This document shows positions 1-64,000 of a stretch of 64,000 nt of DNA, in pieces (the stretch's first letter is position 1; the number at the start of each line of letters is the position of its first letter). The stretch is from NCBI RefSeq assembly GCF_014203425.1, contig NZ_JACHJC010000001.1, positions 5,916,001 to 5,980,000 on the forward strand, read 5' to 3'. The position numbers were made by a program, and so were the translations under genes. The notes below the pieces were generated by a model. It was given only the letters and a program-made list of their open reading frames with translations. It had not been told where the DNA came from and searched no databases. Source of the DNA: Micromonospora echinospora (GTDB lineage: Bacteria; Actinomycetota; Actinomycetes; Mycobacteriales; Micromonosporaceae).

Positions 1-2077
1 GGGCTTTAATTTCGCCCAATTTCGCAGCGTCCGTATACCATCGAATCGCTTCGTCGAAGTCACCCCTATCGCCAGCAATGTTGCCGAGGCCTAGCATTCC
101 GCCCGGATAGCTTTGGTGCGCCGCAAGGGTAAACCAACTCGTCGCCTCGTCAATATCTCCGCGCTTCTTGGCAATGACGCCCAGATTCGACATCGCCAAG
201 GCGCTTCCAGCGTTAGCGGCAGACCTATAGAGTGTCTCGCTTCGCTCCAAATCGCCCTTTTTGTGCAAGATGTAGGCGAGGTTCACCTCCGAGTCAACAT
301 CCCCGAGCGAAGCGGCCCGTGCGTAGAATTCAACCGCCTCGGCTTCCTTTCCTAAATCCGTGTACAGAATGCCCAAATTGAACATAGCTCGCTGGCTTCC
401 GTTGTCCGCAGCCCTTCTGTACCATGCCTCTGCTTCAGAGTTATTCGCCCTTTGCTGGAAGTGCAACCCGAGCTCAGTGGCACTGTCCGTCTGACCCGAC
501 TCCCATGACTTCTTGTGCCAGTGCAGGAAGTCATCCCGGTTGCCTTCCTGTTCAGCTAGCTTCGCTAGGTTGTACATCGCCGCAGACTCGCCACCTTCAG
601 CCGCCTTCAGCCATGCCCGACGACAAGCAGACGTCATTCCCTCTTGGTAAGCGGCCCAACCTATTGACACACAAGAGTTGGCAGCGCTTTCGTCAATTAA
701 ATAGTCCCGAACGCTGGCTAAGCGGGCTCCATGTCCGCCAACGGCCTTCTGCGCAAAGTCAACCAAAATATCAGAGACGAAAACTCCATCGAGCCGACCG
801 ACTTGCGAAGCCGCAGGCTGCAATGCACGCACATCGCCGGATACGGGATGCAGCGCCCAGGACAAGGCTTCTTTAAACCAGTCCCTGGAGGCAGAAAGCC
901 TTTGATTATCGTCCATGTAGAAGCGCTCCACGACTTTTGCTAGTAGATCTGGAGCCACCGGCGGCGGGTAACCCACAGACCTAAAGTCGATAGCGGCGGC
1001 CAATACAGCATGACCGAGATCGTCGTCGGGTGATGTCAGCTTGAGCAGGAGGGCAGGAGCCGCTGCCAAGATTCGAGTTATTTGTCCGTCATTACCAGCC
1101 AAATCAACAGCCTGAGCGATTCTCGGATCCAGTGCTGCCTTTACTTTGGCTCTCGCCAGCTCGCGTTCGCTGAATTGAGATGAGAGAAAGAAGGTTCGAG
1201 CAACCTTGGTTAGATCATTTGCCAGAAACTGTCCTTCAAGGTCGACGCTGGCTACCTCCACCTCCGGCTCGTTAAGTGCCGCATCAGTCGATGATGCCAC
1301 GTCGACAGGTCGAACAGAGCGACGATTAGGCCTAGACGCCATCTCCGCATAGAACTTCGGCCACATTGTGGCAATAAATATGAGCCGACTTCGTCCACGG
1401 CTAATAATCGAACCCCGAATCAATCGACTAAGATTAGGCGACGAAGGGAGGAACCGCTCCGCATCGTCGATCCAAATCAATGCTTCCGTAGGCAACATCC
1501 CCTCCGCCACTAAGTATTCAAGTTCAGTCGGGGATGTTGGCACAACCAAGGGCCAATCGGGAAGGGATCTCAACGCGGCCTCATATGCGACGCGGGATTT
1601 CCCCGAAGCAGCGGGACCGACAAGGATTAACATACCCCCTGTTTCACTCAACGAGTGAAGCGCGTCGTCGATCTCTACATCAACGTCTCTTTCGATATAG
1701 AGCGGCAGACCTTCATCCAGGATGCCGGCCTCTGACGTAAGAGGTATTGCGGGATGCACCTCAAGCAGAGCCAGAAGCCGAGCGTCTCTGACGCGCGGGA
1801 ATTTACCTTTGTGTCCGGCTAATTGGTTGAGAGAGGAGTTGGCCCGCCGGGAACGCTCCAACCGGCCGGCTGCTTCTTTGGTGATCGCCGATGACTGAGC
1901 AGCGACACGAGGAGCGACGAGTGAGAGGATCCCTCCGGAGCACGCCCCAAGTAGGGGGATGACCCATGCTGGAGAGCCCTGAGGCACCAAAGCCGGCAAA
2001 GTGGGCGCGAGGGCTGTCAGGGCGGCACCAAGGAACAGGCCCGCACTTGACCCGACGAAGATTCGCTGCGGTCGCAC
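1..2077 (-). CDS. Membrane-anchored P-loop NTPase with Sel1/TPR repeats (C-terminus beyond window)
   Basis: The reading frame is open from a GTG at 2077 to the left edge, about 692 codons, with no stop in the window. A TGA lies 14 codons upstream in frame, so GTG 2077 is the only good start. Two hydrophobic segments lie at about residues 8-28 and 34-55. A Walker A motif (GPAASGKSR) is near residue 152 and a Walker B-like LIWIDDAE near 200. From about residue 450 on, helical repeats of about 36 residues recur, such as EAEAWYRRAADNGS and ALAMSNLGVIAKKRGD, typical of Sel1/TPR repeats. This layout recalls STAND-like signalling or defence NTPases, but no effector domain is visible. GC content is lower than in the neighbours, which suggests transfer. 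It follows the glycosyltransferase gene by 52 nt. The biological role is unknown. Confidence 0.8.
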   Translation of the reverse strand, partial: MRPQRIFVGSSAGLFLGAALTALAPTLPALVPQGSPAWVIPLLGACSGGILSLVAPRVAAQSSAITKEAAGRLERSRRANSSLNQLAGHKGKFPRVRDARLLALLEVHPAIPLTSEAGILDEGLPLYIERDVDVEIDDALHSLSETGGMLILVGPAASGKSRVAYEAALRSLPDWPLVVPTSPTELEYLVAEGMLPTEALIWIDDAERFLPSSPNLSRLIRGSIISRGRSRLIFIATMWPKFYAEMASRPNRRSVRPVDVASSTDAALNEPEVEVASVDLEGQFLANDLTKVARTFFLSSQFSERELARAKVKAALDPRIAQAVDLAGNDGQITRILAAAPALLLKLTSPDDDLGHAVLAAAIDFRSVGYPPPVAPDLLAKVVERFYMDDNQRLSASRDWFKEALSWALHPVSGDVRALQPAASQVGRLDGVFVSDILVDFAQKAVGGHGARLASVRDYLIDESAANSCVSIGWAAYQEGMTSACRRAWLKAAEGGESAAMYNLAKLAEQEGNRDDFLHWHKKSWESGQTDSATELGLHFQQRANNSEAEAWYRRAADNGSQRAMFNLGILYTDLGKEAEAVEFYARAASLGDVDSEVNLAYILHKKGDLERSETLYRSAANAGSALAMSNLGVIAKKRGDIDEATSWFTLAAHQSYPGGMLGLGNIAGDRGDFDEAIRWYTDAAKLGEIKA

Positions 2078-2129
2078 CTCTCTAGCATCGTCAATGACGG
2101 CCGAAAGGTCACGTCATGTCAGCCGCCAG

Positions 2130-2909
2130 CTATGGCCGCAGAGGGAGCATCTCGAGGCCTGCCGGGAGCATGCGAGCAAGGGCCTCAGCCCGTGCGCCGA
2201 TGATCCGCATCCGCCCCACGTACTCAGTAGGCTCCCGGTGGGCGGCCTGGCTGGTGACCTGGCCGGGCCACTTGCGATAGAGCAGCCCGTACTCCCGCGT
2301 GAAGTAGCCGGCGCTGACGGCGTTCGCGGCGAGCAGCAGGCCCGTGTCCTCGGAGGCTGGAAGCGCCATCCAGCCGCCCAGGGCGAAGACGAGATCCCGC
2401 CGCAGGCACAGCGTGGCCGGGTGTACCGATGCCCGGTAGCCGTTGGCTTGCCAGAACGACAGGACCGTACCGCGGTCGACGACCCCGCCGGCCGGGTCCT
2501 TGTCCCAGCCGGCGGTTGACCCGTCGGGCAGCAGATCGAGTACCCGCGAGGTGGTCCAACCGATCTGCGGGTGAGCGTCGAAGGCGGCGATGTCCCGGGC
2601 GAGCGCGCCGGGTGTCAACTGGTCGTCGGCGTCCAACACTTTGATCAGGTCGCCTGAAACCCGGGAAAGGGCGAGTGTACGGGCGACGCCAGGCCCACCG
2701 GGGCGGCCGGTGCCGAGGCTGATCCGGGGGTCATCAGGCAGCGCGTCGGCCAGGGCGCCGGTTTGCCCGTCCTCCTGAACGAGCCATTGCCAGTCCCACC
2801 CGGTGGGCATTACCTGCTTGGCCAAGGACTCGTAGGCGCCAGCAAGGTGCTCGATGCTAGGCGCGTGGACCGGAGTGACGACCGAGACGAGCTGCGTCAA
2901 GTTTTCCAC
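2130..2909 (-). CDS. Family 2 glycosyltransferase
   Basis: The 259-residue protein has a GT-A type nucleotide-sugar fold. It opens with VSVVTPVHAPSIEHLAGAY, the usual first beta strand of GT2 enzymes. An acidic LDADDQL (DXD-like, metal/UDP-sugar site) lies near residue 93. There is no signal peptide or membrane segment, so it is cytosolic. The acceptor and sugar cannot be told from sequence. Its start overlaps the end of the GntR gene by 13 nt, indicating co-transcription. A regulator-glycosyltransferase-NTPase order is unusual and suggests an accessory operon rather than a cell-wall locus. Confidence 0.8.
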   Translation of the reverse strand: MENLTQLVSVVTPVHAPSIEHLAGAYESLAKQVMPTGWDWQWLVQEDGQTGALADALPDDPRISLGTGRPGGPGVARTLALSRVSGDLIKVLDADDQLTPGALARDIAAFDAHPQIGWTTSRVLDLLPDGSTAGWDKDPAGGVVDRGTVLSFWQANGYRASVHPATLCLRRDLVFALGGWMALPASEDTGLLLAANAVSAGYFTREYGLLYRKWPGQVTSQAAHREPTEYVGRMRIIGARAEALARMLPAGLEMLPLRP

Positions 2910-3718
2910 CGCTGGAGTTTGTGCGAGTAGACAAGCTCGGTGCGATCACCCGGCATTACGACGTCGGCAACCTCGACGACCCGGCCAGTGGTGTCGACAG
3001 AGGTCTTCCGAACGGTAAGGACGGAGACGCCCGGATCGATGTCCAGAAGCTCGGCCTCGTCCGGCGACGGCGGGCGGGCGCGGATCTCGTCGTCGATCCG
3101 GTCCAGCTCGATGCCAATCGTGTAGAGCTGGTGCTGTGTACCGCCCGGCCACGGCTCCTTGCCCTCGTCGAGAAGGTCCGGGTTCGCGGCCACCAGGTCG
3201 TACGGCAGGTACGAGTACGACACCGTCAGCGGCGCGTTCTCGTGCCGGGAGGAAGTCCAGTAGACCCGGCGCAGCAGCGTCGTGCCCGGGTCAACCTGCA
3301 AGGCCGCCGCCATCTCCGCATCAGCCTGCACGCGCGTGTACTCGGCGTGGAACTTGAGATCGTCAACGGTCAGGCCGGTGTCGTGCTCGGTCGCACCGGT
3401 CTTCAACCGCTCGTCCTCGTCGAGCAGGACACGGTCCTTTTCCCACTGGTAACGCTCGGCGTTGCGTCGGCGTACGCGTTGGCGGGGTGCCCGGACGTAG
3501 GTGCCGCGTCCCTGCTCGGCGCGGACCAGGCCCCACTCGCGGAGCTGTCGGATCGCGTTGCGCACGCTGGTGCGGGACAGGCCGGAGGAATCGGCAAGCT
3601 CGGTCTCACTCGGCATCAGGGTGCCGGGGGCCAGTTCGCCGCCCATGATCTTCGCCCGCAACTCCTCCGCGAGTTGCAGGTAGCGAGGGCGCCAGTCCCG
3701 GCCTTGCACACCGGTCAC
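2897..3718 (-). CDS. GntR-family (HutC/UTRA type) transcriptional regulator
   Basis: The N-terminal winged helix (RYLQLAEELRAKIMGGELAP, then SETELADSSGLSRTSVRNAI and GRGTYVRAP) is followed by a UTRA-like ligand domain, seen as LLRRVYWTSSRHENAPLTVS and ending near VVEVADVVMPGDRTELVYS. The frame is open up to an ATG at 3868, but GTG 3718 is preferred. It has AGGGGG just upstream, begins about 10 residues before the helix-turn-helix as in relatives, and a perfect 16-bp palindrome (3729-3744) sits directly before it. That palindrome is probably an operator for autoregulation. The protein is 273 residues from this start. The gene overlaps the downstream glycosyltransferase gene and probably controls the whole operon. 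Confidence 0.85.
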   Translation of the reverse strand: MTGVQGRDWRPRYLQLAEELRAKIMGGELAPGTLMPSETELADSSGLSRTSVRNAIRQLREWGLVRAEQGRGTYVRAPRQRVRRRNAERYQWEKDRVLLDEDERLKTGATEHDTGLTVDDLKFHAEYTRVQADAEMAAALQVDPGTTLLRRVYWTSSRHENAPLTVSYSYLPYDLVAANPDLLDEGKEPWPGGTQHQLYTIGIELDRIDDEIRARPPSPDEAELLDIDPGVSVLTVRKTSVDTTGRVVEVADVVMPGDRTELVYSHKLQRWKT

Positions 3719-3728
3719 CGTACCCCCT

Positions 3729-3744
3729 AGACGTTCCAACGTCT
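3729..3744. promoter_or_regulatory. Palindromic operator candidate for the GntR gene
   Basis: AGACGTTCCAACGTCT is a perfect inverted repeat with 7-bp arms and a 2-bp centre. It lies immediately upstream of the ribosome-binding AGGGGG and the GTG start at 3718. GntR dimers bind such sites, so autoregulation is inferred. Its place inside the longer alternative reading frame (ATG 3868) argues for the shorter protein. Confidence 0.55.
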
Positions 3745-3851
3745 GCCAGGTGGTCCCTCCGGCCGGGCGTTCGGGGACGGGAGCGACTGGCGCCGCAGGC
3801 CGCTTGGTCTGTCGCCCAGTAAGCGAGGAAGCCCGGCCGGGGCGCAGGCGG

Positions 3852-4196
3852 TCAGGAGTGCTCATCATGCTCTTCCAGATGCTGACCCTTGGTCATCATC
3901 ACTAGCCGGGCATAGGTCAGTTCGTAGATGAGCCGGTCCAGACGGATCCGATCAAGCAGGACGGCTTGCGTCGCGCCGTTGCGGGTGGCGTCGAGCTTCA
4001 CGACCAGGTCTCGCCGCGCGAACCGGTCAAGCAGCATCTGAACGTTGACCCAACCGGTTCGTTCATGGCCAACGGTGGCGAGGAAGCCTCGGTGCATCGG
4101 GTCGTTCGGTCCGCACCCTCGGCACCACGCCGGACATCCGAGAGCGCCCGTCACCGATCTCATGCCGTTCTCCTGCTCGCTCTTCCGCTCAGTCAC
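3852..4196 (-). CDS. Small protein of unknown function (114 aa)
   Basis: The short cytosolic protein has a Cys-rich start (CPAWCRGCGPNDPMHRG) that could bind zinc, followed by a helical region rich in Leu, Asp and Arg. It overlaps the end of the 4189-4521 gene by 8 nt, so it belongs to the same transcript. Short CP.WC-containing proteins are common beside GntR regulators in mobile elements of actinomycetes and sometimes fall in DUF6907-like families, but that assignment is from memory and weak. No catalytic motif is seen. Confidence 0.6.
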   Translation of the reverse strand: MTERKSEQENGMRSVTGALGCPAWCRGCGPNDPMHRGFLATVGHERTGWVNVQMLLDRFARRDLVVKLDATRNGATQAVLLDRIRLDRLIYELTYARLVMMTKGQHLEEHDEHS

Positions 4197-4521
4197 TGTG
4201 GCTCCCGGGACCTCTACCGGCCTCGACCACCAGGCCGCTGAGGCGCTCGATCAGTTGGGCGGTCTGCGTCAGGGACAGTTCAGCCCAGCCGATGCCGGCC
4301 CGACACGTCGCATGCACCGCGATCAGGGGCGTCCGAGCGTCAACGCCGATGAGGTAGGCGACCACCATCCCGCCCGCGCGAGCCTCGCCGATCCGGTGCG
4401 TCGGACCGCGATGGTGGCGGGCCATCTCCGACATCAGCGGCGGGACCAGGTGACCGCAGCGATCAGGGGCACACCAGTCCGGATGGTTCACGACGTCGGC
4501 GCGCTTGTTCGTAGGCGTCAC
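4189..4521 (-). CDS. Small DUF6907-like protein (110 aa)
   Basis: A GTG at 4521 overlaps the stop of the upstream mini-gene as GTGA (4521-4518), a classic coupling arrangement. The protein has HPDWCAPDRCGH near the start, a central beta-rich stretch (GGMVVAYLIGVDART) and a C-terminal amphipathic helix (LTQTAQLIERLSGLVV). This order of Cys/His box, beta strands and helix resembles the DUF6907 proteins of actinomycete mobile elements (inference). The frame stays open further upstream to 4869, but third-position GC there is low while another frame looks coding, so the long version is rejected. Confidence 0.6.
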   Translation of the reverse strand: MTPTNKRADVVNHPDWCAPDRCGHLVPPLMSEMARHHRGPTHRIGEARAGGMVVAYLIGVDARTPLIAVHATCRAGIGWAELSLTQTAQLIERLSGLVVEAGRGPGSHSD

Positions 4522-4748
4522 CGTGGCCACCGCCCGGCACCGTCCCGGTAGATCTGAACTCGCGTGATCGGCGGGCTGAGCCGCAACATCGACGACTGCT
4601 CCGTCTCTTCCACCGACCATCGCAATGCCGGTGGGAAAACCGCCGGCCGCGTGCGCGGTGGGACCTTCCCTCTGGCTGGACGCGCGGGGTGCCGCTTCCG
4701 GGGCCACCACGGGAAGAGCCGGCGGCGTCGATGAGGACGGCTGGACAT
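4518..4748 (-). CDS. Basic small protein, first gene of the left operon (76 aa)
   Basis: The ATG at 4748 is preceded by GGAGG at a good distance. The first half is extremely Arg/Pro-rich (MSSRPHRRRR). The second half (VEETEQSSMLRLSPPITRV) has the strongly G/C-ending codons expected of coding sequence here. A shorter start at the GTG of VEETEQ would give about 31 residues and cannot be excluded. Its TGA overlaps the GTG start of the next gene. Function is unknown; a leader or coupling peptide is possible. Confidence 0.45.
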   Translation of the reverse strand: MSSRPHRRRRLFPWWPRKRHPARPARGKVPPRTRPAVFPPALRWSVEETEQSSMLRLSPPITRVQIYRDGAGRWPR

Positions 4749-5072
4749 CGCACCTCCACAGGTAGAAGAGAGCCGGTGGCCGACTACGGGGGAATGCAGC
4801 CGGCCACCGGCTCGAATGAAGGCACGGCGCACCGCCCGACGGGGAACGGGTCGGGTATCGCCGAGCCAACTTGTCCGCGCGGCTACCGCAACCGGTCCGA
4901 CAGGACGCCGCGCGTCAGATGCGACCAGGGCTGGCGCGAGACCACCCCTGACACGAGCCGTCACCCTGGCCGCACACTACGAAGCGTATCTACAAGTGGA
5001 CGAGTTGTCTAGATGTCGAATCAGCGCTTCTGGTTGGCACTTGGTAAGACAAGTGCCAGGTACGGTAAGCAG
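4749..5072. promoter_or_regulatory. Divergent control region between the two GntR transcription units
   Basis: About 320 bases separate the leftward operon from the rightward GntR gene, with no convincing gene. Near the right end lies CAAGTGGACGAGTTG (4993-5007), an imperfect palindrome. A perfect one follows at 5036-5057. Both transcription units probably start here. Confidence 0.4.
5036..5057. promoter_or_regulatory. Palindromic operator candidate for the second GntR gene
   Basis: GGCACTTG, six bases, then CAAGTGCC forms a perfect inverted repeat with 8-bp arms, 15 bases before the GTG at 5073. As with the first GntR gene, the palindrome directly precedes the likely start, which supports autoregulation and the shorter reading of the gene. 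Confidence 0.5.
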
Positions 5073-5492
5073 GTGCCCACCCCGCACTACAGACAGCCCC
5101 GCTACCGCGCCATCGCTGACGCATTGAGAGAGCGAATCGAAGGTGGCATCATCCCGCCAGGCGGCCTCCTGCCGGCTGAAAGTGTCCTCACTGCTGAGTT
5201 TCGGGCAAGCCGCGGCACCGTCCGTCAAGCCATAGCTGTCTTGCGGGATGAGGGCGTAGTTATCACTCAGCACGGCAGAGGCACATACGCTGACCCACGT
5301 CAACAAGGGTGGGATCCCACTGACGATACTGAGCCGGAGGCACGGCAGCGCCGGATCATTGCGGATAGGGAACTCGCTGAGCTATTCGCGGTTGAGGTCG
5401 GCACTACGTTGATTGAGCGAGAAAGCGTCACTCGATCAGATGGAGTTGTGCACCTGGTGGTCAGGGCGTACCGCTTACCTCGGACCGAATAG
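5073..5492 (+). CDS. Short GntR-family regulator with a minimal C-terminal domain
   Basis: The winged helix is clear: RYRAIADALRERIEGGIIPP, then AESVLTAEFRASRGTVRQAI and TQHGRGTYADPR. After it only about 60 residues remain (ELAELFAVEVGTTLIERES), so the UTRA ligand domain is truncated to its first strands. Such short GntR proteins are frequent on actinomycete integrative elements, where they act as copy or transfer repressors; that role is inferred. An ATG at 5013 in the same frame would add 20 residues but would place the perfect palindrome inside the gene and has no ribosome-binding site. Confidence 0.75.
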   Translation: MPTPHYRQPRYRAIADALRERIEGGIIPPGGLLPAESVLTAEFRASRGTVRQAIAVLRDEGVVITQHGRGTYADPRQQGWDPTDDTEPEARQRRIIADRELAELFAVEVGTTLIERESVTRSDGVVHLVVRAYRLPRTE

Positions 5493-5649
5493 TCTTTTAA
5501 ACATTCTATCCTTGCTTCCATTGCCGGCATCCGCGACTCGGGAGTCAACTCCCGGCATCCAGACTCACGGTGCCACGACAACTTCCACGACAGGGCGGCA
5601 AGTTACGCATATCCGCAAAGGGACGAGCCCTGATCGCCGCTCCCATCCA

Positions 5650-6834
5650 CTACTTTGCAATCCCTACGAGTGAGTCAAGACTGAGCTTGCCAAAGGCAAA
5701 CGCAGCCAGGGCTAGAACGATTACGATCGTCTTCCAAGAGTCCTGCACGAAGAGATTGACTTGGTTGACAAGTCTCCCAAATTCAATAAGTGACTGCTTG
5801 AAGCGGCCAGGATATGGTGCCGTTTGGAGCGCCCGAGGCTTACCCTCCTCATCGAACACATCCAAATGTCGCGTGAGGTAGTTCCGCCATGTGGGCGAAT
5901 CTGAAATGCTCACCGCTTCAATCGATATTAGAATCGCTACCATCGAGAATGGAAGCGTGCTGTTTAGCGACGCGGGTGAGGCACAGTATCGTCGCATATG
6001 GTCGGCAGCTGCCTTGTAAAGTGCAGCAAGAGGGTGGTGCGACCCTAGGCCAGCACCTGAATCGACGCGGCGCGCTAGGCGCTCTAAGATCCGCGCAACG
6101 CGAATCATTTCAGACCTCCCCCAGCCGAATGGGTCAGACTTCCGCCGACTTATGGATATGCGATGCTCCTGCGATTTGGAGTTCGCTGACACTAGATAAT
6201 TGACTTTGGCCAACAACGCAGCCTGGGACGGATAATTCAGAATAAGCTCCCTTGCCCAGGTCGCAACCACTGCGGCAATAGCCAAGCCGGCTAAGAAGAT
6301 CCAAACAGCTTCGACATCCGGCGTATCGGAGGAAGATCCTCGCGCCGCAAGCATAAGATGACAGGGAAGCAGGGCAAACACGCAGAACGTTGTGGCAGTG
6401 TTAAGAGTAAACAAGCGAATCCAGAGGTGTCTAACCACTTGAGGGTTATTTCTATAGATAGGCTTGGGGAAGATGAGCGAGCTGCGACCGTTAAATTTTG
6501 TCACACCCGTCATGCTGTAGTGGAAAGTTAAACCCATAATCAGCAGGCTCAAACTGGCCAAAATGCCGATAATCCAAAGCTCGGCTACATGCCTGACGCC
6601 TGGCTCGACCATTGCACTTAGAACAGGCGCCACTACTTTTCGATCATATTCCCACACTGCCGCGATACCAAGCATTGCAGAGAGGAGGCTCAATTGCTTG
6701 CCATCCAGGATGCCACGGACGATGCGCGTCTGAACAAAATAGAGTATGCCCAAATGCGCCATCAGAAGAACCAGCGACAAAAGCCAGATAAGCAGTGGAG
6801 CTAAGAGCAAGAGAACAGCTCTGCCAACGGTCAT
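5650..6834 (-). CDS. Multi-pass membrane protein of unknown function (394 aa)
   Basis: Hydrophobic segments are visible at about residues 5-30, 48-62, 85-103, 140-165, 178-197 and near the C-terminus (about 365-385). A basic cytosolic stretch between them includes ISISRRKSDPFGWGRSEMIR. No known motif is recognised. The sequence is clearly less GC-rich than the surrounding genome and uses many A/T-ending codons, which points to recent acquisition. It stands alone between the GntR gene and rnpB, reading toward the GntR gene. Function unknown. Confidence 0.7.
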   Translation of the reverse strand: MTVGRAVLLLLAPLLIWLLSLVLLMAHLGILYFVQTRIVRGILDGKQLSLLSAMLGIAAVWEYDRKVVAPVLSAMVEPGVRHVAELWIIGILASLSLLIMGLTFHYSMTGVTKFNGRSSLIFPKPIYRNNPQVVRHLWIRLFTLNTATTFCVFALLPCHLMLAARGSSSDTPDVEAVWIFLAGLAIAAVVATWARELILNYPSQAALLAKVNYLVSANSKSQEHRISISRRKSDPFGWGRSEMIRVARILERLARRVDSGAGLGSHHPLAALYKAAADHMRRYCASPASLNSTLPFSMVAILISIEAVSISDSPTWRNYLTRHLDVFDEEGKPRALQTAPYPGRFKQSLIEFGRLVNQVNLFVQDSWKTIVIVLALAAFAFGKLSLDSLVGIAK

Positions 6835-7437
6835 CGGACTCTTCTATCACTGTTGTCGCCATCTTGACAATCAACAAGGCGACAGCGGATAGTCCGGATC
6901 TCCTGCTCCAAGCTCCGTGCCCCAAGCTCAGGCCCCAAGCGGTTGCCGATTTCCTCTGTTCTGGATCAAGGCACCGCGCTCCGCGCGGTGCGGGCGGCAA
7001 GCCCGGCCGGCGGCAAGCCGCCCCGGTCGCCTACGGCGCCGGGGCGGTGAGCCACCGACAGCCGCCGGGACACCGCCCACAGGTGAAGGAACCAGCCTCA
7101 GCGAGGCCGTGACGGAAGCCGGCGGGGCGATCTGGTCGGATGTCAGGGCTTCCGCCTGCCGCGCCAGTCCAACCCCGGGACTGGCTTGCCACCGGATCAC
7201 CGGGTCGCGGCACCAGCTCCACCGCTAGGACGTGCCCGACCTCCACGACAGCCGGCGGCACCCGCAGCAGAGCCACGCACCGCCGGAAAGGCCCTCAAGA
7301 CCAAGCCGCGGAGTAGACCGCATCCGAGGTCCGCTGAGCCGGCACTCAGGCCGTCGCCAGGCCGTCTCAGGCCGTGGCCAGGCCGTCAAACGCCACCCAA
7401 CGATGACCAAGGTCAACCAACGGCACCAGACAAAGAA
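6835..7437. other. Gene-poor spacer between membrane protein and rnpB
   Basis: No convincing gene is seen. The left half contains short hairpins, including CCGCCCCGG and CCGGGGCGG at 7018-7047, which may act as a terminator. The right half has a 21-bp direct tandem duplication (7346-7366 and 7367-7387). Open frames here show no codon bias or recognisable domains and may be debris. Confidence 0.4.
7346..7387. repeat. 21-bp tandem duplication
   Basis: Two adjacent copies of a 21-bp unit (beginning TCAGGCCGT) differ at one base. Each is itself built of two similar halves around AGGCCGT. It lies downstream of rnpB, past its terminator. Confidence 0.6.
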
Positions 7438-7471
7438 CCAGCTCAGAGCCTTGATCAGGTCTCTGAGCTGG
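7438..7471 (-). terminator. Rho-independent terminator of rnpB
   Basis: CCAGCTCAGAG and CTCTGAGCTGG form a perfect 11-bp stem around a 12-base loop. Read on the minus strand it is followed by TTCTTTG. It begins a few bases after the rnpB 3' end. Confidence 0.75.
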
Positions 7472-7473
7472 TG

Positions 7474-7896
<423 letters not shown>

Positions 7897-7953
7897 CCCT
7901 CATCCTAACGACGCTCCCCCGGCCGGCGATTCCGCCCCGAGGCGCACCGCGGT

Positions 7954-8170
7954 TCAGCGGGCGTCGGCGCGGACGACCTGCTCCAGCAGCGCAAGCGAGC
8001 CTGCCACTGCTCGCGGTGGTCGTCGTTGTCGGCAGTGACGGCGACGACGCGGTCCCGGTCGGGCAGGACACACAGGCGCTGGGGCCGACCCGTTGGGCTC
8101 CGTCCGGCCGATCGCGCACCCGCATCCTCCCGTACGACATCCACGCTCGCCATACCGGATCCGGATCAAC
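7954..8170 (-). pseudogene. Possible degraded 3' end of a serine hydrolase (beta-lactamase-like) gene
   Basis: Pieces in different frames (RLCVLPDRDRVVAVTADND, then LALLEQVVRADAR with a stop at 7954) resemble the C-terminal end of class C beta-lactamase-like hydrolases, where a strand of the type CVLPERDAVVAVTA is common. At least two frameshifts would be needed. The resemblance is from memory and short, so this is tentative. It lies between rnpB and the anti-sigma-like gene. Confidence 0.3.
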
Positions 8171-8183
8171 CGGTACGGGGTTC

Positions 8184-9826
8184 TCATCCCCAGTCGGAGA
8201 TGAGCGGCTCTTCGAAGAGTTGCGGCCCGGCGGAGCCGTCGCTCACGCCGCGAAGGGCGATGACGACGTTGTCCCGGTCGAGCACCAGTAAGGTGAAGGG
8301 CCCCGCCCCGGGCGGCGAGGTGAGGATCGCGGAGCCGTTCGCCAGCGGTGCCACCGTCGAGGCGCCGTCCGGCCCGATCAGTTTGACCCGTACCGCGTCC
8401 GCGGCTTGCGACACCACCAGCAGGCGATCGGTGAGGACTGCCTGTCCGTCGGACCAGGCGGGCACCCGTACAGCGGTCAGGTCATTGGAGCCGCCGACAG
8501 CGGTCGCGGCCAGCGCCCAGCCGGCGCGGCTGGCGCCGCGGGTGCCGGTGTCGTCCGGGCGGGCGTTCGCGGCTGACGCCGTGGCCAGGAGCGTGTCATG
8601 GCTGGCGCCCACGTGCAGGACGACCGGGCCGACGCCGGAGGCCGAGCCGGAGATCGAGGCCGGTCGGCCGTCGCCGGGAAGCCGGCCGGACCAGCGACGG
8701 ACCGGGGCCGGGCTGGTCGGCAGCCCGGCCGCCGCGGCGAGCAGGAGATGATCGCGTATGGCTGCCTGCCCCGTCCGCCGGACCTCGTCGCTGTCCGGTG
8801 CTTCGGTGGCCGTCCCGTCGGGCAGGGGCAGCTTGCTGCTGAGTTCCCCGTCGCGCAGGGCGACAGGGCCCTGCTCCCGGATGGTCCCGTCGCACTCGAC
8901 CCGCCACCAGCCGCGCGGGTGCTCCTCGTTGAGCAGGACATAACCAGGCGTGAGGGCGGGTTGCCAGCCTCGCCGGATCCGGCCGGTCTCGCCGACCGGC
9001 TGCCGGTCTCGGGCCTCGTGAGCGACGGTCGCGGTGGGGGCGGTGGAGACCGCGCAGCCGGCCGGGGCGAGGCCGAGGTGCCAGCGGACGCCGTCGAGGC
9101 TGTCGTCGAGCACGGTGAACGGTGCCACCGGCAAGTTCACCAAGCCGCCCGCACGGACCAGTTCCAACGGTCTCGAGCCGATCGGGGCGGTCTTCGCGAC
9201 CAGACCGGCAGCGCGGTCGGAGCGATAGGCGACCACCACGACGCGTACCCCGGTGGAGTCGTCGGCGAAGAGGATCCTCACGGTCGGCAGCGACGCGCTC
9301 ATCCCGGCTTCGTCGCGATCGGCGTCGAAGACCCGGGTCAGCTCGCCGACCAGGGACCGGTCACCGGCGAGGCTGCCCCGAGTCGGCGAGTCGAGCAGCC
9401 GTCGGGCCCAATCGTTGGTGATCGCATATCCGGTGCCGCCTTCGGGGTCGCGGAACCAGGTGCGGAGGTCTCCGACGCCGATCGCCGGCCCGGCCACGGC
9501 GGCGGCGAGCAGAGCGGCGAGGAACGCGCCGACGCCGGCCCCCCACCGGCTGCGGCGGCGGCGCCGCGCGTGACGCAGCACCGACGTGTACGGGTCGGCG
9601 TCCGCCACGACCGTTCCGGCGAGCCGGGCCAGTCCGGCCCGCAACTCCTCCAGGCTCATGCCGTGCCGGCTGGGCATGCCCTCACGGCCGTCGCTTCGCT
9701 CGGTGCGTTCGCTCATGCCGTGCCCGCTGGGCATGCCCCCACGGCCCTCGCTTCGCTCGGTGCGTTCGCTCATGCCGTGCCCGCTGGGCATGCCCCCACG
9801 GCCCTCGCTTCGCTCGGTGCGTTCGC

Positions 9827-9830
<4 letters not shown>
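8184..9830 (-). CDS. Membrane protein coupled to the ECF sigma factor (putative anti-sigma)
   Basis: The ATG at 9830 overlaps the sigma gene's stop as ATGA, giving 548 residues. The first 57 residues are three copies of a 19-residue unit (MSERTERSEGRGGMPSGHG) encoded by a 57-bp tandem repeat. The likely ancestral start is the Met of MSLEELRAGLARLAG just after them. A basic stretch (HARRRRRSRW) precedes one transmembrane helix at about residues 92-112. The rest is a large extracytoplasmic domain without a recognised fold. Sigma-membrane protein pairs of this kind usually form sigma/anti-sigma modules; here that is inferred from order only. Confidence 0.75.
9657..9827. repeat. 57-bp tandem repeat, three copies
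   Basis: Units span 9657-9713, 9714-9770 and 9771-9827. The last two are identical and the first differs at a few bases. Since 57 is divisible by three, copy changes keep frame. Each unit carries its own ATG, so several starts for the membrane protein are possible. Read on the minus strand, GAGCGAACGCACCGAGCGAA is prominent in each unit. Confidence 0.95.
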
Positions 9831-10357
<527 letters not shown>

Positions 10358-10479
10358 CGGCCTGTCCCCCGTCGTGACACTGCACGGCGCGCTCCCCTCG
10401 TCCGGCTCCGTCACCGGGAAGAACGCCGGCCGGTGCCGGAAGGTTGAGTTACCGACGGGCCGTACTAGCCTCGGGGACC

Positions 10480-11241
10480 ATGGATTTCTCCGACGCCGCG
10501 CTCCTGCTCGCCGCCGGTCTCGCCGCGGGCACTGTGAACGCGGTGGCCGGAGGTGGCTCACTGATCACGTTTCCGGCGATGATCGCGACCGGCCTGCCGC
10601 CGGTGGCGGCGAACGTCTCCAACTCGGTGTCGGTCTTTCCCGGGTACGTGGCGAGCGTGGCGGGCAGCCGGGTGGACCTGCCGCGCGGGCGGGAACTGTG
10701 GTCGCTGCTGCCCACCGCGGTGCTCGGCACGATCGCCGGGTGCGCGCTGCTGCTGGCGACCCCCGCGCGCGCGTTCGAACTGGTGGTGCCGTTCCTGGTG
10801 CTCGGCGCGACCGCCGTACTCGCGTTCCAGGGTCCGCTGCGCCGGCTGGTCGGCCATCCGGAACGGCTGGGCGCGCGCCGCCGTACCGTCACGGTTCAGA
10901 CCATGGTCGCGCTCGGCACTGTGTACGGAGGCTACTTCGGCGCGGCCCTCGGGGTGATGCTGGTGGCCGGTTTGGCGCTGGTGCTGGACGCGACGCTGGC
11001 CCGGGTGTCGGCGGTGAAGAACCTGCTCTCGGCCGTGGTGGGGTTGACCACGCTCATCGTGTTCGCCCTGTTCGGCGCGGTGAACTGGGCGGCGGTTGCG
11101 GTGGTCGCGCCGGCCACCCTGTTCGGTGGGTACGCGGGCGCGCGGCTGGCCCGCCGGCTTCCGCAGGTGGTGTTGAAGACGGTGATCGTCGTGTTCGGCA
11201 CGGTCATCGGGTGCTACCTGCTGTGGCGGGCGCTGACCTGA
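10480..11241 (+). CDS. TauE/SafE family membrane permease (putative sulfite/sulfonate exporter)
   Basis: The 253-residue integral membrane protein has a typical TauE/SafE start (AAGLAAGTVNAVAGGGSLIT, with FPAMIATGLPPVAANVSN) and a second-half repeat (YFGAALGVMLVAGL). Seven to eight hydrophobic segments are visible. The ATG at 10480 has GGGGA upstream; an in-frame GTG at 10444 is less likely. The family exports sulfite, sulfoacetate or similar anions, but substrate cannot be assigned here. It is divergent from the sigma gene and convergent with the MFS gene. Confidence 0.85.
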   Translation: MDFSDAALLLAAGLAAGTVNAVAGGGSLITFPAMIATGLPPVAANVSNSVSVFPGYVASVAGSRVDLPRGRELWSLLPTAVLGTIAGCALLLATPARAFELVVPFLVLGATAVLAFQGPLRRLVGHPERLGARRRTVTVQTMVALGTVYGGYFGAALGVMLVAGLALVLDATLARVSAVKNLLSAVVGLTTLIVFALFGAVNWAAVAVVAPATLFGGYAGARLARRLPQVVLKTVIVVFGTVIGCYLLWRALT

Positions 11242-11260
11242 CGCCCCCGGGCCGGGCCGG

Positions 11261-12484
11261 TCAGTAGGCCTCCCCCACCGGCTCTTCCGGGGCGTGCTCG
11301 GCGCGGCGGGCGGCCCGGTTCCAGATCACCCGTTCGCCGTAGCCGGCCGCCATCAGGTGGCCGAACGCCAGGTAGACCAGCACACCGGCGGCGAGCACGC
11401 CGAAGCCGACCCAGAACGGCAGCGCGAGGCTGTGCTCGGCCAGCTTGCCGGAGATGATCGGCGCGGGCGCGGCGGCGCCCCAGCGGACCAGGTTGAACGC
11501 GCCGGTGGCAACGCGGCGGTCGGCGGAGCCGAGCCCCAACGCCAGGTCGGTCAGGTTGGCGTTGGCGAGGCCCATGAACAGGCCGGCGACGACCAGGACG
11601 ACGAGCGACATGGCGGTGCCGGTGGAGGTGGCGAACAGGACCATGCAGACCAGCAGGCCGAGCAGCGCGACGCCGACGGTCTGCACCGCGCCGATGCGGT
11701 GGGCGAGCCGGTGCCCGATCAGCAGGATGCCGGCGGCGAGGCCGAGGCCCCAGCCGGTGAACGCCAGGCCGAGCGGGATGACGTCGAGGCGCAGGAACAG
11801 CGGCGTGTAGCCGAGTACGACGAAGAAGACGAAGTTGTACGCGGCGGTGACCACGCAGAGCGTCACGAACGCGGGCTTGCGGTAGGTGGCGAAGATCTGG
11901 CCGAGGCGTACCGGCTGTTGCTTGTGGGCCGGTTCGCGCAGCTTGCGGGCGGCGACGCCGAGCGCGAGCACCATGAACACGCCGCAGACGAAGAACGGCA
12001 GCCGCCAGCTCACCTGGCCGAGCAGGCCGCCGATCAGCGGGCCGACGGCGAAGCCGAGGCCGAGGGCGGTCTCGAACAGGCCGACCACCCATTCCCTGTC
12101 GTTCGCCAGGCTGACCAGCACCACCATGGCGGTGGCGAAGAACATCGCGTTGCCCAGGCCCCAGACGCCGCGCAGCACGGAGAGCTGCACGATGTCGTTG
12201 CTGAACGAGGCGCCGATGGCGGCGAGGCCGACCACGGAGACGCCGGTGACGAGCACCGGCTTGAAGCCGAACCGCCCGCTGGCCAGCGTCGCCGGGATCA
12301 TGCCGACGGCCATGACCGCGATGTACGCGGTGAAGAGCAACTCGACCTGCCAGGCGGTGACGCCGATCGCCTCACCGATGGCGGGCAGGATCGGGTCGAC
12401 GACGGCGATGCCGGCGATGGCGAGGAACGCGACGAGCGTGGTGGCGTAGATGGCACTGCGGTTGGGCTCGGATCGGCGATCCAC
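11261..12484 (-). CDS. MFS efflux transporter
   Basis: The 407-residue protein has 12 predicted transmembrane helices. An MFS signature follows helix 2 (GMIPATLASGRFGFKPVLV, corresponding to the conserved G-RxGRR loop), and a motif C-like stretch lies in helix 5 (AVGPLIGGLLGQVSWRLPF), which suggests drug/H+ antiport. It is divergent from a MarR regulator with two 11-bp palindromes between them, so it is probably induced by the drug or metabolite that the MarR protein senses. Confidence 0.88.
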   Translation of the reverse strand: MDRRSEPNRSAIYATTLVAFLAIAGIAVVDPILPAIGEAIGVTAWQVELLFTAYIAVMAVGMIPATLASGRFGFKPVLVTGVSVVGLAAIGASFSNDIVQLSVLRGVWGLGNAMFFATAMVVLVSLANDREWVVGLFETALGLGFAVGPLIGGLLGQVSWRLPFFVCGVFMVLALGVAARKLREPAHKQQPVRLGQIFATYRKPAFVTLCVVTAAYNFVFFVVLGYTPLFLRLDVIPLGLAFTGWGLGLAAGILLIGHRLAHRIGAVQTVGVALLGLLVCMVLFATSTGTAMSLVVLVVAGLFMGLANANLTDLALGLGSADRRVATGAFNLVRWGAAAPAPIISGKLAEHSLALPFWVGFGVLAAGVLVYLAFGHLMAAGYGERVIWNRAARRAEHAPEEPVGEAY

Positions 12485-12501
12485 TCCGCAACCTCCCAGA
12501 T

Positions 12502-12540
12502 AGCTGTATCATACAGGCATTTTCCTTGTATGATACAGCT
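12502..12540. promoter_or_regulatory. Double MarR operator in the MFS/marR intergenic region
   Basis: AGCTGTATCATACA (12502-12515) and its exact complement TGTATGATACAGCT (12527-12540) form a perfect 14-bp inverted repeat. Each arm also contains an 11-bp palindrome of the form TGTATNATACA. MarR dimers bind 16-20 bp sites of this type. The right copy touches the ATG of the MarR gene, so binding would block both divergent genes. Confidence 0.75.
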
Positions 12541-13008
12541 ATGAGCGGTGACGACCACACCCACGAGGCCACCCTCGGCCGGATCGAAACCGAGGTCGCG
12601 TTGCTGATGCGGCTGGGCGAGGCCACCCGCCGGGGCACCGGCACGACGGAGCACCGGCTGCTCGACCGCGCCGCCTACGTGATCCTGCGACACCTGGACG
12701 CGGCCGGCCCGCAGAACGTCTCGGCGCTCGCCGCGCGGCTGAGCCTGGACGGCTCCACAGTCACCCGGCAGGTCTCCGCGCTCCAGCGCGACGGCCTGAT
12801 CTCGCGTACCCCCGACCCGGCCGACGGGCGCGGCACGGTGATCTCCGCGACGGCGGCCGGCCTCCAGCGGATGGCCGCCGTGCGGGCGGCCCGTACCCGG
12901 CTGTACGGCGACATCCTCGCCGCCTGGCCCGAGGCGGACCGGGAGACGCTCGCGGACATGTTGCACCGCCTCAACGAGGCGCTCGACGCACGCAACCGCC
13001 GCCGCTGA
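12541..13008 (+). CDS. MarR-family transcriptional regulator
   Basis: The 155-residue winged-helix protein has the helix-turn-helix NVSALAARLSLDGSTVTRQV and the wing DPADGRGTVISATAAG. The ATG at 12541 follows the operator directly, so a transcript may have a very short leader. It is divergent from the MFS gene at 11261-12484, and local repression of both genes is inferred. Confidence 0.88.
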   Translation: MSGDDHTHEATLGRIETEVALLMRLGEATRRGTGTTEHRLLDRAAYVILRHLDAAGPQNVSALAARLSLDGSTVTRQVSALQRDGLISRTPDPADGRGTVISATAAGLQRMAAVRAARTRLYGDILAAWPEADRETLADMLHRLNEALDARNRRR

Positions 13009-13014
13009 GGTGTT

Positions 13015-13062
13015 AGGAAGGGCCCCTTGTTATGCAGAATGCGTTAACAAGGGGCCCTTCCT
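13015..13062. terminator. Bidirectional stem-loop between marR and the symporter gene
   Basis: An 18-bp perfect stem (AGGAAGGGCCCCTTGTTA with its complement at 13045-13062) surrounds a 12-base loop, between two convergent genes. It probably terminates both. The GGAAGGGCCCC sequence recurs at 27850-27892, so it also belongs to a dispersed repeat family. Confidence 0.75.
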
Positions 13063-13063
13063 T

Positions 13064-14716
13064 TCACGCGACCGGTTCCGGGGCGGAGTCGGCGCGATCG
13101 GCGGAGGCCGTGACGCGCGGATCGCCCTCGTCGGCGAAGTAGTCGTCCGGCGTGGTGCCGTCGGGGCCGTCGGCCACCTTCGCGGCGCGCAGCACCAGCG
13201 TGAGCAGCGCGGCCACCACCAGGTTCACCAGCACCGCCACGACGCCCACGTAGATGGTCTTCGGCGTGTCGAAGCCGAACTTCTCCAGCGGGAACGCCGA
13301 CCCGGCGAAGTGCTTCTTCCCGGTCGCCGGGTTGCCGATCTGGTAGAGCATCCACATGCCCAGGCCCATGCCGGCCGCCCAGCCGGCGATCAGCGCGCCC
13401 CTGTGGAACCAGCGGGTGTAGAGGCCCAGCGCCACCGCCGGCAGCGTCTGGAGGATGATCACGCCGCCGATGAGCTGCAGGTCGATGGAGAACTGCGGGT
13501 CGAGGAAGACGATGCAGGCCACCGCGCCGACCTTCACCACCAGCGAAGTGATCTTCGAGACGTTCGCCTCCTGCGCCGGGGTGGCGTCCCGCTTCAGGTA
13601 CTCCTTGTAGATGTTGCGGGTGAACAGGTTCGCCGCCGCGATCGACATGATCGCCGCGGGCACCAGCGCGCCGATGCCGATGGCGGCGTACGCCACCCCG
13701 GCGAACCAGTCCGGGAACTGCTGGTCGAACAGCAGCGGCACGACGGTGTTGCCGTCGGTCGTGCCCTCCTTCGCCCCGGGCAGCGGCTTCACGTTCGCCG
13801 CGATGGCCATGTAGCCGAGCAGCGCGATCAGCCCCAGCAGCAGGCTGTACGCGGGCAGCGCGGACATGTTCCGCTTGATCACGTCGCGGTTCCGGCTGGC
13901 CAGCACACCGGTGATGCTGTGCGGGTAGAGGAACAGCGCCAGCGCCGAGCCGAACGCCAGCGTCACGTACTGGATCTGGTTGTTCTGGTTGAGCAGGATG
14001 CCGTCGCCGGGCGCCGGTGACGCCTGGAACTTCGCGTCGGCGGCGTCGAAGATGGCGCCCCAGCCGCCGAGCTTGTACGGCAGCCAGATCACCGCGACCA
14101 GGATCACGATGTAGATCAGCGAGTCCTTGACGAACGCGATCAGCGCCGGGGCGCGCAGCCCGGACTGGTACGTGTACGCGGCCAGGATCGCGAACGCGAT
14201 GATGATCGGCAGGTGCCGGGCCAGCGCGCTGTCCCCGGTGACGCCCATGGTCTTGAGCACCGCCTCGATGCCGACCAGTTGCAGCGCGATGTACGGCATG
14301 GTGGCGACGATGCCGGTGATCGCGACCAGCAGCGCCAGGATCGGCGAACCGAACCGGTTGCGGACGAAGTCGGCGGGCGTGACGAAGCCGTGCCGGTGCG
14401 AGACCGACCAGAGCCGGCACAGCACCAGGAACACCAGCGGGTAGATGACGATCGTGTACGGCACCGCGAAGAACCCCGCCGCGCCGGCTCCGAAGATCAG
14501 CGCCGGGACCGCCACGAACGTGTACGCGGTGTAGAGGTCACCGCCGACCAGGAACCAGGTGATCCAGCCGCCGAAGCTGCGCCCACCCAGTCCCCACTCG
14601 TCCAGGTGGGCCATGTCTCGTGGTCTGCGCCACCGGGCCGCCACGAAGCCCATGGCGCTGACCAGCAGGAACAGCAGCGTGAAGACGATGATCTCGGTGA
14701 GGTGGTCCCGCCACAT
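13064..14716 (-). CDS. mctP: Sodium:solute symporter, monocarboxylate (MctP) type
   Basis: The 550-residue protein belongs to the SSS family with about 13 transmembrane helices. Family features are LGGRSFGGWITWFLVGGDLY near residue 43 and FAVPYTIVIYPLVFLVLCRL. The neighbour upstream is a DUF3311 protein, the usual small partner of MctP-like permeases for pyruvate, lactate or acetate in actinobacteria. The start ATG shares one base with the partner's TGA (TGATG), so translation is coupled. The precise substrate is inferred. Confidence 0.8.
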   Translation of the reverse strand: MWRDHLTEIIVFTLLFLLVSAMGFVAARWRRPRDMAHLDEWGLGGRSFGGWITWFLVGGDLYTAYTFVAVPALIFGAGAAGFFAVPYTIVIYPLVFLVLCRLWSVSHRHGFVTPADFVRNRFGSPILALLVAITGIVATMPYIALQLVGIEAVLKTMGVTGDSALARHLPIIIAFAILAAYTYQSGLRAPALIAFVKDSLIYIVILVAVIWLPYKLGGWGAIFDAADAKFQASPAPGDGILLNQNNQIQYVTLAFGSALALFLYPHSITGVLASRNRDVIKRNMSALPAYSLLLGLIALLGYMAIAANVKPLPGAKEGTTDGNTVVPLLFDQQFPDWFAGVAYAAIGIGALVPAAIMSIAAANLFTRNIYKEYLKRDATPAQEANVSKITSLVVKVGAVACIVFLDPQFSIDLQLIGGVIILQTLPAVALGLYTRWFHRGALIAGWAAGMGLGMWMLYQIGNPATGKKHFAGSAFPLEKFGFDTPKTIYVGVVAVLVNLVVAALLTLVLRAAKVADGPDGTTPDDYFADEGDPRVTASADRADSAPEPVA

Positions 14717-14958
14717 CAGCGGTCACCCCGCTTCTTGGTCATCTGGTAGACCAGCGTGGTGGTGGCGACACCCAGCAGGATCCAGGCCAGTTGCAGCCAG
14801 TAAAACCGCGGGAAGCCGAACAGCCGGGGCGAGTCGGCGTTGAACAGCGCCGGGATCAGCGGCACCACGATCGGGATGAAGAGCAACCAGTTCCAGGGAC
14901 TCTTGTCCTTCGCCCTGGATCGCGCCGTGTCGAGCGCCTCCGGTTCCGGTTCGGACAT
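14716..14958 (-). CDS. DUF3311 small membrane protein, symporter partner
   Basis: The 80-residue protein has two transmembrane helices (WNWLLFIPIVVPLIPALF and YWLQLAWILLGVATTTLVY) and a basic tail (TKKRGDR). The ATG at 14958 follows GGAGGG at good spacing; an upstream in-frame start at 14976 is less likely. It is analogous to the small accessory subunits of solute symporters such as DUF485/YjcH, though direct evidence is lacking. Confidence 0.8.
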   Translation of the reverse strand: MSEPEPEALDTARSRAKDKSPWNWLLFIPIVVPLIPALFNADSPRLFGFPRFYWLQLAWILLGVATTTLVYQMTKKRGDR

Positions 14959-15084
14959 GTGACACCCTCCGGGCATTCGTAGCGGGCCATGTGACGGCCG
15001 GAGGCTACGACCCTGTGACGGGGGTCACGTCCGATCGGGTGATGTCGATGCGCTGAACGGCCGCCGGCATGCGCCGAACGGCCG

Positions 15085-16236
15085 TCACGCGTCCGTGAGG
15101 TGCGAGGTGTCGTTGACCGAGCGGACCGCGACGCCGCCGTCCGGGTACAGGTCCAGCACCGAGATGCCCGCGGTGTCCAGGTAGAGCCGGTGCAGGAACG
15201 CGTCGCCGGCCGCGAGCGCATCGCGCAGCACCAGCTTGATCGGCGAGACGTGGGAGACCACCACGACCGTCTCCCCCGGGTACGCCGACCGCAGCCGGTC
15301 GACGGCCCGCCCGGTGCGCTCGGCGACTGTCACGAACGACTCGCCCCGCGGCGGAGCGACCCGGGTGGAGGCGAGCCAGGCGTCCAGTTCCGCCGCCCAG
15401 CGCTCGCGTACCTCGGCGAACGTGTGCCCCTCCCAGACGCCGAAGTCGCATTCGATCAGGTCGTCGTCGGTGCGTACCGGCGGGTTGCCGACCTGGGCGG
15501 CGATCGCCTCGGCGGTGGCCGTGCACCGGGACAGCGGCGAGCTGACCACTGCCGCGACGGACGGGGCCAGCGCGGCCACCCGGGCGGCGCTGGCCCGGGC
15601 CTGGGCCCGGCCCCGGTCGGTCAGCGGCACGTCGCCCCGGCCGGAGTAGTGCTTCTGCACGGTGCGCTCGGTCTCGCCGTGCCGCACCAGGATCAGCCGG
15701 GTGGCCTCCTCGGTCGGGCGCGGCTCCCAGGAGGCGGGCGTGGTGGCCGGGTCGGTGCCGGTGGCCCGGACGACAGCGGCCTCCCGCGCCGCGGCCTTCC
15801 CGGCGCCCGCCGGGGCGGCACCCGAGGCGGCGGCGTCCATGGCCGCGTTGGCGAGGGCGTCGGCGTGCCGGTTGCGCTCCCGGGGCACCCAGGTGAACCG
15901 TACGGCGGTGAACCGGCTGACCAGCCCCGCCGCCTGGGCGGCGAGCGGACGCAGCCCGGGGTGCTTGATCTGCCAGCGGCCGCACATCTGCTCGACCACC
16001 AGCTTGGAGTCCATCCGCGCCTCGACCTCGGCCGCGCCCAGCTCGGCGGCGGCCTCCAGCCCGGCGATCAGGCCCCGGTACTCGGCCACGTTGTTCGTGG
16101 CAGTGCCGATCGACTCCGACCGCTCGGCCAGTACCTCGCCGGTCTCCGGGTCCCGGATCACCGCGCCGTAACCGGCCGGGCCGGGGTTGCCCCGGGAGCC
16201 GCCGTCGGCCTCGATGACGACCGCGCGCACCGCCAC
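15085..16236 (-). CDS. Bifunctional ribonuclease HI / alpha-ribazole-type acid phosphatase
   Basis: The N-terminal RNase HI domain (EADGGSRGNPGPAGYGAVI, AEYRGLIAGLEAA, MDSKLVV, RHADALANAAM) carries the D-E-D-D catalytic set, expected to cleave RNA in RNA/DNA hybrids. After an Ala-rich linker comes a histidine phosphatase domain (LILVRHGETERTVQKHYSGR, with the second catalytic His in VVVSHVSPIKLV), like CobC. This fusion is conserved in actinobacteria, as in Mycobacterium Rv2228c. A GTG start at 16236 lies just after the stop of the zinc-ribbon gene, giving 383 residues. Confidence 0.9.
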   Translation of the reverse strand: MAVRAVVIEADGGSRGNPGPAGYGAVIRDPETGEVLAERSESIGTATNNVAEYRGLIAGLEAAAELGAAEVEARMDSKLVVEQMCGRWQIKHPGLRPLAAQAAGLVSRFTAVRFTWVPRERNRHADALANAAMDAAASGAAPAGAGKAAAREAAVVRATGTDPATTPASWEPRPTEEATRLILVRHGETERTVQKHYSGRGDVPLTDRGRAQARASAARVAALAPSVAAVVSSPLSRCTATAEAIAAQVGNPPVRTDDDLIECDFGVWEGHTFAEVRERWAAELDAWLASTRVAPPRGESFVTVAERTGRAVDRLRSAYPGETVVVVSHVSPIKLVLRDALAAGDAFLHRLYLDTAGISVLDLYPDGGVAVRSVNDTSHLTDA

Positions 16237-16241
16237 GGCGG

Positions 16242-16979
16242 CTACAGTCCCGACTCGTTGGTCCGGACCATGATCCGCCGGCACTCCTCACAACGGACCA
16301 CGTCGTCCGGGTCGGCCTTGCGGATGCGGGCCAGGTCGGCGCCGGACATCTCCAGCCGGCAGCCGCCGCAGCGGCCACCGGTGAGCAGCGCGGCGCCCAT
16401 GCCGGTGTCCTCGCGGATCTTGTCGTAGAGGCCGACCAGGTCCGAGGGGAGGTCACCGGCGAGCGGCTGGCGGGCGGTGCGCTTGAAATCCTCCTCCTTG
16501 GCGATCTCGGCCAGGGTCTCGTCGCGGCGCTGCTCGGTCGCGGCGCGGCGGTCCCGGGCCTCGACGAGCCAGCTCTCGATGCCGTCGAGCACGCCCTGCG
16601 CGGTCTCCCGCTGCTCCATCAGCTCCAGCTCGGCGTCCTCCAGGTCGCTCTGCCGGCGGTTCAGCGAGACCAGCTCGTGCTGGAGCGCCTCCAGCTCGCG
16701 GGCCGGGCCGCTGCCCGAGGCCAGCCGCGCCTCGTCCTTGCTCTTGCGCGCCCGTACCTGGTCGACGTCCTTCTCGATCCGGGCGATGTCCCGGTCCAGG
16801 TCGTCGACCGCAACCTGGGCGCGGACCCGCTCGTCCTCCAGCGCGGACAGCTCACGCGCCAGGGCCTCCAGCTCGGCCCGTTCCGGCAGGCTGCGGCGGC
16901 GGTGCGCGAGCTGCGCCAGCGCGGTGTCGATCGCCTGGAGGTCGAGCAGGCGGCGCTGCACCTTCGGGTCAGCCTTCAC
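16242..16979 (-). CDS. C4-type zinc ribbon coiled-coil protein (CT398/DUF164 family)
   Basis: The first 170 residues form a long coiled coil (RAELEALARELSALEDERVR and following). A zinc ribbon closes the protein with CGGCRLEMS and VVRCEECRRIMVR. The family is nucleic-acid or sigma-associated in some bacteria, with unknown role in actinobacteria. It is fixed in an operon with Nif3 upstream and RNase H downstream, both overlapping or nearly so. Confidence 0.88.
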   Translation of the reverse strand: MKADPKVQRRLLDLQAIDTALAQLAHRRRSLPERAELEALARELSALEDERVRAQVAVDDLDRDIARIEKDVDQVRARKSKDEARLASGSGPARELEALQHELVSLNRRQSDLEDAELELMEQRETAQGVLDGIESWLVEARDRRAATEQRRDETLAEIAKEEDFKRTARQPLAGDLPSDLVGLYDKIREDTGMGAALLTGGRCGGCRLEMSGADLARIRKADPDDVVRCEECRRIMVRTNESGL

Positions 16980-17826
16980 GTCGGGGCTCCTTGTCGTCCG
17001 GCCGGGGCGCGGCGGCGTGCACGGTCCACGGGTCGGTGTCCAGGTCGGACACCACGGTCTCGACGCCCAGCTCGCCGGCCAGGTGGGCGGCCAGGTCGTC
17101 CAGCCAGGGTCGCTCCGTCGCCCAGTGGGCGGCGTCCAGCAGCGCCGGGCCGCCCGCGGCGAGGTGTTCCCCGGCCGGGTGGTGACGCAGGTCCGCGGTG
17201 AGGAACGCGTCCACCCCGGCCGCGGTCGCCTCGGCGAGGAAACCGTCCCCCGAGCCGCCGCTGACGGCGAGGGTACGAACCATACGCCCGGGATCCCCGG
17301 CGGCGCGAACGCCCCAGGCGGTGACCGGGAGCACGGCGGCGGCCAGCCGGGTCAGCTCGGCCAGCGTCATCGGCTCGGGCAGCTCGCCGATGCGGCCGAT
17401 GCCCCGGCCGGGGCCGTCGGCGGGCGAGCCGGGGCGGGGCGGGTGCAGCGGGCGCAGTCCGGTCAGCCCGAACCGGGCGGCGAGCGCGTCGGACACGCCG
17501 GGATCGGCCACGTCGGCGTTTGTGTGCGCGACGTACAGCGCGACGTCCGCCTTGATCAACCGGTGCACGATCCGGCCCTTGTACGTGGTGGCGGCCACCG
17601 AGGAGACGCCGCGCAGCAGCAGCGGGTGGTGCGCGACGATCATGTCCGCGCCGGCTTCGAGGGCCTCGTCCACGGTCTCCGGGACCACGTCCACCACGCA
17701 GGCGATCCGGCGTACCGGGTGGTCGGGCTCGCCCACCACCAGGCCGACCCGGTCCCATTCCTCGGCCCAGGCGGGCGGATAACGGCGGTCCAGGGCGGCC
17801 ACCACGTCGGCGACGGTTGTGCTCAC
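16969..17826 (-). CDS. Nif3-like dinuclear metal-centre protein
   Basis: The 285-residue protein has the metal ligands of the family: VAHHPLLLRG near residue 65, AHTNADVADPG near 105 and DAAHWATE near 235. Nif3/YbgI proteins form hexameric toroids with two metals per subunit and have an uncertain hydrolase role; some act as GTP cyclohydrolase-related enzymes. Its end overlaps the zinc-ribbon gene by 11 nt. Confidence 0.88.
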   Translation of the reverse strand: MSTTVADVVAALDRRYPPAWAEEWDRVGLVVGEPDHPVRRIACVVDVVPETVDEALEAGADMIVAHHPLLLRGVSSVAATTYKGRIVHRLIKADVALYVAHTNADVADPGVSDALAARFGLTGLRPLHPPRPGSPADGPGRGIGRIGELPEPMTLAELTRLAAAVLPVTAWGVRAAGDPGRMVRTLAVSGGSGDGFLAEATAAGVDAFLTADLRHHPAGEHLAAGGPALLDAAHWATERPWLDDLAAHLAGELGVETVVSDLDTDPWTVHAAAPRPDDKEPRREG

Positions 17827-17915
17827 GGGCGGCCAGCTTACCGGCGTCCGGGCCGGTACACGCCGACCGCCGTCGGGCGTGGCTCCCGGGCGCGCCGGGA
17901 GCCACGCTCACACCG

Positions 17916-18497
17916 TCAGCCGACCGGGGCTACCGGCCGGTCCGCGCCGCGCAGGGCGGCCAGGCCGGCGTCCCAGGGGAAGGCGTCCGCGCGCCGCTCC
18001 CCCATGCCGGGCGGATGCAGGCGTACGACGTGGTCGCCGAAGACCACCCGGACGCCCCACCCGGCCAGCCGGTCGAGGCTGGCCCGGAACGCCGGGTGCC
18101 CGGCCATCGCCTCGTTCGTGTACGGGACGGCAGCGATCGGCACCCCCATCCCCTGCGCCTCGACCAGCAGGCCGAGCGCGAGGGTGTCGGTGATGCCGAC
18201 CGCCCACTTGTTGATCGTGTTGACGGTGGCCGGGCACACCAGCATGGCGTCCGCCGGGGGCAGCACGTCCAGGTCACCCGGGTTCTTGTAGTGCGTACGG
18301 ACCGGGTGGCCGGTCTGCCGGGCCAGGGCCGCCCGGTCGACGAACTTCGCGCCGTCCGGCGTGGTGACCACGCAGACCGTCCACTCCTCCTGCTGGGCGA
18401 GGTCGACCAGCCGGCCGACGTGACGGGCCAGCGGCGAACCGCAGGCGATGACGTAGAGCACCCGCCGGTGCCCGCTCGCGGTCTCCGGACCGCTCAT
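17916..18497 (-). CDS. Flavoprotein of the PPC-decarboxylase-like family
   Basis: The 193-residue Rossmann-like flavoprotein begins RRVLYVIACGSPLARHVGRL, and the FMN-contacting part is MLVCPATVNTINKWAVGI, with the PATxNTxxK feature typical of the HFCD superfamily (CoaC, EpiD). It overlaps the end of the upstream XRE gene by 4 nt. The reaction is unknown. In actinomycetes the same XRE-flavoprotein pair is common, so a conserved functional link is likely. Confidence 0.82.
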   Translation of the reverse strand: MSGPETASGHRRVLYVIACGSPLARHVGRLVDLAQQEEWTVCVVTTPDGAKFVDRAALARQTGHPVRTHYKNPGDLDVLPPADAMLVCPATVNTINKWAVGITDTLALGLLVEAQGMGVPIAAVPYTNEAMAGHPAFRASLDRLAGWGVRVVFGDHVVRLHPPGMGERRADAFPWDAGLAALRGADRPVAPVG

Positions 18498-19723
18498 ACT
18501 CCGACTCCCATGTGCTCAGCCAACTCCGCGATCGGCGGAGGCGGCGCACCACGTGTGCGACGGAGAATCTCAGACATCAATTCGTGCGCTATCGGCCGGC
18601 ACCGGATCTCGGAGGGTGCGAGCCGGTCACCGCGCAGCAACATGTCCCCGGCGTTGGCGACGTCGCCGATCTGGGAGTAGCCCCGGGCCAGGTCGAGCAG
18701 GTGGTGCGCGCGGCGTTCCGGCAGCAGCGCGTTGAACGCGGGCTCGGACAGCCGCAGGTGCGTCTCCACCGCCCGGCCGCCGTCGCCCAGTTCGACGGCG
18801 GCGGCGGCCCGGTGCAGCTCCAGGTTGGTCGGCCCGAAGGAGGTCCAGTAGTAGTTGTGGTCGCCGCCGAGCATCGTCGCGGCCTCGGCCGCGCCGGCGA
18901 GCAGGTCGTCCACTGTCGCCGAGTCGCCGATCCGGGCGGCGGCCATCGCGCCCTGCAGCAGCAGCATGCCGTAGACGGAGAGACGTTCCGGTCGGACGTC
19001 GTTGTCGCCGCCGGGCGCGAGCCGGCCGGCGATGCGCACGTTGAGCTCCAGCGCGGGGCGGGGGCGGCCCATCGCGACCAGCGCGTTGCAGACCCTCGTG
19101 GTGGCGATCCCGGCCAGCAGCGGGTCGTCGGCGCGTTGGGCCACCGCCATCGACCGGTCGGCGGCCAGCCAGGCGAGGTCGCACTCGCCGAGCTTGCGCA
19201 GCACCGAGGAGGCGATCTGGTAGACCTGCCCGAGCAGGTGGGCGGCCTCGCGTACCTGGTCGCCGGTGGCGTACCCGGCGTCCGCCGCCTGGGCGTCGCG
19301 CAGCAGCTTGGGCAGCGCGCGGGTGAGCATGCCGTACCGGCCGTACTGGTAGGTCAGCCAGGCGTGGTTCACGGCCTTGCGCATGTCGGCCAGCGGCGGG
19401 GGGCAGGGCGCCGCGTCGAAGTAGGCGCTCATCGAGTCGTACCGCTCCAGGGCGGTGCGGATTTCCTCCACCTCGACCTGGTCGATGCAGTTGAGCGCGT
19501 CGGCACGCCGCTCCGGGTCCTTGCCGTGCAGCAGCTGCACGTCGATCTGGAGGATGTCGGCGATCTCGTAGAGGACGGAGAATTTGTCCAGCCGGCGGAC
19601 GCCACGCTCCACCTTGTCCACCCAGCTCTTGGACTTGCCGAGCCGGTCGGCGAAGACCTGCTGGGACATCTTGCGCCGGCTCCGCCAGTACGCCACCCGC
19701 CGGCCTATGGGCAGTTCGTCCAT
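18494..19723 (-). CDS. XRE-family regulator with TPR-like helical domain
   Basis: The N-terminal helix-turn-helix (RVAYWRSRRKMSQQVFADRL, GKSKSWVDKVERG) is followed by about 330 residues of alpha-helical repeats resembling the TPR sensory domain of peptide-sensing regulators. ATG 19723 is chosen over the listed upstream start because GGGAGCAGG lies just before it and the helix-turn-helix begins a few residues later, giving 409 residues. It is divergent from the primase-like gene and coupled to the flavoprotein gene. Confidence 0.82.
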   Translation of the reverse strand: MDELPIGRRVAYWRSRRKMSQQVFADRLGKSKSWVDKVERGVRRLDKFSVLYEIADILQIDVQLLHGKDPERRADALNCIDQVEVEEIRTALERYDSMSAYFDAAPCPPPLADMRKAVNHAWLTYQYGRYGMLTRALPKLLRDAQAADAGYATGDQVREAAHLLGQVYQIASSVLRKLGECDLAWLAADRSMAVAQRADDPLLAGIATTRVCNALVAMGRPRPALELNVRIAGRLAPGGDNDVRPERLSVYGMLLLQGAMAAARIGDSATVDDLLAGAAEAATMLGGDHNYYWTSFGPTNLELHRAAAAVELGDGGRAVETHLRLSEPAFNALLPERRAHHLLDLARGYSQIGDVANAGDMLLRGDRLAPSEIRCRPIAHELMSEILRRTRGAPPPPIAELAEHMGVGV

Positions 19724-19930
19724 CCCTGCTCCCTCCCCCTCACGGCGCCGGCCGCTCCTCCCACGTCTCCCAGGCTTGCCTGGTCGCACAGGTTGTGCGT
19801 CCACCGACCAGCCAGTTCTCGTAGTTTTCGTGCAAGTTGCACCGACCGTTAGTCACCACAACGAGTGTGGGTTACGGCAGTGACGGCTTTCTACGTGTGG
19901 CATGTGGACGGTTTGGCGGGACGAGAGGGG

Positions 19931-20611
19931 ATGTCAGACATGTGGAGGAATGTCCGACCGCGCGTCGCTCACCTGTCCCCGCTGGAACGGGTCCGGCTGC
20001 GCCGCGTCGCGGTACGGTACGCGCTGCACGGCTGGCCGGTCACCCCTGGCGCCTGCCTGGCCAACAGCCGCTTCGTCTGCGGCCGGGCCGGCTGCCCCAC
20101 AGTGGGCTGCCACCCCGCGCTTGAGGACTGGGAGCACGCCGCCAGCACCGACGCGGCCCGGGTGGCCACCTGGTGGCGCAGCCGCCCGCACGGCGTCCTG
20201 CTCCCCACCGGGCACGCGTTCGACGTGCTCGAGGTCGCCGCCCACCTGGGCCGGCAGGTGCTCGACGCGGTCGCCACCCATCCCGCCGGGTTCGGCGTAC
20301 GCGGACCGGCGCTGGTCACCCCGACCGGCCGCTGGATGTTCCTGGTCCGCCCCGGCGACCCGCTGCGCCCGGAGCTGGAGCACTGCTTCCACGTGGTACG
20401 CCACGGACCCGGCTCGTGGATCCCCGCTCCGCCGACCCGGCTGCCGGAGGGGACGGTGCGCTGGGCGGTCGCCCCGGAGCAGGCCCGCTGGCAGCTGCCC
20501 GACTCCTACCTGGTGCAGAACGCGCTGATCGCCGCGTTACGCGCGGCCGGCGTGACACTCGGCGCGGACCTGTTCCCCGGCCACCTCCCGCTCCCCCGGC
20601 GGGGCCACTGA
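19931..20611 (+). CDS. Bifunctional primase/polymerase N-domain-like protein (probably inactive)
   Basis: The pattern RYALHGWPVTPGACLANSR, then CGRAGCPTVGCHPALEDWEH and ATWWRSRPHGVLLPTGHAFD follows the start of prim-pol (AEP) domains found in replication initiators. The usual DxD of the polymerase site appears only as FDVLEV, and the protein stops after about 226 residues without a helicase part, so catalysis is doubtful. GAGAGGGG precedes the ATG at 19931. It is divergent from an XRE regulator, a pairing recurrent in this family (from memory). Confidence 0.65.
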   Translation: MSDMWRNVRPRVAHLSPLERVRLRRVAVRYALHGWPVTPGACLANSRFVCGRAGCPTVGCHPALEDWEHAASTDAARVATWWRSRPHGVLLPTGHAFDVLEVAAHLGRQVLDAVATHPAGFGVRGPALVTPTGRWMFLVRPGDPLRPELEHCFHVVRHGPGSWIPAPPTRLPEGTVRWAVAPEQARWQLPDSYLVQNALIAALRAAGVTLGADLFPGHLPLPRRGH

Positions 20612-20892
20612 CCTCCCCGTCCGCCCCGGACGGGTGCCTGACAGCGACCTCCCCGGCACCGCACTCGTTGTTCCTGCCGAGGGCGCATGCGCGCCAGAGC
20701 GGGGGTTTTGACCATGTCCAGGGACGACGCTGCCCGCCACACCGGCGGTACCGAGCCGGCGCGGCCCCGCCGCCGTCTGCACCCGTGGGCCTTCACCCGT
20801 CCTCTGGGCGTCCGCCCCGGCCACCCCCGCCCCACCGGCTCCCGTCCCGCCATCCTCCACCGCCCTCTCCGCTGACCCACCCACCCCGGTGA
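20612..20892. other. Intergenic stretch after the primase-like gene
   Basis: About 280 bases separate convergent genes. A 53-62 codon frame starting at 20687 or 20714 is Arg/Pro-rich without domain or ribosome-binding site and is not called. A GC-rich hairpin with GCGCATGCGC (20687-20696 region) is present. Confidence 0.3.
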
Positions 20893-21672
20893 TCAGGTGG
20901 GGACGGCAGGAAGGGTGGGGAGGGTGCGGGAGTGGTGTTGGTGGGTGTCCTCGGTGACCACGGCGTGCTGCCAGGGGGACGGTAGGCCGTCCAGCCAGAT
21001 GAGGCCGGGTCCGCCCATGGCCACCGCAGCTGTCGCGTACGCGTCGGCGACGCCCAGGTCCGGGCCCACCACAGTCACCGAGCGCAAGCCCTTCGCCGGG
21101 GCGCCCCGGCGCGGGTCCACCACGTGGTGCCCGCGCTCGTACACGCCGGAGGTGGCGACCGCCAGGTCGGTGCCGGTCAGCACCAGACAGGTCGCCGCCG
21201 GGTCCCAGGGATGCCGCACCCCGATCCGCCACCGTTCCCCGGCCGCGTCGTGGCCGCGTACGCGCACGTCGCCGCCCGCGTTCACGCAGTGGTTCGGTGC
21301 GCCGGCGGCCACCAGCCGGTCCGAGGCGACCTGCGCCGCCCAGCCCTTGACGTAGCCGGACGGGTCGAGCCGCCCGGTCGCGTACACGTCGAAGTAGCCG
21401 TCGGTGGCGGTCCACAGGTCGGCGCAGGCCGCCAGCACGGCGCGCAGGTCGGCGGAGGCGTCGGCGGGCCGCAGCTCGCCCCGGTCCACCCGGCACACCT
21501 CGCTGTCGTCCCGGTACGTGCTGAACCGCGCGTCGACCTCACGCAGCCAGCCGAACGTGTCCTCGGCCAGCTCGTGCAGGGTCCCCTGGGGCAGGTCGTC
21601 GGCCAGGTCGAGGCTGATCGCCGTACCCATGACGTGTGCGACGCGGCGCAGGCCAGGACGAACCGTGGTCAC
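20893..21672 (-). CDS. apbE: FAD:protein FMN transferase
   Basis: ApbE covalently attaches FMN from FAD to a Thr/Ser of target proteins outside the cytoplasm. The 259-residue protein shows VAHVMGTAISLDLAD, DARFSTYRDDSEV, DPSGYVKGWAAQVASDRLV, NAGGDVRVRG and the metal-site AVATSGVYERGHHVVDPR with DAYATAAVAMG. No lipobox is visible, so it may act from the cytosolic side or be exported by a non-classical route. Its GTG start overlaps the FMN-binding gene's stop, and that gene encodes a clear substrate. Confidence 0.92.
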   Translation of the reverse strand: MTTVRPGLRRVAHVMGTAISLDLADDLPQGTLHELAEDTFGWLREVDARFSTYRDDSEVCRVDRGELRPADASADLRAVLAACADLWTATDGYFDVYATGRLDPSGYVKGWAAQVASDRLVAAGAPNHCVNAGGDVRVRGHDAAGERWRIGVRHPWDPAATCLVLTGTDLAVATSGVYERGHHVVDPRRGAPAKGLRSVTVVGPDLGVADAYATAAVAMGGPGLIWLDGLPSPWQHAVVTEDTHQHHSRTLPTLPAVPT

Positions 21673-22265
21673 GCCTTGTCCAGCGCGGCCTGCAACGACT
21701 GCTTGTACGCGGTGCTGGTGTAGGTGGCCCCGGAGACGGTGCTCAGGCTGGCGCTCTGCCGGGCCACCACCTCACCCGAGGTGCCGCTGTAGCGGGCCTG
21801 CACGTCGTCGCTGCGCTGCCCGGACTGCCCACCCAGCGGCAGCCCGATCGCCGTGGCGTCGACGATCCGGCTGCCGCTGAGCGTGATCCGGACGCGGAGC
21901 GAGCCGTACTCGTAGGTGACCGACGGCCCGGTCACCGTGCGGGTGGTGACCTTGGGCGCGCTGGTGGTGGTCCGGGGCGCGGCGGGCGTGGTGCGCGTAC
22001 GGGTGCCGCCCTGGCTGGCCGGGCTGCGGTCGGCGGACGGCTTCGGGGTGGGCTTCGCCGAGGCGCGCGACGACGGCGTGGCGCTGCCGGACGCCGCGGC
22101 GGTGGGCGACGGCGGCTCGGGCGCCGCCGAGCCGCCCGGGGTGACCGGCGCCAGCGCGACGGGCACGTCCGGCACGGTCTGCCCGCTGCCCGGCGCGCCC
22201 TTGAGCACCACGAGTGCGGTGGTGCCGGCGGCCAGTCCGGTGATCGCGAGGAGCGCGCGACGCAT
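21669..22265 (-). CDS. Secreted or anchored FMN-binding domain protein, ApbE substrate
   Basis: The 198-residue protein starts with a signal/anchor (RRALLAITGLAAGTTALVVL), then a Pro/Ser/Thr-rich linker of about 75 residues, then an FMN_bind domain (TYEYGSLRVRITLSGSRIVD). The flavinylation motif is STVSGATYTST near the C-terminus, where the Thr of SGAT would carry FMN. The ATG at 22265 has AGGAAGG upstream. It lies between the flavocytochrome and apbE genes, so it is probably the electron acceptor at the outer face of the membrane. Confidence 0.88.
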   Translation of the reverse strand: MRRALLAITGLAAGTTALVVLKGAPGSGQTVPDVPVALAPVTPGGSAAPEPPSPTAAASGSATPSSRASAKPTPKPSADRSPASQGGTRTRTTPAAPRTTTSAPKVTTRTVTGPSVTYEYGSLRVRITLSGSRIVDATAIGLPLGGQSGQRSDDVQARYSGTSGEVVARQSASLSTVSGATYTSTAYKQSLQAALDKA

Positions 22266-22276
22266 GGGGTGCCTTC

Positions 22277-23692
22277 CTACAGCTCGAACGCGGTCAGGTG
22301 GATCTGCCGGCGGGGCACGCCGGCCGCCCGCAGCGCGGCGACCGCCTCGTCGACCAGGCCGCCGGGGCCGCACAGGTAGACGTCGCGCCGGGTCAGGTCG
22401 GGCACCAGGCGGCGCAACCCTTCCGGGTTCATCACCTGGCGGGGGCCGGGGTCGTCGCGGCTGCCGACGACGTACCAGACGGAGGTCTGCCGGGCCTGCG
22501 CGAGCCAGTCCAGCTCCTGGTGCAGCAGCACGTCGGCCGGGGTACGGGCGCGGTAGATCAGGGCCGCGCCGGGCGGCAACTCCTCCAGCATGGCCCGCAG
22601 CGGGGCGATGCCGCTGCCACCGGCGATGAGCAGGGCCCGTTCCCGGGTACGGTGCGCGGCGGTGAACGTGCCGGAGGGGCCCTGCGCCCAGACCCGGGTG
22701 CCGGGCGTCAGATCGCGCAGCTCGGCGGTGTACCCGCCGACGACCTTCACCGTGATCCGCAGCCACCTGTCGTTCGCGGCGGCGGAGACGGAGAACGGGT
22801 GCGACTGCCACCAGCAACCGGGGTTGAGGAAGCGCCAGCGGAAGAACTGGCCGCCGAGCAGGTCGATCTGGTTGAGCCGCTGCCCGGTCAGGTAGACCGA
22901 CACGGTGTCCGGGCTCTCCGCCACCACGTCGGCCACGCGCAGCCGGTGCCGCAGGTTGAACGCCAGCGGCGCGAGCACCCGGCCCCACACCAGCGCGGCC
23001 ACCACCAGCACGTACCCGGCGATCCAGCCGGTACGCACCAGGCCCGGCTCGTGCAGCTGCGCGCCGTTGCTGAACTGGTGCGCGTACCCGAGCAGCAGCG
23101 TCAGGTAGCCGGCCGCGTGCAGCACGTGCCACAGCTCGTACGGCAGGCGACGGCGCACGGCGCGTACCGCGGTGACCGCGACGGTGACCAGGACGCCGGC
23201 CGCGGCGAACGCGGTGATCATGTCCTCGTAGTCGGTCAGCAGCACGCCGACCTCGCCGAACACCGAGTTCTGCTCCTGGCGGGAGTAGCCGACCACCAGC
23301 AGCGACATGTGCGTGAGCACCGTCACCAGCAGCGTCGCGCCGAGATCCCGGTGCAGCCGGGAGATCCGCTCGCCGCCGAGCGCGCGTTCCAGCACGCCGA
23401 GCCGGCTCATCATCAGAACCTGGACCAGCAGCAGGTAGCCGGCGATCAGGCCGGTGATCCGGCCGCCCGCGGTGAGCAGGTCGGCGGTGTCGGCGAGCGA
23501 CCCGGCCGGGGTGTCCAGCCACCACGGCAGGACCGCGGCGACCAGACCCAGCCAGAAGAGCGCGGCGAGCGCGCGCCGGCCGCCGGGTCCGCGGCGCGGA
23601 CGAGCCGGGGGTACGGGAGCAGCCGGACGGCCGCCGTACGGGGCGGAGTGCCCGGTACGACGGCCGGCGGCGCGGGTTTCCTGGTACGTCAC
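22277..23692 (-). CDS. Ferric-reductase-like transmembrane flavocytochrome with FNR module
   Basis: After a basic Pro-rich start, six or so transmembrane helices form a ferric reductase-type heme domain; candidate heme His residues lie in RISRLHRDLG, VTVLTHMSLLV, LWHVLHAAG and LLGYAHQFS. A C-terminal FAD/NAD(P)H reductase module has QSHPFSVSAA (FAD), GGSGIAPLRAMLEELP (nucleotide) and VYLCGPGGLVDE. The GTG start at 23692 overlaps the DUF1501 stop (GTGA). It would carry electrons from NAD(P)H through heme to the flavinylated partner; direction is inferred. Confidence 0.85.
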   Translation of the reverse strand: MTYQETRAAGRRTGHSAPYGGRPAAPVPPARPRRGPGGRRALAALFWLGLVAAVLPWWLDTPAGSLADTADLLTAGGRITGLIAGYLLLVQVLMMSRLGVLERALGGERISRLHRDLGATLLVTVLTHMSLLVVGYSRQEQNSVFGEVGVLLTDYEDMITAFAAAGVLVTVAVTAVRAVRRRLPYELWHVLHAAGYLTLLLGYAHQFSNGAQLHEPGLVRTGWIAGYVLVVAALVWGRVLAPLAFNLRHRLRVADVVAESPDTVSVYLTGQRLNQIDLLGGQFFRWRFLNPGCWWQSHPFSVSAAANDRWLRITVKVVGGYTAELRDLTPGTRVWAQGPSGTFTAAHRTRERALLIAGGSGIAPLRAMLEELPPGAALIYRARTPADVLLHQELDWLAQARQTSVWYVVGSRDDPGPRQVMNPEGLRRLVPDLTRRDVYLCGPGGLVDEAVAALRAAGVPRRQIHLTAFEL

Positions 23693-25080
23693 GCGTAGAT
23701 CTTGACCGGGGTGAACTTCTGCCGGGGGAAGACCTTGTCCACTTCGGCGTTGGTCAGGCCGAAGCGGCCCTGCGCGACGGATCCGTAGACGTTGAACATG
23801 TTGTTGTACTCCGGCACGTCGCCGCTGTCCAACTTGTCCAGCCCGTTCCAGGTGCCGAGCAGCGAGCTGGTCAGCTTGCGGCCGGACAGCACGGTGACGA
23901 CGCCGCCGTGGCCGTGGTCGGTGCCGCCGCTGTTCGAGGCGACCCGCCGGCCGAACTCGCTGGACACCATGATCGTCACGTCCGCCGCCTGGTCGCCCAG
24001 GTCGGTGAAGAACGCGGCCATCGCCTTGGCCAGCTCGTTGAGCCGCCGCCAGAGCTGGCCGCCCTCGCGGGTGCCCTGGTTCTCGTGGGTGTCGTAGCCG
24101 CCCATGCCGACGGTGGCCACACGCACGTTCGCGCCGCCCTTGATGAGCTGGGCGAGCTGCTTGAACGCGTTGCCGACGCCCTGGTACTGGACGCCCTCCG
24201 CGGCGGCGTACGGCTTCGCGGCGAGCTTCTGCGCGGTGGCCAGCGCGCCCATGCCCTCCTGCACCGCCTCCTCGACCGGGTGGTTGATGCCGGTGAACAG
24301 GCCGCGGATCGCCTTCTCGGTGGCCGCGCGGTACTTGTCGGCACCGTTGAGCCGCAGGTCGCCGACGCTGTTGAGGGAGATCGCGCCGTTCACGCCGACG
24401 AGCGAGCGGGGCAGCGTGCTGCCGATGCCGACGCTGCGGAACGCGGTGCCCTTGCCGAGCGCGTCGACCAGGCTGTCCAGCCAGCCCCGGCCGCCGGTCT
24501 CGCCGGGCAGGCCGCCCAGGTTGCAGGCGTCGGCGGCCTGGAAGTGGCTGCGGGACAGCCGCGGGTCGGACACGGCCGGCACGAAGCCGAGCTGACCGGC
24601 CTTGAGCCACTTGTCCAGCGGCGCGAACGCGCTGGTCAGCTTGAACCCGCGGGCCAGCGCCAGCGAGTCCTCGGCGAGCAGCAGGTCGGGGCGGGCCTTG
24701 GCGAGCACCGGGTCGCTCGCCGGGGCGACCAGGCTCAGCCCGTCCAGCCCGCCGTAGAGGAAGACGTGGATCAGCGTGCCGGTCTTCGTCGCCGCGAACG
24801 ACGCCGACGTGGTGACGAACTGGGCGGTGGCCAGCGCGGTCGCGGTGGCCGCGGCGCCCGCGACGAAGGTACGCCGGGTGACGCCCCGGCCGTCCTGCTG
24901 GGCCTCCTCGATCTCCTCCAGCCGGCGGTACCGGTCGGCCTCGGCCGCGTTCTCGGCCGCGACGATGTCCGCCTCCGCGCGCAGCAGCGCCTCGGCCGGG
25001 TTGTCGGCCAGCCGCCGCAGGTCGGGGCATTCGGGGTGCAGGGGGTACGGGTTCACGGTCATCTCCATCGAATGCCTCAC
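23689..25080 (-). CDS. DUF1501 Tat-exported protein
   Basis: The 463-residue protein carries a twin-arginine signal (TRRTFVAGAAATATALATAQ) at about residues 68-88, after an unusually long acidic N-terminal region. The DUF1501 core has LIHVFLYGGLDGLSLVAP, GMGGYDTHENQG and NSGGTDHGHGGV, similar to alkaline-phosphatase-superfamily folds. It is coupled to the DUF1800 gene through a GTGA overlap at 25080. DUF1501 and DUF1800 nearly always co-occur; their substrate is unknown. Confidence 0.88.
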   Translation of the reverse strand: MRHSMEMTVNPYPLHPECPDLRRLADNPAEALLRAEADIVAAENAAEADRYRRLEEIEEAQQDGRGVTRRTFVAGAAATATALATAQFVTTSASFAATKTGTLIHVFLYGGLDGLSLVAPASDPVLAKARPDLLLAEDSLALARGFKLTSAFAPLDKWLKAGQLGFVPAVSDPRLSRSHFQAADACNLGGLPGETGGRGWLDSLVDALGKGTAFRSVGIGSTLPRSLVGVNGAISLNSVGDLRLNGADKYRAATEKAIRGLFTGINHPVEEAVQEGMGALATAQKLAAKPYAAAEGVQYQGVGNAFKQLAQLIKGGANVRVATVGMGGYDTHENQGTREGGQLWRRLNELAKAMAAFFTDLGDQAADVTIMVSSEFGRRVASNSGGTDHGHGGVVTVLSGRKLTSSLLGTWNGLDKLDSGDVPEYNNMFNVYGSVAQGRFGLTNAEVDKVFPRQKFTPVKIYA

Positions 25081-27143
25081 CGGAGGTGGTGCTGGGGGGA
25101 CGCGAGGATCGTCCGCGCGACCGCGGCGATGGCCCCGTTGAAGGTGGCGTCGACCTTGGCGCTCTCGGCGACCCCGGCCACGGCGAGCACGAGCTTCTTC
25201 TCCTTGGCGCTGAGCTTCTGGTGCACCAGCCGCTGGGCCAGCGCGTCCACGTACGCCCCGGCGGTGGCCGGCGGCTTCGCCACCAGCTTCTCCGGCTTGA
25301 CGAAGGTGAACTGCTTGCGGTAGCCGGCGATCAGGTCACCCGCCTCGTTCCAGCCGTCGATCATCGTGCCGGCCGAGGTCCAGGCCAGGTAGACGTCGGC
25401 GTAGCCGTCCGGGGTGGGCTTGCCCATCGGGTACTGGCCGAGTTCCCGCATCTTGTCCTGGATCTGCCGCAGGCCCTGCGCGAACGGGGTCCGCCGCTGG
25501 TCGCCGGAGTAGCCGGGGGCCGCTTCCGGCGAGACGCCGAGCGCCCGGTACGTGGCGACCAGGTACTCCATCGGGCGGCGTACCTTCTGGCCGACCGCGG
25601 CCCAGAACTCCGAGGAGCTGAACAGCGTCGCCAGCACCGGGCGGATCTGCCCCTTGTTCGTGGTGTACGCCTTGGCGAGCCGGTCCACCACGGACTTCGG
25701 CGGAGTGTCGGAGACGAACCGGGTGGCGAGGTTCTGCGCCACGTACCGGGCGGTCGACGGGTGCATCGCGATGTAGCGGATGTACGAGTCGATGACCTTG
25801 TCGGCGGCCACCGGATCGTCGGAGTTGTTGGCGTGGCTGAACCCGAGGATCTTCACCTTGCCGAGGTAGTGCCGCTCGGCGAAGAACTTGTACTTGCCGT
25901 CGGCGACGCCGCGTCCGGTCTGGAGCAGCGCGGCCTGGCGTACGTCCTTCTCGGTGTAGCCGCCGTCGACACCGACGGAGTACAGCTCCAGGTTCTCCCG
26001 GGCCAGGTTCTCGTTGACCGCGTCCTTGCGCGAGTCGACCTGGTTCAGGTAGAGCAGCAGCGCCGGGTGCTTGTTCGCGGCGACGAGCATGTCCGGGTAG
26101 CTGCCGAGCGCGTGCTTGCGGATGACGTCCCGGTCGAACGCGTTGCGGTAGTTCTCCCCGCCGTCGAAGTCGGCCGCGACGTGCAGGAAGTCGTTCCAGA
26201 AGTCGACCATCACCTCGAACAGCTGGCGGTCCGACCAGACCTGCCGGGCGATGGTGGCGTCCACCGTCTCCCGGGCCGGGGCGACGCCCTTCTCGTTGAG
26301 CTGCTCGCGCTGGTCGCGAAGCTGGGTCGGGCTGAGCTTGAGCGAGGTCAGCTCGGCCAGCTTCAGCTCCGCCTTCGTCGGGGCGATCTTCTCCGGTTCG
26401 AGCTGCAGGCGCAGCCAGTCGTCGATGCCGAGCCGCTTGATGTCGGCGAGCACCTTCGGGGTGGCGCCGAACGTGGTGCGGGTGGCGAGGTGCCGGATCG
26501 CGTCCTTGGCGAGCACCGTCTTCACAGTCACCTTGGTCGCCTCGGCGGCGGCGGCCGGGCTGCCGTAGAGCCGGCCGCCGGAGGGCGCGTTGCGCTTGAG
26601 CGCCTCGCCCGCCCGGGAGCCCATGTAGCTCTCGTTCTGCTCGGTGTAGGTGCGTACCGTGCTGGGCTGCTGGCCGCTGGGCCGCGCGGCGTTGCCGTCG
26701 GTGGTCACCGTGCCGGTGGCGTCACCGGCCGGGGCGTCACCGGTGAACAGTCCGCGTACCTGCGGGGACAGCGCGAAGGCCGCGCCACCGGCGACCACCG
26801 CGGCGCCGCCGAGGGTGGCCAGCGCCCGGCGGCGGCCCCGGTTCGGGGGCTCGTCGCGGTCGTCGTCCAGGGTGGGCAGTCCCGGGCCGGGCGGCGGGCC
26901 GTACCCGCCGGCGGGCTGGGCGTAGCCGCCCTGCTGGGGGAAGCCGCCCTGCGGAGGGTAGCCAGCGGCGGCGGGGGCGAAGCCGTCCGGCCCGACCCAC
27001 TGCGGGCCCGACGCCGGGGCGGGGTGCCCGCCGGCGTACGGCGCGGCGTGCGGGTCGCGGTACCCGTCCGGATGGGGGTGCTGGTATCCGTCCCAGCCGC
27101 GGTCGTCCCGGGGTCGACGCGGTGGCACGTTCAGGTCGGCCAT
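25077..27143 (-). CDS. DUF1800 membrane-anchored protein, first gene of flavin operon
   Basis: The 688-residue protein begins with about 100 residues rich in Gly, Pro, Tyr and Gln (PPQGGFPQQGGYAQP) on the cytosolic side. One anchor helix follows after RRR (ALATLGGAAVVAGGAAFAL), and then the DUF1800 domain (HLATRTTFGATPKVLADIKR, VMVDFWNDFLHV, FSHANNSDDP). It is exported ahead of its DUF1501 partner. The operon order is DUF1800, DUF1501, flavocytochrome, FMN-binding protein, apbE, with no gaps over 12 nt. Confidence 0.88.
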   Translation of the reverse strand: MADLNVPPRRPRDDRGWDGYQHPHPDGYRDPHAAPYAGGHPAPASGPQWVGPDGFAPAAAGYPPQGGFPQQGGYAQPAGGYGPPPGPGLPTLDDDRDEPPNRGRRRALATLGGAAVVAGGAAFALSPQVRGLFTGDAPAGDATGTVTTDGNAARPSGQQPSTVRTYTEQNESYMGSRAGEALKRNAPSGGRLYGSPAAAAEATKVTVKTVLAKDAIRHLATRTTFGATPKVLADIKRLGIDDWLRLQLEPEKIAPTKAELKLAELTSLKLSPTQLRDQREQLNEKGVAPARETVDATIARQVWSDRQLFEVMVDFWNDFLHVAADFDGGENYRNAFDRDVIRKHALGSYPDMLVAANKHPALLLYLNQVDSRKDAVNENLARENLELYSVGVDGGYTEKDVRQAALLQTGRGVADGKYKFFAERHYLGKVKILGFSHANNSDDPVAADKVIDSYIRYIAMHPSTARYVAQNLATRFVSDTPPKSVVDRLAKAYTTNKGQIRPVLATLFSSSEFWAAVGQKVRRPMEYLVATYRALGVSPEAAPGYSGDQRRTPFAQGLRQIQDKMRELGQYPMGKPTPDGYADVYLAWTSAGTMIDGWNEAGDLIAGYRKQFTFVKPEKLVAKPPATAGAYVDALAQRLVHQKLSAKEKKLVLAVAGVAESAKVDATFNGAIAAVARTILASPQHHLR

Positions 27144-27586
27144 GTACCTATCCCGTTTTCTTCGAGCGCCGGCACGCCTGCCACCCGGGGGTTGGGTGGC
27201 GCAGGGGCGGCGACGGTTGCCGGAGAGTTGCTACGGCAAGGTAGCCATGCGTTCCCGGCCACTCAAGGCACGCCGAACGGGCCCGCGAGCGCACTTAAGA
27301 CAGTGCTCATGCCCGCCGCCGGAGCCGGTCACCGCGGCGGGTGATCCGGCGACGTCCGGAGCAGGGCCGACCCGGGCGGGCACCGCCCGGACGCGAGGTT
27401 TCACACGCCGGCGACGCCGCCGGGGGCGTTCACCGCCTCACCGAAACTTAAGGTACGGATAAGCCTGCGCTGAGAACCTCGTTCCGCCTGTCCGATCCGG
27501 CGAAACAGCAGCAGCGGCGGTGCGTGACCGGCCTCCGATCCGGGTATGCCGCCGAACCGCTGAAGCCGTGAGGGGAAGGCACCGCC
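27144..27586. promoter_or_regulatory. Divergent promoter region of the flavin operon and DUF3040 gene
   Basis: The 443 bases contain no convincing gene. Two CTTAAG boxes occur, in GCACTTAAGACAGTGC (27290-27305; imperfect palindrome) and in AACTTAAGGTACGG (27445-27458). They may mark promoters or operators of the two divergent units, but neither is a recognised site. Confidence 0.35.
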
Positions 27587-27844
27587 ATGCTCAGCCAAGA
27601 GGATCAGCGCAGGTTCGAACAGATCACCCGCCGTCTGCGGGAAAGTGACCCTCGGTTCTTCGCCCGGTTGGACAGCCGGATCAAGGGGCGCCGGGGCCGA
27701 TACATGATGCTGCTGACGATCGTGCTGTGGGCATCGCTGCCGGCGATGACAGTACTGGTCGGACGGCTGGCCGGGGCGATCTGCGCGGTGGTGCTGGTCG
27801 CCAACGCCGCCGTGATGTGGCGTTTCCGCCGCCGCTTGCTGTAG
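27587..27844 (+). CDS. DUF3040 small membrane protein
   Basis: The 85-residue protein begins MLSQEDQRRFEQITRRLR, with the Leu-Ser/basic amphipathic start of DUF3040, and has two transmembrane helices (MLLTIVLWASLPAMTVLVG and AGAICAVVLVANAAVMW). The ATG is preceded by AGGGGAAGGCACC. Function is unknown; the family is restricted to actinobacteria. Confidence 0.85.
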   Translation: MLSQEDQRRFEQITRRLRESDPRFFARLDSRIKGRRGRYMMLLTIVLWASLPAMTVLVGRLAGAICAVVLVANAAVMWRFRRRLL

Positions 27845-27848
27845 GTGT

Positions 27849-27898
27849 AAGGAAGGGCCCCTTCTTAACGCATTCGGTAGAGGAAGGGCCCCCTGTTA
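27849..27898. repeat. Dispersed GGAAGGGCCCC repeat / terminator
   Basis: Two direct copies of AGGAAGGGCCCC lie about 31 bases apart between convergent genes, with a TTAAC after each. The sequence is related to the stem-loop at 13015-13062. It is probably a member of a dispersed intergenic repeat family that also works as terminator. Confidence 0.6.
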
Positions 27899-28861
27899 AC
27901 ACTCGCCTCCGCCGCTGCCGAACTCCCGGAACGCCCGGCGCAGCCGCTCGGCCAGCCCTGGCCCGCCGATCGCGGCACCGGGTGACCCGAGCTGGCGCAA
28001 CAGCAGCTCCGGGCCGGTGGCGAGCGTGGGCGGCCGGTCCGGCAGCGCCACCGGCGCCAGCCAGAACCGGTCCAGCTCCGCGTCCGGCTCGACCGCCGGC
28101 AGCCCGGCCAGGGCCCGCGCCGCGCCGACCACCGGTGCGGTGGCGCCCGTCGCGTCCGGCTCCCGTCCGGCGCCCGGGCCCGCCAGGACAGGCGTCCCGC
28201 CGCTCCCGTCCAAAGACGCCGACCGGTCCGCCGCGGTGCCGGTCGGGCCCGGCGCCACCTCGGTGGTACGGGCGCCGCGCAGCGTACGCAGCCGGTCGAG
28301 CAGTTCGGCGCGGGATCGGCCGCGCCAGTGCAGCAGGTGGAACGGGTCGGCGTCGAACGCCTCGGCGAGCAGGTAGAACGTGGCGGCCAGGTGTTTGCAC
28401 GGCACCGCGAAGTCGGGGCAGCCGCAGCTCTGGTCCAGCTCGCCGATCTCGGCCGGGAACAGCGGCGCGCCCGCCTCGGCGAACAGCTCCTCCAGTTCGG
28501 CCGGCAGGTCACCGGCGAGCAGCCGGGCGCTGAAGAACGCCTGCCCGGCCAGCTCCGACTCCAGCCGCCGCCACACCTTCTCCGGGTACGCGGCCAGCCC
28601 GATCCGGACCGGGTAGGGACGCGGCCGGGACCCCTGCACCTCGGCGGTGACCTTTCCGGGCGACACGTCGAGCCGGAGCACCTGCCCCCGGCGCGCGTAC
28701 GCCCGGCCGCGGGTGAGCCGGGAGCCGAGCGCGAACGACTCCAGCACCTCCACGAAGCGCCGGGACCACCAGGACTGCCCGATCGCACCTCTGGTGCTGC
28801 GCGCCCGCAGGCCGCCCTCGACCCGCAGCGGCGGACCGTAGTCGTCGAAACCTGGGCTCAC
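27896..28861 (-). CDS. SWIM zinc finger protein
   Basis: The 321-residue protein has the SWIM motif CGCPDFAVPCKHLAATFYLL (CxCx6-7CxH) near residue 165, a DNA or protein binding zinc finger. The N-terminal half (QSWWSRRFVEVLESF) is typical of the SWIM proteins that accompany SNF2 helicases. The GTG start at 28861 overlaps the helicase stop as GTGA, so the two are co-translated. Confidence 0.85.
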   Translation of the reverse strand: MSPGFDDYGPPLRVEGGLRARSTRGAIGQSWWSRRFVEVLESFALGSRLTRGRAYARRGQVLRLDVSPGKVTAEVQGSRPRPYPVRIGLAAYPEKVWRRLESELAGQAFFSARLLAGDLPAELEELFAEAGAPLFPAEIGELDQSCGCPDFAVPCKHLAATFYLLAEAFDADPFHLLHWRGRSRAELLDRLRTLRGARTTEVAPGPTGTAADRSASLDGSGGTPVLAGPGAGREPDATGATAPVVGAARALAGLPAVEPDAELDRFWLAPVALPDRPPTLATGPELLLRQLGSPGAAIGGPGLAERLRRAFREFGSGGGEC

Positions 28862-31800
28862 TCGACCACCGCCGCCCCGGACTCCAGCGTGAACAGGTCG
28901 CGCAGCGTGTCGGTGGACAGCTCGGTGATCCACTGCTCGCCGCTGCCCACCACGGACCGGGCGAGGCTGCGCTTGTCCGCGATCATCGCGGCCACCTTCT
29001 CCTCGACGGTGCCGGCGCAGACGAACTTGCGTACCTGCACGCGGCGGCGCTGTCCGATGCGGAACGCCCGGTCGGTGGCCTGGTCCTCGACGGCCGGGTT
29101 CCACCACCGGTCCACGTGCACGACGTGGTTGGCGGCGGTCAGCGTGAGACCGGTGCCGCCGGCCTTGAGCGACAGGACGAACAGGGGCGGCCCCTGCGGC
29201 GTCTGGAACCGGGTCACCATGGCGTCCCGTTCGGCCTTGCCGACGCCGCCGTGCAGCAGCAGCACCTCCCGGCCGGTACGCGCCGACAGGTGCCCGCGCA
29301 GCATGCCGCCGAATTCGGCGTACTGGGTGAACAGCAGCGCCTTCTCCCCCGCCGCGAGCACCTCGTCGACGATCTCGTCGAGGCGTTCCAGCTTGCCGGA
29401 CCGGCCGTCCAGCGCGGAGCCGTCGTGCAGCAGCTGCGCGGGGTGGTTGCAGACCTGCTTGAGCCGGGTCATGGTGGCCAGCACCAGCCCGCGCCGCTCG
29501 ATCCCGTCGCTGGACTCGATCTTCGCCATCATGTCGTCCACCACGGCCCGGTAGAGGGCGGCCTGCTCGGCGGTGAGGTTGCAGACCACCTCCATCTCCA
29601 GCTTCTCCGGCAGGTCGGTGATGATCGAGGGGTCGGTCTTGAGGCGGCGCAGCACGAACGGGCCGGTGATCCGGCGCAGCCGCTCGGCCACCTCGGCGTC
29701 GCCGTGCCGCTCGATCGGTTCGGCGAAGCGCTTGCGGAACGTCGCGGCCGGCCCGAGCAGCCCCGGATTCGCGAACTGCATGATGGACCAGAGGTCGGCG
29801 AGCCGGTTCTCCACCGGCGTACCGGTGACCGCGACCCGGTGCCGCGCGGGCAGTGACCGGACCGCCTCGGCCTGCCGGGTGGCGGCGTTCTTGATCGCCT
29901 GCGCCTCGTCCACCACCACCCGGTGCCAGTCGATGCCGGCCAGCTCGAACGCGTCCCGGGCCGCCACCGAGTACGTGGTGAGCACCAGGTCCGCCTCCCG
30001 CACCGCGGTGGCGAAGCCCTCACCCCGGGCGCGCTCGGCGCCGTGGTGCACGTGCACCCGCAGCCCGGGGGCGAACTTCGCCGCTTCCCGCTGCCAGTTG
30101 CCGACGAGCGACATCGGGCAGACCAGCAGCGTGGGCCCGGCCTCCGGCGGGTCACCGGCGAGCAGCGCGAGCAGCTGCACGGTCTTGCCCAGGCCCATGT
30201 CGTCGGCGAGGATGCCGCCGAGCCCGAGCGACTGGAGGAACGCCAGCCAGGCCAGTCCGCGCCGCTGGTACGGCCGTAGCGTCCCGGTGAACCCCGGCGG
30301 CGGGTCGGCCGGGGTGAGCCGCCGTTCCGCCTCACCGGCGAGCAGTTCGCCCAGCGCGCCGTCGGCGACCACGTCCAGCACCGGCAGCTCACCGGCCCGG
30401 TCGTCACCGGACAGTCCCATCCGCAGCAGGTCGGCCACGCTCAGCTCGCCGGAGGAGCGCAGCAGCTTCAGCCCGGCCTCCAGCCGCTGCGGATCCAGCT
30501 CGACCCACCGGCCGCGCAGCCGGACGAGTGGGGACTTCAGGTCGGCGAGCGTCGCCAGTTCCTCGGCGGTCAGCGGCTGGTCGCCGAGCGCCAGCTCCCA
30601 GCGGTAGTCGACGAGCGCGTCCAGCCCCAGCTTGCCGTCGGTGGTGGCGACCGCGCCGGGCGCGCTACGGCTGCGCGCCCGCAGCCGCGCGCCGAGCCGG
30701 GACGAGGAGCGCCGCCACCACGACGGCAGCAGCACCCCGAACCCGGCCGCGTGCAGCACCGGCGCGCCCTCGCGCAGGAACCGGTGCGCGCCCTCGGCGT
30801 CCAGTTCCATCCCCTCCGGCGCGGCGGTACGCAGAGCGGCGTCCACCTCGGGCCAGAGCCGGCTGGCCCGGCCCAGCTCGGCCAGGAGCGTCTCCTGCGG
30901 CTCGACGCCCCGGGCGGTGAGCGCGGGCGCGGGCCGCTGCCAGATGTGAGCGGCGTCCACCACGAGCCCCGGCTCGTCGGCCGGGTGCAGGCCGAACTCG
31001 ACCCGCCAGGCGGCGTCCTCGACCAGTTCGGCGACCGGGTCGACGTCCGGCTCGACCAGGCGGAACGTGGCCCGTACCGCGCCGCCGGCGGCGTCGCGCT
31101 GCCAGGCGTCCAGTTCGTCGCGCAACGTCTTCAGGGCGGCGGGCTCGGCCGGGAACGCGCGCTCCGGGCCGGTCAGCGCGGCCAGCCAGCGCGGCACCGC
31201 GCCGACCGGGCGCATTCCGCGGTGCAGCCGGGTGTCGGCCAGGGCCACCCGGGCGGTGGTGTCGACGAGCGCGTCCAGCGCCTCGGCGACCAGCTCACCG
31301 GCCCCGATGTCGTCGGCCCGCCCGGCCCACGCGTCGTCCGCCGGCGCTCCCCAGGACCCGGGCCGCCATTCCCGGGCGGCGCGGGCCGCCGGTGGCAACG
31401 CCATCGCCAGGTCGCGCGCCCACGCCGCGTCGGTGCCGGTGAGCAGCGGCCGCCAGAGCGCCCACGCCGTCACCACGTCGTCCGCCCCGACGGCCCGCAA
31501 CCGCCGCGCGGACCCCGCGACCGGACCCGGCTCGCCCGAGGCCGCCGGCAACCGCCGCGCCGAGGTTCCCCGGCCGGCCGCGGCCGGCTCACCGCCCGCG
31601 CCGGGCCCGCCACCACCGGGGTACGCGTCGAACACGCCGGGCAGCAGCCGGCCGCGTGCCACCAGATCGGCGGCGAAGTCGGCCAGCTCGCACAGGTGGC
31701 GCAGGCTCGCACCGACCGGGCCCGGCATCGGCGCGCGCAGCAGCTCGTACGCGGCGTCCGGCGCGTACCTCAGGGCCGGGACCCGCCATCCGGCGCGGGT

Positions 31801-32079
31801 GACCGGGCCGCGGACCGGTTCCCCGACGGTGGCCCGGACCAGCTCCGGCGAGTCCAGCGGCGAGCCGGCCCGGGTCGGCAGGTCCAGCAGGACGGAGATC
31901 GGCTCGCCCGGCATGGCGTCGAGCGCATCGGCGAGCGTGGCGTGGTCGGCGGCGAAGGGGTGCGGGCGCTCGCGCGGGACGCGACCGGGCCGGCGAGGCG
32001 CGCGGGCCGGGCGCGTGCTGTCCTCGGCCCACAGGGCGAGCCCGGCGCGGGGCAGCCACAGCCCGTGGATGACCAGCAC
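28858..32079 (-). CDS. SNF2-family DEAD/DEAH-box helicase
   Basis: The 1073-residue protein has the SNF2 ATPase core in its C-terminal half: LADDMGLGKTVQLLALL (motif I), VVVDEAQAIKN (DEAQ, motif II), VAVTGTPVENRLADLWSIMQ (III), and in the second lobe LFTQYAEFG, LSLKAGGTGLTLTAANHVVH (V) and DQATDRAFRIGQ (VI). The N-terminal half is a long bacterial SNF2 accessory region. GTG 32079 with GGGGGAGCA upstream is the start; the open frame beyond it is an artefact of high GC. Role in transcription recycling or repair is inferred. Confidence 0.92.
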   Translation of the reverse strand: MLVIHGLWLPRAGLALWAEDSTRPARAPRRPGRVPRERPHPFAADHATLADALDAMPGEPISVLLDLPTRAGSPLDSPELVRATVGEPVRGPVTRAGWRVPALRYAPDAAYELLRAPMPGPVGASLRHLCELADFAADLVARGRLLPGVFDAYPGGGGPGAGGEPAAAGRGTSARRLPAASGEPGPVAGSARRLRAVGADDVVTAWALWRPLLTGTDAAWARDLAMALPPAARAAREWRPGSWGAPADDAWAGRADDIGAGELVAEALDALVDTTARVALADTRLHRGMRPVGAVPRWLAALTGPERAFPAEPAALKTLRDELDAWQRDAAGGAVRATFRLVEPDVDPVAELVEDAAWRVEFGLHPADEPGLVVDAAHIWQRPAPALTARGVEPQETLLAELGRASRLWPEVDAALRTAAPEGMELDAEGAHRFLREGAPVLHAAGFGVLLPSWWRRSSSRLGARLRARSRSAPGAVATTDGKLGLDALVDYRWELALGDQPLTAEELATLADLKSPLVRLRGRWVELDPQRLEAGLKLLRSSGELSVADLLRMGLSGDDRAGELPVLDVVADGALGELLAGEAERRLTPADPPPGFTGTLRPYQRRGLAWLAFLQSLGLGGILADDMGLGKTVQLLALLAGDPPEAGPTLLVCPMSLVGNWQREAAKFAPGLRVHVHHGAERARGEGFATAVREADLVLTTYSVAARDAFELAGIDWHRVVVDEAQAIKNAATRQAEAVRSLPARHRVAVTGTPVENRLADLWSIMQFANPGLLGPAATFRKRFAEPIERHGDAEVAERLRRITGPFVLRRLKTDPSIITDLPEKLEMEVVCNLTAEQAALYRAVVDDMMAKIESSDGIERRGLVLATMTRLKQVCNHPAQLLHDGSALDGRSGKLERLDEIVDEVLAAGEKALLFTQYAEFGGMLRGHLSARTGREVLLLHGGVGKAERDAMVTRFQTPQGPPLFVLSLKAGGTGLTLTAANHVVHVDRWWNPAVEDQATDRAFRIGQRRRVQVRKFVCAGTVEEKVAAMIADKRSLARSVVGSGEQWITELSTDTLRDLFTLESGAAVVE

Positions 32080-32163
32080 TGCTCCCCCTCGACGACGCCC
32101 GGTGCCGGAAGACGGCGCCCGGGGAGCCAGGATAGGCCGCCGGGCGCGGATATCGTCGGCGCC

Positions 32164-33024
32164 ATGGTCGACCTTCTCGTGATCGGCGGGCTCGGCGTGG
32201 ACGTCCGTGTCCAGGTGCCCGCTCTGCCGCCGCCCGTCGCCGACTCGCTGCTGGTGCCGCCGATCGACATGCGGATCGGCAACACCGGCGCCGGGGTGGC
32301 GCTGGCCGCGCACGCGCTCGGCCTGCGGGTGGCGCTCGTCGACGTGCTGGGCACCGACCCGGCCGGTGACGTGGTGCGGGCGGCGCTGGCGCGTACCTCG
32401 ATCCGGACCACGCTCGCCGACGCGCCGGCCGGCACCCGGCGCTCGGTGAACCTGGTCGACCCGGCCGGACGGCGGATGTCGCTGCACGACCCGCGCCCGT
32501 GGTCGGGGCCGGCACCGTTCGCCGACGCGGAGCTGGCCGCGCTCGTGGCCGAGGCCGCCCACGTCCACCTGTCGATCATGGACTGGGCCCGGGACTCGCT
32601 GGCGACGCTGCGCGCCGCCACGTCGGTCTCCACCGACCTGCACGACTGGGACGGCGAGAACGACTACCACCGCCCGTTCGCCCGGATCGCGGACCTGGTC
32701 TTCGTCAGCGACACGCGGCTCGGCGAGCGCGCCGGGGCGGAGGCGGCCCGGCTGGCGCCGCGCACGGTGCTGGTCACCGGCGGCGCGGCCGGCGCGACGC
32801 TGCACACCCCGGACGCCCCGCCGGCTCACGTGCCCGCCGCCACCGCGCCGGGCCCGGTGGTGGACACCAACGGCGCCGGGGACGCGTTCGCCGCCGGGGT
32901 GATCGCCGCCCGGCTGCGCGGCGCGGACGTGCTAGACGCGGCCCGGTACGCCGCCCGGGTGGCCGCCGCGGCCTGCGCACACGACGGGATGGAGTACCCG
33001 GACGGGCTGCTCCCCCGCGCCTGA
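32164..33024 (+). CDS. PfkB-family carbohydrate kinase
   Basis: The 286-residue ribokinase-fold protein has the N-terminal substrate part (GNTGAGVALAAHALGLRVAL, VDVLGTDPAGDVV) and the C-terminal signature VVDTNGAGDAFAAGVIAARL with the catalytic Asp. The sugar substrate is not evident. The ATG at 32164 is 84 bases from the divergent helicase start, so both share a promoter region. Confidence 0.87.
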   Translation: MVDLLVIGGLGVDVRVQVPALPPPVADSLLVPPIDMRIGNTGAGVALAAHALGLRVALVDVLGTDPAGDVVRAALARTSIRTTLADAPAGTRRSVNLVDPAGRRMSLHDPRPWSGPAPFADAELAALVAEAAHVHLSIMDWARDSLATLRAATSVSTDLHDWDGENDYHRPFARIADLVFVSDTRLGERAGAEAARLAPRTVLVTGGAAGATLHTPDAPPAHVPAATAPGPVVDTNGAGDAFAAGVIAARLRGADVLDAARYAARVAAAACAHDGMEYPDGLLPRA

Positions 33025-33028
33025 GGCG

Positions 33029-33550
33029 TCAGATCGCGCCGGTCTCGCCGTCGGTCAGCTCGCGCAGGATGTCGGCGTGCCCGGCGTGCCGGGCGGTCTC
33101 CTCGATCAGGTGCACAAGCACCCAGCGCAGCGACACCTCGCCGAGCTGCGGGTGCGGCACCACGTGGTCGAGGTCGAACCGCGCGGCCACCTCGCGGGAC
33201 CGGTCACAGGCCGCCTCGTACGCGGCGGCCAGCGAGGCGACCGTGTCGCCGGCTGACAGCGTGAAACTGGCGTCGGCGTCGGCCTGGGAGGTGACGTAGA
33301 CGTCGCCCGGCTCTGGGGCGAACAGGCAGCGGAACCAGTTCCCCTCGACCACTGTCAGGTGCCGGAGCAGCCCGGCCAGCGTGGTGAGCGAGGGCACCAG
33401 ACGCCGGGCTGCGTCGGCATCGGTCAGGCCGCGCACCTTGCGCAGCATGTTGCCGCGGTGGAAGTCGAGGAACGCGTCGAGGATCGCCCGTTCGCCGCCC
33501 GTACGGGCGAGGACCGGACCGAGAGTCGGATCGATCGTCGGGTGCGCCAT
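33029..33550 (-). CDS. DinB/DUF664-family protein
   Basis: The 173-residue four-helix protein shows the DUF664 pattern: FLDFHRGNMLRKVRGLTDAD, LRHLTVVEGNWFRCLF (first His) and LRWVLVHLIEETARHAGHAD (HxxxH-like metal site). Family members include thiol-dependent transferases using mycothiol, but the substrate here is unknown. It ends 4 bases from the PfkB stop (convergent). Confidence 0.85.
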   Translation of the reverse strand: MAHPTIDPTLGPVLARTGGERAILDAFLDFHRGNMLRKVRGLTDADAARRLVPSLTTLAGLLRHLTVVEGNWFRCLFAPEPGDVYVTSQADADASFTLSAGDTVASLAAAYEAACDRSREVAARFDLDHVVPHPQLGEVSLRWVLVHLIEETARHAGHADILRELTDGETGAI

Positions 33551-33635
33551 TCCCGGACCCTAGTACGCGCTGTACCCGTTTCGCTGCCCCGCGTGATCCC
33601 CTGCGCGGGCGGGCCGGCCGGGGCAGGATGGGCGC

Positions 33636-33842
33636 ATGGCTTCCACGGTGCAGATCCCCCTGGTGGGCGGCGCGGCCGACGGCGAGACCGTCACCGTCGA
33701 GCTGGACAGCAACGGCCGGCCCCCGCTGACCCACCACCACCTCGGGTCGAAGGGGCTCGCGGAGGCACAGATCTACGAGCTGGAGTCGGGCGAGCAGCCG
33801 GGCCGGGAGTGGGTCTACTCCTGGCGCGGCCCGGCGGTCTGA
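33636..33842 (+). CDS. Conserved-looking small protein (68 aa), unknown function
   Basis: The ATG at 33636 starts MASTVQIPLVGGAADGETVT, followed by a short beta-rich sequence ending GREWVYSWRGPAV. No signal, Cys or membrane helix is seen. It is convergent with the pyruvyl transferase gene. Good codon bias supports coding. Confidence 0.65.
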   Translation: MASTVQIPLVGGAADGETVTVELDSNGRPPLTHHHLGSKGLAEAQIYELESGEQPGREWVYSWRGPAV

Positions 33843-33851
33843 CGACCCGGC

Positions 33852-34997
33852 TCAGACCGCGGGGGTCAGCGACCGGGCCCGGATGCTGTCCAGCACGCTG
33901 CGGGTCACCTGCGAGGTTCCCCGCGCCTGCTCGCAGACCTCCGCCACCCGGCGCGCGGTCTCGTCGGCCCGCGCCGCCCGCTCGTCCCACAGCCGGTCCA
34001 CCTCGGCCAGCAGCGGACCCTCGACCTCCCGTTCCACGCCGCGCAGCGCCGGCACCCCGAGCCGCTGGGCCAGGTCGAAGACCTTTCCGGCGTACGGCAG
34101 CGGCAGGAACGGGGTGCCCATCATGGCCGCGAAGATCAGGAAGTGCAGCCGCATGCCGACCGCGAGGTCGAAGTGGCGCATCAGGCCGAGGATCTGCGCC
34201 GGGCGGTAGTCGCCGTGCAGGATGCGGCCCCGGTCGGCGGCGGTCATGTGCGACAGCACGCCGTGGGAGTGCCGGATGTCGTCGCGTTCCATCGGCACGA
34301 ACAGCACGTGCGCGTCGATCCGGTGCACCAGGAAGTCGCCGATCTGGGCGAGCAGGCGGTGGTAGCCGTCCACATCGAGCCGTTCGGCTGCCCGGCCCGG
34401 CTCACGCACGCTCAGCCCGACCAGCCGGGAGCCGGACGGCACGCCCTCCTCGCGCAGCCACTGCTCGGGGAACTCCTCCGGTTTCAGCAGGAACGCCGGA
34501 TCGGCGGTGACGGTGATGGGGTTGACCAGGCCCGCCTCCTCCAGCACCATCCGCGACTCCTGGTCGCGGACGGTCACCTCGACGGCCTGCGCCAGCGTCT
34601 CGCGCACCATGCCGCTGTCGAGCGTGTCGCTGAGCGGGCCGACCCCGACCGCGTACGTGAGCAGCGGCAGCCCGCGTTCCTGGGCGACCCGGACCACCCG
34701 CAGGTAGCGCCGGGCCTCCTTGTCGTAGAGGATCCCGCCGCCGCCGAGGACGAGCAGGTCGAGCTGGTTGAGCACCGGGGACGAGTCGACGCGGCTGACG
34801 CCCTCCCACGGCACCGCCTCGACCTCGGGGTGGGCCAGCGCGGTGTGCGCCGGGTTGCGGGAGAACACGATGATCCGGGCGTTCGGCTCGTGCCGGCGCA
34901 GGTCGTCCAGGAGACCCGTGAGGATCGCCTCGTCGCCGAGGTTACGGCCGCCGTACGACCCGAGCACGCCGATGGTCAGTCCGGTGCGATCCCTCAT
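33852..34997 (-). CDS. Polysaccharide pyruvyl transferase family protein (CsaB-like)
   Basis: The 381-residue protein has the family start IGVLGSYGGRNLGDEAILTG, a central LDLLVLGGGGILYDKEARRY and late MRHFDLAVGMRLHFLIFAAM, the signature His region of the GT-B-like CsaB fold. Such enzymes add ketal-pyruvate from phosphoenolpyruvate to cell-surface polysaccharides; which polymer is unknown. It stands alone on its strand. Confidence 0.85.
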   Translation of the reverse strand: MRDRTGLTIGVLGSYGGRNLGDEAILTGLLDDLRRHEPNARIIVFSRNPAHTALAHPEVEAVPWEGVSRVDSSPVLNQLDLLVLGGGGILYDKEARRYLRVVRVAQERGLPLLTYAVGVGPLSDTLDSGMVRETLAQAVEVTVRDQESRMVLEEAGLVNPITVTADPAFLLKPEEFPEQWLREEGVPSGSRLVGLSVREPGRAAERLDVDGYHRLLAQIGDFLVHRIDAHVLFVPMERDDIRHSHGVLSHMTAADRGRILHGDYRPAQILGLMRHFDLAVGMRLHFLIFAAMMGTPFLPLPYAGKVFDLAQRLGVPALRGVEREVEGPLLAEVDRLWDERAARADETARRVAEVCEQARGTSQVTRSVLDSIRARSLTPAV

Positions 34998-35080
34998 CCG
35001 TTGCTCCTTCCCAGGGGCGTCCGGCCCAGCGTTCCCGCTGGTCGCCCCGGCTTAACGTGCGCCGGGAGTGGCGAGGGCGC

Positions 35081-35659
35081 TCAGTCGGCGGCGCCGCCGA
35101 CCAGACGGGAGACGAGGTCGGAGACCACCTGATCGGTGTCGAACCCGGCGTCGATAGAGGTGGTGAGCAGGTCGAGCAGGAGCCCGTCGACGGCGTAGTG
35201 CAGCAGCGCCACCTCGTACGCCCCGCCCGGCAGGCCGGCGGCGAGGTGGTGGGCGGCGTCGTCGGCGTACCCCTGGCGGAGCACGCCGCCGAGCGCGGAC
35301 CGCAACTCGGGGCGGCGGGCGGCCTCCAGCCGCAGTTCGAACAGCGCCCGGGTGAGGCCCGGCTCGCGGGTGGTGCGCGCGACGATGTCGCGCAGGTAGT
35401 CGGTCATCAGCGCGAGCGACGGCTCGCGGCGCCCGAGGTCGGCGAGCACGGCCGGGTCGGGCGCGATCCGGGCGAAGATCCGTTCGGCCAGGCCGGCGAG
35501 CAGCGCCGCGCGGGACGGGAAGTAGTTCGAGGTGGTGCCGGTGGGCACGCCCGCCTCGGCGTCGACCGCCCGGTGGGTCAGGCCGCGCGCGCCCGCGTCG
35601 GCGAGCACCCGCAGACCGGCGTCGGCGAGCAGGGTACGGCGTTCCGGGTTCCTGGCCAC
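35081..35659 (-). CDS. TetR-family regulator
   Basis: The N-terminal helix-turn-helix GLRVLADAGARGLTHRAVDA, GVPTGTTSNYFPSRAALL is followed by a ligand-binding helical domain. It is divergent from a reductase-like gene, with two palindromes between them (35681-35694, 35710-35727). Repression of both genes with relief by a small molecule is the usual scheme and is inferred. Confidence 0.88.
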   Translation of the reverse strand: MARNPERRTLLADAGLRVLADAGARGLTHRAVDAEAGVPTGTTSNYFPSRAALLAGLAERIFARIAPDPAVLADLGRREPSLALMTDYLRDIVARTTREPGLTRALFELRLEAARRPELRSALGGVLRQGYADDAAHHLAAGLPGGAYEVALLHYAVDGLLLDLLTTSIDAGFDTDQVVSDLVSRLVGGAAD

Positions 35660-35680
35660 GCGAACACACTAGCAATAACC

Positions 35681-35694
35681 ACGACAGGTGTTGT
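35681..35694. promoter_or_regulatory. TetR operator, site 1
   Basis: ACGACAGGTGTTGT is a near-perfect palindrome (ACGACA/TGTTGT with one mismatch), lying just upstream of the TetR gene start. It shares the ACCACGACAG sequence with site 2. Confidence 0.55.
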
Positions 35695-35709
35695 ACATTC
35701 ATCTCCGAA

Positions 35710-35727
35710 CCACGACAGCCGTCGTGG
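35710..35727. promoter_or_regulatory. TetR operator, site 2
   Basis: CCACGACAGCCGTCGTGG is a perfect inverted repeat with 7-bp arms and a 4-base centre. It lies 25 bases before the reductase-like gene start. With site 1 it gives paired operators 29 bases apart. Confidence 0.65.
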
Positions 35728-35751
35728 ATAACCTCGGACATCGGAGCCGGT

Positions 35752-36327
35752 TTGCGCAAGCTCGTCTATTTCGTCGCCAGCACCCTCGACGGCTTCATCG
35801 CCGCGCCCGACGGGTCGTTCGACTTCCTCCCGCTGACGCCCGACCTGGCGCCCCACCTGGTGGCCGAGTGGCCCCAGACGCTGCCCACGTTCGCCCACGC
35901 CCAGCTCGGCATCGAGTCCCCGCCCAGCGGCCGCTTCGACACCGTGCTGATGGGCCGCGGCAGCTACGAGCCGGGCCTGAAGCTCGGCGAGGCCAGCCCC
36001 TACGCCCACCTGAAGCAGTACGTCTTCAGCCGCTCTCTTCCCGCGGCCGACTACCCGGACGTCGAGGTCGTCGCCGGTGACGCGGCGGCCCTCGTCCACG
36101 AGCTGAAGACCCGGCCCGGACGCGACATCTGGCTCTGCGGTGGCGGGCAGCTCGCCGGCCAGCTTCTGGACGAGATCGACGAGCTGGTGGTCAAGGTCAA
36201 CCCGGTGGTCGTCGGCAGCGGCATCAAGCTCGTCGACACCGGCTTCGATCCGCGGCGGCTCACGCTCACCTCGGCGCGCCCGTTCGACGCCGGCGTGGTC
36301 GTCCTGCACTACACGCGCAACGGTTAA
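35752..36327 (+). CDS. Dihydrofolate-reductase-family protein (RibD C-terminal-like)
   Basis: The 191-residue protein begins RKLVYFVASTLDGFIAAPDG, typical for the YwjB/RibD-C reductase family, with FDTVLMGRGSYEPGL and DIWLCGGGQLAGQLLDEIDE as NADPH-site features. The start is a TTG at 35752 with GGAG upstream. These proteins are usually not folate enzymes; under TetR control it may handle a xenobiotic. Confidence 0.85.
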   Translation: MRKLVYFVASTLDGFIAAPDGSFDFLPLTPDLAPHLVAEWPQTLPTFAHAQLGIESPPSGRFDTVLMGRGSYEPGLKLGEASPYAHLKQYVFSRSLPAADYPDVEVVAGDAAALVHELKTRPGRDIWLCGGGQLAGQLLDEIDELVVKVNPVVVGSGIKLVDTGFDPRRLTLTSARPFDAGVVVLHYTRNG

Positions 36328-36368
36328 CCCGGTTGCCCCGGACGGCGGGCGGCACGCACCGTGGGACG

Positions 36369-37300
36369 GTGACGAAGACTCGGCTGCACTGGCACGAACT
36401 GCCCGCACACGTACGCGACGGGGTCGAGGCCGTCCTCGGCGACCGGGTGGTGGCGGCGCACTCGCAGCCGGGCGGCTTCTCCCCCGGCACCGCCGACCGG
36501 GTCCGCACCGCCGGTGGTGGCCGGGCCTTCGTCAAGGCGGTGAGCCCGGCGCAGAACGACCGCAGCCCGACGCTGCACCGCGCCGAGGCCCGGATCGCCG
36601 CCGCCCTGCCCCCGGACGCGCCCGCACCCCGGCTGCTCGGCAACTACGACGACGGCCACTGGATCGCGCTCGTCTTCGCCGACGTCGAGGGCCGGCACCC
36701 CGCCACCCCGTGGCGTACCGGTGAGCTGACCGCCGTGCTGTCCACGCTGGAGACCATGGCGGCGGCGCTCACCCCGGCGCCCGCCGCCGCCGGTACCACC
36801 ACCGCCGCCGAACACCTCGCGCACGACTTCGACGGCTGGCGGCGCATCGCCGCCGACCCGCCGGCCGACCTCGACCCGTGGGCCCGGTCCCACCTGCCCG
36901 AACTGTGCGCCGCCGCCGACCGGGGCCTGGCCGCGCTCGCCGGTGACACGCTCTGCCACGTCGACGTCCGCGCCGACAACCTGCTGCTCGGCCCGGACGG
37001 ATCGGTCACCGTCGTCGACTGGCCCTGGGCCTGCCGGGGGCCGGCCTGGCTGGACACCCTGCTCACCGTCGTCAACGTGCAGGTGCACGGCGGCCACGAC
37101 CCCGACGCGCTGCTGGCCGCCCAGCGACTGACCGCGAATGTCGACCCGGCCGACCTGACCGGTGCGCTGGCCGCCTCACCGGGTTCTTCCTCGACGGTGC
37201 CCGCCAGCCACCACCACCCGGCATCCCGACGGTACGGGCGTTCCAGCGCCTACAGGGCGAGTCCCTGCTCCCCTGGCTCACCCACCGCCTGACCCCCTGA
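36369..37300 (+). CDS. Aminoglycoside phosphotransferase (APH)-like kinase with C-terminal frameshift
   Basis: The kinase-like core includes AFVKAVSPAQ (Lys), DTLCHVDVRADNLLL (Brenner motif with Asp and Asn) and VTVVDWPWACRGPAWLD (DFG-like Asp). From about 37171 the frame changes. Relatives continue as in the other frame, FFLDGARQPPPPGIPTV then LQGESLLPWLTHRLTP, ending at TGA 37300, while the unshifted frame stops at 37292 with unrelated residues. One missing G in GCTGGCCGCCTC explains it. Start GTG 36369 is preferred over 36333. Either sequencing error or recent mutation. Confidence 0.75.
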
Positions 37301-37328
37301 CCCCCCGCCCCGCCCCGCCTCGCCCCGG

Positions 37329-37397
37329 TGATCTTGCAGTTTCGGCCCCTGAAATGCCCCTTTGGTGCACTTCGTCGGGGCTGGAACTGCAAGATCA
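37329..37397. repeat. Long inverted repeat between convergent genes
   Basis: TGATCTTGCAGTT (37329-37341) and AACTGCAAGATCA (37385-37397) are exact complements. Just inside them GGCCCC and GGGGCTGG extend the stem imperfectly. It may terminate both convergent genes. The form also fits a small non-autonomous dispersed repeat of Micromonospora (recalled, not checked). Confidence 0.7.
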
Positions 37398-37435
37398 ACG
37401 CGCTCAAGAGGCCGCGGACGCGCGGCGGTGCGGCC

Positions 37436-38650
37436 TCACCCGGAAGTGGGGACGCCCAGGGGGTCGGCGAACAAGGGGGTGAAGCCCAGTTCGGCGGCGC
37501 CGATCAAGGTGGCGTCGTAGCCGAGCGCGGACACGCGCAGCCGGGCCTTGTCGCGCGAGATGGGCAGCACGTTGGCGGCGATCCGGCTGCGGACGTGGGC
37601 GGCGCAGACCGGAAAGACCTCGCTGAGCGTGCCCCCGAAGATCACCACGCCGGGGTTGAACAGGTTGATCACGTTCGCCACGCCGATGCCCAGCCAGTCG
37701 CCGATGTGCCGCAGCGCGTCCTGGGCGGCCGGCTCGCCCCGCGCGGCGGCTGCGACCACGGCCCGTACCGCCTCGCGCCCCTTCTCCCCCGCCGGGCGGC
37801 CGGCGGCGTCGAGCAGCGCCCGCTCACCGACCTCGGCCTCCAGGCACCCACGCGAGCCGCAGCCGCAGGGCCGCCCCTGGTACGGGTTCACGAGCATGTG
37901 CCCGACCTCGGAGGCGTACCCGCCGTCGCCGTCGAGCAGCTCACCGCTGACGATGATCCCGCCGCCGACACCCACGTCACCGTGCAGGTAGACCACGTTC
38001 TGCACTCCGGCACCCGCGCCGCGCTGGTGCTCGGCCAGGGCTCCGAGGTGCGCCTCGTTGCCGACCAGGACGGGCAGGCCCAGATCCAGCCGCCCGGCCA
38101 GCTCGGCGCCGAACGCCTGGTCCACCCAGCCCATGTCCGGTCCGAAGCGGACCATGCCGTCGCCGGGCCGGATCATCCCGCAGTACGACGCGCCGACACC
38201 GACGCACACCGATCCGGGTGGCGCGGCGTGGTGCAGCGCCCGCCCGAAGTCGGCGAGCACCGAGACCACGGAGTCCAGGTCGGCCCCGGCCCGTGGCCGT
38301 TCCGCCTCCAGGCGAGCCGACACCACGCCGCCGAGCCCGACGCGGGCGGCCACGAGCCGGTCCACGGCGATGTCGAAGGCGAGGACGTAGACGGTGTCCG
38401 AGGCCGGGCGGACCACAAGCGAGGGTCGTCCCGCCCGTCCGCTGCCGCCGGCCGCCACCTCCCGGACCAGGCCGGCCGACGCCAGTTCCGCGGTGAGCGC
38501 CATGACCGTGCTGCGGTTGACGCCCATCCACTCGGCCAGCTCGACGCGCGTCACCGGGCCGGTCAGGTGGACGCGCCGGAGCAGCGCGCCGAGGTTGCCT
38601 CTGCGGCCGTCCCCCTGCGCATGCCGATCCGCGACCAGGCCCTTACGCAT
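37436..38650 (-). CDS. ROK-family transcriptional regulator
   Basis: The 404-residue protein has an N-terminal MarR-like helix-turn-helix (RVELAEWMGVNRSTVMALTA) and a ROK sugar-kinase-like domain with GVGASYCGMIRPGDG, VVYLHGDVGVGGGIIVSGEL and the zinc-binding CGCGSRGCLEAEVG. Such proteins repress sugar uptake or catabolic genes. No target is adjacent, so it may act elsewhere. Confidence 0.88.
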   Translation of the reverse strand: MRKGLVADRHAQGDGRRGNLGALLRRVHLTGPVTRVELAEWMGVNRSTVMALTAELASAGLVREVAAGGSGRAGRPSLVVRPASDTVYVLAFDIAVDRLVAARVGLGGVVSARLEAERPRAGADLDSVVSVLADFGRALHHAAPPGSVCVGVGASYCGMIRPGDGMVRFGPDMGWVDQAFGAELAGRLDLGLPVLVGNEAHLGALAEHQRGAGAGVQNVVYLHGDVGVGGGIIVSGELLDGDGGYASEVGHMLVNPYQGRPCGCGSRGCLEAEVGERALLDAAGRPAGEKGREAVRAVVAAAARGEPAAQDALRHIGDWLGIGVANVINLFNPGVVIFGGTLSEVFPVCAAHVRSRIAANVLPISRDKARLRVSALGYDATLIGAAELGFTPLFADPLGVPTSG

Positions 38651-38788
38651 CGACCACTCCGTCAGACGGCGACTGGCTTGTGACCCGAGAATAGTTGCCG
38701 CACATCGACGGGTGCCAGCGACCGCCTCCGGACGGCTGCCTCAACCATCGAGGGCTCGACCGGCGTTCATTGCGGTGAGGGGGTGGGC

Positions 38789-39292
38789 ATGTCGGAGTCG
38801 TTCCGCGAGTTCGTGGTGCAGCGGTCACCCGCGTTGTCGCGGACCGCGTACCTGCTGACCGGCGATCACCAGCTCGCCGAGGACCTGTTGCAGAGCGCGC
38901 TGGCCCGCACCTACCGCCACTGGCGGCGGATCCGCGACGGGGATCCGGAGGCGTACGTGCGCCGGGTCATGTACCACCAGCAGGTCTCCTGGTGGCGCCG
39001 TCGGCGGGTGGCCGAGCGGCTGGACCCGATGCCGGCCGAGCGCGGCGGCGGCGACCACACCGACGCGACGGCGCTGCGGCTGAGCGTGGTGGCGGCACTG
39101 CGGCGGCTCACCGCCCGGCAGCGGGCCGTGGTGGTGCTGCGGTACTACGAGGATCTGACCGAGGCGCAGGTGGCCGAGGTGCTCGGCTGCTCGGTGGGCA
39201 CCGTGAAGCGGCACGGGCACGACGCCGTACGCCGGCTGCGCGAGCTGGCCCCCGAGCTTCTGGAGCGGACTCCGGAAAGGAGCGAGCGATGA
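38789..39292 (+). CDS. SigE-family ECF RNA polymerase sigma factor
   Basis: The protein begins SESFREFVVQRSPALSRTAY with LLTGDHQLAEDLLQSALART (region 2) and has region 4 at LTARQRAVVVLRYYEDLTEA and VLGCSVGTVKRHGHDA. The ATG at 38789 has GAGGGGGTGGGC before it; a GTG two codons earlier is also possible. Its stop overlaps the next ATG (ATGA). This copy lacks the repeat insertion seen in the first sigma factor. Confidence 0.9.
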   Translation: MSESFREFVVQRSPALSRTAYLLTGDHQLAEDLLQSALARTYRHWRRIRDGDPEAYVRRVMYHQQVSWWRRRRVAERLDPMPAERGGGDHTDATALRLSVVAALRRLTARQRAVVVLRYYEDLTEAQVAEVLGCSVGTVKRHGHDAVRRLRELAPELLERTPERSER

Positions 39293-40632
39293 GCGTACGG
39301 CTGCGGGAGGCGTTGCGGGAGGCGGCGGCCGGGGTGCCCGCGTACCCGGTGCACGACCGGGCGGTGCGGACCGCGCGGCGCACGCGGTGGCGGACCGCCG
39401 CGGTGGTCACGGCGGTGCTGGCGCTGGTGGCGGCCGTGCCGCTGACGGTACGCGGGGAGGGCCGGACCGCGCCGGCGGGCTCGGGCGGTGCGGCGCTGCC
39501 GGACCGGCTCGGGCTGCCGCCGTTCGGCGCGTTGAAGGCCACCGACCGGCCCGCGCTCGGCCCGGCGTCGGTGGTGTTCAGCGGGCAGGCCCGAGGGCTG
39601 ACCGGCCTGGTCGACGAGAACGGCACTGTCGGCATCGTCGGGGCGGACGCGGACCGGTACCGGACGTGGACTGTCGGTTTCGAGGCGCCGGCCGGGGAAG
39701 GGGTCCTGCTCTCCCCGGACGGGCGGTTCCTCGCGGCGCCCGACGGGTCGCCCACCAGCCCCGGCGTGGACGTGATCGACCTCGCCGGCGGCACGGTCCG
39801 GCGGCTGCCCAGCCCTCGGCCGGGCAGTGTGGCGACCGCGCCGGCCGGGTGGGCGCCGGACGGGTCCGCGCTGGTGGTCGTGGACACCACTCCGGCGAAT
39901 CCGGAGCGCAGCTCGTACGTCAACACGCTCAGCCTGGTGCGGCTGGACACCGGCCGGGCGGTCCGCCTGCTGGAGACCACGCAGCTGCCGGTGTTCGGCT
40001 CGCCGGTGGCGTTCGCCGCCGACGGGTCGCGGCTGGCCTACCAGGTCGGCACGAAGGTGCTCGTGAGCAGCACGGACGGGCGGCAGATCTCCTCGTTCGC
40101 GTTGCCGACCGGCACCGCGCTGGCCGGCAAGGGGGCCTGGCTGCCCGACGGCTCGCTGACTCTGGTCGCCCACGAGGCGACCGGCGACCGGTGGCGGCTG
40201 CGCCGGGTCGACACCGACGGGCGGGAGCTGTCGGCACCCGCGCTGGCAGCCGTCTCCGGTATGACGGCGATCCGGCTGCTGGGGTGGCAGCCGGACGGGA
40301 GCGCGTGGGTGGTCGCGTACCGGCCCGAGCCGAACGCGCCGGGCTGGTACGCCGACGGGCTGGCGATGGACCAGCGGACCGCGTACGCCAACGTGCGCTC
40401 GATCCGGGTGCTGAGCCTGACACCGGGCGCCGCTGCCCCGGTCACGCTGCTCACCGCGCCGGACCAGGTGCTCGCCGTGGACGTGGCGGACTCGGTGGTG
40501 CGCGCCGGCCGGGTCCGGGAGGCCGATCCGCCGTCCGGTCCCGGCGGCCGGGCGTGGTGGGGGGCGGGCCTGGTGGCGCTGGCGCTCATCGGGCTGGCGG
40601 CGTACCGGCGGCTGCGCCGCGGGCGCCGGTGA
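39289..40632 (+). CDS. Membrane-anchored beta-propeller-like protein coupled to the sigma factor
   Basis: The 447-residue protein has a short cytosolic start, one helix (RTAAVVTAVLALVAAVPLTV), a large domain with repeating blades (LSPDGRFLAAPDGSP, WAPDGSALVVVDT, FAADGSRLAYQVGT, WLPDGSLTLVAHE) and a second helix near the C-terminus (WGAGLVALALIGLAAY). These repeats resemble TolB-like propellers. Given the ATGA overlap it may act as an anti-sigma or signal sensor. Confidence 0.78.
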   Translation: MSVRLREALREAAAGVPAYPVHDRAVRTARRTRWRTAAVVTAVLALVAAVPLTVRGEGRTAPAGSGGAALPDRLGLPPFGALKATDRPALGPASVVFSGQARGLTGLVDENGTVGIVGADADRYRTWTVGFEAPAGEGVLLSPDGRFLAAPDGSPTSPGVDVIDLAGGTVRRLPSPRPGSVATAPAGWAPDGSALVVVDTTPANPERSSYVNTLSLVRLDTGRAVRLLETTQLPVFGSPVAFAADGSRLAYQVGTKVLVSSTDGRQISSFALPTGTALAGKGAWLPDGSLTLVAHEATGDRWRLRRVDTDGRELSAPALAAVSGMTAIRLLGWQPDGSAWVVAYRPEPNAPGWYADGLAMDQRTAYANVRSIRVLSLTPGAAAPVTLLTAPDQVLAVDVADSVVRAGRVREADPPSGPGGRAWWGAGLVALALIGLAAYRRLRRGRR

Positions 40633-40699
40633 CGAAGCGGGTGCCTCCCCGGCCGGGAGGCACCCGTGATGCTTGCGTCGTCTCGGGCCGCGCCGACTG

Positions 40700-41578
40700 T
40701 TACTCCGCTTCGCGGACCGGGCTCTGCGGCACCACCATCACCGGCCGGTGGGCGCGGTGCAGGGTGGCCATGGCGACGCTGCCGAGCAGGATCTTGCGCA
40801 TCGCAGTCCGTCCGCGCGAGCCGACCACCACAGTGCTCGCCTTGTGCTCGGTGGCGACGGCGGCGAGCGCCTCGGCCACCGCGCGCCCCTGGGCGCCGCG
40901 CCCGGCGCTCACCCGCACGGTGGTGACCTGTCCACCGGCCGTGTCCGGCGTGGGCGTCTCGCCCTCGTCGCCGTCGACGGCGACCAGGGCGACGTCCCGC
41001 TCGGGGAAGAGGCGCCGGGTGGAGTCGAGCGCCGCCTCGGCGCCGGCGGAGGCGTCCCAGCCGACCACGACCGGTCCGGCGGCGAGCGCGTCGTGCTCGT
41101 CGGTGAGCAGCGGGTGCGGCACCACCAGGACTGGCCGCGGGCTGTAGTGCACCGCCATGTCCGAGACGCTGCCGAGCACGGCCCGGGCGCCGCCCAGCCC
41201 GCGCGAGCCGAGCAGCAGCACGTCGGTCTGCTTCTCGTCGGCCAGTTCGGCGAGCCGGAGCCCTTCCCCGCCGTAGCTGCGGCACACGAGCGGCTCGGCG
41301 TCCCAGCCGGCCGCGCGGGCCAGCATCACGCCGACGGAGGTGAGCCGGTCGGCCTCCCGGCCGCCCTCGCGCTCGATCGCCTCCACGAACGCGTTGATGT
41401 TGCGCTTGCCGGTCCAGAGGCGCTTACGCAGTTCTTCGCTGGCGAACGGTGGCGTCCACAGATGCCCGATCCATGCGTGCGCGCCGGGGAACAGCAGCGC
41501 ACCCGCCTCGATGGCGGCGCTCGCGGCCGGAGACCCGTCGTAACCCACCATCACTTGCCTGCTGTGCACGTCGCTCAC
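40700..41578 (-). CDS. Tandem universal stress protein
   Basis: Two USP domains are present. Each has an ATP-binding signature: GSRGLGGARAVLGSVSDMAV near residue 120 and GSRGRTAMRKILLGSVAMAT near 270. The GTG start at 41578 follows AGAGAGG, giving 292 residues and a first strand RQVMVGYDGSPAASAA; an upstream ATG at 41659 lacks such a site. Likely stress-induced ATP-binding protein. Confidence 0.88.
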   Translation of the reverse strand: MSDVHSRQVMVGYDGSPAASAAIEAGALLFPGAHAWIGHLWTPPFASEELRKRLWTGKRNINAFVEAIEREGGREADRLTSVGVMLARAAGWDAEPLVCRSYGGEGLRLAELADEKQTDVLLLGSRGLGGARAVLGSVSDMAVHYSPRPVLVVPHPLLTDEHDALAAGPVVVGWDASAGAEAALDSTRRLFPERDVALVAVDGDEGETPTPDTAGGQVTTVRVSAGRGAQGRAVAEALAAVATEHKASTVVVGSRGRTAMRKILLGSVAMATLHRAHRPVMVVPQSPVREAE

Positions 41579-41682
41579 CGCACCAAACCTCTCTTGCCGA
41601 CGACATCCCACAAGATCGTATCCGCGGTCGGAGCGGGTCCGCGTCGGATCATCCGGCACGGACCCGTCGGTACGCTGGGCGG

Positions 41683-42141
41683 ATGAGCACCCCGGACCTG
41701 TCGTACCTGCTCGACCACACCAGTCACGTGCTGCGCACCCGGGTGGCGGCGGCCCTGGCCGAGATCGGGCTGACCGCGCGGATGCACTGTGTGCTGGCGC
41801 ACGCGCTGCCCGAGGAGCGTACGCAGATCCAGCTCGCCGAGATGGGCGACATGGACAAGACCACGATGGTGGTGACGGTGGACGCGCTGGAGCGGGCCGG
41901 CCTGGCGGTGCGGCGTCCGTCGCGTACCGACCGGCGGGCCCGGATCATCGCGGTGACCGAGGAGGGCGCCCGGGTCGCGGCGCGCAGCCAGGAGATCGTC
42001 GACCGGGTGCACGCCGAGACGCTGGCGAGCCTGCCGGACGAGGAGCGGGACGTCTTCCTGCGCGCGCTGGAGCGCCTGACCGCCGGCCACCTGGCCAATC
42101 CGGTGCCGAGCCCGAAACCGGCACGCCGCGCCCGCCAGTAG
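41683..42141 (+). CDS. MarR-family transcriptional regulator
   Basis: The 152-residue protein has IQLAEMGDMDKTTMVVTVDA as recognition helix and RTDRRARIIAVTEEG as wing. It is 74 bases upstream of an MFS drug-efflux gene on the same strand. A promoter and a 7-bp inverted repeat lie in the gap, so control of the efflux gene is probable. Confidence 0.88.
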   Translation: MSTPDLSYLLDHTSHVLRTRVAAALAEIGLTARMHCVLAHALPEERTQIQLAEMGDMDKTTMVVTVDALERAGLAVRRPSRTDRRARIIAVTEEGARVAARSQEIVDRVHAETLASLPDEERDVFLRALERLTAGHLANPVPSPKPARRARQ

Positions 42142-42182
42142 TTCCCAAAGAGATTGTCTGTAACGGAACTATCCGCTACGGT
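42139..42182 (+). promoter_or_regulatory. Promoter and inverted repeat before the MFS gene
   Basis: TTGTCT (42154-42159) and TACGGT (42177-42182) are separated by 17 bases and fit a vegetative promoter. TAGTTCC (42139-42145) and GGAACTA (42165-42171) form a 7-bp inverted repeat that overlaps it and may be the MarR operator. Confidence 0.5.
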
Positions 42183-42215
42183 CCCTCCTGTCGCACCTCT
42201 CGACAGGAGGACTCC

Positions 42216-43643
42216 ATGTCCGCTCCCCGCTCGCGTCAGATCGCGCTCGGCGTGCTCGCCACCAGCGCCCTGATGACCATTCTCGACGGCAGCGTCGTCA
42301 CCGTGGCGATGCCGGCCATACAGCGCGACCTGCGCTTCTCCCCGGCCGGCCTGAGCTGGGTGGTGAACGCGTACCTGATCGCCTTCGGCAGCCTGCTCCT
42401 GCTCGCCGGTCGCCTCGGCGATCTGCTCGGACGCCGGGCGATGTTCCTCGGCGGCACCGCGCTGTTCACCGCCGCGTCGGTGCTGGCCGGGGTGGCCGGC
42501 TCGCCCGCCACCCTGGTCGCGGCCCGCTTCCTCCAGGGCGTCGGCAGCGCGGCGGCGGTCGCGGTGAGCCTCGGCATCCTGGTCACGCTCTTTCCCGACG
42601 CCGCCGAGCGGGGCCGGGCGATCGCCGTGTTCGCCTTCACCGGCGCCGCCGGGGCGGCCATCGGCCAGGTCGCCGGCGGCCTGCTCACCGATGCGCTGGG
42701 CTGGCACTCGATCTTCCTGATCAACCTGCCGATCGGCCTGGCCACTATCGCGATCGCGGTCCGTACGCTGCCCGCCGACCGGGGCCTCGGCCTGGCCGCC
42801 GGGGCCGACGTGGCGGGTGCGCTGCTGGTCACCGCGGGACTGGTGCTCGGCATCTACACGGTGGTCACGATCGAGCGGTACGGGGCGACGTCGGCGCGCA
42901 CGCTCGGCCTCGGCGCGCTCGCCGTCGCGCTGGTCGCCGGGTTCGTCGTCCGGCAGGCGACCGCACGCCGCCCGCTCATGCCGCTGCGGATCCTGCGCTC
43001 GCGCGGCGTGGCGGTGGCGAACGCGGTCCAGATCCTCACCGTGGCGTCGACGTTCGCGTTCCAGGTGCTCGTCACGCTCTACCTCCAGCAGGTGCTCGGC
43101 TACGACGCCACCCGCACCGGGCTCGCTCTGCTGCCGGCCGCCGTCACCATCGGCGCGGTGTCGCTGGGCGTCTCCGCCCGGCTCAACGCCCGCTTCGGCG
43201 AGCGGGCGGTGCTGCTGGCCGGGCTCGTCCTGCTGGTGGCCATGTTCGTGCTGCTGGCCCGGGTACCGGTGGACGGTCGCTACCTGCCCGACGTGCTCCC
43301 GGTGATGCTGCTCGCCGGCGGGTTCGGGCTGGTGCTGCCGGCGCTGACCGCGCTCGGCATGTCCGCCGCCGGCGCCGAGGACGCCGGCCTTGCCTCCGGG
43401 CTGTTCAACACCACCCAGCAGCTCGGCATGGCGTTCGGCGTCGCGGTGCTGTCCACGCTGGCCGCCGCCCGTACCGCGGACCGGGTCGCGCTCGGCGACG
43501 ACCGGGCCGCCGCGCTGACCAGCGGATTCCACCTCGCGTTCGCGATCGGCGCCGGGCTGCTCGTGGTCGCCGTCGGGCTCGCGTACGCGCTGCTGCGCCC
43601 GCGCACGACGGCGGGCGCGGACACTCCGGCGCTGGTGGGCTGA
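42216..43643 (+). CDS. DHA2-type MFS multidrug efflux transporter
   Basis: The 475-residue protein has about 14 transmembrane helices. DHA2 marks are LDGSVVTVAMPAIQRDLRFS, LLLAGRLGDLLGRRAMFLGG (MFS motif A) and GAAIGQVAGGLLTDALGWHS (motif C). Relatives export quaternary compounds and antibiotics (EmrB/QacA). AGGAGG lies just before the ATG. It is probably controlled by the preceding MarR regulator. Confidence 0.9.
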   Translation: MSAPRSRQIALGVLATSALMTILDGSVVTVAMPAIQRDLRFSPAGLSWVVNAYLIAFGSLLLLAGRLGDLLGRRAMFLGGTALFTAASVLAGVAGSPATLVAARFLQGVGSAAAVAVSLGILVTLFPDAAERGRAIAVFAFTGAAGAAIGQVAGGLLTDALGWHSIFLINLPIGLATIAIAVRTLPADRGLGLAAGADVAGALLVTAGLVLGIYTVVTIERYGATSARTLGLGALAVALVAGFVVRQATARRPLMPLRILRSRGVAVANAVQILTVASTFAFQVLVTLYLQQVLGYDATRTGLALLPAAVTIGAVSLGVSARLNARFGERAVLLAGLVLLVAMFVLLARVPVDGRYLPDVLPVMLLAGGFGLVLPALTALGMSAAGAEDAGLASGLFNTTQQLGMAFGVAVLSTLAAARTADRVALGDDRAAALTSGFHLAFAIGAGLLVVAVGLAYALLRPRTTAGADTPALVG

Positions 43644-43644
43644 G

Positions 43645-44442
43645 TCAGCCGGGGGCGCGCGCCGGGTGGGTGAGGAACGGCAGCACCGCCGCCGGCAGCG
43701 CGGGTGAGGTCAGCACGTCGTAGTGGGTCAGTCCGGGCAGCACCGCCAGCCGGGACGCGGGACGGTCGGTTCCGTCGCCGCCCGCGTCCCGGTGGCCGCC
43801 GCCGAGCAGGCCGAAGAACTCCGCCGCGTGGCTCACCGGGATTTCGTCCGCGTCGGCGAACACCAGCAGCACCGGCATCGGCAGCGCGGCCACCTCGGCG
43901 GACCAGTCGTAGTCCCGTCGCAGCAGCTCGCCGCCGCGGGCCCAGAGCGCCTGCCAGTCCTGCGGGCGGGGCGCCACCCGCGCATATCGCTCGTGGAGCG
44001 GGGTGCCGCGCATCTGTTGCGCGACGCGCTCGTCGTGCGCGGACATCGCGGCGAGCGTGCGCGGGTACCAGCCGTGCCGCCGGAACGGCGTGGAGACCAG
44101 CACCAGGCGCCGGACCAGGCCGGGGTGCTGGATCGCGGTACGCAGGGCCACCCCGCCGCCGAGGGAGTAGCCGAGCACGTCGGCCCGGGGCAGGCCGAGG
44201 TGCCGCAGCAGCGCGGCGACGTCGTCGGCCATCGACTCGTACCGCAGCGGCCGGTCCACGTCGGCGGTGCGGCCGTGGCCCTGCAGGTCGACGGCGATCA
44301 GCCGCCGGCGTGCGGCCAGCGCCGGGCGGATCGGCGCGAACGTCTCCGTCGAGCCGTACTCGCCGTGCAGCAGGACCAGCGGCTTGCCGGTCCCGTGCTC
44401 CTCGTACCAGATCCGCAGCCCGCCGGCCTCCGCATAGCTCAC
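43645..44442 (-). CDS. Alpha/beta hydrolase
   Basis: The GTG start at 44442 gives 265 residues. LVLLHGEYGSTETFAPI forms the oxyanion loop, GYSLGGGVALRTA carries the nucleophilic Ser, and LVFADADEIPVSHAAEF and PGLTHYDVL carry the Asp and His. Substrate unknown. The frame is open upstream to 44631, but conserved sequence begins at YAEAGGLRIWYEEHG. Confidence 0.88.
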   Translation of the reverse strand: MSYAEAGGLRIWYEEHGTGKPLVLLHGEYGSTETFAPIRPALAARRRLIAVDLQGHGRTADVDRPLRYESMADDVAALLRHLGLPRADVLGYSLGGGVALRTAIQHPGLVRRLVLVSTPFRRHGWYPRTLAAMSAHDERVAQQMRGTPLHERYARVAPRPQDWQALWARGGELLRRDYDWSAEVAALPMPVLLVFADADEIPVSHAAEFFGLLGGGHRDAGGDGTDRPASRLAVLPGLTHYDVLTSPALPAAVLPFLTHPARAPG

Positions 44443-44494
44443 CCGCCGATCGTCGCGCCGCCCGCGCCGCCGTGGGCGTGTTTGCGGTCGCCGG

Positions 44495-45079
44495 TCAGCT
44501 CGACGCGCGGGGGCGGGCGCGCAGGTGGGCGCGTTCGCCCTGACTGCCGAAGAGGCTGAGGAACTCCACCGCCTCGCTGTCGGCACGCCCGAACCAGTGC
44601 GGCACGCGGGTGTCGAACTCGGCCGCTTCACCGGGGACCATCACCAGGTCGTGCTCGCCGAGCACGAGCCGCAGCCGCCCGTTGAGCACGTACACCCACT
44701 CGTACCCCTCGTGGGTCTTCGGCTCGGGCTCGGACCGGCCGCCGGCCGGGATGATCAGCTTGTACGCCTGGATTCCCCCGGCCCGGCGGGTGAGCGGCAG
44801 CATGGTCATCCCGTACGCGGCGACCGGCCGCAGGTGGATGCGCGGGTCGCCGGTGGGCGGGGCGCCGACCAGCTCGTCAAGCGTCACGCCGTGCGCGCGG
44901 GCGAGCGGGAGCAGCAGCTCCAGCGTGGGCTTGCGACCGCCGGACTCCAGCCGGGACAGCGTGCTCACCGAGATGCCGGTGGCGGCGGACAGGTCGGCGA
45001 GCGTGGTCTCCCGCTCACGTCGCAGCGCGCGCAGCCGGGGACCGACCGCGTCGAGGGCCTGGTCGAGCTCGTCGTCCAT
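44495..45079 (-). CDS. XRE-cupin transcriptional regulator
   Basis: The helix-turn-helix (LRALRRERETTLADLSAATG, ISVSTLSRLESGGRKP) is followed by a cupin domain (KTHEGYEWVYVLNGRLRLVL, FDTRVPHWFGRADSEAVEFL). It is divergent from the thioredoxin-reductase-like gene with 79 bases between them and probably regulates it. Confidence 0.88.
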   Translation of the reverse strand: MDDELDQALDAVGPRLRALRRERETTLADLSAATGISVSTLSRLESGGRKPTLELLLPLARAHGVTLDELVGAPPTGDPRIHLRPVAAYGMTMLPLTRRAGGIQAYKLIIPAGGRSEPEPKTHEGYEWVYVLNGRLRLVLGEHDLVMVPGEAAEFDTRVPHWFGRADSEAVEFLSLFGSQGERAHLRARPRASS

Positions 45080-45158
45080 GCCACCAGTTTGCCACATCAG
45101 CAAGAGGGTTTGCGGTTCTGCCCTTCCCCGCCGCAGTCTGGTCGCGGAGGTGGTCACG

Positions 45159-46124
45159 ATGACCGAGGTACGTGAGGACTACGAGGTACTGGTGATCGGC
45201 GGCGGCGCGGCCGGGCTGAGCGGCGCGCTGATGCTGGCGCGGGCACGCCGGTCGGTGCTCGTGGTGGACGGCGGCGAGCCGCGCAACGCGCCCGCCGACG
45301 GGGTGCACGCGCTGCTGGGCCACGACGGCGTCCCACCGGCCGAGCTGCTGGCGCGCGGCCGGGACGAGGTACGCGGCTACGGCGGGCACCTGACCGAGGG
45401 CCGGGTCGAGGCGGTGAGCCGCGACGGCGACGGCTTCGAGGTGACGCTCGCCGACGGCCGGCGGGTACACGCCGCTCACGTGCTGGTCGCCACCGGCCTG
45501 GTCGACGAGCTGCCCGAGGTGCCCGGCCTGCGCGAGCGCTGGGGCCGGGACCTGGTGCACTGCCCGTACTGCCACGGCTGGGAGGTGCGGGACCGGCCGA
45601 TCGGGGTGATCGGCAGCGGCCCGATGTCGGTGCACCAGACGCTGCTGTTCCGGCAGTGGAGCGACGACGTGGTCTACCTGCGGCACACCGCGCCGCCGCT
45701 GACCGACGAGCAGGCCGAACAGCTCGCCGCCCGCGGCGTGCCGGTGGTCGAGGGCGAGGTCGCGGCCGTCGAGGTGGCCGGGGACCGGGTGACCGGGGTA
45801 CGCCTGCGCGACGGCCGCACCGTCGACCGTGAGGTGCTGACCGTCGCGCCCCGGATGGTCGCGCGGGCCGGGTTCCTGGCGGCGCTGGGCCTGCGCCCGC
45901 AACCGCACTCCAGCGGGATGGACGAGTATCTGCCGGCCGACGAGTCGGGGCGTACCGAGGTTCCCGGGGTGTGGGTCGCGGGCAACGTGACCGACCTGTC
46001 GGCGCAGGTCGGGGCCGCCGCGGCGGCGGGCGCCCGGACCGCGGCGATGATCAACGCGGACCTGGTGAACGAGGAGACCCGGCGGGCGGTCGAGGCCCGG
46101 CGTGGCGCGCGGGAGGGCGGGTGA
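45159..46124 (+). CDS. Thioredoxin-reductase-like FAD oxidoreductase
   Basis: The 321-residue protein has FAD and NAD(P) dinucleotide folds (VLVIGGGAAGLSGALMLAR; IGVIGSGPMSVHQTLL). A CPYCHGWE motif corresponds to the redox CxxC of thioredoxin reductases. The last FAD segment is GVWVAGNVTDLSAQVGAAAA. It lacks an obvious thioredoxin partner. It is divergent from an XRE-cupin regulator. Confidence 0.88.
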   Translation: MTEVREDYEVLVIGGGAAGLSGALMLARARRSVLVVDGGEPRNAPADGVHALLGHDGVPPAELLARGRDEVRGYGGHLTEGRVEAVSRDGDGFEVTLADGRRVHAAHVLVATGLVDELPEVPGLRERWGRDLVHCPYCHGWEVRDRPIGVIGSGPMSVHQTLLFRQWSDDVVYLRHTAPPLTDEQAEQLAARGVPVVEGEVAAVEVAGDRVTGVRLRDGRTVDREVLTVAPRMVARAGFLAALGLRPQPHSSGMDEYLPADESGRTEVPGVWVAGNVTDLSAQVGAAAAAGARTAAMINADLVNEETRRAVEARRGAREGG

Positions 46125-46199
46125 CCACGAATCCCCTCTAACCTGACAATTCTTCCCCTAGGTTGAGTCGGAGAGGGCAGTCGGAACCTGGGGGGCGAC

Positions 46200-48047
46200 G
46201 TGAAGAGCTATCCGGCGATCGAAGATCACGGGCTCATCGGCGACCTCCAGACCGCGGCGCTGGTGACCTGTGACGGGACGATCGACTGGTTCTGCGCGCC
46301 GCGCTTCGACTCGCCCAGTGTCTTCTGCGCGTTGCTGGACAAGGACAAGGGCGGCTTCTTCCAGATCGCCCCGCACGACGTCCGGTACGTCACGAAGCAG
46401 CTCTACCTGCCCGGCACGCCGATCCTGATCACCCGGTTCATCAGCGCGGACGGCGTCGCCGAGGTGATGGACTTCATGCCTGTGACCGGCGAGCGGGTCA
46501 CCGACTCGCACCGCGTCGTGCGCATGGTCAACATGGTGCGGGGCACCATGCGCTTCCGGGTGGAGTGCCGGCCGCGCTTCGACTTCGCCCGGGAGAGCCA
46601 CGAGCTGGAGCGGCACCGCAACGGCTACCTGTTCCGGAGCCGGTCGACGACGCTCGCCTTCAACCCGATCGATCCGGTGCGGCAGCTCTGGGCCAAGACC
46701 GGCGAGATCCGCATGGAGGACGGCGACCTGATCGCCTACGGCACGTTGCAGGAGGGTGACACCGGCGGGGTGGTCCTGGAGACCGGCAGCGAGGAGCCCC
46801 GGATCATCCCGCCGGAAGAGGTCCAGGGCATGTTCGAGTGGACCCGGGACTACTGGCGGCGCTGGGTCGAGCGCTCCCGCTACACCGGGCGCTGGCGGGA
46901 GATGGTCGAGCGCTCGGCCATCACGCTCAAGCTCATGACGTACGCGCCGACCGGCGCGATGATCGCCGCGCCGACCGCCGCGCTGCCCGAGCTGGTCGGC
47001 GGCTCCCGCAACTGGGACTACCGCTACACCTGGGTACGCGACACCTCGTTCTCCGTGCACGCGCTGCTCGGCCTCGGGTTCACCGAGGAGGTCAGCCGGT
47101 ACATGGACTGGCTCGACGAACGCATCCGGGAGGCCGGCGACCACCAGGACCCACTGAAGATCATGTACCGGGTGGACGGGTCCTCGGACCTGCACGAGGA
47201 GGTGCTCGACCACCTGGAGGGCTACCGCGGCTCCCGTCCGGTGCGGATCGGCAACGGCGCGGCCGACCAGATTCAGCTCGACATCCACGGCGAGGCGCTC
47301 TACGCCATGCACCTCGCCGACGAGCAGGGCATCCGCGTGTCGCACCAGGTGTGGAAGAGCACCGTGCGCCTGATCGACTGGCTCTGCCACAACTGGGACC
47401 AGCGCGACGCCGGCATCTGGGAGAGCCGCCACCACCCCCGCAACTACACGTTCGGCCGGGTGATGTCCTGGGTGGCGCTGGACCGGGCCATCCGCCTGGC
47501 CACCCGGACCGGCCGTCCCGGGGACATGAGCTGCTGGACCGAACAGCGCAACCGGATCTACAACCAGGTCATGGCCCGCGGTTTCCACCGGGAACGCGGC
47601 AGCTTCGTGCAGGCGTACGACGAGAACGTGCTCGACGCCGCTCTCCTCTACATGCCGGCGGTCGGCTTCGTCACGCCCACCGACCCGCTGTGGCTGTCCA
47701 CCCTTGAGTCGATCGAGCGGGACCTGGTCTCGGACAGCCTGGTCCACCGCTACGACCCGGTCCACTCCCCCGACGGGCTCCCCGGCCACGAGGGCACGTT
47801 CAACATGTGCACGTTCTGGTACGTCGAGGCGCTGGCCCGCTCCGGCCGGCTGGACGACGCCCGGCTCACCCTGGAGAAGATGTTCACCTTCAGCAACCAC
47901 CTCGGCCTGTACGCCGAGGAGATCGCCGCCACCGGTGAGCAGATCGGCAACTATCCGCAGGCGTTCAGCCACCTCGCCCTGATCAACTCGGCGCTGGCGG
48001 TGAACGACCTGCTCGACGCCGAGGCCGACGCCCGCCGCCGCCGATAA
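46200..48047 (+). CDS. Glycoside hydrolase family 15 enzyme (glucoamylase/trehalase type)
   Basis: The 615-residue cytosolic protein has an N-terminal beta domain (LQTAALVTCDGTIDWFCAPR) and a helical barrel containing SRNWDYRYTWVRDTSFSVHA. Likely catalytic acids lie in DAGIWESRHHPRNYT and LYAEEIAATGEQIGNYPQAF, the latter the usual general base. Mycobacterial homologues hydrolyse trehalose, while others act on maltodextrins, so substrate is open. GTG 46200 is the start. Confidence 0.9.
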   Translation: MKSYPAIEDHGLIGDLQTAALVTCDGTIDWFCAPRFDSPSVFCALLDKDKGGFFQIAPHDVRYVTKQLYLPGTPILITRFISADGVAEVMDFMPVTGERVTDSHRVVRMVNMVRGTMRFRVECRPRFDFARESHELERHRNGYLFRSRSTTLAFNPIDPVRQLWAKTGEIRMEDGDLIAYGTLQEGDTGGVVLETGSEEPRIIPPEEVQGMFEWTRDYWRRWVERSRYTGRWREMVERSAITLKLMTYAPTGAMIAAPTAALPELVGGSRNWDYRYTWVRDTSFSVHALLGLGFTEEVSRYMDWLDERIREAGDHQDPLKIMYRVDGSSDLHEEVLDHLEGYRGSRPVRIGNGAADQIQLDIHGEALYAMHLADEQGIRVSHQVWKSTVRLIDWLCHNWDQRDAGIWESRHHPRNYTFGRVMSWVALDRAIRLATRTGRPGDMSCWTEQRNRIYNQVMARGFHRERGSFVQAYDENVLDAALLYMPAVGFVTPTDPLWLSTLESIERDLVSDSLVHRYDPVHSPDGLPGHEGTFNMCTFWYVEALARSGRLDDARLTLEKMFTFSNHLGLYAEEIAATGEQIGNYPQAFSHLALINSALAVNDLLDAEADARRRR

Positions 48048-48088
48048 CTCCGGCGGTCTCCGGCCCGGCCCCGGGTAGTGTCGACCGC

Positions 48089-48133
48089 ATGAGGTTCTAC
48101 GCCGCTGTCATGAAGCCCTGGTCCCTCCGCTGA
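48089..48133 (+). CDS. Leader peptide of the ABC-F gene (14 aa)
   Basis: ATG 48089 to TGA 48133 encodes MRFYAAVMKPWSLR. It lies 116 bases before the ABC-F start. Short leaders followed by alternative hairpins control ABC-F and rRNA methylase genes by antibiotic-induced ribosome stalling. The bases at its stop (GACGGCGG, 48132-48139) can pair with CCGCCGTC (48177-48184), so a stalled ribosome would open that stem. Attenuation is inferred, not shown. Confidence 0.6.
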   Translation: MRFYAAVMKPWSLR

Positions 48134-48223
48134 CGGCGGCAGGGTGACCGGCTTCTTCTGACGTACCAGCTCTGCTCCGCCGTCCTGGCGTTCCCGCCGG
48201 GCGGTGTCCTCGCGCTGCCCGGC
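48132..48223 (+). promoter_or_regulatory. Attenuator-like alternative hairpins before the ABC-F gene
   Basis: Stem 1 pairs 48132-48139 with 48177-48184 (8 bp perfect). Stem 2 pairs GCCGGGC (48196-48202) with GCCCGGC (48217-48223). No U-tract follows stem 2, so it could act on translation initiation or through another termination mode. Confidence 0.45.
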
Positions 48224-48248
48224 TCCACGACGAGCCGAAGAGCGGACT

Positions 48249-49964
48249 GTGCACAACCTCGACAACATTCCTTCCTCCCCGTCCACCTCGGGCGGTTCGC
48301 TGCCCGCCGGGCACCGGGCGCACGTCCGGGCCGCCGGCGTCCGCGTCGTACGCGGCGGCCGGGTCGTGCTGTCCGATGTCAGCGTGACCGTGTCCGCCGC
48401 CTCCCGCCTCGCAGTCGTCGGCGAGAACGGCCGCGGCAAGACCACCCTGCTGCACGTGCTGGCCGGCCTCATCGCGCCCGACCAGGGCGTGGTGGAACGG
48501 CTGGGCACGATCGGCGTCGCCCGGCAGAACCTGGAGTCGCGCCACGGCGAGACAGTGGGCACGCTCGTCCGGGAGGCGATCCGGGAGTCCGAACGCGCCT
48601 TGCGGGCGCTGGACGCCGCCGCCGACGCGCTGGCCGAGGGCCGGGCGGGCGCCGACGACGCGTACGCGGCCGCCCTGGACGCGGCGACCCGGCTGGACGC
48701 CTGGGACGCGCAGCGGCGCGTCGACGTGGCGCTGGCCGGCCTCGACGCGTGCCCGGACCGGGACCGCCCGCTGGCCACGCTGTCCGTCGGGCAGCGCTAC
48801 CGCGTACGGCTGGCGTGCCTGCTGGGAGCCCGGGTCGACCTGCTGATGCTGGACGAGCCGACGAATCACCTCGACGCCGACAGCCTGGCCTTCCTCACCG
48901 CCCGGCTACGCGACCACCCGGGCGGCGTCGTGCTGGTGACCCACGACCGCGCCCTGCTGCGGGACGTGGCCACGGAGTTCCTGGACCTCGACCCCAGCGC
49001 GGACGGGTGCCCGCGCCGCTACGCCGGGGACTACGCCGCCTGGCAGGACGGGCGCCGCCGCGACTTCGCGCACTGGGTACGCGACCACGAGGCACAGCAG
49101 GCCGAGCACCAGCGGCTGGCCGACGGGGTACGCGAGGCGCGTGACCGGCTCAGCACCGGCTGGCGTCCGGAGAAGGGACACGGCAAGCACCAGCGCCAGT
49201 CCCGCGCGCCCGGACTGGTCCAGGCGCTGCGCCGCCGGCAGGAGGCGCTCGACGCGCACCGCGTCACCGTGCCGGAGCCACCGCAGCCGCTGCGCTGGCC
49301 ACCGCTGGACACCCGTGCCGGACTGCCGATCCTGCGATGCCACGACGTCACGGTGGCCGGGCGCCTGCGCCACCGGGTCACGCTCACGTTGGGCGGCGGT
49401 GACCGCCTGCTGGTGACCGGACCCAACGGCGCGGGCAAGTCGACGCTGCTCTCCGTGCTGGCCGGCGACCTCACCCCGTCGACCGGGGAGGTCCGGCACC
49501 TGTCCGGCGCGCGCGTCGCGTACCTCGGTCAGGAGGTGCCCGACTGGCCACCGGCGCTGCTCGCGCACGACCTGTACGAGCAGCACGTGGGCCGGCTCCG
49601 CTCCAGCGGGCGCGTCGGCTCCGGCACGACCCTGCCGCTGAGCGCGACGAACCTGCTCGACGCCGAGGCCCGGCGTACCCCCGTGGGCCGGATGTCGCAC
49701 GGACAGCAACGGCGGCTGAACCTGGCGCTGCGCCTGGCCGAACGTCCCGACCTGCTGATCCTCGACGAACCGACGAACCACCTGTCGGCACCGCTGGTCG
49801 ACGACCTCACCGCCGCCCTGCTGACGACCCGGGCCGCGGTGGTCGTCGCCACCCACGACCGGCAGATGCTCCAGGACCTCGCGGCCTGGCCCACGCTGCC
49901 ACTGACCGAGCCGGAGGTGCCAGGTCGTTCGGTCACGGAGGGTCATGCCCGGCCGGAAGACTGA
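48249..49964 (+). CDS. ABC-F family ribosome-protection ATPase
   Basis: The 571-residue protein has two ATP-binding cassettes without membrane domains. The first shows [16 protein letters not shown] and [14 protein letters not shown]; the second [29 protein letters not shown] and [15 protein letters not shown] charged linker joins them ([19 protein letters not shown]). ABC-F proteins of this group displace antibiotics from the ribosome. The leader peptide and hairpins upstream support inducible resistance. GTG 48249 is the best start. Confidence 0.88.
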
Positions 49965-50096
49965 CACTCCGAGCGATATGACTGGCAGTCATAAATATGC
50001 CTCTCAGTCATATCGACTTCTCGCCACGCCTTCCTCACCGGGCTGGACTCGCTGGCTACCGTGGATGTCGGGGCAGTCAGCGAAGGAGCGGCGGGA

Positions 50097-50604
50097 TGGC
50101 TGTCGACGGAGCGGGCGCCGGCCCCGTCGGCCGCCCCTCGCGCTACGAGGAGGTCGTCCTCGGCCTGCTACGGGGCGAGGGGGCGACCGTGCTGACAGCC
50201 GGTCTCTGGCTGCTCGTCACGTCACTGTTCACCGCGCTGTTCCTGACCTTCGCCGGCTGGCAGGTGTGGGAGAACCGCATGCTGGAGACCAGGGGCCGGG
50301 TCGGCGACGCGCAGGTGGTGCGGGCCAACTACGAAGGGCGCGGCAAGTCCCTGAACGTCGTCTACCTGTCGGGCCGGTGGGCACGGCGGCGATCCTGGAG
50401 AACCCGGTGCACCGGCCGGCCGCGGGCGACGTGATAGCGGTCCGGTACGACCCCTGGCACCCCACCCACCTGCGGGAAGCGGACGCGCCGATCTGGCGGT
50501 GGCCGGACTTCCTGGTGACCGTGCCACCCGCGGTGGCGGGCTGCCTCGTCGTACCGGCCGAGTGGATGCGGTTCCGACGGCGGCTGCGGGAGCGGCGAGT
50601 CTGA
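50097..50604 (+). pseudogene. DUF3592-like membrane protein interrupted by a frameshift
   Basis: The first frame (50097 to about 50370) encodes a basic start, one helix (GLWLLVTSLFTALFLTFAGW) and the beginning of a DUF3592-type domain (TRGRVGDAQVVRANYEGRG). The continuation lies one frame over: VGTAAILENPVHRPAAGDVI, then AVRYDPWHPTHLREAD and a second helix, ending at 50604. Pieces from both frames together resemble DUF3592. One base gain or loss near 50370 explains it; sequencing error is possible. Confidence 0.65.
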
Positions 50605-50608
50605 GCAG

Positions 50609-50848
50609 TCACCACCCCTGCGGACCGGTCTCCCGGGTCCACCCGACGAAGCGGCGGTGCAGTGCGCCGGCAGGTGCCCAGGGCATGTCCTCGGAGGCTT
50701 GCACGAGGTAGGCGCCGAGATACAGAGCCAGTGACACCGGCGCACCGGCGTACTCCGCCCGCAGCTCCCGCCTGCGAGTGGGGCACGGCCACGGCAGGTC
50801 GCAGCCGCCGCAGCTCCAGACCGGCATGACCGGGCCGTGGGTGGTCAC
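50609..50848 (-). CDS. Cys-motif small protein, third in coupled trio (79 aa)
   Basis: The GTG at 50848 overlaps the preceding stop (GTGA) and has GGAGGGTGCGC upstream. The sequence has WSCGGCDLPWPCPTRRREL, a compact CxxC-PC box, then EYAGAPVSLALYLGAYLVQA and FVGWTRETG. Similar short proteins accompany XRE regulators in Micromonosporaceae (from memory); function unknown. Confidence 0.7.
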   Translation of the reverse strand: MTTHGPVMPVWSCGGCDLPWPCPTRRRELRAEYAGAPVSLALYLGAYLVQASEDMPWAPAGALHRRFVGWTRETGPQGW

Positions 50849-51024
50849 CGCGCACCCTCCAAGAACCGCGCGGTGATCGCCCGCGCCTGCCGACTCGTCG
50901 CCCATTCCGCCTGCCAGCATGGATACGGCGTGAGCCGCGACCACCACGCCCGGCACCCGGCACACATGCCGTCGAGTCCCCGCAGGTGTACCGCGAGGAT
51001 CATCTCCTCCGGCCCGGGGATCAC
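50845..51024 (-). CDS. Cys-motif mini-protein, second in coupled trio (59 aa)
   Basis: The GTG at 51024 overlaps the first gene's TGA. The protein has GMCAGCRAWWSRLTPYPCWQ, again a CxxC followed by a Pro-Cys, and a basic helical end (TSRQARAITARFLEG). The long open frame upstream of 51024 shows no coding bias and is a shadow. Confidence 0.65.
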   Translation of the reverse strand: MIPGPEEMILAVHLRGLDGMCAGCRAWWSRLTPYPCWQAEWATSRQARAITARFLEGAR

Positions 51025-51332
51025 TCGTCGCTCGCCTGTGGCCAGTGACCGCGATTGATCGGAATCCGATGCCGCGAATGACAGGGCAACTCGGCTCCGC
51101 ACCGGCAAACCCGTCGCCACCGCCGCCAGCACCACACCGGCCGATGCCGCCGGGCGAACGTCAACGCGGCGGCCGACAGGTATGCGTCGTACGAGACGCG
51201 GCGCTCCCGCGAGGCATCGCCGCCGCTCAGCGGTTGCTGCCCGCCTCGCGCCTGGCCCAGCAACCACCGCCGGAGCAACGCGATCTCGTACCGGGACAGT
51301 GCGGTCGATGGGTCGTCGCCAGTGCTCGGCAT
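51021..51332 (-). CDS. Cys-motif small protein, first in coupled trio (103 aa)
   Basis: The ATG at 51332 follows GGAGG. A helical part (STALSRYEIALLRRWLLGQA) is followed by WCWRRWRRVCRCGAELPC near residue 80, a dense Cys/Trp/Arg patch that could bind metal. It is divergent from the XRE regulator at 51482, with about 150 bases between. Confidence 0.65.
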   Translation of the reverse strand: MPSTGDDPSTALSRYEIALLRRWLLGQARGGQQPLSGGDASRERRVSYDAYLSAAALTFARRHRPVWCWRRWRRVCRCGAELPCHSRHRIPINRGHWPQASDE

Positions 51333-51481
51333 CTTCACCTCCGCCAGGGAAACGCGGCGACACCCCGTCCGCCGCCTGTCTACAGTGACGCCCTGGCGTC
51401 ACTGATCGCGACGGCACAAGAACCGACAATCCGACTACATCGGTGGCGACATTTAGGCGACATAGCGTTATCGTGACGGGC

Positions 51482-52231
51482 ATGACCGCCCCCAACACGG
51501 TTCTGCGCGCCGTCCGTACCGGCATGCGCATGAGCCAGGACGACTTCGCTCGCGCGCTCCAAGCCGCCGGCCACCGCGTCGGCGAGCCCAACGACGCCAA
51601 CAAGCGACTCGTCCAGCGATGGGAGTCCGGCGTGATCGCCGCACCGCGCCCCGTCTACGCCCGCGCGCTGGAGGTGGTCACCGGCCTGCCCATCTCACTG
51701 CTCGGCTTCGCCGCAGTGCCCGGCGGACACGTCGCCGACGACCAACACGGTGGCCACGACCTGACCTCACCCGTATCGAGCCTGGCCACGCCGACGCCGT
51801 CCGCCAAGCCGGCCACGGCACACAGGTCATACGAGGGCGTGTGGCTCAGCCGCTACCAGTACTACTCCAGCGGCCGGGAGGAGTCCTTCGCCGGACAGCA
51901 CTTCGTCGTCCTGCTGCAGCACGGCGACAGGCTGACCGCGCGCAGCTTGCCCGGATCGGCGTCCTCGTCTCTGTCGCTGGACCTGACCGTGGACGGTGCC
52001 GTCATCACCGGCACCTGGGTGGAGCAGACCGACCCGGCCGGCTACTACCGGGGCGCCCGCTATCACGGGGCGATCCAGCTTCTGGCCGAGCCGACGGGCC
52101 GACGGATGGCCGGTAAGTGGGTCGGATTCGGCAAGGACATGGACGTCAACACCGGCCCGTGGGAGCTTGTCTTCCGCGACGCGTCGACCTCCAAGGCGAC
52201 GCTGGACCGGTACAACACGCCAGCGACGTAG
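51482..52231 (+). CDS. XRE-family regulator with C-terminal beta-rich domain
   Basis: The helix-turn-helix is at residues 5-60 (RAVRTGMRMSQDDFARALQA, LVQRWESGVIAAPRP). A linker leads to a domain of about 115 residues with YEGVWLSRYQYYSSGREESF and GAVITGTWVEQTDPAGYYRG, which looks like a small beta barrel or sandwich and may sense a ligand. The ATG at 51482 is used; TAGCGT lies about 15 bases upstream. It is divergent from the Cys-motif trio, its likely target. Confidence 0.82.
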   Translation: MTAPNTVLRAVRTGMRMSQDDFARALQAAGHRVGEPNDANKRLVQRWESGVIAAPRPVYARALEVVTGLPISLLGFAAVPGGHVADDQHGGHDLTSPVSSLATPTPSAKPATAHRSYEGVWLSRYQYYSSGREESFAGQHFVVLLQHGDRLTARSLPGSASSSLSLDLTVDGAVITGTWVEQTDPAGYYRGARYHGAIQLLAEPTGRRMAGKWVGFGKDMDVNTGPWELVFRDASTSKATLDRYNTPAT

Positions 52232-52360
52232 AGAGCCGCGCCATCGCCTCGACGCCGGACAGGATCGGTGCTCGCGTCGACTACTCTGCACCGGAACACG
52301 GCACGGCGCCCGTATCCAGCGAAGCCGCATGTCGTGCCCGCGATACAACAGGAGAACGCT

Positions 52361-52918
52361 GTGACAGTCCGCGCCACGGGCCGGCCATCGACCCGGCTGG
52401 AAGCCGCCCAGGCGCACGCGGAGCACGTGCTCGGCGTCCGGAAGGCGAAGCGGATCGCGACGTTCGGCAACGGCGGCCTGTACGTCCGGGCCGGCACCGG
52501 GGCGCAAATCATGGCCTGGCTCGTCGACTTCACGGTGTTCCTGTTCGGTGTCGGGGCGGGCGTCGTCGCCCTGTCCCTGGTGGACCGCGCGGTCACCCTG
52601 TCCGACAACCTCGCCGCCGGGGCGAGCCTCTCGTTGCTCGTGGTGGTGCCGGTGCTCTACGGCCTCTGCTACGGCAACGGCCGAGCGCTCGGCGGGGTAC
52701 TCACCGGCACACAGCTCGTGCGGGTCAAGGACGGCGGCCGGATCGGCCTGAAGGCGTGCTGGGCCATGCTGGTCCGGACGCTGTTGATGCCGGTGCTGGT
52801 CGTCGTACTGCTGGTGACCGCGTTCAGTACCGGATCCTCAGACGCGCCCGGTTCGCTCGTGCGGACCACCATCGACCCCGACGCCACCCGGCGGCTCCAC
52901 GAGGCGGGCATCCGGTGA
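52361..52918 (+). CDS. RDD-family membrane protein
   Basis: The 185-residue protein has a basic start and two to three transmembrane helices. The RDD signature appears as GAQIMAWLVDFTVFLFGVGA, with Asp in the helix, and a conserved GGVLTGTQLVRVKDGGRIGL. The Arg of RDD is replaced by Met-Ala. GTG 52361 has AGGAG upstream. Its 3' end overlaps the convergent acetyltransferase frame by 81 bases. Confidence 0.8.
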   Translation: MTVRATGRPSTRLEAAQAHAEHVLGVRKAKRIATFGNGGLYVRAGTGAQIMAWLVDFTVFLFGVGAGVVALSLVDRAVTLSDNLAAGASLSLLVVVPVLYGLCYGNGRALGGVLTGTQLVRVKDGGRIGLKACWAMLVRTLLMPVLVVVLLVTAFSTGSSDAPGSLVRTTIDPDATRRLHEAGIR

Positions 52919-53665
52919 CCCGTCGCGCGGCCGCGCCCCGAGGGCGGACGCCGCCAGCCTGATGCTCACCTGGGCTCCGAGCTCACGGAAGCCGAGCCGG
53001 CGAGCGAGCCGTCGTGAGGGCTCGGGGCGTGCGCGCCACTGCGGCATCAGTCGGTTCGCAAGCGCCTCCGCCACCGCGGCGGACGCCACGGCACGGGCCA
53101 GTCCGCGGCCTCGGAAGTGGACGCTGGTCAGCACACAGAGATGAGCGACCGCGTGTGGCCAGTTGTCGTACCCCGCCGCCGCGACGACTCGTACGCCGTC
53201 CCGGACGACGAACACCGGAGAGGTGATCTCACCGATTCCGCTCTCCGCGACGTCGTCCGCGGAGATGTCCGCGACCAGCCGATCGAGGTCCGGGTGCCCC
53301 GGCGACAACCGGGCCACCTCAACGATCGCCGTCTCCGGCCGGAACTCACGCTCGTCGAGGTACGCCAGCGAGGCAGGACCGAGCACGTCCACCACGCCGT
53401 GCTCCCCGTCCCACCGCCCGTCCTCGACGGCCGACCGGAGTGGCCGTCCCATGAGCGATTCGCGTAAGAACCGGGCGGCGGCAGCGTCCGGCGCGGTGGC
53501 GATCCCTGATCCCCCCAGCACCACGATGCCGGCCCAGGCCGGCGGGCACAGCCGGGAACCGGCGGAGACAACCACCCGAACGCCGTCCGCCGGGAAGCTG
53601 GTGGCGACACCGGCGAGGCCGACCCAGAGGTCCTGGACGCGGTGTGACACATCCGATCGAACCAT
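52838..53665 (-). CDS. GNAT-family N-acetyltransferase
   Basis: The C-terminal GNAT fold shows VRVVAAAGYDNWPHAVAHLC, LTSVHFRGRGLARAVASAAV (acetyl-CoA pyrophosphate loop RGRGLA) and SRRLARRLGFRELG. The N-terminal 100 residues are divergent. ATG 53665 is chosen; longer upstream frames are unsupported. The last about 27 codons overlap the RDD gene and may be a read-through extension after an ancestral end near SIRLAASALG. Confidence 0.72.
   Translation of the reverse strand: MVRSDVSHRVQDLWVGLAGVATSFPADGVRVVVSAGSRLCPPAWAGIVVLGGSGIATAPDAAAARFLRESLMGRPLRSAVEDGRWDGEHGVVDVLGPASLAYLDEREFRPETAIVEVARLSPGHPDLDRLVADISADDVAESGIGEITSPVFVVRDGVRVVAAAGYDNWPHAVAHLCVLTSVHFRGRGLARAVASAAVAEALANRLMPQWRARPEPSRRLARRLGFRELGAQVSIRLAASALGARPRDGSPDARLVEPPGGVGVDGGPHERTGRV
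52880..52955. repeat. Direct repeat copy A (end of the RDD gene)
   Basis: GCGGGCATCCGGTGACCCGT and about 30 following bases match 53731-53782 at roughly 85 percent. Copy A spans the true RDD stop. Confidence 0.65.
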
Positions 53666-53702
53666 CGACGCATTGTCCCCGGCTGCCGCCTCGGCCGCTG
53701 TC

Positions 53703-53788
53703 CGACCGCACGACCCGCGCGGCATACGACGCGGGCATTCGCTGACCCGTCGCGCAGCCGCGCCCCAAGGACGGACACCGCCCCGCGT
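53703..53788. repeat. Direct repeat copy B (orphan RDD-like tail)
   Basis: GCGGGCATTCGCTGACCCGT reads on the plus strand as a C-terminal tail (RAAYDAGIR and stop) like that of the RDD gene (RRLHEAGIR and stop). It is therefore a remnant of a second RDD-like 3' end lying beyond the acetyltransferase gene. Confidence 0.6.
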
Positions 53789-53807
53789 ACCGCCTAGCCT
53801 CTCGGGG

Positions 53808-54266
53808 ATGGAGCGACTGCGCGACCTTGCCGTCCGGCTGGCGATGGATGAGCCGGTCGGCGACGACCTGGCGATGGCGGCCGCGCACGCTCTGGCCCGT
53901 GGTGTCGACTCGCCGAGCCTGCGGGAGCTCGCCGGTCTGTCGAAGGGCCAGTCCCGGGAAGCCGTCGACCTGTTCCGGCAGGCGATGGAGGAACTCGGCT
54001 CGCCGGTCCCGGACGAAAGCGGCGCCCGGTTGCACCTCATGCGTGCGGCAGCGGCGAGCATCGTCGCCGGAGAGGGCGATCCCGAGGACCTGGCGCACGA
54101 GATCTACTGGCAGTCGTCCCACTTTTCCTCACCGGAGCTGCGCGAGGTGGGCTACCGCTTCCTGTACCTGTACGCCGATTGCGGCGCAGCGCCGGATCAG
54201 ACGGTGCAGGCCGTGGCGGCCATGAAGGATGCGGCGCGGTCGTTCCTGCACGATCATCCCGCCTGA
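53808..54266 (+). CDS. Hypothetical helical protein (152 aa)
   Basis: The ATG at 53808 follows CTCGGGG. The predicted all-alpha protein includes RDLAVRLAMDEPVGDDLAMA and VGYRFLYLYADCGAAPDQTV. No signal or metal motif is seen. Codon bias supports coding. Function unknown. Confidence 0.7.
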   Translation: MERLRDLAVRLAMDEPVGDDLAMAAAHALARGVDSPSLRELAGLSKGQSREAVDLFRQAMEELGSPVPDESGARLHLMRAAAASIVAGEGDPEDLAHEIYWQSSHFSSPELREVGYRFLYLYADCGAAPDQTVQAVAAMKDAARSFLHDHPA

Positions 54267-54305
54267 CCAGACCCTGCTCGCACCGTCTCTGTCGTGGCGC
54301 GGTGC

Positions 54306-54524
54306 TCAGAGGGCAAACGGCTCGTACGCGAGGGCTTCCGCTATCACCTCCTCATCGGTCAACTCGGGCTCGTTGAAGAACATCAGGGTAATGACGTGCG
54401 GACAGCGCAGGATCCGCTTCAGCTCATCGAGCTTCGCCCCCGTCTCCTCGTCAGGAATGGCGGGGTCGCGCAGTTCTCGAACGAGGGCCAGCGCCCTGCC
54501 TCGCGATGCATCGTCCAGTTCCAC
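54306..54524 (-). CDS. Putative bacteriocin (colicin E9-type) immunity-like protein (72 aa)
   Basis: The sequence has RALALVRELRDPAIPDEETG, LDELKRILRCPHVITLMFF and the end ELTDEEVIAEALAYEPFAL. Actinobacterial 'E9imm-like' peptides show the same layout with a CPHVxxLIF core and EEVVDEALxYxPxxL tail (from memory). No toxin gene is adjacent, so it would be an orphan immunity gene. Confidence 0.6.
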   Translation of the reverse strand: MELDDASRGRALALVRELRDPAIPDEETGAKLDELKRILRCPHVITLMFFNEPELTDEEVIAEALAYEPFAL

Positions 54525-54647
54525 AGCCCCGGAGGGTACGGCTCCGAGCCTGATTTCCGGCGGCTCATTCGTTGTCGAGATGCCCTGGAACCAGCCTTGA
54601 CCGGCTGCCCCACACTGGGGGCAGGCATCTCACCCAGGGAGGTCGAA

Positions 54648-54854
54648 GTGCGCTGGCTCATCGTCCTGATCATCATCGCGGCGGCCGTGGCTGCGGTCGC
54701 ACTGTGGCGCCGTAGCCGGCAGACACCAGTCGACGGCGGCCAGGTGCGTGACTTCCAGGCATCTGCGGAGGCCCGCCGCAGGCTCGACGACCATCGGAAC
54801 CGGACGGACGGCGGCAACACCGGCAGCGGTGGCGTCGGTGGCTGGAGCGCCTGA
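54648..54854 (+). CDS. Small single-pass membrane protein (68 aa)
   Basis: The GTG at 54648 has AGGGAGG upstream. One N-terminal helix (RWLIVLIIIAAAVAAVALW) is followed by a basic, then Gly/Asn-rich cytosolic tail (DGGNTGSGGVGGWSA). No known family recognised. Confidence 0.65.
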   Translation: MRWLIVLIIIAAAVAAVALWRRSRQTPVDGGQVRDFQASAEARRRLDDHRNRTDGGNTGSGGVGGWSA

Positions 54855-55026
54855 CCTCACGGCAGGTCAGCTCAACGGGCGACTCGTGCTGTCACCGCAC
54901 CGGCGGTTTGGCTGGCGTGAGCGGCGGGTGGGGCCGGTTCGGAGCTGAGTGACCACCGCTCAGGCGTAACCTCTGCTCGAAGTCCTACGGAAGCCGACCA
55001 GGCGTTCGGCCCGAGCAACTGATCTC
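54855..55026. other. Spacer before the insertion sequence cluster
   Basis: No gene is seen in this AT/GC-mixed stretch. It is the junction between core sequence and the IS cluster. Confidence 0.4.
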
Positions 55027-55848
55027 AGTGCGTGTTTGAGAAGGTCTGTTGTGGACGGCGTGGCGGCATGACATCCAGCGATGGGGCGGGCAGGGTGGCG
55101 CGGTGTCTGCGCGTCGTGGTTACCCCTCGGACTTGACTGATGCCCAGTGGTCGCTGATCGAGGCGCTGTTGCCGGAGCCGAACACGGATGGTCGTCGGGA
55201 GAAGCATCCGCGGCGGGAGATCGTCAACGCGATCCTGTACGTGGTGCGGTCGGGGTGCCCGTGGCGCTATCTGCCGGCTGACCTGCCGCCGTGGCAGACG
55301 GTGTACTGGTACTTCACCCGGTGGGAAGAGGCCGGTGTGACGGAGAAACTCCTGGCCACGCTGCGGATCAAGGCCCGGGTGCAGCAGGGCCGCCAGCCGG
55401 AGCCGTCGGCGGGGATCATCGATTCGCAGAGCGTGAAGGGCGCTGACACCGTCGGCCGGGACAGTCGGGGCTACGACGCGGGCAAGAAGATCAACGGCCG
55501 GAAACGGTTCATCATCACCGACACCCTGGGACTGCTGGTCACCGTAACCGTGCTCGCCGCGAGCTGGCAGGACCGCGACGGAGCCAAGACGGCCCTGCTC
55601 AGCGCTTACATGGTCACCCCGATCCGGCACGTCTTCGCCGATCAGGGATTCGCTGGGCGACTCGTCGACTGGACCCGCGACACGCTGCGCACCACGCTGG
55701 AGATCGTCCGCAAACCCGCCGACCAACGCGGCTTCGCTGTCCACCCACGCCGCTGGGTCGTGGAACGCACCCTGGCCTGGCTCACCGCCTGCCGCCGGCT
55801 CGCCCGCGACTACGAGCGCCAACCTGCCGTCTCCGCAGCCCTTGAGTT
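55027..55848 (+). mobile_element. IS5-type element, truncated at its 3' end
   Basis: The left part (GTGTTTGAGAAGGTCTGTTG and GGACGG) resembles IS5 ends, but no opposite end is present. The transposase frame is cut at about 55848 where the IS3 terminal repeat begins. The missing 3' end is not found on the right side of the IS3 element, so material was lost. Confidence 0.7.
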
Positions 55849-55861
55849 CCCCCCGCTTTGA
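55103..55861 (+). pseudogene. IS5-family transposase, C-terminally truncated
   Basis: The frame encodes RRGYPSDLTDAQWSLIEALL, RRGY-type start and DDE region with IIDSQSVKGADTVGRDSRGY, VFADQGFAGRLVDWTRDTL and RRWVVERTLAWLTACRRLAR (E of DDE in VVERT). The last residues (AALEFPPL) come from the IS3 terminal repeat and not from the transposase. GTG 55103 is a plausible start. About 30 C-terminal residues are lost, so activity is doubtful. Confidence 0.8.
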
Positions 55862-55872
55862 TGGAGCGGTGG

Positions 55873-56118
55873 TTACCTGCTGCCGGCTGGTGCAGGGGTG
55901 GCGATAGGTGGCTCGGCTGGCTCGGTTCGGTGGCTGTGCCAGGCGGTCTCGTACTCGTTTGGGCTGAGGTAGCCCAGTTCCTTCTGGATGCGGCGGGTGT
56001 TGTACCAGCCGTCGATGTAGGCGAAGATCGCGTTCTCGGCCTCGTCGCGGGTCCGCCATGAGGTGCGGTAGACGAGTTCGATCTTCAACGTCGACCAGAA
56101 GTTCTCCATCAGCGCGTT
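55873..56118 (-). pseudogene. IS3 transposase OrfB, 3' fragment
   Basis: The piece encodes NALMENFWSTLKIELVYRTS, WYNTRRIQKELGYLSPNEYE, the end of the DDE domain including the catalytic Glu (ENFWSTLK), and stops at 55873. It joins in sense to the 57436 breakpoint, where the first part ends at GSVGDSYD. Confidence 0.85.
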
Positions 56119-56134
56119 GACGCTCCTATAGCTG

Positions 56135-57205
56135 TCAAGTGGCGATGGTGGTCGTGCGGAGAGGGCGGAGCAGGGCCCAGATCTCGCGGGCGAGGAGTCG
56201 TTTCAGGCAGCGGATGATCTCAGCTTTGGTCTTGCCGTCTGCGGTGCGGCGGGCGACGTAGGCGCGGGTGGGTTCGTGGTGTTGCATGCGGACGATGACG
56301 GCGCGGTAGAGGGCGGCGTTGGCTTGGCGGTGACCGCCGCGGTTGAGTCTGTGCCGGTTGGTCATGCCGGAGGAGGCGGGGATCGGTGCGACGCCGCAGA
56401 GCCTCGCCCAGGCGGGTTCTGAGCGGACCCGGTCGATGTTGTCGCCGGCGACGATGAGCATCTCGGCGGCGGTGTCGGCGCCGACGCCGAACGCGGCGAC
56501 CAACTGCGGCACGAGCTGGCCGGTGAGCTCGACGAGTATCGCTTCGTGGGTTTTGATCTCGTCGTTGAGCTGTTGCCAGCGGCGGGCGATCGAGCGCAGG
56601 GTGTGTTTCGTTGCGGCGAGCACGGTGGTGACCGGACCGGGGCGCAGGCCGGCGCACCGTTCGATCAGGGCCATCTTCGACAAGGGCTGCAGAGGTTCAC
56701 GTAGCTCGGGGCTGGCGGTGACCAGCACTGCCTTGAGGGTGATCATCGCGGCGGTGCGGGCCTTGACCGCGACGTCTTTGGCGACCTTGATCTGGCGGAT
56801 CATCTCCACGATGCCGTCGTTGGTCTTCGGGACGCTGGTGGAGTTACCGGCCAGCACCGAGCGAGCGGCGTTCTCGGCGTCGAGGGTGTCGCTCTTGCCG
56901 CGTAGCCGACGGTCGCGGCGGTCGGTGCGCAGGACCTCGATGACTCCGAGGCCCCGTCGTCGGACAGCGGAGGTCAGTCCGGCGCCGTAGGAGCCGGTGC
57001 CCTCGATCGCGAAGATCAGCCTCTTCGCCTCGAAGCCGGCCGCCCAGTCGAGCAGCTGTTCATAGCCGCCTCGGTCGGCGGGGAATGAGCGGGCGTCGAG
57101 GCGGCCGCCGATGTCGTCCAGGGCGACGGCGACGTGGACGTGCTTGTGGGTGTCGACGCCGATGACGACTCGACGTCGACGCGGGTCGGGGCTCATGCTT
57201 GACAT
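56135..57205 (-). CDS. IS110-family transposase (DEDD recombinase)
   Basis: The 356-residue enzyme has the RuvC-like DEDD domain (VVIGVDTHKHVHVAVALDD, FAIEGTGSYGAGLTSAVRR, SDTLDAENAARSVL) and the C-terminal Tnp_20 domain with a conserved Ser in GVAPIPASSGMTNRHRLNRG. IS110 recombinases use a bridge RNA made from the element's non-coding end. The gene is intact, so the element may be active. Confidence 0.92.
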   Translation of the reverse strand: MSSMSPDPRRRRVVIGVDTHKHVHVAVALDDIGGRLDARSFPADRGGYEQLLDWAAGFEAKRLIFAIEGTGSYGAGLTSAVRRRGLGVIEVLRTDRRDRRLRGKSDTLDAENAARSVLAGNSTSVPKTNDGIVEMIRQIKVAKDVAVKARTAAMITLKAVLVTASPELREPLQPLSKMALIERCAGLRPGPVTTVLAATKHTLRSIARRWQQLNDEIKTHEAILVELTGQLVPQLVAAFGVGADTAAEMLIVAGDNIDRVRSEPAWARLCGVAPIPASSGMTNRHRLNRGGHRQANAALYRAVIVRMQHHEPTRAYVARRTADGKTKAEIIRCLKRLLAREIWALLRPLRTTTIAT

Positions 57206-57436
57206 CGCGGGCTCCAGCTCAGACCAGGGCGACAGGGGTTCGTGACGCTGGCCGGCCGGGTGGACGGGACTGTGACGGGACCTGCTGCGATCAGGCTCCT
57301 ATGAGGTCACTGCCCGCCCGGCCAGCACCACTGGTGCTGCACCGCCAGGCAGACGACAGATCAACAGCAAGGACACCCGAACTGCGGGGTCAGTCGTAAG
57401 CAAGAGTCAGGCCGCCTGACGGCGCCTCAAAGTCTC
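57206..57436 (-). ncRNA. Candidate IS110 bridge RNA region (upstream end)
   Basis: This 230-base end precedes the transposase on its strand, where bridge RNAs of IS110/IS621 are encoded. A strong hairpin CAGCACCAGTGGTGCTG lies at 57322-57338. GCTCCTAT at 57295-57302 is identical to the opposite element end (56122-56129), and CTCCTA also occurs in the target (GACTCCTACGAC). Such matches are expected between bridge RNA loops, donor and target. Exact ends are unknown. Confidence 0.6.
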
Positions 57437-58120
57437 ACAGTCGTAGGAGTCGCCGACGGATCCCATCAAGGGCAGGATCCCGTTGTCCTGTAAGCGTTCC
57501 GCGAAGCGAAACGACGTGTAGTTCGACCCGCGATCTGAGTGGTGGATCAACTGGCCGTCGCGGACGTCGCGCGACCAGATGCCGTATTCGAGGGCGGCGA
57601 GGATCAGGTCGGTGTCGCAGCGGTCGGAGGTCTTCCACCCAACGATCCGGCGGGAGAACGCATCGCGGACCGCAGCCAACCAGAACACGCCCTCACCGCA
57701 GGGGATGCGGGTGGCGTCGGCGACCCAGAGCCGGTTCGGCCCGTCGGCGGTGAACTGCCGGTTGACCAGATCCGGCGCCGGCGTGTGCCGGGGATCCTGC
57801 TTCGTGGAGCCGCCGCGCCAGCCCCGACGCAGAAACGCCCCCTGCCAGCCCTGCTGCACCATCAACCGCTCGACCCGCTTACGGCCCACGCGGATGCCGT
57901 CACGGCGTAGCTGCCGGTGGACCCGGTCCGCGCCGTAGGTGCGCCCCGATGTCTCCCAGATCTCGTGGATGTTGGAGACCAGACCCAGGTCGACCACGTC
58001 GCGGTCGCAGGGCTGCTCGACCTGCTTCACCCACGCGTAGTAGGTCGAGGCGCCGATGTTCAGGACCCGTAGCAGGAGCGCGACCGCGAACTGGTCACGG
58101 TGTTCGTGGATGAACCTCAT
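57437..58120 (-). pseudogene. IS3 transposase OrfB, 5' part
   Basis: The piece starts at ATG 58120 and reads FIHEHRDQFAVALLLRVLNI, HTH_21 region YGADRVHRQLRRDGIRVGRK, and rve domain RLWVADATRIPCGEGVFWLA and IHHSDRGSNYTSFRFAERL with two catalytic Asp. It breaks at GSVGDSYD, where the IS110 enters. A read-through frame ends at 57407 inside the IS110. Confidence 0.85.
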
Positions 58121-58428
58121 GACCGTCGCCGGGTCGGGTCGAGCTCCGCCGCGAAATACGCGCTCGCGGCCTTCAGGATCTCGTTCGCCCGCCGCAACTC
58201 GGCGACCTCCCTGCGCAGCCGGCGGTTCTCCTCCGCCATCTCGCTGGTCGGCCGGTCGTGACGCTCGTCGGCGTCGGCCTCGGCCTGACGGATCCAGTTC
58301 CTGAGCGCCTCGTGATGCACACCAAGCTGCTCGGCCAGGCGCCGGATCACCGGCTTCGGATCCGACTCGCGGTACAAACGCACAGCGCGCTGACGTAGCT
58401 CATCGGGGTACTTCTTCGGTGCTGCCAC
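58117..58428 (-). CDS. IS3 transposase OrfA
   Basis: The 103-residue protein has a helix-turn-helix (YPDELRQRAVRLYRESDPKP, RRLAEQLGVHHEALRNWIRQ) and a leucine-zipper region (MAEENRRLRREVAELRRANE). GTG 58428 with GGGGAGGAAG upstream is the preferred start. Its end overlaps orfB by 4 nt (ATGA); fusion by frameshifting is normal for IS3. Confidence 0.85.
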   Translation of the reverse strand: MAAPKKYPDELRQRAVRLYRESDPKPVIRRLAEQLGVHHEALRNWIRQAEADADERHDRPTSEMAEENRRLRREVAELRRANEILKAASAYFAAELDPTRRRS

Positions 58429-58659
58429 GGACAACTTCCTCCCCACGGCCATCAGACCATGATCAAGAAGCTCCATGAAAGCGGGGGTAGCTCAGGATGG
58501 GCAACACCTTGTTGGCTGCCTCTGGCACACGTTGTATCGTACGAAGCGTTACAACGTGATGCACTGTGATGCACTGTGGTGCAGAAGAAGACCCCCGCCC
58601 TTCTGGTGGCAACCGCGAGGCGAGGGCCTTCCGTCTGGCGTGGGTCCAACGACGATCGG

Positions 58660-58824
58660 TCAGTTGGGCCCACAGCCGTTTCCGGCCAGCGTTACCGCCA
58701 GCCCTACGGCGTAGGCGAACAGCTTGAGTACGACTGCCACCCCCTCCGCAGCGTCCCGCCACCGGTTGGCGTTGGTCCGCCGGTTCTTGCTCGGGCCCAA
58801 GGGCCCCTTGCGGCGCCTTGTCAC
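58660..58824 (-). CDS. Small membrane peptide, copy 1 (54 aa)
   Basis: A GTG at 58824 preceded by GAGAAGAGG opens a 54-codon gene. The N-terminus is basic (TRRRKGPLGPSKNRR), a hydrophobic segment spans residues 29-48 (VAVVLKLFAYAVGLAVTLAG), and the end is NGCGPN. It aligns without gaps to copy 2 (23 of 54 identical by eye), which strongly supports coding. A TATGGT box (58949-58944) lies 120 bases upstream, matching copy 2. Function unknown; toxin, signal peptide or small membrane regulator are possible. Confidence 0.6.
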   Translation of the reverse strand: MTRRRKGPLGPSKNRRTNANRWRDAAEGVAVVLKLFAYAVGLAVTLAGNGCGPN

Positions 58825-59470
58825 TGCCACCTCTTCTCAACTCGTCGGATCGAGGGCGGATGAACCCCCGGCCGCCGGAGCCATCCGGACCCTCAATCAG
58901 CTTGAGCTGGGGTCCAAGTTGGTCAGTGCCGTGCGCAGGAGACACCATAGCGAGCCAACCCGACGGATGGCGTGTCGCACTACATCTTCATACACAGGTT
59001 CGATAGGCGTAGGCACGTCATGCGTCCCAAGCACGCGGCTTAGCGCGCTGCAACTTAGGGACACAGCGTGCCGCTTATGGCCTTGAGCTGCGCCGATAAC
59101 ATCTGATCTGGCTGCTTGGAAAATCACCAAGCGCCGCCAAGGCTGGGTAGGTGTACATACAGGACCGCATGCGGACTACGTCGACGAACTTTTTGTGCAT
59201 GCTCAGCTCGTGGCTGAGGTCGAACTTGCTACCTCAGGACACACAGACGACCCGGAGGGGTTTTCGTCGGGCGTTCCGTCATGGCCGGCAAGGCGGTAGC
59301 GCGGCCGAATCGCCGCCAGGCTGTCGCGCCCCAGGTTAAGGTTGTAAGGTCCGAACCGTTAGGACGTGCTGGCGTTTCACGCACCAGCACCAGCAGGAAG
59401 ACCCCCGCCCCAGCTTGGAGGCCCAAGGCGGAGGCCCTTCCCCACCGGTACGGGCCTGGTTGGCGTTAGG

Positions 59471-59635
59471 TCAACTAGGCCCGCATCCGTTCCCGACCAG
59501 CGTCGCCGCCAGCCATGCTGAGTGGGCAAGCAGCTTCAGCGCTGGAACCACCCACTCGTTGGCATGCTCGCAGCGCTTACTGCCAGCGTGCCGGTTCCTT
59601 TTCGGGACCTGAGATCCCCTCTTGCGCGCGGACAT
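59471..59635 (-). CDS. Small membrane peptide, copy 2 (54 aa)
   Basis: The ATG at 59635 has a strong CAGGAGGGCG ribosome-binding site. The peptide is basic at first (SARKRGSQVPKRNRHAGSK), then hydrophobic (VVPALKLLAHSAWLAATLVG), ending NGCGPS. Identical length and the shared RxxG, NR, LKL, LA.TL and GNGCGP residues pair it with copy 1. Its promoter-like TATGGT (59757-59752) is 117 bases upstream, close to copy 1's 120. Downstream sequences of the two are also similar (GGCGGGGGTCTTC). Confidence 0.65.
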   Translation of the reverse strand: MSARKRGSQVPKRNRHAGSKRCEHANEWVVPALKLLAHSAWLAATLVGNGCGPS

Positions 59636-60134
59636 CGCCCTCCTGTCGATGAGAACTGCTGACCTCCGAGGGGTTTGACCACCCCCCGGCCGGAGGGCTG
59701 GTCGACACCGTCCGAGTACGACAGTCAGGGCATCGGTCCGTGCGCTGACACACCATACCGGGAACCACGCCCACGCATGGCAAGTCCGTTACACAGGTGG
59801 AAAGGCTTTCCCATGCTGCTAGAGACAGGACACATGCAACGCCAAGAGCAGAAGTTGGGCCGGAGGCACCGCTCAACCGACACCCCAGCCACTCCTGGCC
59901 ACATAGCTTGAGCTGGCAGTTCTCTAGCAATACACCAAGACACCCCCTCCGAACTAGCCGCGACAGGGGAACCGATAGGGGCATCTACATAAGCAGGTCA
60001 ATCTTCCTCATTTCCCATGTGCGGGAATCCCATCCGCACAAATTGCAGTACCGTCGAAGAGACTTACAGAACTCGGATCGATGCCAGCCAGCCAGACGCA
60101 TCGACGTCCCCCGTATCGACGGACCAGGTTCCGC

Positions 60135-60323
60135 TCACCTGGCAGGCAGAACGTGCCATGGCTCTTGGTTGATAGCCTGCAGCTCGTCTGTCGTGGGCCA
60201 ATCCGACACGTCGAACGACGTTCGCTCCGCGGCATGCCTGAGGAACTGGACGGCTCTCGGCGACAACCCGGAAGGATCGTCCAGGACGTGATGCATGGAT
60301 TCCATGATCGAGGACACGCTCAC
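60135..60323 (-). CDS. Hypothetical small protein (62 aa)
   Basis: The frame from GTG 60323 reads SVSSIMESMHHVLDDPSGLS, then SFDVSDWPTTDELQAINQEP. Third positions are fairly G/C-rich, which fits coding better than the other frames here. The strength of its ribosome-binding site is modest. It may be a fragment of a larger gene. Confidence 0.4.
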   Translation of the reverse strand: MSVSSIMESMHHVLDDPSGLSPRAVQFLRHAAERTSFDVSDWPTTDELQAINQEPWHVLPAR

Positions 60324-60413
60324 CAGACTTAGCCGAGGGTGTCACGCAACCATCTGACAGCGATCCGAAACGCATCAAGTGGAGCCCGACATCGCCGGCA
60401 GCCGGTGTCGGGG

Positions 60414-60456
60414 ATCAGGACCTGTGTGACAGATCGGTATCAGGACCTGCGTGACA
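60414..60456. repeat. Direct repeat pair upstream of the 60480 gene
   Basis: ATCAGGACCTGTGTGACA (60414-60431) and ATCAGGACCTGCGTGACA (60439-60456) match at 17 of 18 positions, with starts 25 bases apart. They end 24 bases before the ATG and could be operator sites or an IS end remnant. Confidence 0.65.
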
Positions 60457-60479
60457 CGTCTTGTTGCCAGAGGCGGATC

Positions 60480-61118
60480 ATGAGAAGCATGGCCGTATCC
60501 GAGCCCACCGCCCCCAATGCTCTTGCCGCGGCTGTCCGGCAGGAGTTGATGGTGGCCGGCCTGCCCGTGCTGCCTTGGCAACCTCGTGAGGCCCTTCACA
60601 GCACCGGCGTGTCCATCGAAGGCTCCGAACATGACCCTGGGGTATGGATCGATTGGGTTGTCAGCGGCGCTTTGCGCGACGCGGCCCTCAGGGCCCTCGA
60701 AGCGGGCGCCTACCGGCGTGGCGGCTCGGAGATGCACCCCGCCATTCGGCATTCCTCGACGGTCAAATTCGCGATGATGGCGGCGATTGCCGAGATCCTT
60801 GAAGCGGCTGGGTACCGGGTCGAGAGGGACGCCGACGACTATCGGCCGGGTGAGTTGCTGGTGCTGGAGCAGCAGTCCGGGCCAACCTGGCGTGACCCGA
60901 TAGGTCCACCGCTCGCCGGGTTAGGCGGATACATGCCTGGCGTGCGGGTGCGGCTGACCGACGGCGCCTACGCCGGTTCCATCACCAGAGTTGTGGAAGC
61001 CTGGCACACCACATCGCTGGACGAGCCGTCAGACGTTTATCTCGTCGAGCACCCGCAGGGGACTGGCGAGCTCCAGGTCCCCGCGACGGCAGTCGAGCTG
61101 GCCTACGAGGACAACTAG
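60480..61118 (+). CDS. Hypothetical protein with N-terminal and SH3-like C-terminal parts (212 aa)
   Basis: ATG 60480 has AGAGGCGG upstream; the frame is open before it but unsupported. The middle includes WIDWVVSGALRDAALRALEA and HSSTVKFAMMAAIAEILEAA. The C-terminal 60 residues (MPGVRVRLTDGAYAGSITRV) resemble a KOW/SH3-like barrel. No enzyme motif is seen. It lies in the island next to the integrase remnant, so a mobile-element cargo gene is plausible. Confidence 0.6.
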   Translation: MRSMAVSEPTAPNALAAAVRQELMVAGLPVLPWQPREALHSTGVSIEGSEHDPGVWIDWVVSGALRDAALRALEAGAYRRGGSEMHPAIRHSSTVKFAMMAAIAEILEAAGYRVERDADDYRPGELLVLEQQSGPTWRDPIGPPLAGLGGYMPGVRVRLTDGAYAGSITRVVEAWHTTSLDEPSDVYLVEHPQGTGELQVPATAVELAYEDN

Positions 61119-61184
61119 GAGTGTCGCTCACGTCCCGTCGCCGCCTACGTCACCGACCTCAAACCCACCACCGCACGCGCCGCT

Positions 61185-61887
61185 GCTGCTGCTGCCAGCG
61201 CTACCCGAGTGCTCGGCAGATCCAATTCGTGCATGCAGTGCTGCGGAACGCCCTGCAACACGCCATGCGGAAAGAGTTCATGTCGCGCAACGTCGCCAAG
61301 CTGGTCCGCGTACCAGCGCCCCGCTACCGGGTCGGTAAGGGCCCGTCGGTCGAGCAGGTCCGCAAGCTCCTCGCCGCCACGGAGGGCAGCGGCTCCACGC
61401 GCTGTACGTGGTAGCCGCGACTCTCGGACTGCGGCGGGGAGAACTGCTCGGGCGCCGCTGGTCGGACCTTGACCCCGACAACGGCACCGCCACCATCGGG
61501 CAGACGGTGCAACGTGCCGGCGGCGAACTGCGCCTACAGGACACCAAGACCGAGGACTCGGACAGCATCCTCCCGCTCCCCGACTGGACCTGGCTGGCGC
61601 TGCTCGACCACCAGGAGCGCCAGCGCGAGGTCCGTACCCCGATGGAGCCACGCAACCTCAACCGACACTTCGCCGGCCTCCGAGAGAAAGCCGGCTGCCC
61701 TGACATCCGCCTGCACGACCTGCGGCACACCGTCGTCTCGCTGCTGATGGAGTTGGGCGTCCCGCCGCACATCGTCCAGGCCATCGCCCGGCACGCCGAT
61801 GTGAAGATCACGCTGAAGGTATACTCGCATGCCAACCTCGACGCGATGCGTCAGGCGCTCGGCAAGCTCGACGGGCGTCTTTCATAG
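61185..61887 (+). pseudogene. Decayed tyrosine integrase of an integrative element
   Basis: The 5' part (ARQIQFVHAVLRNALQHAMR, RNVAKLVRVPAPRYRVGKGP) matches the core-binding domain of actinomycete element integrases. At about 61390 the frame shifts and continues as LHALYVVAATLGLRRGELLG (first Arg), then HDLRHTVVSLL, ARHADVKITLKVYSHANLD (Arg, His, Tyr). The N-terminal part is missing and about ten residues seem deleted before TPMEPRNLNRHF. It would cut at the adjacent tRNA if intact. Two lesions plus lost start make it inactive. Confidence 0.85.
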
Positions 61888-61893
61888 ACCCCT

Positions 61894-61915
61894 GTTGCTG
61901 TCAGCGTTGCTGTCA
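61894..61915. repeat. GTTGCTGTCA direct repeats (integrase arm-type site candidates)
   Basis: GTTGCTGTCA occurs at 61894-61903 and 61906-61915, between the integrase remnant and tRNA-Val. Similar repeats near integrase genes act as arm sites in integrative elements (recalled). Confidence 0.55.
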
Positions 61916-61950
61916 CCGCCCCGAGAAACGATCTTCTCGGGGCGGTTTCT
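61916..61950 (+). terminator. Rho-independent terminator after the integrase remnant
   Basis: CCGCCCCGAGAA and TTCTCGGGGCGG form a perfect 12-bp stem with a 6-base loop, followed by TTTCT on the plus strand. Confidence 0.85.
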
Positions 61951-61965
61951 GCTGATGATGAAGGG

Positions 61966-62037
61966 TGGGCGCGGCAGGTTTCGAACCTGCGACCCCTCGC
62001 TTGTAAGGCGAGTGCTCTCCCACTGAGCTACGCGCCC
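61966..62037 (-). tRNA. tRNA-Val(TAC)
   Basis: The cloverleaf is complete on the minus strand: acceptor GGGCGCG/CGCGCCC, D-arm GCTC..GAGC, anticodon stem CTCGC/GCGAG with loop CTTACAA (anticodon TAC), and TPsiC arm GCAGG-TTCGAAA-CCTGC. The encoded end is ACC and then C, so CCA is added after transcription. Its 3' end faces the integrase remnant, the usual arrangement when a tRNA is the attachment site. Confidence 0.95.
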
Positions 62038-62119
62038 GGAACGCCCGTACGGCGGGCCGGAGCGGCCAGCTTACCTGCCCGCCTCCGGCCCGGTCGAACG
62101 ACGTACCTGGGTGTGGGAC

Positions 62120-62587
62120 TCAGGCGGCGACGGCCTCGGCCAGCGCCTTGCGCCAGCCCTGCTGGTCGCGCGCCTCACCGGGCATGTTCATCTCCGCGAA
62201 GCGGACCACTCCGGCCTTGTCGATGACGAAGGTGCCCCGGTTGGCGATGCCCGCGACGTCGTTGAAGACGTCGTACGCCTGGGCCACCGCGCCGTGCGGC
62301 CAGAAGTCGGCCAGCAACGGGAACTGGAAGCCCTCCTGCTCGGCCCAGATCTTGTGGGCGTACACGGAGTCGACGCTGACGGTCAGCACCTGGACGTCGT
62401 CGTTGGCGTACTCGTCGAGGTTGTCCCGCACCTCGGACAGCTCGCCCTGGCAGACGCCGGTGAAGGCGAGCGGGTAGAAGACGAGCAGCACGGTCTTGCG
62501 GCCACGGAAGTCGGCGAGCCGTACCTCCTGGTTGTTCTGGTCCTTGAGCAGGAAGTCGGGCGCCTCGGCGCCAACCTCGACGGGCAT
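62120..62587 (-). CDS. ahpE: Peroxiredoxin, AhpE type
   Basis: The 155-residue 1-Cys peroxiredoxin reduces peroxides. The active site is FYPLAFTGVCQGELSEVRD with the peroxidatic Cys near residue 45, preceded by Pro and Thr as needed. The Arg partner lies in NRGTFVIDKAGVVRFAEM. No resolving Cys is present, consistent with AhpE, which uses external thiols such as mycothiol. It ends near the tRNA and lies 8 bases after the DUF3052 stop. Confidence 0.9.
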   Translation of the reverse strand: MPVEVGAEAPDFLLKDQNNQEVRLADFRGRKTVLLVFYPLAFTGVCQGELSEVRDNLDEYANDDVQVLTVSVDSVYAHKIWAEQEGFQFPLLADFWPHGAVAQAYDVFNDVAGIANRGTFVIDKAGVVRFAEMNMPGEARDQQGWRKALAEAVAA

Positions 62588-62595
62588 GTGCGCTC

Positions 62596-63030
62596 CTACT
62601 TCTTGCTCTTGGAGCCGCGCCGCATGACGAGGCGGGCGCCGCTCCAGTCGCGGCCGGCGTTGATGGTGGAGGTCTGCTGGAGCCCGGCGGTCTGCGCGCT
62701 CTCCGCGACCTCGCTCGGCTCGACGTGGCCGTCCCGGCCGGCCTTCGGGGTCAGGAGCCAGACCACGCCGTTGTCGGCGAGCGGCCCGAGGGCGTCCACG
62801 AGGAGCTCGAAGAGGTCACCGTCGCCGTCTCGGTGCCAGACCAGAACCGCGTCGACCACCTCGTCGGTGTCCTCGTCGACGAGATCCCCACAGCGGTCGG
62901 TCAGGGCGTCCCGGAGATCGGTGTCGACGTCGTCGTCGTAGCCCATCTCCATGACGACCATGCCCGGCTCGATACCGAACCGGTCCGCCAGGCTGCGTAC
63001 CCCGTCGGCCTGACCAGCGGTCGCGCTCAC
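62596..63030 (-). CDS. DUF3052 family protein
   Basis: The 144-residue protein begins SATAGQADGVRSLADRFGIE and contains MVVMEMGYDDDVDTDLRDAL and VWLLTPKAGRDGHVEPSEVA, the DUF3052 pattern. GTG 63030 with GAGGAGG upstream is preferred over longer starts. It is conserved next to peroxiredoxin AhpE in actinobacteria; function unknown. Confidence 0.85.
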   Translation of the reverse strand: MSATAGQADGVRSLADRFGIEPGMVVMEMGYDDDVDTDLRDALTDRCGDLVDEDTDEVVDAVLVWHRDGDGDLFELLVDALGPLADNGVVWLLTPKAGRDGHVEPSEVAESAQTAGLQQTSTINAGRDWSGARLVMRRGSKSKK

Positions 63031-63141
63031 TGTCGAGTGCCTCCTCATCTCATGCCTGCTCGTGGCGTCGGGTGACACCGTCGGGCTCAGTCCACACAGT
63101 TGCGGCTCGCCGCGCAAGTGGCGCACCGGGTGGAACGGAAT

Positions 63142-64000
63142 TTACCGTGCCAGCAGCGTACGGGCACCCTGGGTGATGGCTTCCTCCGAGACCAGTACCT
63201 GACGAGCAGCCGGACCTAATGGTACAAACGAGTCAAGTCCGGCCACACGGCGCGCGGCGCCGACGTACCCGGTGTCGACGAGCGCGGACAGCACGCCCTC
63301 GCCCACCCCGCCGGAGCGCCGCGTCTCGTCCACCACCAGCACCCGGCCGGTCGCCGAGGCCTCCCGGATGATGTCGGCCACCGGCAGCGGGGCCAGCCAG
63401 CGCAGATCCACCACGCGGCTGCCCACGCCCTCCGCGGCGAGGGTGGCCGCCGCGCGCAGCGACATCCGCACCCCGCTACCGAAAGTGACAATGGTGAGGT
63501 CCTCGGACGAGCCGATCCCGTAGACACGGGCCCGCCCGATCGGCACGTGCCGGTCCGCCCAGGCGCCCGGCTCGGCGTACTCGGCCGTCCACTCTCCGTC
63601 ACCGTCGGTGTAGAGGTCGCGGGCGTGGTAGAGCGCGGCCGGCTCCAGGAAGACGCAGACGCTGCCGTCCACCCGGGCCGCCGCCAGGCACGTACGCAGC
63701 ATCGGCGCGGCGTCGTCCGGCCGCGCCGGCACGGCGACCACGAGCCCCGGCACGTCCCGCAGTACCGCCACCGAGTTGTCGTTGCGCGCGTTGCCGCCGA
63801 GCCCGTCCTCGCCCGCCAGGGCGGCCACCCGCACCACCATCGGGTTGCGGAACGCGCCCCGGGAGAAGAACCGCATGGTGGCCGCCTCGCCGCGGAGCTG
63901 GTCCTCGGCGCTGTGCAGATACGCCAGGTACCGGATCTCCGGCACCGGCAGCATCCCGGCCAGGCCGGCGCCCAGCCCGAGCCCGAGGATCGAGGTCTCG
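63142..64000 (-). CDS. Thiamine-diphosphate dehydrogenase E1 beta-type subunit (N-terminus beyond window)
   Basis: The frame is open to the right edge. Visible are the end of the transketolase pyrimidine domain (EIRYLAYLHSAEDQLRGEAA, MRFFSRGAFRNPMVVRVAAL, MLRTCLAAARVDGSVCVFLE) and the C-terminal transketolase domain (DLTIVTFGSGVRMSLRAAAT, VVDLRWLAPLPVADIIREAS). This matches branched-chain or pyruvate dehydrogenase E1 beta or an alpha-beta fusion. Which 2-oxoacid is used cannot be told. Confidence 0.85.
   Translation of the reverse strand, partial: ETSILGLGLGAGLAGMLPVPEIRYLAYLHSAEDQLRGEAATMRFFSRGAFRNPMVVRVAALAGEDGLGGNARNDNSVAVLRDVPGLVVAVPARPDDAAPMLRTCLAAARVDGSVCVFLEPAALYHARDLYTDGDGEWTAEYAEPGAWADRHVPIGRARVYGIGSSEDLTIVTFGSGVRMSLRAAATLAAEGVGSRVVDLRWLAPLPVADIIREASATGRVLVVDETRRSGGVGEGVLSALVDTGYVGAARRVAGLDSFVPLGPAARQVLVSEEAITQGARTLLAR

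What the first reader, a model, noticed from the sequence alone, without database searches (positions are those of the whole stretch)
58578..59757. Two unlisted paralogous 54-residue membrane peptides with shared flanks
Short minus-strand frames at 58824-58660 and 59635-59471 have equal length, align without gaps (23 of 54 residues equal by eye), share a hydrophobic segment and the C-terminal GNGCGP signature. Each has a ribosome-binding site and a TATGGT box 117-120 bases upstream. Such co-conservation of coding and promoter parts in an island suggests a new small-protein family (possibly toxin, signal or phage-related). Function is inference.
Basis: seen in the sequence. Interest (0 to 1): 0.75.

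Follow-up and report, generated by a model that had tools for sequence, protein, structure and literature searches.

The report
Paired membrane-peptide genes, possible RNA-controlled toxins
Two neighbouring tiny genes belong to an undescribed family of membrane peptides, often found in mobile DNA, and the RNA around them is built as if a second RNA from the opposite strand controls them, which resembles a bacterial self-poison and antidote pair.

Summary
Window 58660-58824 and 59471-59635 (minus strand) are two 54-residue paralogues, 24 of 54 residues equal. The family is real: 27 modules in 25 genomes found here, all in the window's bacterial family, 18 of them in its genus (160 genomes held). 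In 12 of 21 loci examined, genes of integrative or conjugative elements lie near; no neighbour is constant. Each module has a folded leader, a peptide with one membrane segment and (22 of 27) a GC[GS][PL]-x end, and two covarying hairpins, the first across the stop codon. The strand logic is the surprise. In 22 modules aligned to the hairpin model, hairpin 1 is more stable in the antisense RNA (20 of 22) and hairpin 2 in the sense RNA (22 of 22). A promoter-like TGTATCGT or TGTAAGGT lies on the opposite strand just beyond in 9 of 27 (11 with a looser pattern). This fits two convergent RNAs with overlapping 3' ends, as in yonT/SR6. My best explanation is a type I toxin-antitoxin-like locus; my paper searches listed none for Actinomycetota. 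Toxicity and the antisense RNA are inferred, not shown.

The parts
58944..58949 (-). sense -10-like box TATGGT of copy 1; 119 bases between box and start codon
   Evidence: block TATGGTGTCT found de novo in the 5' flanks
58825..58943 (-). 5' leader of copy 1, strongly folded; its 3' end carries the ribosome-binding site
58660..58824 (-). copy 1, 54-aa peptide (GTG start), basic N-terminus, hydrophobic segment residues 29-47, C-terminus GNGCGPN
58637..58677 (-). hairpin 1 of copy 1, spanning the last codons and the stop codon
   Evidence: fold; model match 58586-58679; covariation
58583..58636 (-). hairpin 2 of copy 1, GC-rich, terminator-like, kept on the sense strand
   Evidence: fold
58532..58540 (+). 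TTGTATCGT, -10-like element of the proposed antisense promoter of copy 1
59752..59757 (-). sense -10-like box TATGGT of copy 2; 116 bases between box and start codon
59636..59751 (-). 5' leader of copy 2; ribosome-binding region predicted paired (unpaired 0.22 against 0.50 with shuffled leaders)
59471..59635 (-). copy 2, 54-aa peptide (ATG start), hydrophobic segment residues 29-47, C-terminus GNGCGPS
59446..59489 (-). hairpin 1 of copy 2, spanning the stop codon
   Evidence: fold; model match 59396-59490; covariation
59393..59445 (-). hairpin 2 of copy 2, kept on the sense strand
   Evidence: fold
59342..59350 (+). TTGTAAGGT, -10-like element of the proposed antisense promoter of copy 2
61121..61887 (+). 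integrase region in two frames; the second (61408-61887) matches Phage_integrase, the first had no Pfam match and is called its other part by eye; next to tRNA-Val 61964-62037

Best explanation
Each copy is a type I toxin-antitoxin-like module, often carried by integrated mobile elements. SHOWN: a conserved small peptide (basic N-terminus in most, one hydrophobic segment, short tail usually ending GC[GS][PL]-x) followed by two hairpins conserved by covariation, the first across the stop codon; hairpin 1 is better formed on the antisense strand and hairpin 2 on the sense strand. INFERRED: the sense mRNA starts just after TATGGT, runs through hairpin 1 and ends at hairpin 2. An antisense RNA of about 130 nt starts near the opposite-strand TGTATCGT or TGTAAGGT, runs through hairpin 2 and ends at hairpin 1. 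The two RNAs then share about 95 complementary bases at their 3' ends, pair, and the duplex is degraded (RNase III is involved for yonT/SR6 and txpA/RatA) or translation is blocked. The leader partly hides the ribosome-binding site. If the element is lost, the mRNA outlives the antisense RNA, the peptide inserts in the membrane with its basic part inside and its tail outside, and harms the cell, which keeps the element in place.
For: Family and frame conservation. Covariation on 22 modules aligned to the model: 24 of 34 pairs with changes on both sides, 89.5% of cells paired, score 0.358 against 0.181 shuffled and at most 0.123 when slid. Strand asymmetry: hairpin 1 mispairs A-C 45 against G-U 13, hairpin 2 G-U 64 against A-C 4; thinned to 17 modules 34:12 and 48:4. 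Fold energy: hairpin 1 more stable as antisense in 20 of 22 (exceptions L124, L130), hairpin 2 as sense in 22 of 22. De novo motifs in 23 modules: sense TATGGTGTCT (84.1 against 28-31 in six shuffles), antisense TGTATCGTTC (47.1 against 27-31); TGTA[TA][CG]GT on the antisense strand of 8 of 22 flanks, 0.12 expected, 1 of 22 on the sense strand. Ribosome-binding region less accessible than with shuffled leaders, mean 0.27 against 0.39 in 13 modules. The hairpin model finds three modules that the protein searches missed, and each again has a small hydrophobic peptide ending NGC[GS]P-x. Element genes near 12 of 21 loci, no constant partner. Two tandem copies, each with its own signals.
Against: No transcript or toxicity data. 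The antisense motif is absent in 16 of 27 modules (18 of 27 with the strict pattern) and a sense box in 7 of 27; I saw no clear -35 for either. Neither hairpin is followed by a long U-run. The next ORF of at least 90 aa is convergent in 13 of 21 loci, so hairpin 1 could serve to stop a neighbour's transcript; in the other 8 loci it is still more stable as antisense, in L106 by only 1.2 kcal/mol. Protein constraint is moderate. The antisense bias of hairpin 1 may partly reflect selection for a weak sense hairpin at the stop codon. The ribosome-binding region is no less accessible than the control in 3 of 13 modules. No similarity to a known family.
Confidence: 0.5

Rival explanations
1. A non-toxic small membrane protein useful to the element (for example in conjugation, entry exclusion or host interaction), with a terminator pair that separates it from convergent genes; any antisense RNA is only neighbour read-through.
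For: Element genes near 12 of 21 loci; next ORF of at least 90 aa convergent in 13 of 21 loci; the hairpins are GC-rich and terminator-like.
Against: Each transcript would be expected to meet its own terminator first; here the sense-favoured hairpin is the far one for the mRNA and the antisense-favoured one is the far one for the antisense RNA. The asymmetry persists in the 8 loci where the next ORF is not convergent. No constant partner gene.
Confidence: 0.3
2. A secreted-signal precursor: the C-terminal tail (GNGCGPN type) outside the membrane is released as a peptide that controls transfer of the element, as for enterococcal inhibitor peptides or Bacillus Phr peptides (both recalled), with antisense regulation of the precursor.
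For: The tail follows the hydrophobic segment directly in most members, and the last eight codons have the lowest pN/pS of the three parts compared (0.35); it recurs in diverged members; N-in, C-out orientation suggested by charge.
Against: Signals usually diversify between elements (recalled); here the tail is nearly constant while the rest varies. No gene cluster is shared by more than 6 of 21 loci, though I did not search for receptors as such.
Confidence: 0.1
3. A leader or arrest peptide: ribosomes pausing at the last codons melt hairpin 1 and switch expression of something downstream.
For: Conserved C-terminal residues directly before the stop codon and a hairpin made of those codons.
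Against: The next ORF of at least 90 aa is convergent in 13 of 21 loci, and in the 8 others it belongs to different clusters; hairpin 2 follows at once.
Confidence: 0.05
4. A structured RNA is the product and the frame is incidental.
For: The hairpin model reaches members whose peptides the protein searches miss.
Against: Third-position excess, gapless frame in the 13 core members, and a small hydrophobic peptide upstream of the hairpins in all 27 modules, though L083 has lost the stop codon.
Confidence: 0.05

Closest known systems
txpA/RatA, bsrG/SR4 and yonT/SR6 type I toxin-antitoxin loci of Bacillus subtilis prophages
   Same: Small toxin peptide (yonT 58 aa), prophage-borne, cis antisense RNA acting at the 3' end; yonT and SR6 overlap by about 65 nt at their 3' ends (PMC5848175, abstract and passages). 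Membrane location of the toxins is recalled.
   Different: No sequence similarity found; different phylum; hairpin across the stop codon with a conserved tail; transcripts and toxicity unproven here.
hok/Sok
   Same: Membrane peptide with an outside tail containing cysteine, and folded mRNA (recalled).
   Different: Antisense overlaps the 5' part in hok/Sok (recalled); no sequence similarity found.
Microcystis msoT1/msoA1
   Same: Type I-like locus claimed outside the classical phyla (PMC12390103, abstract and passages).
   Different: Cyanobacterial and tested at the bench; the present one is a family with covariation evidence but no bench test.
PrgQ/iCF10-type inhibitor peptides and PhrI of ICEBs1
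   Same: Element-encoded small exported precursor with the signal at the C-terminus (recalled).
   Different: Tail nearly constant across the family; no constant neighbour gene.

Membership tests
type I toxin-antitoxin system | small (about 60 aa or less) hydrophobic, usually membrane-spanning peptide | tested here: met
   25 of 25 peptides scanned have a 19-residue segment with mean Kyte-Doolittle 1.45-2.50, lengths 33-59 aa as cut (L104-L108 were cut at the matched part, not at a start codon; L082 and L083 were not in this scan)
type I toxin-antitoxin system | antisense RNA antitoxin with its own promoter | tested here: inconclusive
   opposite-strand -10-like motif in 11 of 27 modules, 9 strict, enriched over shuffles; hairpin 1 favours the antisense strand; no transcript data
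type I toxin-antitoxin system | antitoxin RNA complementary to and overlapping the toxin mRNA | tested here: inconclusive
   follows from the geometry if both RNAs end at their favoured hairpins; ends not mapped
type I toxin-antitoxin system | toxin mRNA folded so that translation is restricted | tested here: inconclusive
   ribosome-binding region unpaired 0.27 against 0.39 with shuffled leaders, 13 modules; 5 of 13 with at most 8% of shuffles as low, 3 of 13 not lower than the control
type I toxin-antitoxin system | overexpression of the peptide is toxic and the antisense RNA protects | not testable with these tools
   bench experiment needed
a known type I toxin family (TxpA, BsrG, Hok, Ldr, Ibs, Fst) | sequence similarity to the family | tested here: not met
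   no match in Pfam (the 2 window peptides, E <= 10), PHROGs, NCBIfam or PADLOC (15 members each, E <= 0.1); I did not check which toxin families these libraries hold
leader or arrest peptide | conserved downstream gene in the same direction | tested here: not met
   co-directional next ORF in 8 of 21 loci, of different clusters
secreted peptide signal | cognate receptor gene beside the precursor | tested here: inconclusive
   no gene cluster shared by more than 6 of 21 loci; no search for receptors as such

The most novel reading that the evidence does not exclude
A family of type I toxin-antitoxin loci in Actinomycetota, spread by integrative elements of the Micromonosporaceae, in which one inverted repeat does three jobs: it encodes the near-constant GCGP tail, holds the stop codon, and on the other strand is the terminator of the antitoxin RNA, so that toxin mRNA and antitoxin are locked into overlapping 3' ends.
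Probability: 0.4. Interest if true: 0.82.

Novelty: new variant of a known kind. Interest (0 to 1): 0.7.

Why it matters
A 2025 paper states that type I systems had been found only in Proteobacteria, Firmicutes and Tenericutes, and adds Cyanobacteria (PMC12390103, abstract and passages). A family in Actinomycetota would widen that range and give a handle (a covariance model plus a short tail motif) to look for more. The strand asymmetry of G-U against A-C mispairs is a way to read, from genomes alone, which of two overlapping RNAs a hairpin belongs to. It could also help explain how integrative elements of antibiotic-producing actinomycetes are kept.

Tried and rejected
Looked for the peptide in phages and plasmids (tblastn with one member, L064's peptide) and in viral contigs (one pattern from A3): no match. 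Pfam, PHROGs, NCBIfam, PADLOC, and Rfam over window 58400-60100: nothing. The PDB profile search gave only two chance-level matches, E 0.056 and 0.24, to a barley peptide.

RNAalifold on the 22-row MAFFT alignment gave a poor consensus (energy -1.4, 9 pairs) because hairpin 1 was not aligned; I set the structure by hand on 10 rows and let Infernal align the rest. A class search of 296 genomes gave only one other genome, an ordinary terminator by eye, so I limit the family to the window's family; those searches used strict filters that lose weak matches. In 160 genus genomes the model found 12, and missed 3 of the 14 that the protein profile had found (G210, G211, G299). One further model hit (G224:C2, E 0.0096) was also a plain terminator by eye.

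At E <= 1 the two single-peptide searches matched 184 and 161 of 200 family genomes; nearly all of that is chance. Of 60 loci from such weak hits rescanned with the hairpin model, only L082 and L083 (with L020, the same place) matched at E <= 0.01; weak hits without a locus were not rescanned. Five hits outside the family and two in 622-aa frames did not carry the model.

No repeat of the tRNA-Val 3' end was found in the window, so the element's other end is not located. Leader covariation was not pursued beyond alignment. In the motif search the shuffled controls used fewer restarts (40) than the real run (150), which favours the real run. The looser antisense pattern was widened. An earlier count said the model found all 22 modules; one search lists 21, without L103.

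Full report
THE OBSERVATION. They align over all 54 residues with 24 identities. The TATGGT boxes lie at 58944-58949 and 59752-59757, with 119 and 116 bases between box and start codon. The genome has no third copy: the next hit has E 0.075.

A REAL FAMILY. A two-row profile found 14 of 160 genomes of the genus at E <= 0.001, 15 places, with E from 1.7e-27 to 2.3e-5 outside the window genome. Searches of 200 family genomes with each peptide found further members in other genera, among matches that are otherwise mostly chance. A 15-row profile over 397 genomes of the order matched 17 genomes at E <= 0.001. Five of these lie outside the family, with E 7e-5 to 8e-4, and none of the five carried the hairpin model on rescan (L080, L081, L084-L086). 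Named holders are Micromonospora arborensis, M. mirobrigensis, Salinispora pacifica and S. fenicalii. Pooling all searches gives 27 modules in 25 genomes, 18 of them in the window's genus, of which 160 genomes are held. Nothing matched in phages, plasmids, viral contigs, Rfam, Pfam, PHROGs, NCBIfam or PADLOC.

PROTEIN CONSTRAINT. In 13 core members of equal length (of the 15 rows of A3; L073/L102 and L011/L092, shorter or shifted, were left out), codon position 3 differs in 0.304 of pairs against 0.202 at positions 1 and 2 (permutation p = 0.0016, and 0.010 without codons 48-54). Pooled pN/pS is 0.56, and 0.35 in the last eight codons. All 25 peptides scanned have a hydrophobic stretch of 19 residues (mean hydropathy 1.45-2.50); 18 of 25 have a net charge of +4 or more before it, while L104-L108 were cut short and L124 and L132 have 0 and -1. 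22 of 27 end GC[GS][PL]-x; L102, L103, L108, L082 and L083 do not (counted from the list).

CONTEXT. The window copies lie near a split integrase region (61121-61887) and tRNA-Val, with transposases whose Pfam matches are IS110-like, IS4/5-like and, by HTH_Tnp_1 plus rve, IS3-like on the left. I read 18-20 kb or as much of the contig as was taken around 21 loci. In 12 of 21, genes of integrative or conjugative elements lie near: a HerA/DUF87-type ATPase (L094 by Pfam; L089, L090, L097 and a fragment in L098 by cluster), relaxase, coupling protein or primase (L091 and L105 with Pfam matches; L103 by cluster), FtsK plus a pSAM2-type RepSA and a GntR regulator (L106), large serine recombinases (L102, L108), and the window's integrase. 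The other 9 (L092, L093, L095, L096, L099, L100, L101, L104, L107) show no clear one, though L104 lies about 500 bases from tRNA-Ser and L095 has an ORF of the coupling-protein cluster 8.8 kb away. Apart from the peptide itself, no gene cluster is shared by more than 6 of 21 loci.

TWO HAIRPINS. In minimum-energy folds, all of the first 22 modules have a hairpin across the stop codon and 21 a second GC-rich hairpin after it; in L100 the second is drawn differently. A covariance model built from 10 of them lists 21 of the 22 at E <= 1 in the loci searched, the 10 by construction; L103 is not listed. It matched 12 of 160 genus genomes and 16 of 300 family genomes. Three of these places, L124, L130 and L132, had not been found by protein search; their upstream frames are again small hydrophobic peptides, ending NGCGPF, NGCGPA and NGCSPT. 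On 22 modules aligned to the model (the 27 without L101, L103, L108, L082 and L083, which fell below the cut-off or were not given), 24 of 34 pairs show changes on both sides, 89.5% of cells pair, and the covariation score is 0.358 against 0.181 in shuffles and at most 0.123 when slid. That alignment leans towards the structure. The 10-row MAFFT alignment gives 9 pairs with changes on both sides and 0.199 against 0.150 (0 of 500 shuffles as high), but the number of further pair types does not exceed the shuffles (21 against 20.4). Relatedness is not removed by these shuffles.

STRAND LOGIC. A G-U pair on one strand is an A-C mispair on the other. Hairpin 2 has 64 G-U and 4 A-C cells, so it is kept on the sense strand. 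Hairpin 1 has 13 G-U and 45 A-C cells, so it is kept on the antisense strand. The model was trained on the sense strand, which works against the hairpin 1 result and may help the hairpin 2 result. Thinned to 17 modules the counts are 48:4 and 12:34; by column, hairpin 1 favours A-C in 10 and G-U in 3, hairpin 2 favours G-U in 10 and A-C in none. Folding energies agree: hairpin 1 is more stable as antisense RNA in 20 of 22 (mean -29.3 against -22.9 kcal/mol; the exceptions are the diverged L124 and L130), hairpin 2 as sense RNA in 22 of 22 (-29.8 against -21.5). If each RNA ends at the hairpin kept on its strand, each must cross the other's terminator first, and the two share about 95 complementary bases. 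That is an odd way to separate neighbours and a natural way to build an antisense pair.

PROMOTERS. A de novo motif search in 23 modules (near-duplicates L093 and L099 left out) found TATGGTGTCT in the sense 5' flanks (log-likelihood 84.1, six shuffles 28-31) and TGTATCGTTC on the antisense strand of the 3' flanks (47.1, six shuffles 27-31). In a fixed scan a sense box (TATGGT, TACAGT, TATTGT or TATGCT) appears in 20 of 27, TATGGT itself in 12. The antisense element appears in 9 of 27, or 11 with a looser pattern. In the window it is TTGTATCGT at 58532-58540 and TTGTAAGGT at 59342-59350. I saw no clear -35 element for either promoter.

LEADER. In 13 modules the predicted mean unpaired probability of the ribosome-binding region is 0.27 against 0.39 with shuffled leaders. 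At most 8% of 60 shuffles are as low in 5 (W2, L094, L095, L097, L098); it is not lower than the control in 3 (L089, L096, L102).

AGAINST. 16 of 27 modules lack even the looser antisense element and 7 of 27 a sense box; L100, L105, L132, L082 and L083 lack both. L083 has lost its stop codon. The next ORF of at least 90 aa (found mechanically) is convergent in 13 of 21 loci, so neighbour read-through could supply the antisense RNA. In the other 8 loci, the window with both copies included, hairpin 1 is still more stable as antisense. I have no expression or toxicity data.

WHAT IT WORKS LIKE. The arrangement is that of convergent type I loci: yonT and SR6 overlap by about 65 nt at their 3' ends, and txpA/RatA is a cis-encoded, prophage-borne pair (PMC5848175, abstract and passages). 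A 2025 paper states that type I systems were known only in Proteobacteria, Firmicutes and Tenericutes, and adds Cyanobacteria (PMC12390103, abstract and passages). My searches with the terms Actinobacteria, Streptomyces, Micromonospora, Salinispora, Mycobacterium and actinomycete listed no type I system of this phylum by title or abstract start. The listings were capped (15 of 27, 15 of 27, 12 of 19, 5 of 32,454, 10 of 20 and 12 of 36 papers), only passages of the two papers named were read, and reports may exist elsewhere. I file it as working like a type I system, not as a proven member.

Noticed in passing
window 61121-61887 (+) and 61964-62037 (-): An integrase region split between two frames lies beside tRNA-Val; no direct repeat of the tRNA 3' end was found in the window, so the other attachment site is not located.
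   Followed up: partly
window 58500-58590: An inverted repeat CGTTGTA...TTACAACG overlaps the proposed antisense promoter and is followed by tandem TGTGATGCAC-like repeats; similar TGCA repeats occur beyond hairpin 2 in several other modules (by eye), possibly a regulator's operator.
   Followed up: partly
L099:3113-3877, L106:8962-9705, L107:5590-5811: GntR-family regulator genes (Pfam for the first two, a short ORF of the same cluster in L107) lie within 5 kb of the module in three loci; they may bind the repeats beyond hairpin 2.
   Followed up: no
L099:4163-4866: A small antitoxin-like gene and a PIN-like gene (VapBC-type by eye, not tested) follow the module.
   Followed up: no
L083:1409-1505: A module in which the stop codon reads TGG while the hairpin across it is intact.
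   Followed up: no
L102:8898-9602, L106:13083-13739, L108:8910-9662: A conserved membrane-like protein (no Pfam match for the L102 copy) lies near three modules and looks like an integrative-element gene.
   Followed up: partly
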